Position numbers and translations under genes: made by a program. A stretch of 28,983 bases of DNA from a virus. How positions within the stretch are numbered: position 1 is the stretch's first letter; each line of letters opens with the position of its first letter. The DNA is taken from the IMG/VR virus record IMGVR_UViG_3300047330_000088, positions 1-28,983 of that record; one strand, written 5' to 3'. This document shows positions 1-28,983 of this stretch, one piece after another. The notes beneath the pieces were generated by a model. It saw nothing but the letters and a program-made list of their open reading frames with translations. It did not search any database and was not told the origin of the DNA.

Positions 1-225
1 AGGGCGCTGGCGGCATGCGGGACGGAAGGACTTCTTTTTTGAAAAAAAGAAGCAAAAAACTTTGCGAACTGGGCCGAGTGTGGGGGAGCACTTGGATTTG
101 GAGTCTCCCGCAGTTGATATTGGAACACGTGAGATTGCCTTCAGCCCCCGATTAGAGGGTAATTAGAAGCTACTCAGGGCAGCGTGTCACCAGGGCTGTA
201 GGGAACCGTCGCAGCGACCGCTCGG
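1..225. other. non-coding end of the late region
   Basis: No gene is supported. It may contain the phage end (Mu-type ends start TG and finish CA), but I could not fix one by eye: no clear repeated transposase-binding motif stands out, and the flanking host duplication cannot be seen. Several TG dinucleotides, such as those at 91 and 115, are possible borders only in the trivial sense. A GTCGC-T-GCGAC palindrome lies near 207..217 just after the fibre stop. Confidence 0.4.
31..52. repeat. AT-rich palindrome CTTCTTTTTT / AAAAAAGAAG
   Basis: Ten perfect pairs around GA, followed on the + strand by CAAAAAACTTT. Similar T/A palindromes with GAAGC are, from memory, frequent between genes in Acetobacteraceae chromosomes, so this may already be host DNA or a bidirectional terminator-like element. 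The rest of the window has nothing like it. Confidence 0.6.
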
Positions 226-3200
226 CTAATACCTTTGCATGAGCTGCCCCTCCTCCTGACCCCACACGCCGGCGTAATACTGGTCCAACGCATGGGACGG
301 ATGGAGCGCGTCGTAGGTGTAAGGCCCAGGAAAATTACTTTGAGCCTCGGCAGAAGCTCCAGTGCCGCAGAGAAGCGTGCCGGATAGGTTTACCTGAGTA
401 ACCGTCCCGTTGCTCGATACGTAGTCACCGAAGGTCAAGGTGGCGTTGATACCCAGATTACTCGTGATGCCCGCACTGAGCGTGAGCGTGTTGCCGGCGA
501 TGGCAGTGATCGTCGTATTGGCCGGCACGTCGGTGTAGACTGGTTCGCCCACGCTCAGGCTCGCACCCGCACTGATGCTCGCAAGCACCACCTGGGTCGA
601 GCCGGCGCTTTCCGGCTGATAGACGGCGACGTTGTTACCAGTCCCAACGGTGCCGGTGGTCGATGCGCTGAGTGTGACCACACCCGTGGTGGTGTTGACC
701 GCCGTGAGCGTAGTCCCCGCCGGAATGGCGCTCTCGTTGACCGTCTCGCCGACCGAAAAGCCTGCCGCAACAGCCGGCGAGAAAGTCAGCGTGTTCGACC
801 CGCTCAAAACGGCGGTGGTGACGTTGACCGTCGCCGTGTTGCTGAGTGTCAGGCCAGGGCTCACCACCGCGTTGAGCGGTGCATTGGAGATCATGTCCCA
901 GCCAGGCGTGAGACCCAAGCCGCCCTGCGCCTGCGGAACAAAGCCAAACTGGTAAAGCCAGGTCAGAAATTGATTGTTCGGAGGAATATTTGTGCTGAAG
1001 TTGGCCGATGCGAAGGAACTGCATCCGGCCTCGCCGGCAAAGATGGTAATATGAGGCGGCCCGCCCGCCACCGGGTAGCCGCTGCGAAGACCGTTCACCT
1101 CGGCAATATAGCATTGCTCAAGAACGGCAGGGCTGGTGCCGGCCGCAATGTCGGTTCCGGCATCCTCTAAAATAAAGCCTAACCATTGCAGGCTGGGGTC
1201 GTATTTGCCCTGCATGCGATTGGCCATGTTACCAAGGCCGGTGCCAATAGTCGCCGAACCAGTGATGGAGGCGCACATATTTTCGCCGGATACGCCGGAA
1301 TTGTAGATGGAGGTTAGCCGGGGCAGATAGCGAGCCAGCATGTTCGGCGCGTGCTCCGCATAGCCCAAATCGCCGTTCGTTGTCATCCTGGAGTCGCACG
1401 CCACGCACACAATGGACGCGCTTTGCTCCGGCGGAATGTGCGCGGCGTAGATGAGCGAAAGCTGAGCCGGTGACCATTGTGCCGCTGTCAGCGCAGTGGT
1501 CGGGACCAGCACGACGCCCGCCAGAACCTCTCGACCGTAGGAGTTCACGCCCTGGCCGCCGCCGATATTGATCCCTGTAGACGCTAGGAACGTGCCACTC
1601 ACACTAGCCGACACTATCGCATTATCCACCGCGCAGGTGGCGGAATTTGACGCTTGCTGAGCAACCATCAGGATGCTTGCGCTGTCCTTCACCGACAGCG
1701 GACAGGCAAACGCGCCGCCCGAACCGGTTTCGTTGATATAGTCTGGATTATTATTAGAGAGCGTCTTTTGTGTGTCGTAGACAATTTTTCCGGTTGATGG
1801 AAATTCATACAGGCCAGCACCCGAACCCTGATCGTCGGCACCGTGCCGCATCACCATGATCACCGTGTAGCTGGTCGAGTTCGACACGCCAGGGATGTAG
1901 ATCAGCTTGTTGAGGGTCAGCTGATTGACAATCTGCTGCGGCACCGAATTCAGAATGACGCCACGGAGGCCGCCCACATCGTTTTCGGTGTCCCAAACCG
2001 GCGCCTGAAGGTATGACCCGGCGCTTAGAACCAGCGCGGTTTCACAGCCAGCGGTCCCGCACGTTACCGAGGTTTGGGTTTGCGCAGTGGACACGCTGCC
2101 GTTGCCGACGCCCGGCACCGCATATTCGCCCATCTTGTCGAAGGTGCTTGTGGCACCGCCCGCAATCGAAGTGGGCGTCAGTGTACCGCCGCTGGACACC
2201 CTGACGTTTAGCTCGGCGCCCCACACGCTTGTGCCGTTCGTGCCGGTGATGGTCCCCAGCTCAACCGTGTCGTTATTTTTCTGCGTGCCGGTGATCGACG
2301 AAGTGCCGATGGCATAGAGCAAACCGTACGTGGGCTCGGAATTTAACCCGCTGCCACTCTGCTCATACAGCGTGTCCACATAGACCTGAGTGGGGCAGTA
2401 GCCGCCGCTCGGCAAATCGGGATAGGCCTGGCACTGGATTGGCGTGTTTTGCGTCGCGGCGTCCAGCGCCGCGTAGTCCGCCGTATATGGCGGCCCGGAG
2501 AGCAACGAGATAGTCCCGCCGTTGAACACCGTGAAGGTCTGCGCGCCGGCCGCCAGGGTGCCCGTGGTCGCTGCTGCCAAAGTGACGATACTCCCGCTGA
2601 CGCTGGCGATGCTATCAGCCAGCGGTATCGACGGTCCCTGGATCGTCTGACCGGCAGAGAGCGTCGCCGCCACGGAGGCGTTGAAGGTCAGCGATGCCGA
2701 TGCTGATCCCGCAGCCGATACCAGGGTGCCGACGAAGGTGCTGCCGCCATCGGTCCAGTGACCCATATTCGCGGCGGTTCGCGCCATGCGGAATGTGCCG
2801 TAGCCCAGGGCCGTGATGCCCTCGTTCTTGAGCACGTCCAGCACGAAGCCGGGGTTCGGGTGATAGGTGTGAACCGCTTGACCGGCGATGCAGCTATCGT
2901 CGGACGCCACCCGGAAAACACCATCAGTTCCGGTCCATGCCCAGTAGCCGCCGACCACGCAGGGGCCGGTGCTGGTGGGTAGGTTTTGACCATCATCTGT
3001 GGGCAGCGGCGCGCGCTGCTGATAATCGACGGGCGCCTGCGCGAGCGTGGTGCGGCCGGTCAAGGGGTTTACCGTCGGCTTGGTGGCTTCCGCCGCGATC
3101 GCTCTAGTTGTCTCCGTGGTCAGCCCGGCGCTGAGCGTGCCTATCGAGCCAGTGTTGCTTGTGACCGTAGTGCCGAGACTGCTGATCGAATTCGTGTTGC

Positions 3201-3900
3201 TGGTGACGCTGCCGCTCAGCGTGGTGAGCGAGCTGGCGGCGCTGGCCGCAGCGGTGGCATTGGCGCTCTCGGCCGCCTCGGCGCGCGTCGTCTCAGAAGC
3301 AAGCCCGGCTGTGAGCGTGCCGATGGATGCGGTATGACCAATGACTGTGCTGCCGAGGGTGGTGACGGACGCGGCTGCGGATGCCGCTGCTGTGGACGCT
3401 GCTGCGACAGACCCCGACGCTGAATTTGCTGTGCTCAGCGCGGAGGTGGCAGTCGCCGACGCAGAACCGGCCGAGCTGGCGGCATTGGCGGCTGCGGTGG
3501 CGCTGGCCGCCTCGGCGGCTTCGGCGCGGGTGGTTTCGGAGGCGAGGCCCGCGCTCAACATGCTCAGCGATGCACCGTTGCTGGTGAGGCCGGCGCTGAG
3601 CGTGGCGAGCGTTCCGCTGAAGCCGGTCACCTCGTTGAGCAGCGTGGTGAACGAGCTGGAGAGCGATGTGATCGTGCTGCCATAGCCGAGGACGGTTGCG
3701 GCAAGGGACGAGATCGAGCCGGCCGCGGAGTTGGCAGCCGACAATGCGTTTGCGGCGGCCGTAGAGGCTGCATTTTCGGCGGCGATCGCCGCTGCGGCGT
3801 CGCGCGCGCAGCCGGCGTGCGTGCAGACGTAGAGAGGCGTGCCAGCCCACGCCTGCGAGCTGATCAGTATCGCCGATCCGGCGAGGAGCGAGCGGCGCAT
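226..3900 (-). CDS. 1224-aa tail fibre with signal-like N-terminus and split SGNH hydrolase-like domain
   Basis: Start at ATG 3900 (TGATG overlap). Residues 1-18 look like a Sec signal (two Arg, a hydrophobic core, AWA end), followed by CTHAGC. Residues 35-275 are Ala/Ser/Thr-rich shaft with three LxAGLxxETTRAxAAE repeats near 115, 196 and 256. The middle has a beta module (about 390-458) and a LamG-like region (near 650-820, with YTVIMVMRHG). From 830 an SGNH-like esterase domain: ACDSRM (candidate Ser837), NSGVSGEN (867-874), DAGTD (913-917) and DALH (Asp1197, His1200). Two more copies of the beta module (about 1017-1157) interrupt it. It probably binds and deacetylates surface polysaccharide. 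Block I and III are atypical, so activity is inference. Confidence 0.8.
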   Translation of the reverse strand: MRRSLLAGSAILISSQAWAGTPLYVCTHAGCARDAAAAIAAENAASTAAANALSAANSAAGSISSLAATVLGYGSTITSLSSSFTTLLNEVTGFSGTLATLSAGLTSNGASLSMLSAGLASETTRAEAAEAASATAAANAASSAGSASATATSALSTANSASGSVAAASTAAASAAASVTTLGSTVIGHTASIGTLTAGLASETTRAEAAESANATAAASAASSLTTLSGSVTSNTNSISSLGTTVTSNTGSIGTLSAGLTTETTRAIAAEATKPTVNPLTGRTTLAQAPVDYQQRAPLPTDDGQNLPTSTGPCVVGGYWAWTGTDGVFRVASDDSCIAGQAVHTYHPNPGFVLDVLKNEGITALGYGTFRMARTAANMGHWTDGGSTFVGTLVSAAGSASASLTFNASVAATLSAGQTIQGPSIPLADSIASVSGSIVTLAAATTGTLAAGAQTFTVFNGGTISLLSGPPYTADYAALDAATQNTPIQCQAYPDLPSGGYCPTQVYVDTLYEQSGSGLNSEPTYGLLYAIGTSSITGTQKNNDTVELGTITGTNGTSVWGAELNVRVSSGGTLTPTSIAGGATSTFDKMGEYAVPGVGNGSVSTAQTQTSVTCGTAGCETALVLSAGSYLQAPVWDTENDVGGLRGVILNSVPQQIVNQLTLNKLIYIPGVSNSTSYTVIMVMRHGADDQGSGAGLYEFPSTGKIVYDTQKTLSNNNPDYINETGSGGAFACPLSVKDSASILMVAQQASNSATCAVDNAIVSASVSGTFLASTGINIGGGQGVNSYGREVLAGVVLVPTTALTAAQWSPAQLSLIYAAHIPPEQSASIVCVACDSRMTTNGDLGYAEHAPNMLARYLPRLTSIYNSGVSGENMCASITGSATIGTGLGNMANRMQGKYDPSLQWLGFILEDAGTDIAAGTSPAVLEQCYIAEVNGLRSGYPVAGGPPHITIFAGEAGCSSFASANFSTNIPPNNQFLTWLYQFGFVPQAQGGLGLTPGWDMISNAPLNAVVSPGLTLSNTATVNVTTAVLSGSNTLTFSPAVAAGFSVGETVNESAIPAGTTLTAVNTTTGVVTLSASTTGTVGTGNNVAVYQPESAGSTQVVLASISAGASLSVGEPVYTDVPANTTITAIAGNTLTLSAGITSNLGINATLTFGDYVSSNGTVTQVNLSGTLLCGTGASAEAQSNFPGPYTYDALHPSHALDQYYAGVWGQEEGQLMQRY

Positions 3901-4244
3901 CAGTTGGCCCTCCCGAAGAACGCCGAGCCTGTCGGGCCCATCACCTCGATCTGGCCGGTGAACCACCACATCTCGGTGCTCGTATCGCCGCCCGGCTTGA
4001 CGCCGTCAGGGCTGGCCGCGAGCGGCAGATAGGATGGTGTGCCGCCGGCCCCGTCGCTGAAGGCCACCCACAGCGGCGCCATCGACAGGTTGACCACCTT
4101 ATACTGGCCCGGGTTGAGCACTGTGTATTGCCCCAGCACAGGTGTGCCGCTGGGCGGCGCAACCGAGGCGGCGCCGATATCGAGGCCGGGCGAGCCGTAG
4201 GTCAGCGTGCCGCCGTTGCTGAATTTGATCAGGCCACCGGCCAT
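3900..4244 (-). CDS. 114-aa phage protein, probably fibre-associated
   Basis: The ATG at 4244 is chosen over one twelve codons earlier because GGAGGG lies eight bases ahead and the previous gene stops two bases before it. The product is beta-rich: GGLIKFSNGGTLTYG, GTPVLGQYTVLNPGQYKVVNL (about 34-54 in part), PLWVAFSDGAGGTPSYLP, and EMWWFTGQIEVMGPTGSAFFG. It reads like a small jelly-roll or carbohydrate-binding domain, but I cannot name the family. Its TGA overlaps the ATG of the large fibre (TGATG). Confidence 0.62.
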   Translation of the reverse strand: MAGGLIKFSNGGTLTYGSPGLDIGAASVAPPSGTPVLGQYTVLNPGQYKVVNLSMAPLWVAFSDGAGGTPSYLPLAASPDGVKPGGDTSTEMWWFTGQIEVMGPTGSAFFGRAN

Positions 4245-4246
4245 GT

Positions 4247-4600
4247 CTATCGCCCTCCGAAAAGCCCGCAGGCCAAGCACGTGAGAAAGATGTTCGCGTC
4301 CGTCTGGTAGGTCAGGTCAGCCACCGGCGCCTGCTGCACTTCGCCGTCCGGCTCGCTGATCCAGATGCCGCCAGGCGGTATGCCAGCCGACTGAGGCGGC
4401 GGCTGCAGCGGTGCGGCCAGGCTGTTCAGCGCGTCGGCGGTCAGCGTGTAGAGCTGCCCATTGCGGACGATGCAGATCTGATCGGTCGGCTCGACGGTCG
4501 AGACCGTGGGCGCGTTCGCCAGAGACGCTTGCTGACCAGACTGGCCAAAGCCGAGCTGCGTAATGGGGCCGAGGCCTGCCTGGGCGATGACGACGATCAT
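4247..4600 (-). CDS. 117-aa phage protein, probably fibre-associated
   Basis: Starts in an ATGA overlap with the Ig-like gene. VVIAQAGLGPITQLGFGQ and PTDQICIVRNGQLYTLTADALNSLA (38-62 in part) look like beta-rich collar parts of tail appendages; a Pro-rich middle (LQPPPQSAGIPPGG) separates an end with TYQTDANIFLTCLACGLFGG. Three Cys. No family recognised. It stands in the small-ORF stretch between the two fibres, so a role in the appendage is likely but unproven. Confidence 0.6.
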   Translation of the reverse strand: MIVVIAQAGLGPITQLGFGQSGQQASLANAPTVSTVEPTDQICIVRNGQLYTLTADALNSLAAPLQPPPQSAGIPPGGIWISEPDGEVQQAPVADLTYQTDANIFLTCLACGLFGGR

Positions 4601-4917
4601 GGCGTCGTCGTCGCAGCGACATGGATCGGGAAGCGGTCGCTGTAGATGACATTCCCGTTCAGCGTGAATTGAAGGTCGCAGAACAGCAGCCCGATCGGCC
4701 AGCTCGCCGTCGCGGCGCTCGATGCCAACAGGCTGAACTGGCCGGCGCCCGGGTTGGTTATGGACGCGGCGAAACCCGTCTGCTCGTTGCCATAAACATC
4801 GGCTAGCACTGCGGCGATCTGGACGGCGGTAAGGTCGACGATCGTGCCGTCATCATATTGCGCGGTGCAGTTCAGCAGCAGCGTGCCGCCGGCTGCTATA
4901 TTGACGCCGACACTCAC
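4597..4917 (-). CDS. 106-aa Ig-like tail-associated protein
   Basis: Start at GTG 4917 in a GTGA overlap with the previous stop. The protein is a probable beta sandwich: NIAAGGTLLLNCTAQY (6-21), DLTAVQIAAVLADVYGNEQTG, FSLLASSAATASWPIGLLFCDLQFTLNGNVIYSD with a closing RFPIHV. This resembles the N-terminal Ig-like domain of phage baseplate upper proteins (a BppU-type plan with an early Gly-x-T-L strand and a C-terminal D-x-x), but that is an impression. It may decorate fibres. ATGA overlap with the next gene. Confidence 0.65.
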   Translation of the reverse strand: MSVGVNIAAGGTLLLNCTAQYDDGTIVDLTAVQIAAVLADVYGNEQTGFAASITNPGAGQFSLLASSAATASWPIGLLFCDLQFTLNGNVIYSDRFPIHVAATTTP

Positions 4918-5435
4918 GGGATCGTCTCGCCGCCAGTCGGCAGCGCGGTGGCTACGCCGTTCGCATAGAGGCTGATTTTTGTCATCCAGTCCGCGATGGC
5001 GCTCGCGAAAGCCTGAAACTCGGCCGTGGTGGAAAAAATGTGCAGAGCACCAGCGACGTCCGGCCATGACAGCGCGGACTGGCCAGCGGGAAATCTGTTG
5101 TTGATCGCGATGTAGGTCGCGACGGCGTTGATCTGCGATGTCGATGCAGGGTCGATTGCGTATGTGCCGCTTATCGCAGGCGTCGAGGTGCTCACGATCT
5201 GGCAGCCGGCGGCGACGGCGGCGGCCACATTTGCGGCAATCTTTTGCGCTGCCGAAACCGCAGGCGCCGGCGCGGCGACAAGCGCGCCATTCTGCCAGAT
5301 CAGCCTGCTCTGCTGAGTCACCCATTCTGAGTGTTGCGCATCGGTCAGTTCAACCGCCGCGGCAGGTATTGTGTTGATACTGTCGTCGAGGAAGCCGGTG
5401 AGAACACCTGCGGAAGTGACCGTTGCATATTTCAC
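4914..5435 (-). CDS. tail fibre assembly-type protein (DUF4376-like)
   Basis: 173 aa, GTG start five bases after the fibre stop. KYATVTSAGVLTGFLDD at the start is the usual opening of fibre assembly/chaperone-like proteins; from about 63 AAQKIAANVAAAVAAG then GTYAIDPASTSQINAVATYIA (90-110 in part) and a helix FQAFASAIADWMTKIS match DUF4376. Whether it is a chaperone or part of the fibre is not clear. GTGA overlap with the next gene. Confidence 0.72.
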   Translation of the reverse strand: MKYATVTSAGVLTGFLDDSINTIPAAAVELTDAQHSEWVTQQSRLIWQNGALVAAPAPAVSAAQKIAANVAAAVAAGCQIVSTSTPAISGTYAIDPASTSQINAVATYIAINNRFPAGQSALSWPDVAGALHIFSTTAEFQAFASAIADWMTKISLYANGVATALPTGGETIP

Positions 5436-5440
5436 GGCTA

Positions 5441-6028
5441 TCAGTATCCCAGAGCGATATAGTTATAGCCGGCGCCGGTGGCAGGATATATCGGCACACC
5501 ATTGCGCTGGATGATCGCACAGCTGATTAAAAAGCCGGAAAGCGTCAGGGGCGGGGCAGCGTAGCTGGCTCCGTAAATGTCAGGCTCCGGACCAGGTCCC
5601 CACCCGGACGCGTTTTTCTCCCCCGCGATCACACAATACAAGCCGTGCGGAAATGTCGTTGGGAAAGCGACGTAATCTAGGTAACCCGTCACCGTCACGC
5701 CCTGTCCCCATTGCAGGATCAGTCCGCCCGAGAGGCTCTTCCAGCCATTGATGAGCAAACTGCCCTGGAAATCCGCCGCGATGGCAGCCGCGGCAGCACC
5801 TTGAGAAATGCTTGTCACCGCCGACAGCACCTGATTGAACACGGAGATATTCGGTGCGATGTCCGCTGCACTGAGCAAGGACATCAGCTCTTCCTGCACC
5901 GCGTTCATGAACGCAGCAGGAACCAGCGTGCCTTCCTGGCCTGACGCTAAATTCTCATCGACGAAGCCCTGCGCGCCATCCGCCAGCGCGATCGTGGGGC
6001 TGCCGCCTGCCGGGCCTATTCGGTCCAC
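5441..6028 (-). CDS. short tail fibre with gp53-type receptor tip
   Basis: 195 aa, starting at GTG. N-terminal 45 residues resemble Mu S-type attachment regions (PTIALADGAQGFVDENLASG, then LVPAAFMNAVQEEL, typical of fibres of Mu and P2 relatives). From about residue 95 a small beta domain begins with LILQWGQGVTVTG and FPTTFPHGLYCV and ends GAGYNYIALGY: the pyocin/gp53-like fibre C-terminal domain, which often ends in Y-IAIGY. It is much shorter than Mu S (504 aa), lacking a long shaft. Probably a trimer at the baseplate. Confidence 0.82.
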   Translation of the reverse strand: MDRIGPAGGSPTIALADGAQGFVDENLASGQEGTLVPAAFMNAVQEELMSLLSAADIAPNISVFNQVLSAVTSISQGAAAAAIAADFQGSLLINGWKSLSGGLILQWGQGVTVTGYLDYVAFPTTFPHGLYCVIAGEKNASGWGPGPEPDIYGASYAAPPLTLSGFLISCAIIQRNGVPIYPATGAGYNYIALGY

Positions 6029-6636
6029 TATTGTATCTCCGATCCAGCGTAGTTAAACGAAACCACTGTGTGCGCCGGCGCCGCGTGGCTGATCGGGCAG
6101 ACCGCCTGCGACTGGCTGAAACCGCCGAGCCGCTCGGCGGCGCGGCTACGGCCGGTGCGGAACGCGGTGACGATCGTCGCCGCGACAGTGACGCGCCAGT
6201 TGAACTGATTTCCCGCAGCGGAGAGGCGCGAAACCCCGGTGCGCATCATGCCGGCGCGGCACCAGGTGCCCTCCTGGATGCTCGCCGCCTCACCAGCCGA
6301 CGCAGCAAGGCTCAGGAAATACGGTATCGATTGGCCGCCGCGCCCGGTGAGCCGCTGATAGACCAGCGTCTGAAGCTGCGACTGCGTTGTGGCGAGCAGA
6401 TCGCGCCCGCATTGATCGGGGCCCAGCATGCGCTGCCAGGCCGGCAGCAGTGTGGTGGCCTGCCGCGGATCGACCTGCGGCAGCATGGCTTCCATCGAGG
6501 CCTCTATGGCGCTCCATGCCGTCGCCATGGGAAGCAGCAGGCCTCCCCAGACGCTGTCCGGATCGGATGGCAGCGCCCAACCACTGGGCTGCAACTGGAA
6601 GGCGCCGGCGAGCACCTGGGCTGGCGAGCGGCTCAT
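6028..6636 (-). CDS. baseplate protein, Mu gp48-like (DUF2313)
   Basis: 202 aa. WSAIEASMEAMLPQVDPRQATTLLPAWQRMLG (41-72 in part) is the conserved DUF2313 helix with DPRxA..LLP.WE; LQTLVYQRLTGRGGQSIPYF follows. Corresponds to gpI of P2 and links baseplate to fibres. The end is a beta domain with ISHAAPAHTVVSFNY, usual for the family. Its TAG overlaps the next GTG by one base. Confidence 0.9.
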   Translation of the reverse strand: MSRSPAQVLAGAFQLQPSGWALPSDPDSVWGGLLLPMATAWSAIEASMEAMLPQVDPRQATTLLPAWQRMLGPDQCGRDLLATTQSQLQTLVYQRLTGRGGQSIPYFLSLAASAGEAASIQEGTWCRAGMMRTGVSRLSAAGNQFNWRVTVAATIVTAFRTGRSRAAERLGGFSQSQAVCPISHAAPAHTVVSFNYAGSEIQ

Positions 6637-7733
6637 TGGAACGTTACCGTGCCAAGCGTCAGCAGTTGCGATGGCAGACAGGTTACGTCGGCGGCCGGCG
6701 CGGTGCGTTCGTGACTATATTCGCCATCGCTGTTCGACACTGCATTGTCGAGACGGCTGACATAGAGGGTTCCCCCGATTTTCTGTCCCTGCGCGAAAAA
6801 AAGCTGCAGCGCGGCCGTGGCTGCCTGCTGGGTCAGCGCCGTATTCGGGTTGAGGGATAAGGTGACAGGCACGGGCACCAGTGTGGCCGCGGAGACCACG
6901 GCGCGGGCCGTGACGGGCCGCACTCCGCCCGGCGTGCCGTAACTGCCTATGTAAGCCTGCACGGCGGCCACGAGCTGCGGGCTGGCGACGGCAGGGCCGG
7001 CCGCGGCGATGTAGATGCCGACGCTGCCGGCGCCGATCGCGCCGCCCACCACATTCACCAGCGCGGCGCCGGCATCGGCCGCCCATGTTGCATAGTCGGC
7101 CTGAGAGCCGCCGTTCGGCGGCTGCCGGATTTGCGCGAGAATACGCCCGCGCCAGGCGCTGGTGGTTTCCAGATCGGTCCCGTTCGCCGCACCGTTGCTG
7201 TCCAGCACAGCGCTTTGCGGCGCCAGACCGGCGATCGGGCTGACCAGGTTGAGCGTGGCGCCGGCGGCGAGATTGTAGGCGCTGCCGCCAAGCACGGAGA
7301 CGATGGGAATGCTGACCGTGCCGCCGGCGCTGACCGTGCCGGACGCCGTGGTCATATACAGCCAGCCGGCCGCCGAAGTCAGCGTGGCGCCGGACGGAAT
7401 GTTCGTCGGGCCCGCACTGGCGGCAGCGGTGAATACCGCATTGCCGGTAGCGGCCGTGGGTTGCAGCTGCGGCACATTCCAGATGTTCGCGTGCCGATAC
7501 AGCCACTGCACAGCCGTGTCGACCATCAGTTCCTGCGCCAGATTGGCCTGGTAGAGGTAGAGATCGTAGCCGGTGAGGGCGACGATCCGGCCGTTCGTGG
7601 AGGCCACCGAATTTGCGCTACGCGCGTCGATCCCCGGAAACGTCGCTTCATAGACGGCAGCGGCTTGGCCAAACAGCGTGTCCGGCGTCGGGATTGGCCA
7701 GGTCGCGTTCGATAGGGAGGTCGCGCCACTCAT
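6633..7733 (-). CDS. baseplate wedge protein J, Mu gp47-like
   Basis: 366 aa. Baseplate_J family: N-terminal FPGIDARSANSVASTNGRIVAL (34-55 in part), an Ala/Gly/Thr beta domain (FTAAASAGPTNIPSGATLTS, VLGGSAYNLAAGATLNLVSPI), the diagnostic DLETTSAWRGRILAQIRQPPNGGSQADYATWA (about 187-218 in part), and GTPGGVRPVTARAVV. The wedge holds the fibre network. ATGA overlaps on both sides. Confidence 0.93.
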   Translation of the reverse strand: MSGATSLSNATWPIPTPDTLFGQAAAVYEATFPGIDARSANSVASTNGRIVALTGYDLYLYQANLAQELMVDTAVQWLYRHANIWNVPQLQPTAATGNAVFTAAASAGPTNIPSGATLTSAAGWLYMTTASGTVSAGGTVSIPIVSVLGGSAYNLAAGATLNLVSPIAGLAPQSAVLDSNGAANGTDLETTSAWRGRILAQIRQPPNGGSQADYATWAADAGAALVNVVGGAIGAGSVGIYIAAAGPAVASPQLVAAVQAYIGSYGTPGGVRPVTARAVVSAATLVPVPVTLSLNPNTALTQQAATAALQLFFAQGQKIGGTLYVSRLDNAVSNSDGEYSHERTAPAADVTCLPSQLLTLGTVTFQ

Positions 7734-8203
7734 GTGCCGATGACCTGCGGCACAACCAGCGTCTGCTTGCCGACCTGAATACGATGCGCCAGGGTGTTCC
7801 GGCTGTAACGCTCGACAGTCAGCGTGATGGCCACGCCGAGCCGTCCGGTCAAGGCAGAAAGCGCCTCCGCATCGATCGACTGGGCACGGCGGCGAATGCT
7901 CTCATCGAGCTTGCTGCGGGCCAGCGTCCATTGACGCGATCCGGTCAGTTCGCCGCGCGGATCGAGTGCATCGCCCGGCCAGCCGCGCTTCAAATTCATC
8001 AGCGGCGCACTCTGCGGCAACGTCACATACGGCTGCGGCAGCTCGTCATCGGGGTGGGCGCGTCGGTCGCAGCCGAGGCTCATCAAAACCGGCGTCTGGA
8101 ACGTCGTGTCGAGCGCAAAATCGACGCCGTTGAATACGACGTCGCAACGCCGGTTCTGCGCATCGTAGGCAAGGGCAATGTCAAGCGGCACGGGCGTGAG
8201 CAT
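7730..8203 (-). CDS. baseplate wedge protein, Mu gp46-like
   Basis: 157 aa. The GP46 family signature is present: GWPGDAL (74-80), then GSRQWTLARSKLDE (88-101) with the conserved GS-LW pattern. It corresponds to the gp25/gpW wedge of other contractile tails. The 53 bases upstream separate it from the spike gene; no good Shine-Dalgarno is visible before the ATG at 8203, and a GTG four codons later is an alternative. ATGA overlap with gp47-like. Confidence 0.87.
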   Translation of the reverse strand: MLTPVPLDIALAYDAQNRRCDVVFNGVDFALDTTFQTPVLMSLGCDRRAHPDDELPQPYVTLPQSAPLMNLKRGWPGDALDPRGELTGSRQWTLARSKLDESIRRRAQSIDAEALSALTGRLGVAITLTVERYSRNTLAHRIQVGKQTLVVPQVIGT

Positions 8204-8256
8204 CGCGTGCGCGCGAGCGCGGAATAATGCCCGCAGCCGCAGGCGTCAGCAGTCTC

Positions 8257-8784
8257 TCAACGCCCATTGACCGTGCCTGCGGCATTGACGTTGCCGCCGA
8301 CATCCACGTCGCCGGAGACATGCAGTGTGCCGCTGATGCTCACGGCGCCGGTGATGGTGACGGTGCCGGCGAGTGTAATGCCGCCCGAGGCTGTCACCGT
8401 GCATTGCGGCGCGGTGATGATCACCTGGTTCGCCGCCAGCACTTCGACAATGCCGCCGGCCTTCATGTGCACTCGCGTGCCGTCGGCGGCGTAGATCACG
8501 GTCTCGCCTGGCGCCAAGCCGCCCAGGCGCGCCGCCGGGCAGGATGGCGGCAGTGCGATCATGTCGGAAGGGTCGCCGCCGTTCGCAACGAATACGGTCA
8601 CCGCACCCTGGCCTGGCGGACAGGAATTGAACCCGAACGGCTGGTGCACCTCGGCACCGCCGCGCACCACGCCGTCGTGACTTTGCGCATCGACTGTCTG
8701 CACCAGCCCGGTGTCGGCCACGGCGCTCACCAGCGCCCGCGTGGCGCCCGTGCGCTGGTTCATGACGTGCTCATGATCTGCCAT
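8257..8784 (-). CDS. baseplate spike, Mu gp45-like (gpV type)
   Basis: 175 aa (Mu gp45 197). N-terminal OB-fold-like part: GLVQTVDAQSHDGVVRGGAEVHQPFGFNS (26-54 in part) and GQGAVTVFVANGGD. Then GLAPGETVIYAADGTRVHM, after which a short triple beta-helix repeats TxSGGxTLxGxVTITGxVSISG up to the end. Forms the membrane-piercing needle. A second possible start (ATG at codon 8) also exists. The C-terminus lacks an obvious HxH iron-binding tip motif, so the very end may be completed by another protein. Confidence 0.9.
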   Translation of the reverse strand: MADHEHVMNQRTGATRALVSAVADTGLVQTVDAQSHDGVVRGGAEVHQPFGFNSCPPGQGAVTVFVANGGDPSDMIALPPSCPAARLGGLAPGETVIYAADGTRVHMKAGGIVEVLAANQVIITAPQCTVTASGGITLAGTVTITGAVSISGTLHVSGDVDVGGNVNAAGTVNGR

Positions 8785-9956
8785 CAGCGGCGTGCCTGGT
8801 GGCGCGGGCGTTTGCGCGCGGGTTCGTTGATACGCTCGTAGGCGGTTTTGCCAACGCAGCTCAGTTCGGTGCGCGCGCCCTGATCGTCGTAGAGATAGCT
8901 TACGCCATCGATCAGCATGTCGTCGTCGATGCCGGCATACGGGTCATAGACAGCAGTGAGCTGGTTCGGCCGCCACAGCGCATCAGCGTCGCCGGCGCGC
9001 CAGTCCTGCACGGTATAGCTGGCCTTGAGCGCCAGCCCACGGTCCACGCGCACATGCCATTCTGCCTGCGCCTGCACGGTGCTGCTGCCGCTTTGCGTCA
9101 GCACCATGCGCACGTCGGGTCGCCAGCGCGTGATGTCGCGATCCTGCGCATGGCCGGTCATGACGATGCCTGCCCGCTCCTGTTGGGCGGCGGAGACGCC
9201 CGGCATCGGTGCACCTGGCGCCGTCGTCACCGTCATGGCGGCGGGGCGGCCGGCGTGGTTGCCTGCCGCGCCGGCGCTCTGGCCTTTCACGTAAATGTCG
9301 GAAAATCGCTTCTCCCAATCGTCGGTAAACTCGGCCGCGGTAACATTGTCGCCTATCGTGAGCCCGGCCGGCGCGCGCGTGCTGCCGGCCGTTGTCAGCA
9401 CCAGGTTGGCCACCCCATCGGACGTGGTCAGCACCGCCCGCTGCCTTGCCGCCTTGTCGATTGCCGCCAGGGCCTTGTCATGCGGGCTCAGCGACAGGAT
9501 CGGGAACGCTGCTCCCACGTCGGTCTGCGCCTGCACGCCGACGCCGAATGGCTTGCAGATTTTCGTGGCGAAGGCCGTCAGAGTGATGGTGCGGTATTCC
9601 GCCGGGCCATTCGGCGCCGCCGCGCATTCCACCAGGTCGCCGCAGATGTCGCGGCCGGTGACCGATGCGGTGATGGCGGCCGGGGACTGGCGGCCGGTAA
9701 AGCGCCCGATCCAACCGACGAGGACGGTTTCGTCATCGATGGCGACGGTGCATTTGAGACCGGGCTGAAGCGCCTGGAAATACGGCGCCGGGCTGATCAG
9801 CGTGCTCAGCGTTTCCGCCAGCCGCCCTTCGTCCACGTACTCGAGTTCGAAGCTGCCGGAAATTTCGTGCAGCGACCGGCTGATCTTGACGCGAGTCCAT
9901 TTGTCGAAAATCTGCCCGGCCACGGTCAGCGTGATGCGCCGCGTGAAATCGCTCAC
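8784..9956 (-). CDS. P: baseplate hub protein, Mu gpP-like (gp44)
   Basis: 390 aa (Mu P 379). The GTG at 9956 overlaps the gpN stop (GTGA) and starts SDFTRRITLTVAGQIFDKW, the usual opening. VKISRSLHEISGSFELEY (about 24-41), VTGRDICGDLVECAA, and a C-terminal LYDDQGARTELSCVGKTAYE with a basic tail agree with the hub (gp27-like) fold. Forms the trimeric centre of the baseplate that carries the spike. A frame open 80 codons further upstream lies inside gpN and is not used. TGA overlaps the next ATG by one base. Confidence 0.91.
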   Translation of the reverse strand: MSDFTRRITLTVAGQIFDKWTRVKISRSLHEISGSFELEYVDEGRLAETLSTLISPAPYFQALQPGLKCTVAIDDETVLVGWIGRFTGRQSPAAITASVTGRDICGDLVECAAAPNGPAEYRTITLTAFATKICKPFGVGVQAQTDVGAAFPILSLSPHDKALAAIDKAARQRAVLTTSDGVANLVLTTAGSTRAPAGLTIGDNVTAAEFTDDWEKRFSDIYVKGQSAGAAGNHAGRPAAMTVTTAPGAPMPGVSAAQQERAGIVMTGHAQDRDITRWRPDVRMVLTQSGSSTVQAQAEWHVRVDRGLALKASYTVQDWRAGDADALWRPNQLTAVYDPYAGIDDDMLIDGVSYLYDDQGARTELSCVGKTAYERINEPARKRPRHQARR

Positions 9957-11233
9957 GCCACCAGCGCCTCGATGGTGCCTGGCCCGATCGCAGCCGGGTT
10001 GACCACATTGTTGCGCGCGATGAGGTCGGCATAGGTGGCGGCGAGTTGCGCCGGCGTGTCGCCCACCAGCGCCTGCGCCACCAGCCACACCGGCATGGTG
10101 GCGGCGAGCGTGAAGCTCTGGACGACGGGCAGCCGGCCGATTTGCGCGTTGATGTCGGCCGCCACGGCGGCGCGCAGCCTCTGGGTGGAACGCCATACCG
10201 TGCCGGCCGCCGCCGGCAGCGACGGTGCGAGCGAAACGGCGAGCGTCGCCACCGCATCAATGCCGGCGAGCAGCGACGCCAGCGAGGCCTGCGCGTCCTG
10301 CTGACTGGTATAGACGATGTCGCTGGCGGCATCGACGGCGCCGGCGGCGGCATAAGCGGCTGCGGCGAGCGACACGGCAACGGCGGGCGCTGCAGCGCCA
10401 CTGGCCCCGCCGGTGAGAGCCACGATCTGGGTGACGGCGCTCAGGAGCATCGCCGTGGTCTGCCGCGGGTCCTGTGTGGCTGTCGGCGGCGCCGCATCCC
10501 CGGGGCCGATGGCAGCCGGCAGCAGCGTAACGCTGGTGCCGACGATATCGGCCACCGGCGCCGCCAGCAGGGCTGCGACGGCCGCGGGGGTTGCGATCGC
10601 ATCCGCGCCCACCAGGGCGGCGCTCCCGAGCAGCGCCACGTCGGCGGCGACCGCGCTGGCGACGGCGCCAACGGCCGCCGCAACCGTGGTAAAAATCCCG
10701 GCGACCTGGCCGCAGACGGTTTCCACCACGCTGATCGCCGCCAGCGTCAGCGCGGCCGGCGCGAGAACGGCGGCGATCAGGCTGCCGGCCTGGGTTTGCA
10801 GATCTTCGATATCGTCGTTCACGGCAGAGAGCGTGTCGGCCGCCGGCGGATCGTCCGGCGTGAACAGCTCTATGCTCATTTCGATGCGCGCCAGCCGCAG
10901 CGTCGTCTGATCGAACGAGACCGTTCCCGGCTCTTTGAGAATGACGGTCAGCTCGCCGAGCCACGGATGCAGCAGCTGCGCCGAGCCGGGCGCGCGCATC
11001 GCCGCCCGCATGTCCTGTGCCTGGCTGACAAAATCATCGCCTACGAGCACGCCGGTAATGCTGATTGGCCCATCGAACGCGCCCAAATCCTCATAGACGC
11101 GATCGTCGCGGCCGGGGAACAGGAATGCCTGTACCCGCCGTCCGACGGTCAACCGGCTGTCGATCATCCAGAACGGGATGCCGCGGAACGAAGCGGGGAT
11201 CAGGCTCTCAAAGATGTCCTCGGTACCGATCAT
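9953..11233 (-). CDS. N: Mu gpN-like tail/DNA circularisation family protein
   Basis: 426 aa. The ATG at 11233 overlaps the tape measure stop (ATGA); the frame upstream of it is just open. N-terminal 120 residues match the DNA_circ_N domain: ASFRGIPFWMIDSRLTVGRR (11-30 in part), EDLGAFDGPISITGVLVGDDF, LLHPWLGELTVILKEPG and ARIEMSIELF. In Mu gpN is a baseplate-hub distal-tail protein; the DNA circularisation name comes from an older assignment. The middle (130-300) is extremely Ala/Val rich with long hydrophobic helices. The end contains AQALVGDTPAQLAATYADLIARNN, resembling a LysM-like finish. GTGA overlap with gpP-like. Confidence 0.9.
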   Translation of the reverse strand: MIGTEDIFESLIPASFRGIPFWMIDSRLTVGRRVQAFLFPGRDDRVYEDLGAFDGPISITGVLVGDDFVSQAQDMRAAMRAPGSAQLLHPWLGELTVILKEPGTVSFDQTTLRLARIEMSIELFTPDDPPAADTLSAVNDDIEDLQTQAGSLIAAVLAPAALTLAAISVVETVCGQVAGIFTTVAAAVGAVASAVAADVALLGSAALVGADAIATPAAVAALLAAPVADIVGTSVTLLPAAIGPGDAAPPTATQDPRQTTAMLLSAVTQIVALTGGASGAAAPAVAVSLAAAAYAAAGAVDAASDIVYTSQQDAQASLASLLAGIDAVATLAVSLAPSLPAAAGTVWRSTQRLRAAVAADINAQIGRLPVVQSFTLAATMPVWLVAQALVGDTPAQLAATYADLIARNNVVNPAAIGPGTIEALVA

Positions 11234-13440
11234 GGGCGGGCCAGCGTGGCGCCGCGCGCCGGCGCCTGCACGTTGATGCCGGGCGTGGCCGAGGCGGCGG
11301 TGACACGCGTGCCGGGATCGGCCTGGATGCGAAGATTGACGGTGCCGGAAGCGCCAGGCGCACCGGCGGCGGCGGCGGCCAGCGGGCTGGGCGCACCAGG
11401 TGCTGCGCCGGAACCGGACTGTGACGCCTTGTCGGCCAGCCCCAGCAGACGCCCCAGGCGCGAGTTGTCGAAGGTGCTCGAGAGCCGCCCGACCAGCCCG
11501 TGCACACCGCTGACCAGGCCGCCCCAGCCGCTGGCGATGCCGGCGAGGATGCGGCTGGCGAGGCCACCCGACCACCCATCGACCCACGTGCCGAAGGTTT
11601 TGAACACCGTCTTTGCGAGGTCCCACTGCAGCGCAAACGCTCGCGCAAGACCGCTCCAGCCGGTCTCGACACCTCTGATCGCAGCCGTCGCCGATCCGCC
11701 CGACCAGCTATCGACCCAGGCCACGAACCGCGCCCCGCCCGCCTCGATGTCGCGCCAGAGGCCGCCGAAGAACTCGCCCAGATGTCCCCAGTGCTCGTAG
11801 ATCGCGACGCCTGCGGCCACGATGGCGGCCGCCAGCACCGCAATGCCGATGATTACGCCGCTCGATAGACCCAGAAGGCCGGCCAGCACTTCCACCAGCA
11901 TCGACACGGCAGTCCAAATGTATTTGAGCGGGCTCAAAACAAATCCGAGCACACTGCCGATCAGTTGGAAGCCGGCCACGAAAACCGGCACGATCGCGCC
12001 GATTAGCGTGATCGCCGCGCCGAGTGCAAGGAAGCCTGCCACGCCACTTAGCACATAGCCGGTTGTCTTCGGAAAATTCGTGTTGAGATAGGTCAGCTTT
12101 TCGTTAATCCAGCCCAGCGCCGTATTGACCAGGTCGAGCGTGGGCGCGAAGCCCTGGCCGAGAGTGAGCATGATTTGGTGGATATTTTCCGCCATCTTGT
12201 CGAGACCCGTCTGCGCGCCGCCGCTCGCGCTCGCCTCGTCCAGCCTCAGTTTCTCTGCATTGATGCCCCCAAGCGTCCTTTGCAAATCGCGAAACTCATC
12301 ATTGTGCTGCACGAGCGCCAGCAGCGCATTGCGGGGTTGCTGATTGGTCACGATGCTGGAAATCGCCTGCGCCTGCGCGACGGGCGATTTTCCCGCCGTC
12401 AGTTTCATGATTTCGGCGAGATAGACATCGAGCGGGTTTTTGCCCTCTTTCTCGCCTTTGAGGAGCAGCGCGGGCATATCCAGCCCCAGCTTCTTGCGGC
12501 TCAAATTATCCTCGCGGTTGCTGGTGATGTAGGCGAGCAAATCATGCAGGTTCACGCCGGCCTGCGCCGGATCGCTGGCAGTCTTCGTGGATATCTCGAG
12601 CGCTGCCGCCAGTTCGTTGAGACTGCCGCGTCCCGTCATGCCGAGCGACGCCGATACGCCGGTGAGGCCCGGCAGCTCGCGCGCGAAATCCGCCATCTTG
12701 AAGCGGCCGGTCTGGCTCGCCGCGGCGATCGCTGCCAGGGCGCCACCCGCGTCCGCCTCGTTGCTCGGAATTTTAAGGTTGCCGACCAGGGCGCCCGTGA
12801 CAGGCCCGAGCAATTCCGGCGGAATGCCGTAGGCTTTCGCCGCCGCCGAGTGCGCGCTGATGATACTGTCGATCTGCGCACGCGGCAGCCCCTGGCCAAG
12901 CAAGTCTTTATAGGCCTCGGCTACATTCGCGCCGCTTAGGCCGTGTTTCAAAGCATCGGTGTTGACCAGCTTGTTCAGCCGCTGGATTTCGGCATCGAGC
13001 GCCGGCCCGCTCAAATGCTCCATGATGCCGATACTGCGCAATTCCGTGTCGCGCTCGGCATATTGCTTGATCGGCTCATAGACCGCGAAGCCCTCTGCGG
13101 CTGCGCCAAACCCCTTGTTGATCAGATTCGATCCGGCCTCACCGAAATTATGCGCCTTGTTCTTGATGTCATTGATACCAGCGCCAGCCGCGCGGCCCAT
13201 GGCGACGAAAGCGCGCCCGACTTCGCCGGCGACGGCACCCATGCGCGAGAGAACGCCCGTGGTTTCGCTCAGCTTCGCGCGCAGCCCGTCGACCATGCCG
13301 CCCGCGTTCTTCAGCGCATTCAAATTCACGCCGTTCGCCACGTCGCGCATCTTGTCCAGCGTCTCGGTCAGCTTTCGCAGGCCGCCGCCGAGCTGATCCT
13401 CCAGCTTGAGAACGAGGGAGGCGACGAGTTCGGCGGCCAA
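11230..13440 (-). CDS. tape measure protein, Mu gp42-like
   Basis: 736 aa. Sets tail length and is ejected ahead of DNA. Starts at TTG with AGGGAG seven bases upstream, 11 bases after the shifted chaperone stop. The first 120 residues are coiled-coil-like (LKLEDQLGGGLRKLTETLDKM). The 130-430 region has the TP901-type core (LSGPALDAEIQRLNKLV, GLTGVSASLGMTGRGSLNELAAAL, a loop NREDNLSRKKLGLDMPALL). Hydrophobic spans at roughly 455-503 and 510-550 are the usual membrane-penetrating part. The last 150 residues are Gly/Ala/Pro rich. Size, position and hydrophobic pattern make it clear. ATGA overlap with gpN-like. Confidence 0.92.
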   Translation of the reverse strand: MAAELVASLVLKLEDQLGGGLRKLTETLDKMRDVANGVNLNALKNAGGMVDGLRAKLSETTGVLSRMGAVAGEVGRAFVAMGRAAGAGINDIKNKAHNFGEAGSNLINKGFGAAAEGFAVYEPIKQYAERDTELRSIGIMEHLSGPALDAEIQRLNKLVNTDALKHGLSGANVAEAYKDLLGQGLPRAQIDSIISAHSAAAKAYGIPPELLGPVTGALVGNLKIPSNEADAGGALAAIAAASQTGRFKMADFARELPGLTGVSASLGMTGRGSLNELAAALEISTKTASDPAQAGVNLHDLLAYITSNREDNLSRKKLGLDMPALLLKGEKEGKNPLDVYLAEIMKLTAGKSPVAQAQAISSIVTNQQPRNALLALVQHNDEFRDLQRTLGGINAEKLRLDEASASGGAQTGLDKMAENIHQIMLTLGQGFAPTLDLVNTALGWINEKLTYLNTNFPKTTGYVLSGVAGFLALGAAITLIGAIVPVFVAGFQLIGSVLGFVLSPLKYIWTAVSMLVEVLAGLLGLSSGVIIGIAVLAAAIVAAGVAIYEHWGHLGEFFGGLWRDIEAGGARFVAWVDSWSGGSATAAIRGVETGWSGLARAFALQWDLAKTVFKTFGTWVDGWSGGLASRILAGIASGWGGLVSGVHGLVGRLSSTFDNSRLGRLLGLADKASQSGSGAAPGAPSPLAAAAAGAPGASGTVNLRIQADPGTRVTAASATPGINVQAPARGATLARP

Positions 13441-13451
13441 ATCGGTGCTCC

Positions 13452-14002
13452 CTACATCTCGCTATGCGACCGGGCCTGGTCCAGAAACCGCGCGGCGGCA
13501 TCTTCCCAGAACGCCACTTCCGGCGCCGTAAGCCCCACTAGGTCGGCCAGCGGCCAGTGGTAGAAATGCCCCAGACCGGCCAGCCTTACCGGCCAGTCGT
13601 CGGGCCACTCGACAAAAAATACGAAACGACCTCGGCCGCCGCGGTAATATCGGCCGCGTCCATGCGGTCGAACACATGGCGGAAAATATGCTGTTTAATG
13701 CCCGATGAGAGCGAGATGCTCACCATGGCGCTGTCGCCGCGCGATGCGTTGCCGAGCAACGTCATGTCGCGCCCGGTGAGCCGGCGCATCGTCAGCGTGT
13801 CGAACCGGTCTTCCTTCGCCGGCGCATTGCCCGGCGGCTTCCAGGTCAGCGTGACGGGATAGAGCAGCGGCAGCACAACGGTCCCGTCATCCTGCAGCAT
13901 TGCACGCTTCGGCAGCGGACTGGCCGCAGCATCCTCGATCGTCACGGCGTCGGAAGCCTTCTCGGCGCCGGGCATTTCACCAATAACGATCACATCTTCC
14001 AC
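13452..14002 (-). CDS. tail assembly chaperone, -1 frameshift fusion (gp41-gp41' type)
   Basis: Product of a -1 slip at 13613..13619: 130 codons in the first frame, then 53 codons in the -1 frame ending at TAG 13452..13454, 183 aa in total. The extension begins VEWPDDWPVRLAGLGHFYHW and continues PLADLVGLTAPEVAFWED and ARFLDQARSHSEM: a protein-like sequence with the HWxxxDLxxLxxxExxFW pattern of the second chaperone domain. The extension has no start codon with a ribosome site of its own, fills the gap up to the tape measure, and stops 11 bases before it. Order chaperone, shifted extension, tape measure is universal in long-tailed phages. Confidence 0.88.
13586..14002 (-). CDS. tail assembly chaperone, zero-frame form (Mu gp41-like)
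   Basis: 138 aa. I choose the GTG at 14002, not the ATG ten codons upstream, because AAAGGAAG lies 6-7 bases before it and the protein then starts at the expected strand (EDVIVIGEMPG). The core LTMRRLTGRDMTLLGNA (about 80-96) fits the Mu gp41/P2 E-type chaperone family: LR-P-x-xGD-x...; a helix and an end MDAADITAAAEVVSYFL. The ribosome meets T TTT TTG at codons 129-130 and most should continue to a stop eight codons later. The rest shift into the fused form. These chaperones coat the tape measure during tail building and are not in the virion. Confidence 0.88.
   Translation of the reverse strand: MEDVIVIGEMPGAEKASDAVTIEDAAASPLPKRAMLQDDGTVVLPLLYPVTLTWKPPGNAPAKEDRFDTLTMRRLTGRDMTLLGNASRGDSAMVSISLSSGIKQHIFRHVFDRMDAADITAAAEVVSYFLSSGPTTGR
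13613..13619 (-). promoter_or_regulatory. -1 ribosomal frameshift site TTTTTTG
   Basis: On the minus strand the zero-frame codons TAT TTT TTG contain the heptamer T TTT TTG (X XXY YYZ), a canonical slippery sequence. The GC-rich sequence after it (GTCGAGTGGCCCGACGACTG) could fold into a short stimulatory hairpin; I could not test this. Confidence 0.87.
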
Positions 14003-14057
14003 GCCAAACTTCCTTTTTATGAAAACAAGCAAAAAGCTTTTATTTGCCTTTCGACGA

Positions 14058-14420
14058 CTAGCTCAGCAGCTCAGTCGGCGCGCTGGCGTTCCACTTGATC
14101 TGCACCTTGCCGCCCTCTCCCGCGGTGAAATCCGGCCGGTTGGCGATGAAGGCGTCGCTCCACGCATAGGTCTGGCCCGTGTCGCACAGCACCTGCAGTT
14201 CGCCGGCGCCGGAAGAAAAGATCGACAGCAGACTGTCCCCGGCGCGCAGTCTGGTGGTGACGGTGATCTCGCTCATGTCGTATTCGGCCGAAAAATCCAC
14301 CTGCTGGCCAACCACCAGCGGCTTCTGCATCAGGCCGCCGAGCTTGACCTTGCTTCCCTTCTCTACGTCGATCTTCTGTCCGTTCCAGATCACATCGACC
14401 AGGCCAAGAACCTGCGCCAT
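14058..14420 (-). CDS. M: tail tube protein, Mu gpM-like
   Basis: 120 aa, the usual size for Phage_tail_tube (Mu M 118). Typical strands: LGLVDVIWNGQKIDVEKGSKVKLGG (5-29 in part), SAEYDMSEITVTTRL (44-58), LQVLCDTGQTYAWSDAFIANRPD with the conserved nucleus of tube proteins, and a closing GGKVQIKWN. GGGGAAG ahead of the ATG. Between its stop and the chaperone lies a short AT-rich patch with AAAAGCTTTT that can form a weak hairpin followed by T-rich sequence; it may lower downstream expression. Confidence 0.93.
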   Translation of the reverse strand: MAQVLGLVDVIWNGQKIDVEKGSKVKLGGLMQKPLVVGQQVDFSAEYDMSEITVTTRLRAGDSLLSIFSSGAGELQVLCDTGQTYAWSDAFIANRPDFTAGEGGKVQIKWNASAPTELLS

Positions 14421-14465
14421 CTACTTCCCCCTCTGACGACTGAAGCCTGACACCGGACGTCTGAC

Positions 14466-15989
14466 CTAAGCTGCGAACAGCAGCTGCTCGGCATCGATCA
14501 TCAGATTGCCGATCACCTGCACCTGGCGCTGCGAATTCAGCCGGTTCTTGTCGTTCGGATCGATACTGAAGACGCTGGCCGCGATCGTGGCCGCCTCGTT
14601 CTCGATCCAGCCGGCGCGCGCATAGAGCGTGCAGCGCGCCGCCCAGCTCGCCTGGATACGCTTGGGCGTGGCAACCGAGCTGTCATACTCGGCCGCCAGG
14701 CTGCCATCGGGTGCCAGCTTGGCCTGCGGCCAGTTCAGCAGCAGATAGTTTTTCCAGTCGTAGCGAATGCGCGTCATGACTTTCGGGGTCATGATGTCGC
14801 GCCAGGCACCATCCGGCACGCCGAGCGGGCTTGTGGTGTAGGATGTCACCAGGCGCTGGATAATCACCGTGCCATCGGGCGCGACCAACCAGGTGGCGAT
14901 CCCTACTTCAAGCAGCGCGTTCTGTTCCGGCTCAAACATGCGGTCCGCCGGCGCCGGTGCGATGATGTTGGGCAGCGCAAGCCCGCGCAATTGACGCGCC
15001 GGGTCCGCCATCAGTGCGGCGGCCGCCACGCCGGCGAGCGCGGCGCTCCAGCGCCATGTCGGGTCCTGCGGGTTGGTCACACCCATCACGCTGATGAACG
15101 GGCAGTCCAGCCCGGCAATATCCGCGTCGAGCTGCCCTTGCGTGCCTTTCCAGGCCACATAGGCGTGGCTGTCCACGTTCTGCATGGCCGTGTAGCGGCT
15201 TGTGAGCGCCGTCTGCAGGGCGGCCAGCGACACGCTGTCGTTCAGGCCGATCAGGATGTCGGTATACCAGGTGGTCGCAATGGCGGTGAGGACGGCCGCT
15301 ATGCTGGCGACGCCGGCGCCGACAGTGCCGGTGCCGATCGGCACGATCGCCATCGTCACGCCCGGCACGGACTGGTCGCCCTGCGCCGGATTGATCCGCA
15401 GGTCGAGTTCGTTGCCAGCAACGCCCGGGAATAGCGCGGTGATGGCGACCTGGCCGGCAGTGGCGTTCGTCGCCAGCGACACCGGCAGGTTCTGGGCGTT
15501 GTAGATGCTGGCCGCCGCAGCGACGAAGGCCGTCGCCATCTGCGCCGCCGTCATGCCCGTGGTCAGCACAACGGGAATGCGGAAGCCCGCCAGCCCGAAT
15601 GCCTGCGTTCCATTGAAGTTGACCGTGCCGCCGAAGGTGACGCTGCCGGCGGCCGCGGTGCCGGTCGCCTCCAGCCCGACGGCGTCGATCGGGATGCCGG
15701 GGTTGCCCGCCAGAAAATAGGCGATCTGTTCCGACAGCGGGCTGCCCGCGCCGAACAACTGCACCGCCTGCGTCTTTTGGGTAATGCTGTAGATCGTGCC
15801 CGGCGTGGCGCCGCCGGACGTCAGCATCACGCCGATCGCCAGGGCCCGCGCCGGAAACGGCAGGATGCCGATGTTGCTGTAATTGACGCCGATCTCGATA
15901 TAGACGCCCGGCACCAGCAGCGAGCCGGCGGGCGGTATTTGCGTGAAGTCGATGGTCGGCACGAAGCTGCCGCTCAGGCTGTCGCTCAT
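14466..15989 (-). CDS. L: contractile tail sheath protein, Mu gpL-like
   Basis: 507 aa (Mu L 495). N-terminus IPPAGSLLVPGVYIEI with the handshake arm, then GILPFPARALAIGVM, a variable Ala/Gly-rich domain in the middle, and the conserved C-terminal half: IRYDWKNYLLLNWPQAKL, TLYARAGWIENEAATIAAS and a final RLNSQRQVQVIGNLMIDAEQLLF region that forms the inter-subunit strand exchange. Contracts around the tube on infection. ATGA overlap with gp38-like; tube gene follows after 45 bases. Confidence 0.94.
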   Translation of the reverse strand: MSDSLSGSFVPTIDFTQIPPAGSLLVPGVYIEIGVNYSNIGILPFPARALAIGVMLTSGGATPGTIYSITQKTQAVQLFGAGSPLSEQIAYFLAGNPGIPIDAVGLEATGTAAAGSVTFGGTVNFNGTQAFGLAGFRIPVVLTTGMTAAQMATAFVAAAASIYNAQNLPVSLATNATAGQVAITALFPGVAGNELDLRINPAQGDQSVPGVTMAIVPIGTGTVGAGVASIAAVLTAIATTWYTDILIGLNDSVSLAALQTALTSRYTAMQNVDSHAYVAWKGTQGQLDADIAGLDCPFISVMGVTNPQDPTWRWSAALAGVAAAALMADPARQLRGLALPNIIAPAPADRMFEPEQNALLEVGIATWLVAPDGTVIIQRLVTSYTTSPLGVPDGAWRDIMTPKVMTRIRYDWKNYLLLNWPQAKLAPDGSLAAEYDSSVATPKRIQASWAARCTLYARAGWIENEAATIAASVFSIDPNDKNRLNSQRQVQVIGNLMIDAEQLLFAA

Positions 15990-16216
15990 TTCGAAGTCTC
16001 CGGCGCAGGTGCGGGCGCTTTACCGAAGTTGATCACAGCCGAAGGCGGCGGCGGATTGACCACGATCAGGTCCCCGCAATTGATCCGGCGCTGGATGTAG
16101 ATCGACCATTCCACGCTCTCGCCAGTCGCCGGCGTGTTCGCCGGCGTCAGCCGACGGCCGTCATCGAGGCGCACGCGGCGCCCTTCGCCGGGCCGCACCA
16201 TGATCCGTTCCGGCAT
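15986..16216 (-). CDS. Mu gp38-like (DUF2635) small tail protein
   Basis: 76 aa. Matches DUF2635: a start of MVRPGEGRRVRLDDGRRL (6-23), then VEWSIYIQRRINCGDLIVV (35-53) with the conserved W..RR...GD-V. A proline-rich end follows. Always found directly before the sheath gene in Mu-like phages, as here (ATGA overlap). Role unknown; probably a minor structural or assembly factor. Confidence 0.85.
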   Translation of the reverse strand: MPERIMVRPGEGRRVRLDDGRRLTPANTPATGESVEWSIYIQRRINCGDLIVVNPPPPSAVINFGKAPAPAPETSK

Positions 16217-16839
16217 CAGCTCGCTCCACTTGTGTCGATGGTTTGTGTCAGCAGCGGCGGCTGCTCGCCAAAATCCCAGGTGATGGCATCGATCAGATTG
16301 CCGACCGACGGCGACGGGATCAGTCCAGGCGGCAGCGTTTCTTCATAGAGAACGGAAAGATCGAGGCCGCATATGGCCGTATCCTCGTCGCCCCATTCAT
16401 CGTTGTAGAGGTTACCCGCCGCCGTCACGCTCACGGTTCCGGTCGCCGTCCATGGCGTGCCGTCCGGATCGATCAGCCAGCCGTGCAGCATCAGGGTGGC
16501 CACGCGCTGCATGGCGAACAGGCCTGGCGCAAGTGCGTCACCCATCATGCGCGCCTGCGGGCCGGATGCGTTCTTTGTGATCAAAGCCACGGTCCAGTGC
16601 GCATGGGCGGTGAACACGCCGCCTTCGTCGCTCGTGGCCTGGCAGCCGTTCCAGCCGAGCGCGATCGCCGGGGTGCGGCGCAGATAGCGTTTGAACCAGG
16701 CGCGGTCCGCCTTCGCCGGCATCCAGGCGAAATCGAAATAGCTCAGCGGAAACGCCAGGGCGAGCCGCGCCTCGATCGCCTGGCCCATCCACATCAGCGG
16801 GCCTGGCGCCGACAAGGCATTGGTGACAGCACCGCTCAT
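16216..16839 (-). CDS. Mu gp37 (DUF1834) tail terminator-type protein
   Basis: 207 aa, near the family size. IEARLALAFPLSYFDF (22-37) is the usual N-terminal helix and strand; ALGWNGCQAT, HAHWTVALITKN (78-89) and GDALAPGLFAM form the alpha/beta core of minor tail proteins that cap the tube at the head end. NDEWGDEDTAICGLDLSVLYEE (145-166 in part) is the closing strand seen in DUF1834. ATGA overlap with gp36-like; its TGA overlaps the next ATG by one base. Confidence 0.85.
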   Translation of the reverse strand: MSGAVTNALSAPGPLMWMGQAIEARLALAFPLSYFDFAWMPAKADRAWFKRYLRRTPAIALGWNGCQATSDEGGVFTAHAHWTVALITKNASGPQARMMGDALAPGLFAMQRVATLMLHGWLIDPDGTPWTATGTVSVTAAGNLYNDEWGDEDTAICGLDLSVLYEETLPPGLIPSPSVGNLIDAITWDFGEQPPLLTQTIDTSGAS

Positions 16840-17342
16840 CCCGGACCGTAGAAGCTTTGGTCGGTTGTCGCGACAAAACCGCTCGGCGCCGGCGCCGGCG
16901 GGCTATTCACGTTCGTGCCGGTTGGGTCGCCGTCATCTGCGAACGTCGTAAAGCCGCGGTCGGACATGCTGGCGTAGCTTTCGTCGCCGGAAGGGATCGC
17001 GCCATCCAGCACGATCGTGCCGTCGCGAATGCTGGCCAGCCAGTCCATGACTTCCTTGCGCGCCAGCCGCATCTGCTCGGTCGGCTCGGTCTGTTCGCCG
17101 AACGCCAGGTCGTAGCGCGCGAGGAAGCAGGCGGCGCGGTTCAGTTCCGGCAGCACCTCGGTAACAGGAACGAGATAGCGCTTGCGCAGGAACGTATCGA
17201 TGATGGCACTGGCATCGCCCAGCGCGCGCGTCACGCTGGCCTGGTTGATCGAGGTCAGCGGCTCGCCGTCCGGCGTGGTCAGCCGGATCAGCTCCTGCGC
17301 GCCGAAGCGCGCCACCATGTCCGTGACGGCGGCATACGCCAT
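16836..17342 (-). CDS. Mu gp36 (DUF1320) head-tail connector protein
   Basis: 168 aa. Begins YAAVTDMVARFGAQELIRLT, the classic DUF1320 opening (Y-x-T-x-x-D-M-xxRFGxxEL), followed by ALGDASAIIDTFLRKRYLVPV (41-61 in part), NRAACFLARYDL, and a helix ending MRLARKEVMDWLASI. These are adaptor proteins that sit under the portal. The C-terminal 45 residues are a Pro/Gly/Asp-rich tail, usual in the family. Starts 3 bases after the gp35-like stop; ATGA overlap with gp37-like. Confidence 0.9.
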   Translation of the reverse strand: MAYAAVTDMVARFGAQELIRLTTPDGEPLTSINQASVTRALGDASAIIDTFLRKRYLVPVTEVLPELNRAACFLARYDLAFGEQTEPTEQMRLARKEVMDWLASIRDGTIVLDGAIPSGDESYASMSDRGFTTFADDGDPTGTNVNSPPAPAPSGFVATTDQSFYGPG

Positions 17343-17345
17343 TGA

Positions 17346-17666
17346 TCAGACCGCCCTGCGGGCTCTCGCCTTCACGGCCTCGGCGGCAGGCACGATCTCA
17401 GCGCCGGTCGGCAGGCCGCCATCGGGAACCTCGGCGCGGCCATCCAGCTTGGCCTCCAGATCGGCATCCGCGAAGCTGCCCAGCTGGAATTGCGTCATGG
17501 TATCCGCCGTCAGCAGGTCGCCGACCGCGAGCGAAATATGCCGATCCGCGATCAAGGCGCGAAGCTGCTCCTCGGTGAAGGCGGTGAGAGGGTGCGCGGC
17601 AAACTGCGGGTGCGCCACGCCGGCGACATTCAAGCCCGGCCGGGTGCAGAAAATCAAAAGCTTCAT
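17346..17666 (-). CDS. Mu gp35-like small head/neck protein
   Basis: 106 aa. A frame open further upstream is discounted: the ATG at 17666 has AGAAGGA 7 bases ahead and begins a sensible strand, MKLLIFCTRPGLNVAG. The first 45 residues look like the N-terminal part of the HI1506/Mu gp35-type proteins; TEEQLRALIADRHISLAVGD (31-50) resembles the small lipoyl-like or FluMu-type helix-turn-helix seen there. The C-terminal half is acidic then Ala/Arg-rich (AEAVKARARRAV). Its place between gpT and gp36 matches Mu. Exact role is unknown. Confidence 0.75.
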   Translation of the reverse strand: MKLLIFCTRPGLNVAGVAHPQFAAHPLTAFTEEQLRALIADRHISLAVGDLLTADTMTQFQLGSFADADLEAKLDGRAEVPDGGLPTGAEIVPAAEAVKARARRAV

Positions 17667-17698
17667 GACAAATCCTTCTGACAACTGAAGACGATCGA

Positions 17699-18619
17699 TT
17701 ACCCCAGCCAGGTGTATTCGATGGGCTTGAACATGTTGATCACGTCGTTCTCCACCAGCGTCGTCGGCGTGGAGGGATCGTTCGCGATCAGCGTGTTCTT
17801 GTAGTAGGCCATGGCGCGCGGAAAGAGAGCGCTGGGCACGATCAGCGTGTCCGGTCGGATGCCCATGGGCGTTCCGTCCGGCCGGCGGATTTCCGCCATG
17901 GCCGTGCGCGCGGCGATCAGGTTCGCCGGGTTCAGCACCAGCGTGCTGTAATAGGCGAGCTGCCACAGGCCGAAGCCGGCGTTGGAACGGCCGCGCACGC
18001 CCCACAGGAATTCGTCATTGTCGAATACCGAAGGATCGTCCGGATTGAACCGCGTGGTCAGCTCGAACGGCACGCGGTTCTGGTAAATGAACGGCCGCAG
18101 CGATTTGCTGCGATCCACCAGATACCAGCCCGGATAGGCGCCGGTGCCGGACGTGTTGGAAACCGTCGTCGCGCCACCCGTCAGCGTGTAGCCGGGATGG
18201 CCGTTGCTGAAAAAATACTGCCCGTCGTAACCCAGCATCGTCGTGCCGCTCATCATGAGCTGCGCGATCAGCTTGTCCGGCAGCGCCGCCGCGTCCGAAC
18301 CCATCTGCGAGGCGACGGGCGCGAACATGCCATACCGGTCGTCCTCCACGTCGGTACGCGGAATGGCGATGGTCTCTTCGAACTTGCGGTTCTTGATGGA
18401 GAAACTCTCCATCGTGAGGTTGTGCACCGCGCGGGCGCCGATCCACTCGCGGACGCCGGGCAGCATGTCCAGGCGCGGATAGACTTCGGTGTCGCCGGTA
18501 CTGCTCGCGTCGTAGCAGAATTCCTTGTAGAGACTTTGCTCCGCCCAGAACTGCGTGTTGTAGGCGAGCTGCAAGCCGTTGTTGATCGAGCCCAGCAGGG
18601 CTGCGGTGATAAGCGCCAT
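17699..18619 (-). CDS. T: major head protein, Mu gpT-like
   Basis: Major capsid subunit of HK97-like fold, 306 aa (Mu T 305 aa). The family pattern is visible: N-terminal helix INNGLQLAYNTQFWAEQ, then YPRLDMLPGVREWIGARAVHNL (about 47-68, quoted in part), the RKFEETIAIPRTDVEDDRYGMF region, a GYDGQYFFSNGHPG motif (129-142), and an end in FKPIEYTWLG. No N-terminal propeptide is apparent, as in Mu. A TAG stop precedes the ATG by 2 bases, and it is followed by gp35-like. Highly abundant virion protein by analogy. Confidence 0.94.
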   Translation of the reverse strand: MALITAALLGSINNGLQLAYNTQFWAEQSLYKEFCYDASSTGDTEVYPRLDMLPGVREWIGARAVHNLTMESFSIKNRKFEETIAIPRTDVEDDRYGMFAPVASQMGSDAAALPDKLIAQLMMSGTTMLGYDGQYFFSNGHPGYTLTGGATTVSNTSGTGAYPGWYLVDRSKSLRPFIYQNRVPFELTTRFNPDDPSVFDNDEFLWGVRGRSNAGFGLWQLAYYSTLVLNPANLIAARTAMAEIRRPDGTPMGIRPDTLIVPSALFPRAMAYYKNTLIANDPSTPTTLVENDVINMFKPIEYTWLG

Positions 18620-18621
18620 GA

Positions 18622-19047
18622 CTAGGACCCCAAGAGTTTGACGTAAGTCAGGCCGGTCGCGGTATCGAGCCCGACGAGCGTGCCGATCAGCAGGTTCGAT
18701 CCCGCGGTCAGCGTCAGCGTGCTGTCGTCGGTGGCGTAGACATTGGCGTTCAGATACGTGCCGATGTTCGCCGCGGTCACCGTGGGAACGACGATGCCGT
18801 AGGTTCCCTTGCTCGGGATGACGAACTGCTGCACCACCGGCTGGCCGACTGTGCCGCTCGCCCGGTCGGCCAGGCCAGCGAACACCACGCTGCCCGCCGT
18901 CTGGATTGGCTGTACCGTGCCGCCCACCGTCATGCCCAGCAGCGCGTGGCGATAGATCACCACACCGGCGCTCGGCGCGTAGCCGAATTCGCCTTCCGAC
19001 TTCGCGCCGCCGTGGCGCGTGTAGTTCGCGTCAGCGCTTAGCGCCAT
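18622..19047 (-). CDS. head decoration / capsid-stabilising protein (Mu gp33 position)
   Basis: 141 aa, beta-rich, between protease and major head protein, the usual place for a decoration protein. N-terminal YTRHGGAKSEGEFGYA (about 8-23), then VVIYRHALLGMTVGG, AGLADRASGT, and PSKGTYGIVVPTVTAANIGTYL: the alternating strands and conserved Gly/Ala of DUF2190-like cement proteins. It starts one base after the protease stop with AAGGGAG ahead. Function is assigned by position and fold impression, not by a catalytic signature. Confidence 0.75.
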   Translation of the reverse strand: MALSADANYTRHGGAKSEGEFGYAPSAGVVIYRHALLGMTVGGTVQPIQTAGSVVFAGLADRASGTVGQPVVQQFVIPSKGTYGIVVPTVTAANIGTYLNANVYATDDSTLTLTAGSNLLIGTLVGLDTATGLTYVKLLGS

Positions 19048-19048
19048 G

Positions 19049-20014
19049 TCACGCGGCTCCCTTCTTGGCGGCCATCTTTTTCTTGTTCTCGGCGAACTTC
19101 TTCGGGTCCTGGCCCATCTTCTTGCAGACCGCCATTTCCTCTGAGGTCAGCTCGTCGCCATCGCCCACGTCGTGCTTTTGCGGTGGCATGCCGCCGGCGT
19201 GGATGGAGACCAGGGCGTTGATCTCCTTCTCCACGTTCACGGCGTCCGCCATGTGCCGCGCCACGTAATGGTCGCGCAGCGCGCTGATCGGTTTGCCCGC
19301 GGCGATCGCGCTGTCGATAAACGAAACCGCTGCTGCGCGCTGCGTGTTTGCCCGCAGCGTGTTCAGCTCGGTCTCCATCGCCACCAGGCGGGTTACCATG
19401 GTTTGCACCTCGCCGGCCGCCGCCTGCTGGCTCTGCCGCACCGTCGCCAGCTCGGCCGAGGCGGCGTGCCCAGCGGTGATCGCCGCCAGCAACGCCGCTT
19501 CGTCAGCGTCGGCCGGCAGTTTGAGGGCGGCGCGGATTGTCGCGAGGTCCAAGTGCGTCTCCTGATTTTGCTGATGCAGCGCATGCAGATCGAGGTTCGG
19601 GGTGTTGGTCAGGGCGGCGCGCAGGAGTTTCTGCACGTGGCCGGTTTTCTTGTCGGCGGTGAACACCGGGCTGATGCCGCGGTAGGCCCGCTCGCTCATG
19701 AGTTGACGGCCGGTCTCGTTCCACTCGACCCGGCCCCAGATGCCGTCCTCGCGCGCCTGCAGCTCCATGATCCAGCCGCGCGCCGGGCTCGGCGCACCGG
19801 CGAGTGCCGCGGTGTCGGTGGAATGGTTTTCGTCCAGCGGCAGGTGGCCGTCCGCCATGCTCGCGCGGATCAGCGCGGCGGCGTCGGGAACCGAATAGGG
19901 GCCGCGGCCGTCCACGCCCTTGAACGTGCCGGCGGGGATCAGATGCACCCAGTCGGGCACCTGGCCAGGCGCCGCGACCGGCTGGTCCTGGTAATGGGGG
20001 GTTGTGATCAACAT
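19049..20014 (-). CDS. I: Mu gpI-like head protease with scaffold C-terminus
   Basis: Prohead maturation protease fused to scaffold, 321 aa (Mu I about 360). The N-terminal half carries family signatures: PDWVHLIPAGTFKGVDGRGPY (20-40, a stretch of which is quoted in part elsewhere), LPLDENHSTD (58-67) with the likely catalytic His, YRGISPVF (111-118) with the likely catalytic Ser115, and AALTNTPNL (133-141). From about 150 on it becomes a helical, Ala/Gln/Glu-rich scaffold with coiled-coil character and a Lys-rich end (FAENKKKMAAKK), as in scaffolds that bind capsid. In Mu the scaffold part is also made separately as gpZ; an internal start is possible but not obvious. The start lacks a clear Shine-Dalgarno. 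It is the first gene after the terminator. Confidence 0.88.
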   Translation of the reverse strand: MLITTPHYQDQPVAAPGQVPDWVHLIPAGTFKGVDGRGPYSVPDAAALIRASMADGHLPLDENHSTDTAALAGAPSPARGWIMELQAREDGIWGRVEWNETGRQLMSERAYRGISPVFTADKKTGHVQKLLRAALTNTPNLDLHALHQQNQETHLDLATIRAALKLPADADEAALLAAITAGHAASAELATVRQSQQAAAGEVQTMVTRLVAMETELNTLRANTQRAAAVSFIDSAIAAGKPISALRDHYVARHMADAVNVEKEINALVSIHAGGMPPQKHDVGDGDELTSEEMAVCKKMGQDPKKFAENKKKMAAKKGAA

Positions 20015-20127
20015 CGGCGCGCAGCATGATGGCGCGGGCGCCGCGGAATAATGCCTGCGGATGCGGGCAGCGGCCTTCGGTCGTCAGGTCATCAGAGTAG
20101 CCCGCGATCCGGCTGTGGGACAGCGCC

Positions 20128-20165
20128 AAAAAGGGGAGGTCCGCCCCGCGCCGGAGCAGACCTCC
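20128..20165 (-). terminator. strong intrinsic terminator after antirepressor-like gene
   Basis: Read on the minus strand, a 14-bp stem (12 Watson-Crick and 2 G-U pairs) starting GGAGGTCTGCTCCG closes on the three-base loop GCG and is followed by CC and TTTTT (the + strand AAAAA at 20128..20132). This is a textbook Rho-independent terminator for transcripts coming from 21218 and beyond. It would also stop late transcription before the protease and capsid genes unless read through. Confidence 0.82.
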
Positions 20166-20348
20166 AAAGTGGCACCGCCAGCGGGTTTTTACTCTGCTGC
20201 GCTACAGACCCCCTCGCCAGCCGATTTCGCGCCCTGGCGAGACCCCTCCACAAGCTCTCGGGGGTCATTTTTGGCCTCACAAGCAGTTTGCCGCTGAGGC
20301 CGGTCTAGAGGCTCGGATGACCTGGGGTAGCGGCCCAGTTTAGAGGGC

Positions 20349-20397
20349 CTATTAGCCCCATTATTAGAGCTATTACGGGGGGTGTTTTTTCTATTAG
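20349..20397. repeat. four TATTA-type heptamers at about helical spacing
   Basis: CTATTAG, TTATTAG, CTATTAC and CTATTAG start at 20349, 20361, 20370 and 20391, intervals of 12, 9 and 21 bases, all in the same orientation. They stand out as AT-rich blocks in G+C-rich DNA, about 30-80 bases downstream of the antirepressor-like stop. They could be operator half-sites read along one face of the helix. They could equally be a chance AT-rich patch. Confidence 0.45.
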
Positions 20398-20426
20398 GCC
20401 GGAAAACGCCCCCCTGGACCACCCCT

Positions 20427-21218
20427 TCAGTTTTCCCCGATTTCACCCGCCTCGTTTTCGGCGCCATTTTCCGTGCCCTCGACGACGGCAGCGGCCTCAT
20501 CGTCGGCCTGGTCTTCAGCGCCGTCGAAGGCCATTTCCCGCTGCTTCAGGCCGAGCCGGCGGCGCCGGTTGACCTCCGCCTTGATCGCCGTCTCGGAGAA
20601 CCCGTCGAGCATCGCCATGCGCCTGATGCGCGCATATTCGGCGCTCGCCAGGCTTTGCAGATGCCGCCCGCGCTCCCAGGCTTCGGCGTGAGCGGAAAGC
20701 CGTGGATCGGAAGGCAGCATGTATCGGCCGGCCAGGATGCCGCTGAGCTTGGCAGCCGCCTCCTCGGCGCCGTCCAGCCCCTCGATCAGTTCCAGCGCGT
20801 AGCTCAGCGCCAGCTTGGCATCGAGCGACAGGTCGGCCATGCCGTCGCGCGTCTGCGTCAGCATCATGCCACGTCGCAGCACGCGACCTTCGAGCAAGTC
20901 GGTCAGCCACTTTCGAAAACGCGCACCGATCGGCGAGTTCACGAGCATTGCCAGGAGGCGAGCGCCCCGCAAACTAAACACCCGCATGTTTTGAACACCA
21001 CGGGTCTCCGTTGGGAGAGACACAAGCCGGGTTTCCTCGGCCGTGAATTCATTCTCGTGCCGCGCGAGCAGGTTCACCAATCCGGATTGCGATTTGAAGC
21101 CCAACGGTATCACTAAACGGGTAGTCGTCACCCAGGGTTCGCCGTCGATCATGACGGCCATAAGATCGTAATTTTCGAAGCTGAGGATTGCCCCAGCCGG
21201 TTTGGTATAGGCGTTCAT
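20427..21218 (-). CDS. antirepressor-like protein (P22 AR / BRO-type N-terminal domain)
   Basis: A 263-aa protein. Residues 12-105 have the pattern of the phage antirepressor N-terminal domain: LSFENYDLMAVMIDGEPWV (12-30), then TRLVIPLGFKSQSGLVNLLARHE with a helix-turn-helix-like feel, MRVFSLRGARLLAMLVNSP (about 78-96) and RFRKWLTDLLEG. These domains usually help DNA or repressor binding and are joined to variable C-terminal parts; here that is a helical region (116-225) and a strongly acidic tail rich in Glu, Asp and Ala. The ATG at 21218 has GGGAAAAG directly ahead. It has its own surroundings: hairpin upstream, terminator downstream. Such a gene normally belongs to the early or lysogeny region, so its place between head genes is odd. 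Role in induction or in silencing a rival phage is inference. Confidence 0.72.
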   Translation of the reverse strand: MNAYTKPAGAILSFENYDLMAVMIDGEPWVTTTRLVIPLGFKSQSGLVNLLARHENEFTAEETRLVSLPTETRGVQNMRVFSLRGARLLAMLVNSPIGARFRKWLTDLLEGRVLRRGMMLTQTRDGMADLSLDAKLALSYALELIEGLDGAEEAAAKLSGILAGRYMLPSDPRLSAHAEAWERGRHLQSLASAEYARIRRMAMLDGFSETAIKAEVNRRRRLGLKQREMAFDGAEDQADDEAAAVVEGTENGAENEAGEIGEN

Positions 21219-21266
21219 CTTTTCCCAGACCTTTGCATGTTGATGAGGTTTGCGGACCGCGACTCA

Positions 21267-21291
21267 GACTCGGCTGGCCAGCAGCCGAGTC
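21267..21291. repeat. perfect 10-bp inverted repeat with 5-base loop
   Basis: GACTCGGCTG and its exact complement flank the loop GCCAG. It lies in the 138-base gap between the 77-aa gene and the antirepressor-like gene. No T-run follows on either strand. A further GCGACTC overlapping its left side can also pair with the end of the right arm, extending the symmetry. It may be a protein-binding palindrome or an RNA processing hairpin. Confidence 0.8.
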
Positions 21292-21356
21292 GCGCAAGCG
21301 CCGCGCCTGTGAATGTCATGTGTAACCTGGGGTCGCTTTCGCTTTCCCCTGCGGAG

Positions 21357-21590
21357 TCAAGCAGCTGTCTTCTTCAGCCTTAGCTGGAAGTCGAAGCTCA
21401 GCCCTTCCGCCTGCTGCATCGCTTTCGCCATGGCGGTAAAAGTCTCGACCAGCGCGGCGGCCGCGGCGGGCGTCAGCTCGAAGCCCTCCTGCTTCGGGCA
21501 GTCGCGCAGCAGGGTTTGCAGCAAGTCCAGGTGGCCCGCGACCTTGCGCGGGGTGTCCTCGGGTTTTTCGGGATCAAAATCGAAGTTCAT
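21357..21590 (-). CDS. 77-aa protein of unknown function
   Basis: A small acidic to neutral helical protein beginning MNFDFDPEKPEDTPRK; the middle (LDLLQTLLRDCPKQ, then LTPAAAAALVETFTAMAKAMQQ) is predicted helical by eye and the end is basic (LRLKK). No family recognised. It is flanked by unusual DNA: a structured element runs up to one base before its ATG and another 10-bp hairpin lies after its stop. Only a weak purine run (AAAAGCGAGCAAGCA) precedes the start, and that run is one arm of the alternative pairing, so translation may depend on RNA structure. Coding status is supported by size, composition and position rather than by homology. Confidence 0.55.
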   Translation of the reverse strand: MNFDFDPEKPEDTPRKVAGHLDLLQTLLRDCPKQEGFELTPAAAAALVETFTAMAKAMQQAEGLSFDFQLRLKKTAA

Positions 21591-21591
21591 T

Positions 21592-21777
21592 GCTTGCTCG
21601 CTTTTCTAGGGCGATTGGCTCGGCGCAACACGCGCCGAGCCGGGAGCTAGAAAACCGCAAGCTTACGGCACCACAGCCTTTAGGCTTCCGCCCTGGACAT
21701 GCGCTGTGGTCTCCCGGCTGCCCGGCGGGCAAACCTCTTTTAGTCTTCGGTCAACGTAGTGCTTGCGGATTTTCTAG
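21592..21777 (-). ncRNA. highly structured leader or small RNA with pseudoknot and alternative pairing
   Basis: This intergenic stretch is packed with matching arms (given as + coordinates, transcribed on minus). P1: 21761..21777 pairs with 21647..21662 (16 pairs, one bulge). Inside it are a GCCC/GGGC hairpin (21720..21730), a stem of 21703..21710 with 21670..21677 (8 pairs) and a stacked AGCC-GGCT hairpin (21675..21686; shares three bases with the last). A pseudoknot is possible: 21711..21717 inside the P1 loop with 21640..21646 outside it (7 pairs). A perfect 10-bp hairpin follows (21617..21641). The 3' arm of P1 can instead pair with 21592..21609 (14 pairs around an internal loop), which ends one base before the ATG of the 77-aa gene. 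This is either a regulatory leader or an orphan mobile-element RNA; see findings. Confidence 0.6.
21617..21641. repeat. perfect 10-bp inverted repeat with 5-base loop
   Basis: GGCTCGGCGC and its exact complement are separated by AACAC. There is no T-run on either strand, so it is not a standard terminator. It is the last hairpin of the structured element above and closely resembles the hairpin at 21267..21291 on the other side of the 77-aa gene (same arm and loop lengths, shared CTCGGC core). Confidence 0.85.
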
Positions 21778-21815
21778 GTCCGTAATGCGACCCTAAGAGC
21801 GCTCTGAGCGCCGCG

Positions 21816-22334
21816 TCAAGCGCCTCTGAGCAGCTCCTGCATGGTGAAGGCATACTGGTCCATGATCATCTGCTTGTCGGCCTCGCCGATGCCCAGATAC
21901 GGCCGCGCCGGGATTGTCACCCGCCGCGCGTGCACCACGCGCTTGCCCAGCTTGAACACCAGGCTGCGGCCATGCACCGGCCGGATCACGCCGCCGAACT
22001 GGTGGATGGCCGCGTAAATTTTGTTGCTGCCGATCGCCACCTGGCGCGGCCCCTGCACCTGGAACGTCACGCTGCCCATCAGGCCGCCGCGCATCGCCTT
22101 CTCGCGCAAAATGCCCGGCCCGCGCTTGAACGCGGCATAGGCCGGGTTCAGCCCTTTCCACGCCGCCCCCGCCGGGTCGGTCGCGGTGACGAACCGTTCC
22201 TGCGTCGTCTTCACCAGGCCGACGCCGACGCGCTTCAGCAGCGGCCGGAAATCGCCCGTCAGTTTTTCCACCCGCTGGAACGCCGCGCGGATCATCCCGT
22301 CATCGAGCGTCGCCTCGATCCGTGCACCTGTCAT
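21816..22334 (-). CDS. Mu gp31 (G)-like virion morphogenesis / tail completion protein
   Basis: 172 aa, the usual size for the phage tail completion family (Phage_tail_S, P2 gpS/Mu gpG). Visible hallmarks: an N-terminal helix pair, QERFVTATDPAGAAWKGL (46-63) with the conserved FxxxxDPxGxxW motif, IHQFGG (112-117), and ARRVTIPARPYLGI (136-149) with the conserved P-ARPxLG ending. It acts at the head-tail junction. It starts in an ATGA overlap with the 61-aa gene. Unlike Mu, the next gene is not the protease; a 1.8-kb insert with an antirepressor-like gene follows. Confidence 0.88.
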   Translation of the reverse strand: MTGARIEATLDDGMIRAAFQRVEKLTGDFRPLLKRVGVGLVKTTQERFVTATDPAGAAWKGLNPAYAAFKRGPGILREKAMRGGLMGSVTFQVQGPRQVAIGSNKIYAAIHQFGGVIRPVHGRSLVFKLGKRVVHARRVTIPARPYLGIGEADKQMIMDQYAFTMQELLRGA

Positions 22335-22516
22335 GCCGCACGCTCCCGCTGGTTATAGCTCTCGCAGGCCGCATTGAGCACGTCGCAGTTCGGCCGCCCG
22401 GGGCCTTCGCAGAGCGTTTCCCCGGTCAACGTCACATAGAGCCGCCAGCCGCCTCTGATGTGTTCCAGCAGCGTCAATTCCGTGACCGGCCTGCCGTCCG
22501 CGTAAGTCACGCTCAT
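22331..22516 (-). CDS. 61-aa protein of unknown function in head operon
   Basis: A very short gene held by ATGA overlaps at both ends (with the F-like gene upstream and the gp31-like gene downstream), which is the main reason to believe it. The sequence (TYADGRPV near the start, GGWRLYVTLTGETLCEGPGRPNCD in the middle, written here only in part of its length) suggests a small beta sheet with two Cys that could bind metal or form a disulfide. I do not recognise a family. Mu has no gene at this place. Confidence 0.58.
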   Translation of the reverse strand: MSVTYADGRPVTELTLLEHIRGGWRLYVTLTGETLCEGPGRPNCDVLNAACESYNQRERAA

Positions 22517-23238
22517 GGATCAATCTCCTTCATCGGATCGGATTTCACCGGGCTGTCAAGCCAGGCTTTGCCGGGCGAGTAATCGAAGCCGGGGTCGATG
22601 CCATCTGGTACATCATGGATCGCGCCCGTCGCCTTATCCACCCATTTCGTCATGCGCACCTCGGGCGCCTGGTCCGGCCCGCTGCGGCCCATCCGCCGCA
22701 TGTCGGCGTGGCTCACCGGCACCACGTAGCAGCTGCACCGCCAGCCGTTCGGCGGGTAGTGCGTGCTCCAGAACGGATCGTCGCATTTGAGCACCGTGCC
22801 GTTCCACGCCAAATGCTGCGGCCGAGGCCGCCGGCTGTCGCCATGCCGGTATTCCCAGTAGGGGAAGGCCGCGGTCACGTCCGGGTCCGACATTTGCGCG
22901 TAGCGGCCGGCGGAATAGGCGCCGGCCAGGTTGGTCTCGTAAATCACCTGGCTGCGCCAGCCCGGCGTGCCGTGATAGACCCAGCCGTGTCTCTTCACGA
23001 TCGCATCGAAGTCTTTGCGGAACTCCTCCAGCGTGGTGCCCTGGCTGATCGCCTTGTCCACCGCCTCGCGGAAATCCTCCACCAGCGCATCAGTGGCGGC
23101 GCCGGCGACCATGAAGGCGCGCGAATGCGCCTCCCGCCACACATCCGTCCAGCGCTCGGTTTTCACGTTGGCTTTCTGCCGGAAGAACGCGATCGCCTCC
23201 TCGAACGGCAGGTCGATCGCCTCCGCGTCCGTGGTCAC
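22513..23238 (-). CDS. F: Mu gpF-like minor head protein (head morphogenesis)
   Basis: Minor capsid protein of the SPP1 gp7/Mu F class, which rides on the portal and enters the head. 241 aa, shorter than Mu F (about 430 aa), so the variable C-terminal part is reduced. The diagnostic end of the domain is clear: WEYRHGD (128-134), then DDPFWSTHYPPNGWRCSC (153-170) with the Trp-Pro-Pro-Asn-Gly and two Cys. A basic helix RSQVIYETNLAGAYSAGRY (95-113) precedes it. It starts at GTG in a GTGA overlap with the portal stop. The C-terminal tail (KAWLDSPVKSDPMKEIDP) matches the usual ending of these short forms. Confidence 0.9.
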   Translation of the reverse strand: MTTDAEAIDLPFEEAIAFFRQKANVKTERWTDVWREAHSRAFMVAGAATDALVEDFREAVDKAISQGTTLEEFRKDFDAIVKRHGWVYHGTPGWRSQVIYETNLAGAYSAGRYAQMSDPDVTAAFPYWEYRHGDSRRPRPQHLAWNGTVLKCDDPFWSTHYPPNGWRCSCYVVPVSHADMRRMGRSGPDQAPEVRMTKWVDKATGAIHDVPDGIDPGFDYSPGKAWLDSPVKSDPMKEIDP

Positions 23239-24839
23239 CGCCTATGCAGCTCGGCCACCACGCTGGCCTGGCCGACCATTTGCGCCAGCGCCATGCCGCG
23301 GGCCATCGCCTCGGCATACTCCTTCTGCGGCAGCCGCAGGCGGTGCAGCCGGTGCGCCAAATCCTGCATGTCCGATGCCGCCTCGAACTGGGCGCGCACC
23401 GCGTCCGTCAGCCCGCCTAGCGCGCCGGCGGCGTCGCGCGCCAGGCGCTCGCTCATCGCCTCGATCAGCGCGTCCGGCACCGCGCTGTGGCGCAGGATCA
23501 ACGCGCTCAGCGGCCCGAACAGCGCGCTCTGCGCTTCCGGCGGCGTCACCGCCAGGCTCGGAATGTCGGGCTTGACCGCCGGCGCCGGCGGCAGGCCGCC
23601 GACGATCTCGTCGCCATCCTCAGGCGGTGTGAGATCGAGCCGGTCATAGAGTTCCGACGCCTTAACCTTGAGGCCCAGGCCGCCGAGGTCGGCCACCGCC
23701 GCGATTAGGTCTTTGAGCGGCGCCTTTTCTTCTTGGCCGATGACGACGCGCGGATATTTGGGCTGCGGGCCGAAGGTGAAGGCGATCATCGGCTGCACCA
23801 GGCGGCGCGTAATGCTCACCCCCACCAGGCGCGCGTCGAACCGCTCCACATCCTGCTCGGCCGCGCGGTGCTCCTGCCCCACCGCATGGCCGCCGTGGAT
23901 GGCGTCCGTACCGGCCGTGCCGCCCAGCACGAGCTTGCTCACCGTCCGGTCAAGCCAGTCCGCACGCTTTTCGAACAGTTGCGCGCCGGCGGCGCGGTCG
24001 CCGTCCTTTACGAACTCGATTTCCATGCTCTTCGGAATGATGCCGGCGACATTGCCGGCGATGCTGCTGACCGCCTTCAGCAGCACCGATTTATCCTGCC
24101 GGCTGGCGTCCGGCCCGTAGCGGCCGACGCGGATCGGCATGCCGTACGCCTGGCAGAACAGCGCCCAGTCCTTGAGGTTGAAGGCGTGATACATCCAGAG
24201 GAACGCCACGCTGCGCGTCAGCCCGCCGCGCACCGCCTGGCCGCTCTTGCTCTTGTGTTGATGCAGGAGGAATTTGTGCGGCGCCAGCTCGGCAAATCCG
24301 CCGCCCTCCCGCAGCCAGATCGTCTCGCCGTCTTCCCAGCTCACCTCGAAGAAGCGCTGCGGCCGATACAGCAGCTCCGCCGGCCTCACGCTGCCCGGCT
24401 TGCTCTCCCAGATGATTTCGTGAATGGACCAGCCTTTGCCGATGCCATCGGCAACGTCGTAGATCGCACCGGCGAGCATGTCGTCGTCGATCCATTCCTG
24501 CACGAACTCGGCATGGCGCTTCGCCTCGCTGCTATCGTCGGCTGCTTCCACCTTGATCGGCAGCTGCGAAAGCTGGCGTTTGCGCTTGGCCAGCACTGCC
24601 CCATAATGCGCGTAAAGTTCCTCGATCTCCTCGGCGAGGATCATCCATTGCAGCGTATTGCCCATGTCGGCCGCGCGGATGATGCCGCCCATCTGCGTCG
24701 GATCGATCCCGAACGCCAGGTGCCCCGGAAACGGAGGCCGTCCGGCGATCGCCAGCGTCGGCGATATGTCGCGCTCCAGCAGAGCGCGCTCATAGGGCTC
24801 GCCGTCCGGGCCAAGGATGCTGCTTTTCACGGTTGCCAT
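23235..24839 (-). CDS. portal protein, Mu gp29-like (DUF935)
   Basis: Dodecameric portal through which DNA enters the head and to which neck and terminase bind. 534 aa, close to the usual 500-530. The ATG at 24839 is preferred to an open extension upstream because the preceding gene stops one base before it and AAAGG lies about 6 bases ahead. Typical DUF935 features are the N-terminal TPxL-type region, HYGAVLAKRKRQLSQLP (78-94), and GKGWSIHEIIWE (134-145). A PQRFF segment and a middle helix-rich clip domain follow. The C-terminal 100 residues are Ala-rich helices, as in relatives that end in a head-protein-binding tail. Its GTGA overlap with the F-like gene reproduces the Mu 29-30 order. Confidence 0.92.
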   Translation of the reverse strand: MATVKSSILGPDGEPYERALLERDISPTLAIAGRPPFPGHLAFGIDPTQMGGIIRAADMGNTLQWMILAEEIEELYAHYGAVLAKRKRQLSQLPIKVEAADDSSEAKRHAEFVQEWIDDDMLAGAIYDVADGIGKGWSIHEIIWESKPGSVRPAELLYRPQRFFEVSWEDGETIWLREGGGFAELAPHKFLLHQHKSKSGQAVRGGLTRSVAFLWMYHAFNLKDWALFCQAYGMPIRVGRYGPDASRQDKSVLLKAVSSIAGNVAGIIPKSMEIEFVKDGDRAAGAQLFEKRADWLDRTVSKLVLGGTAGTDAIHGGHAVGQEHRAAEQDVERFDARLVGVSITRRLVQPMIAFTFGPQPKYPRVVIGQEEKAPLKDLIAAVADLGGLGLKVKASELYDRLDLTPPEDGDEIVGGLPPAPAVKPDIPSLAVTPPEAQSALFGPLSALILRHSAVPDALIEAMSERLARDAAGALGGLTDAVRAQFEAASDMQDLAHRLHRLRLPQKEYAEAMARGMALAQMVGQASVVAELHRR

Positions 24840-24840
24840 T

Positions 24841-25356
24841 TCAAGCCTTTGCGGTTCGCGCCTTTTCAGCAACCACCATGTGCTCAGGCAGCGCCCGGCC
24901 GCGCGTGTCATCCTTCTCGACATCGGACCATCGCCGATTTTCGCGCATGATCACGCGGTCGAGCCGCTCATTATCCCTGCGTCGAAACTCTGCCTGCTCA
25001 GGCCGAAGCAGGCAGCCGCCAAAACAATTCTCCGGGTTGAATTCTACGCCAGTGATGCCCTGGATTGTGACGACCAGGTCGCGCACGGTGAGAAGCGTGC
25101 GCAGATGGATAAAGCGGTGATACCGGCCCGCGGCATCGCTGCGCAGCCAGCAAAACCAACCCTCGTAGTTGCCCGGGCCGCGATACGAGCCAAAAGTCAC
25201 CTCAATTCCTAGGTCTTCATAGCAGGTCATGCCGCCGCCATCGGAGACGACGTCGCCGAGCCAAAGCAGCCAGTGCTTGCTCGTCTGCCGATCGAACTGG
25301 TGCCATTTGAAGCCGTTCGCCTTCAGCCAGGCTTCGCTGAGAAGTTCGTCACTCAT
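24841..25356 (-). CDS. 171-aa phage protein of unknown function
   Basis: The start at 25356 overlaps the preceding stop by 8 bases, and the stop is one base before the portal start, so the gene is part of the operon. The protein is rich in Trp and aromatic residues in its first half: LKANGFKWHQF (11-21), KHWLLWLGD (27-35), YEGWFCWLR (64-72). Two Cys follow in ENCFGGCLLRPEQAEFRRRD (about 108-127), and the C-terminus is a basic helix. The WLxxxGFxWHQ..R...KHWLLWLG pattern is familiar from small hypothetical phage proteins and may be a nucleic-acid or protein binding fold, but I cannot name it. There is no membrane segment. Confidence 0.68.
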   Translation of the reverse strand: MSDELLSEAWLKANGFKWHQFDRQTSKHWLLWLGDVVSDGGGMTCYEDLGIEVTFGSYRGPGNYEGWFCWLRSDAAGRYHRFIHLRTLLTVRDLVVTIQGITGVEFNPENCFGGCLLRPEQAEFRRRDNERLDRVIMRENRRWSDVEKDDTRGRALPEHMVVAEKARTAKA

Positions 25357-25549
25357 GAGGTTGCTTTGGCTCTATGGCATCTTGCCTATCGCCTACAAAC
25401 TCGAAGTTCTCCTGGAATTTCTTGGCGTCGCGATCGAAAATCCTGCCCTCCGGATCAATATAGACCATGCTCGGCCGTTGCCGTTCTACGCTGAAGCTGC
25501 GGAACAGAAGGCGGTAAGTTACACCGGTTCGCTTATGTCGATAGATCAA
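25349..25549 (-). CDS. 66-aa protein starting at TTG, unknown function
   Basis: A short gene that needs a TTG start to be seen. The TTG at 25547..25549 overlaps the previous TGA (TTGA) and is preceded by a strong Shine-Dalgarno GGAGGAA with five bases between, so the start is well supported. The product begins IYRHKRTGVTYRLL and continues with VYIDPEGRIFDRD and KKFQENFEFV: alternating strands and turns like the very small beta-rich proteins with a Y-x-H-x-KTG start that many phages encode. The stop lies 8 bases inside the following gene (ATGAGTGA overlap). No function is known to me. Confidence 0.68.
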   Translation of the reverse strand: MIYRHKRTGVTYRLLFRSFSVERQRPSMVYIDPEGRIFDRDAKKFQENFEFVGDRQDAIEPKQPHE

Positions 25550-25755
25550 AGCGCTTCCTCCGTCGCCGCCGCGCCGATCCGGCAGGCCGTGCGCACGAGC
25601 CGGTATTTCGGGTGTTCCTGCAGCCAGGCGACGGCACGCTGCTGTGCGCCGATGCCCGCGCAGTCCCAGAAACTTTCCACCGGAACATCGATCTTCCGCT
25701 CCGGGCTGAGCGTGTTCACCAGAAGCACCACCAGCGTGAGCGTGAATGGCGTCAC
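25546..25755 (-). CDS. 69-aa protein with hydrophobic N-terminus, unknown function
   Basis: I do not recognise this protein. The GTG at 25755 is preferred over a GTG 18 bases upstream because it overlaps the previous stop (GTGA), the pattern used across the operon. Residues 2-16 (TPFTLTLVVLLVNTL) are hydrophobic and could be a signal anchor or an edge beta strand. The rest holds two Cys residues (near 33 and 59) and a WLQEHPKYRL motif (about 46-55). Similar small proteins with an N-terminal hydrophobic strand, a W..xHPxYRL motif and a late Cys occur in alphaproteobacterial prophages, without known role. Its stop overlaps the TTG start of the next gene. Confidence 0.6.
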   Translation of the reverse strand: MTPFTLTLVVLLVNTLSPERKIDVPVESFWDCAGIGAQQRAVAWLQEHPKYRLVRTACRIGAAATEEAL

Positions 25756-26351
25756 TGGCTGCAGCCTTCCCACGGATAACCAAACTTTTTTTCGAAGTTT
25801 AGAAAGGCAGCAATTCGCTCGCCGATATCGCCGTCGCCAAGGTTCACCACGAGGAGCTTTTGCCGACTGAACGCAAAGTCAATATCAATCATAAGCATGT
25901 ATTCTTCGTAGGCATCAGCTAGCAGCTGATCGGTATAATCATCGATGCTAATAGCAGACCGGCCGGTAATGTGTGTGTAGAACAGCCACTCCAGAAAGGT
26001 CATCGGCTTTCCGCCAATGTGCCGCCGGACCGACTTTATCCAGGCACCAGTGTCGCGCCGAACCAGCACGAACTTCGCGTCCTGGCGAAGATCCAATGGC
26101 ACGGGATAGATGAGGGGTGTGGGAAAGTCGGCGAAAACGTCCGCCGCCTCAAAGTATGCGGCAAACTCGCTCCACAGACAGGTTTGCAGCGCAAAGTCGA
26201 GTTGATGATCGCCTAACTCGCCGAGACGCGCCTGAACACGCGCCTCTTCTTCCGGTCCACACCAATGCGCCACCCGAAGGCCATGCGCGCCGCAGAACGA
26301 CGCGAAGCTGCGGGTGCCTGACAGATGCGGGCTGATGTTGAAAACCTTCAT
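25752..26351 (-). CDS. sulfotransferase-like P-loop protein (phage cargo)
   Basis: A 199-aa protein with the layout of small sulfotransferases. An N-terminal beta strand and loop (residues 3-16, FNISPHLSGTRSF) sits where these enzymes bind the 5'-phosphosulfate of PAPS. A second conserved block, KFVLVRRDTGAWIKSVRRH (93-111), matches the 3'-phosphate binding region (R...W..S), and DVFADFPTPLIY (71-82) matches the usual D-P segment ahead of it. The first loop lacks the usual Lys, so activity is not certain. A Shine-Dalgarno GAGGTG lies 5 bases before the ATG, and the glycosyltransferase ends 10 bases upstream. The stop overlaps the next start as GTGA. Together with that gene it suggests a carbohydrate glycosylation and sulfation step; acceptor unknown. 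An inactive relative or another P-loop transferase is possible. Confidence 0.66.
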   Translation of the reverse strand: MKVFNISPHLSGTRSFASFCGAHGLRVAHWCGPEEEARVQARLGELGDHQLDFALQTCLWSEFAAYFEAADVFADFPTPLIYPVPLDLRQDAKFVLVRRDTGAWIKSVRRHIGGKPMTFLEWLFYTHITGRSAISIDDYTDQLLADAYEEYMLMIDIDFAFSRQKLLVVNLGDGDIGERIAAFLNFEKKFGYPWEGCSQ

Positions 26352-26360
26352 GGCCGCACC

Positions 26361-27326
26361 TCAGACGTCGATACTGTCCTCGTTGCGGCTCTGGAAGTAG
26401 CAGCGCAGCCCATCGCGCAGGTCGTAATTGTCCGAACACAGATAGGGCAGGCCCTGGGCGTCATAGGCCAGGTCGGTGTCCGGGTCGTACTTCGGCGGAC
26501 CGATCAGCAGCCCGCGGCGACTGTGGTAACCACGACGCTTCTTTGATCCGTGCCAGCCGTGCGCGATTGTTCCCGGCACCAGTCCGACGCGTCGTTTGAT
26601 GGTGGACTGACAGCGCCGATGAAACTCATGCAGACGCCTGGTGTATGCGGCACTCATCTCTGGATCGTCTGGCACGACGATGCCGGCAAATGCGTAGGCC
26701 ATGTGATAGTCGGCCGGCCCGGTGAGCGCCCAGTCGAGCAGGCCGCCCATGCCATCATATCCTTCGCGCGTTGACGCCCAGGCGTAGCCGTAATGCTGCC
26801 GAAGATCGCGCTGATAGGAGTTGCGTGTGCCAGGAACATGCGCCTCCTGGCACTGCAGTGCCGCGCAGAACGAGCGATCAACCGCATCGCCGCCCTCATT
26901 GACGACGATCTCGCATTTGGGCCCCATGTCGATGGAGTGGGACCAGGGCTGGCAAACCGCAACGTGCTGTAGCTCGTGCACCGTCTCCGCCGCCCAATCT
27001 TTTCGCAGGAACTCGATGTCAGCATCGATCCAGGCGACATACTTCCAGTCCGGGAAGCGGGTTGTGAGATTGCGCCTGACCGCCAAGTTGATCAGCGCTT
27101 CCTTGAGCCATATCTCTTGCTCCCGGCCGCCGTTGACCTGGATATGGTCTGGGTTGTCGGGCGACGTCACCTCGAACGGCCGCTCCCCGAGCTGGTGCTC
27201 AATCGTGATGAGGTGCACGCCGGACGCGATCATGTGCTGCTCGAATTTCCGATAAAGCGCCGTGCGGCTGCCCCAACGCTCGTGGTTGCTGAACGGCGTT
27301 ACGACATGCAGGAGATCGGCACGCAT
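26361..27326 (-). CDS. GT-A fold glycosyltransferase-like protein (phage cargo)
   Basis: A 321-aa protein that looks like a nucleotide-sugar-dependent glycosyltransferase. The frame is open further upstream, but the start chosen is the ATG at 27326 because it overlaps the preceding TGA (TGATG) and the homology-like sequence begins there. Residues 97-105 read YVAWIDADIE: a beta strand ending in a DAD triad, as in metal-binding DXD motifs of GT-A enzymes. A C-terminal HGWHGSKKRRGYHSR stretch (256-270) followed by a DPDTDL motif (281-286) is typical of a phage and bacterial family that lacks a defined acceptor. It is cytosolic with no signal or membrane segment. It sits in a block of genes absent from Mu between terminase and portal. 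The substrate is unknown; modification of host surface sugar or of virion parts is inference. Confidence 0.75.
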   Translation of the reverse strand: MRADLLHVVTPFSNHERWGSRTALYRKFEQHMIASGVHLITIEHQLGERPFEVTSPDNPDHIQVNGGREQEIWLKEALINLAVRRNLTTRFPDWKYVAWIDADIEFLRKDWAAETVHELQHVAVCQPWSHSIDMGPKCEIVVNEGGDAVDRSFCAALQCQEAHVPGTRNSYQRDLRQHYGYAWASTREGYDGMGGLLDWALTGPADYHMAYAFAGIVVPDDPEMSAAYTRRLHEFHRRCQSTIKRRVGLVPGTIAHGWHGSKKRRGYHSRRGLLIGPPKYDPDTDLAYDAQGLPYLCSDNYDLRDGLRCYFQSRNEDSIDV

Positions 27327-27625
27327 CAGTTTTCCTCTGGTTTCGGGTTCAGATCGGGATCGCAGCTCGGCCGCAGCGACGGCCGCAGGTAGAAGCGGTA
27401 GCGCCAGGCCAGGCGGCGCAGGTGATCGCGCTGCGCCTCGCTGAGCTTCTCCGGATGCAGATGGCAGGTCGCGCGAATGAAGGCGCGGTGGGCTGGCGCA
27501 TTCGTCACCACACGCTTCAGCCCTTGCATCACCAGGCAAAGATACAGCGCCTCGCCGGCATCGAGCTTGGCCGGCGCCGGCGGCGCAGCAATGACGCCGC
27601 CCAGCTCTGCATGGACCCCGCTCAT
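27326..27625 (-). CDS. small conserved phage protein next to terminase
   Basis: A 99-aa protein of unknown function. It starts inside the terminase stop (ATGA overlap) and its own TGA overlaps the next ATG by one base, so it is locked into the operon. The visible character is a basic, helix-prone middle with the motif LSEAQRDHLRRLAWRYRFYLRP (about residues 60-81), followed by a proline-rich acidic tail. Short proteins ending in a WRYR-type motif are common beside phage terminases and on alphaproteobacterial mobile elements, but I know no assigned role. A part in packaging is only suggested by position. There are no membrane segments. Confidence 0.72.
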   Translation of the reverse strand: MSGVHAELGGVIAAPPAPAKLDAGEALYLCLVMQGLKRVVTNAPAHRAFIRATCHLHPEKLSEAQRDHLRRLAWRYRFYLRPSLRPSCDPDLNPKPEEN

Positions 27626-28983
27626 AGCCGCCCAAGCCCCGTGGGCAGCATGCCGCCAGACGCCGCCGGGAACATCCCGCCGGCGTCGCGCCCATCCATC
27701 GCTTCCGCCCAGTCCTCGGCATTATCGATCCAGCGCTCGCCGCGCTTGGCCAACGGCGGCGCCTGGCGCAAGAACTCATACAACTCCGGGTCGGCGCGGC
27801 TGGCGGCATAGGCGAGCGCGCCGGCGATCGCACTGTCGCCATGCCGCTGGGCGCCGTCCGTGGCGCCCAGCGTGCGCTCAGGCACGCGTATCACGCCGCG
27901 CACGAACGCCAGCTGCCGGTGATCATCGAGCACGTCGCGATCGCGGGGGATGACGATCGTCCCGTCCTCGAAAGCCGCCTTGTATTGGGGCATGTTCTCC
28001 CGATACCAGGGCTCGGAAAACCGCACCGCCTCGATGCGCAATTCGCCGTAGCGCTGCAGCGCCACCTCGCCGAGATACTGGCCGTTGCCCGTCGCATCCA
28101 GCTTGCCCGCGCGCATGCGCGGCAGCCGGTCGACCACATAGAACAGCACCTGGCGCTGCTGCTCGAACGGCACGTTGCGCAGCTCCACAATGAACGGCGT
28201 GCGACGCACCAGGTCGCGGCCGATCGCCAGCGGCCAGATGACGGTCAGGTCGCCGGAGCGCGCAAAATCCTCGCCGAACACATGCGGCGTATCCCGATCC
28301 AGCATTTTCAAAAGCGGCGCCAGCTCGCGCTCGCAAAAGTCGCGGCACTCGGCCTCGCGCAAATGCTCCGCCCACAGGGTGAAGGCGGAAGTTTGCGCCC
28401 AGCGCACCACCGGAATGCCGTCGCCCATGCGCTTCTCGATCAGCGGCGCCGGTATGGCGCTGCCTGTCGATTGCGAAGGGATGGCAAACAATTCTTCGTC
28501 CGCAGCGGCACCATAGAAAGCGATGATTTCCGCGCGCCAGGCGGCTTCGGCCTCCACCGACCAGGTCTTGCCAGTGGTGAGGCAAATGCGCTGGTAGAGC
28601 CCCTGCTCCAGCGCATCGTCGAACGTGCAGCGCAACAGATTATAGGGGCGGCGGCCTGCGCGTATATCCTGCACCAGCACGTTGAACGGGTTCGTGTCGC
28701 CATTGTGCGTGCTGATGATCAGCACCTGGCCGCCCCAGATCAGCAAAGCGAAGGCGGCCTTCAGCACTTCATCGAGCGCATCATGGAAGGCCGCTTCGTC
28801 GATGATCACCATGCCCTGCTTGCCGCGCAGAGCGCGCGGCACGGAAGGCAGCGCCACCACTTCGTAGCCAGAAGCGAAGGCAACCCTGAACGCCTTGATC
28901 TGCCGCTCAGGATGATCCGGATCGGCAAACACATAGTCCTGCACTTCGGCGGCGGCCGGCTCTACCGACTTCGCCCACATGGC
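27622..28983 (-). CDS. Mu gp28-like terminase large subunit (5' end outside window)
   Basis: ATP-driven DNA packaging motor and headful nuclease. The reading frame stays open to the window edge, so the N-terminal part with the Walker A loop is missing here. Counting from the first visible Met (28980), residues 56-63 (GMVIIDEA) form Walker B with its catalytic Glu, and residues 87-94 (LIISTHNG) look like the coupling motif III. The RNase H-like nuclease follows, with acidic residues in GEDFARSGD (Asp238), DATGNG (Asp295) and GDSAIA (Asp382). The DATGNG and GDSAIAGALA motifs are typical of the Mu-type branch. About 450 residues are visible of an expected 520-560. The stop overlaps the next start as ATGA. 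Family assignment is from motifs and position upstream of the portal; I consider it secure. Confidence 0.93.
   Translation of the reverse strand, partial: AMWAKSVEPAAAEVQDYVFADPDHPERQIKAFRVAFASGYEVVALPSVPRALRGKQGMVIIDEAAFHDALDEVLKAAFALLIWGGQVLIISTHNGDTNPFNVLVQDIRAGRRPYNLLRCTFDDALEQGLYQRICLTTGKTWSVEAEAAWRAEIIAFYGAAADEELFAIPSQSTGSAIPAPLIEKRMGDGIPVVRWAQTSAFTLWAEHLREAECRDFCERELAPLLKMLDRDTPHVFGEDFARSGDLTVIWPLAIGRDLVRRTPFIVELRNVPFEQQRQVLFYVVDRLPRMRAGKLDATGNGQYLGEVALQRYGELRIEAVRFSEPWYRENMPQYKAAFEDGTIVIPRDRDVLDDHRQLAFVRGVIRVPERTLGATDGAQRHGDSAIAGALAYAASRADPELYEFLRQAPPLAKRGERWIDNAEDWAEAMDGRDAGGMFPAASGGMLPTGLGRL

Follow-up and report, generated by a model that had tools for sequence, protein, structure and literature searches.

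What is the function of a short, multiply self-complementary stretch of DNA placed between two structural genes of a Mu-like phage? The window (the whole stretch of 28,983 nucleotides analysed) comes from a Mu-like phage, with transcription on the minus strand in the order portal, Mu F, gpG/neck protein, the element in question, and Mu-like protease I; gpG ends at 21816, the protease starts at 20014, and the element and an antirepressor cassette lie between them. A first-pass annotation had offered two readings: a switch-like leader that hides or frees the start of a 77-aa gene, or an orphan RNA of a mobile element, such as the HEARO/omega RNA of IscB elements. Our own reading, to which we assign a probability of about 0.85, is that the stretch comprises a C4-type antisense RNA and its two target sites, controlling a phage antirepressor operon. 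The RNA is best read as an unnamed C4-type subfamily that would repress this operon.

Architecture of the element

On the minus strand, a promoter-like box is followed by an upstream target, an RNA core of about 82 nt, a hairpin, a second target and the ATG of the 77-aa ORF, and then by a possible 34-aa ORF and a 263-aa Bro-N antirepressor:

21790..21819, minus strand: promoter-like box TTGACG-N18-TAGGGT, which overlaps the gpG stop codon (sequence reading)
21761..21778, minus strand: upstream target site CCTAGAAAATCCGCAAGC (a1-like), able to pair with the antisense word save for a single bulge
21638..21719, minus strand: antisense RNA core of about 82 nt, with stems P1, P2 and P3 and linker J3/1 (MFE fold); the letters of the linker are UUUUCUAG
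21711..21719, minus strand: P1 5' strand AGCCGGGAG, pairing with 21638-21646
21670..21710, minus strand: P2, an 8-bp stem with the conserved internal motif ATGTCCA-ggc..gcc-YTAAAG
21647..21662, minus strand: antisense word GCTTGCGGTTTTCTAG, part of P3 plus linker J3/1, on the 3' side of the core
21638..21646, minus strand: P1 3' strand CTCCCGGCT, pairing with 21711-21719
21617..21641, minus strand: GC hairpin between core and downstream target, with 10 perfect pairs, overlapping the end of P1 and without a U-tract
21592..21610, minus strand: downstream target site CCTAGAAAAGCGAGCAAGC (a2/b2-like), one base before the ATG
21357..21590, minus strand: 77-aa leader ORF in an Icd/Orf45-like position
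21215..21319, minus strand: possible 34-aa ORF, its stop overlapping the antirepressor start (ATGA), as inferred by sequence reading
20427..21218, minus strand: Bro-N-type antirepressor (Ant), 263 aa (profile matches)

A direct check of the sequence found every arm where the first-pass annotation had placed it. The arm at 21647-21662 pairs with 21761-21777 (CTAGAAAA, one bulge, CCGCAAGC) and with 21592-21609 (CTAGAAAA, a short interruption, GCAAGC), and among the three further inner stems that had been listed, 21703-21710/21670-21677 and 21617-21626/21632-21641 are exact. The suggested 7-pair pseudoknot (21711-21717 with 21640-21646) is genuine as a pairing, being part of a perfect 9-pair stem (21711-21719/21638-21646), but it is no pseudoknot: it is the ordinary closing stem P1, which crosses the alternative helix only and encloses the P2 arms ACCACAGC/GCTGTGGT and the small P3 hairpin. 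The isolated 82-nt RNA folds alone into exactly P1, P2 and P3 (MFE -41.2 kcal/mol).

The abundance of matching arms had been judged to be above chance, and it is: 21580-21815, read as the minus strand, has a folding energy of -101.2 kcal/mol versus -86.5 +/- 4.5 kcal/mol in shuffles (z -3.2, none of 200 shuffles as low). Since the plus strand folds well too (z -3.6), folding alone is insufficient to fix the strand, which was assigned from gene direction and relatives. Among 28,664 word positions on both strands, only this place and 7057-7075 reach the same score for a word with its complement on both sides; the latter, whose complements lie within 130 nt, is inside a long ORF. The duplex of the antisense word with the upstream target reaches -24.3 kcal/mol. 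That with the downstream target is interrupted and reaches -18.8 kcal/mol, an energy equalled by the best of 500 shuffles.

The promoter-like box was not accepted by a simple sigma-70 scan, because of its weak -10. Its spacing, TTGAC-N18-TANNGT, is common to relatives at the same Mu junction (L071, L229, L235, L248 and L254), and a TTGAC box occurs in 58 of 75 regions upstream of family members versus 16 of 68 control windows. Hairpins similar to the GC hairpin, read by eye, stand at its place in L229, L254 and L342. No tRNA was found.

An antirepressor operon downstream

The protein encoded at 20427..21218 matches the anti-repressor Ant family phrog_5060 (E = 2e-16) and Bro-N (3e-4, slightly short of the Pfam cut-off). 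The 77-aa ORF has no family match in Pfam and PHROG profile searches and no clear Shine-Dalgarno sequence; an ORF at the same place in L254 is 36% identical to it. The ATGA overlap between the possible 34-aa ORF and the antirepressor start suggests that the two may be translationally coupled; a GC palindrome (about 21266-21291) lies inside the same ORF. Single-protein searches with the 77-aa ORF and with the antirepressor returned nothing, and homologues were reached instead through an alignment of Bro-N proteins. Neither the window nor two other members of the family showed DNA similarity to annotated phages. Elsewhere in the window, a sulfotransferase-domain gene (25752-26351; PF17784, 7e-11) sits amid the head and packaging genes.

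The clue to C4 kinship came from this antirepressor gene. A C4 antisense RNA, c4-2, c4-a1b1 or isrK lies just upstream of homologous antirepressors in most of 12 loci from annotated phages and plasmids, and among 20 genome loci with such antirepressors C4 is found above cut-off at the same place in eight. The RNA sRNA-Xcc1 also occupies this place before Bro-N genes, at 58.2 bits in L085 (above cut-off) and at 46.7 and 30.5 bits in L115 and L100 (both below).

No Rfam family reaches its cut-off in the window, ligand-type riboswitches included. The sole permissive match is sRNA-Xcc1 (RF02221), which aligns over its full length at 22.5 bits against a cut-off of 53 (E = 0.0023 for one genome); the same model gives 33.3 bits on L308. 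The C4 model (RF01695, in clan CL00128 with c4-a1b1 and c4-2) has no match in the window at E up to 10, the isrK model has none, and an Rfam scan of thirteen members gave no above-cut-off match at this RNA. We report the RNA as a new subfamily because its layout and presumed working are C4-like, yet it failed the C4 and sRNA-Xcc1 score tests.

Relatives and covariation

An Acetobacteraceae MAG (L071), found through its antirepressor, has this RNA in the same arrangement, and its antisense and target letters differ from those of the window. A motif-pattern search of viral contigs returned at least 120 stretches, and 77 distinct cores among the matches listed passed a stricter reading. A covariance model built from the relatives (R1) scores 74.7 bits on the window (E = 2e-14), which belongs to its training set, and matches in 29 of 240 genomes of the class of L071. 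With at least 77 distinct viral cores and these 29 genomes of one bacterial class, the branch is widespread. Some bacterial-genome copies (L360, L361, L362 and L366) are followed by hairpins, some with T-runs, as if they were free-standing small RNA genes rather than leaders.

In an alignment of 53 members, all eight pairs of the P2 stem changed on both sides. Paired cells amount to 93.6% versus 75.7% in shuffled alignments, the covariation score is 0.425 versus 0.111 (none of 500 shuffles as high), and 170 cells of the whole structure changed on both sides versus 59, figures to be read with the fact that several contigs are near-identical or from related phages and that the shuffles ignore relatedness. 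Sliding the partners lowers pairing to 21-53%. Because parts of P1 and the tip of P2 were already specified by the motif pattern, independent support comes from P2 and one P1 pair only. In hits outside the pattern selection, P1 varies with compensation (L182, L357, L362 and L363) and the P2 motif is kept. The first-pass annotation had named relatives without covariation as evidence against its reading; the relatives do covary, in agreement with structural constraint on the element.

The antisense word and its targets change in step

The antisense word differs by phage: CUAGAAAA in the window, UUGAAAA in L254, CUGAUAA in L071 and UUAACAA in L257. The corresponding letters recur at both targets, as CTAGAAAA in the window, TTGAAAA in L254, TTAACAA in L257 and TTCAAAA in L312 and L323, and as CTGATAA upstream and CTGATA downstream in L071. 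Judged from these letters, the antisense word and both targets co-evolve between phages.

For the window, none of 72 upstream and none of 73 downstream non-cognate sites, taken from unrelated family members, match the antisense word as well as its own. Across the family, the upstream site falls in the top 5% of its own non-cognate comparisons in 61 of 72 members. Complementarity is weaker downstream, where 31 of 73 members reach the top 5%; part of the reason is that pairing in many members is split between two short blocks. In 63 of 67 cases the second downstream block falls within or next to an SD-like triplet, at a median of 7 nt before the ATG or GTG. A small independent set of model hits supports the upstream target (4 of 42 non-cognate comparisons as good). 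The complementarity score did not support the downstream target in this set (17 of 42 as good), because in several copies the pairing is divided between two distant blocks or a nearby gene is lacking.

Duplex energies calculated over the whole loop region showed no specificity because GC-rich pairing elsewhere dominates, and complementarity scores were used in their place. The exact word GCTTGCGGTTTTCTAG has seven matches in viral contigs, none with the structure, which is consistent with chance.

A probable exchangeable module before unrelated antirepressors

Of 102 proteins whose genes lie just after family members, 15 match ORF6N, 13 Bro-N, 10 P22_AR_N and 8 Rha in Pfam, and PHROG anti-repressor families predominate; the downstream antirepressors are of several unrelated kinds. 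The RNA occupies the same gpG-protease junction in five other kinds of Mu-like contig (L229/L256, L235, L248, L254 and L323), and the cassette after it varies, with a Bro-N antirepressor in L229 and an HTH protein in L235, L248 and L254. In the closest relative by gpG (L002), the module is absent beside gpG. Because of this presence and absence, and of the differing cassettes at the Mu junction, we infer that RNA and cassette form an exchangeable module.

Two further observations concern these loci. The HTH protein that follows the leader ORF in L235, L248 and L254, in place of Bro-N, is of the Cro/C1 type and may be either antirepressor or repressor. In another Mu-like contig (L335), two Bro-N antirepressor homologues stand one on either side of a family member.

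Proposed mechanism and alternative explanations

Under the C4-type reading, a transcript would start just upstream of 21778 and carry the upstream target, the compact P1/P2/P3 RNA, and the second target over the start of the 77-aa ORF. On the model of the C4 of P1/P7, the core would be released, and the word in P3 and the linker would then pair in trans with the leader of its own operon and block translation of the leader ORF. The antirepressor would be blocked as well, via coupling or premature termination, so that the prophage repressor would stay active; were the RNA lost or sequestered, antirepressor would be made and the phage induced. How the balance falls may be set by the upstream copy, which could engage the antisense word either in cis or on the precursor, in the manner of P4 seqA or IsrK (PMC4825925).

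The switch-like leader of the first-pass annotation survives in part: alternative pairing controlling access to the 77-aa start stands, refined to a discrete antisense RNA domain with a copy of its own target on either side, in a C4/P4-CI-type arrangement, and with the 77-aa ORF and the antirepressor together as the operon under control. In a purely cis-acting version no free RNA would arise, and the middle arm would alternate between the upstream and downstream copies on its own transcript, opening or closing the 77-aa start. Such a version would fit the fact that one molecule can form either pairing, with upstream cis pairing preferred to the free antisense fold in the MFE structure of the whole leader, and that the window has no U-tract terminator directly after the RNA. 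We nevertheless regard it as unlikely. As in C4, which is a processed free RNA (PMC5320573), the P1-P2-P3 core is a compact domain that has been conserved in closed form and has a covarying stem; terminator-like hairpins follow some genome copies (L361 and L362); and the related sRNA-Xcc1 has been observed as a discrete 88-nt RNA (PMC2996969).

More improbable still is the opposite sign of control, with a short RNA binding the longer transcript, opening translation of leader ORF and antirepressor, and promoting induction. IsrK of Gifsy-1 is such an activator, and its isrK-orf45-anrP operon shares this layout (PMC4825925); isrK-like matches lie upstream of C4 in related loci. Here the antisense word covers the translation start itself, which favours blocking, and the isrK model is without match in the window, though the upstream site could still play such a role beside a C4-like core. 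As for HEARO/omega guide RNAs, terminal parts of mobile elements or other transposon ends, the inverted and direct repeats and the presence of the module in some Mu-like phages and its absence in others would suit them. We consider such an origin barely credible and reject the HEARO assignment, since the window gives no HEARO match at E up to 10, no IscB-type gene or product is found at the site, the operon encodes a Bro-N antirepressor, and the relatives are tied to antirepressor genes.

Wider significance

C4 is the textbook case of RNA-controlled phage immunity. It has so far been catalogued through a few Rfam models, and the new branch scores below all their cut-offs. Our results suggest that unrelated phages use the antisense control of antirepressors as a general plug-in. 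They also offer a test case for the evolution of heteroimmunity, where an antisense word and both its targets must change together.

Comparison with known systems

IsrK of Gifsy-1 (RF01394) and the P4 CI RNA with seqA/seqC share with the window a small RNA within its own target transcript, two-sided complements and lysogeny control (PMC4825925). They differ in that IsrK activates and P4 CI acts by termination, and neither has a sequence match to the window. HEARO/omega RNAs share nested stems and a similar size, and differ in their gene association.

RNase P frees the published C4 RNA, which is built of stems P1, P2 and P3 and whose a' and b' loops bind both upstream of the ribosome-binding site and at the site itself (PMC5320573). 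The genes under its control in phage P1 are icd and ant (PMC8201110). The RNA of the window shares with the C4 of phages P1 and P7 a length of about 80-90 nt and a closing stem around two inner hairpins, with an unpaired linker before the P1 3' strand, as given by the MFE fold of 21719-21638 and by covariation in relatives. The antisense word lies in P3 and the linker, and complements a site upstream and the translation start of the leader ORF. A small ORF followed by an antirepressor is likewise shared, as judged by gene order and families only, and homologous Bro-N genes carry C4. The two RNAs differ in P2, where the window has ATGTCCA..YTAAAG and C4 a UUCG hairpin, and in their P1 and antisense letters.

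With sRNA-Xcc1 the RNA of the window can be aligned end to end in P1, P3 and the linker. Both complement a site upstream and another ahead of the next ATG, and sRNA-Xcc1 too is found before Bro-N genes (L085, L115 and L100). They differ in the P2 tip alone (AAUACAAUACCC.. instead of AUGUCCAGGGC..). Since above-cut-off sRNA-Xcc1 members (L370, L371, L384 and L386; alignment A5) match the window in P1, P3 and the linker and differ in the P2 tip, the two are probably sister groups.

Known sRNA-Xcc1 members often precede symE in integron cassettes, a pairing noted in the literature with the relation described as unclear and no mechanism given (PMC12444791). Among the matches listed, sRNA-Xcc1 lies just before small ORFs in L367, L369, L382, L383, L388 and L392, and SymE_toxin (PF08845) was recognised in 5 of 33 proteins scanned downstream of sRNA-Xcc1 copies. 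These RNAs carry words complementing an upstream site and the leader before the ATG (TTCAAAA..GCAAAAGG in L369). Complementarity of this kind suggests that sRNA-Xcc1 may be a C4-type antisense antitoxin of symE, and offers a concrete mechanism for its position beside that gene. We give even odds to a broader view, in which C4, sRNA-Xcc1 and the unnamed family of the window form one superfamily of interchangeable antisense modules with a fixed P1-P2-P3 chassis and a fast-changing antisense word, placed before unlike dangerous genes (Bro-N, ORF6N, P22_AR and Rha antirepressors; SymE-like toxins). Each gene would be kept off, a new word would mean a new immunity specificity, and the P2 motif AUGUCCA..YUAAAG would be a contact site for RNA or protein.
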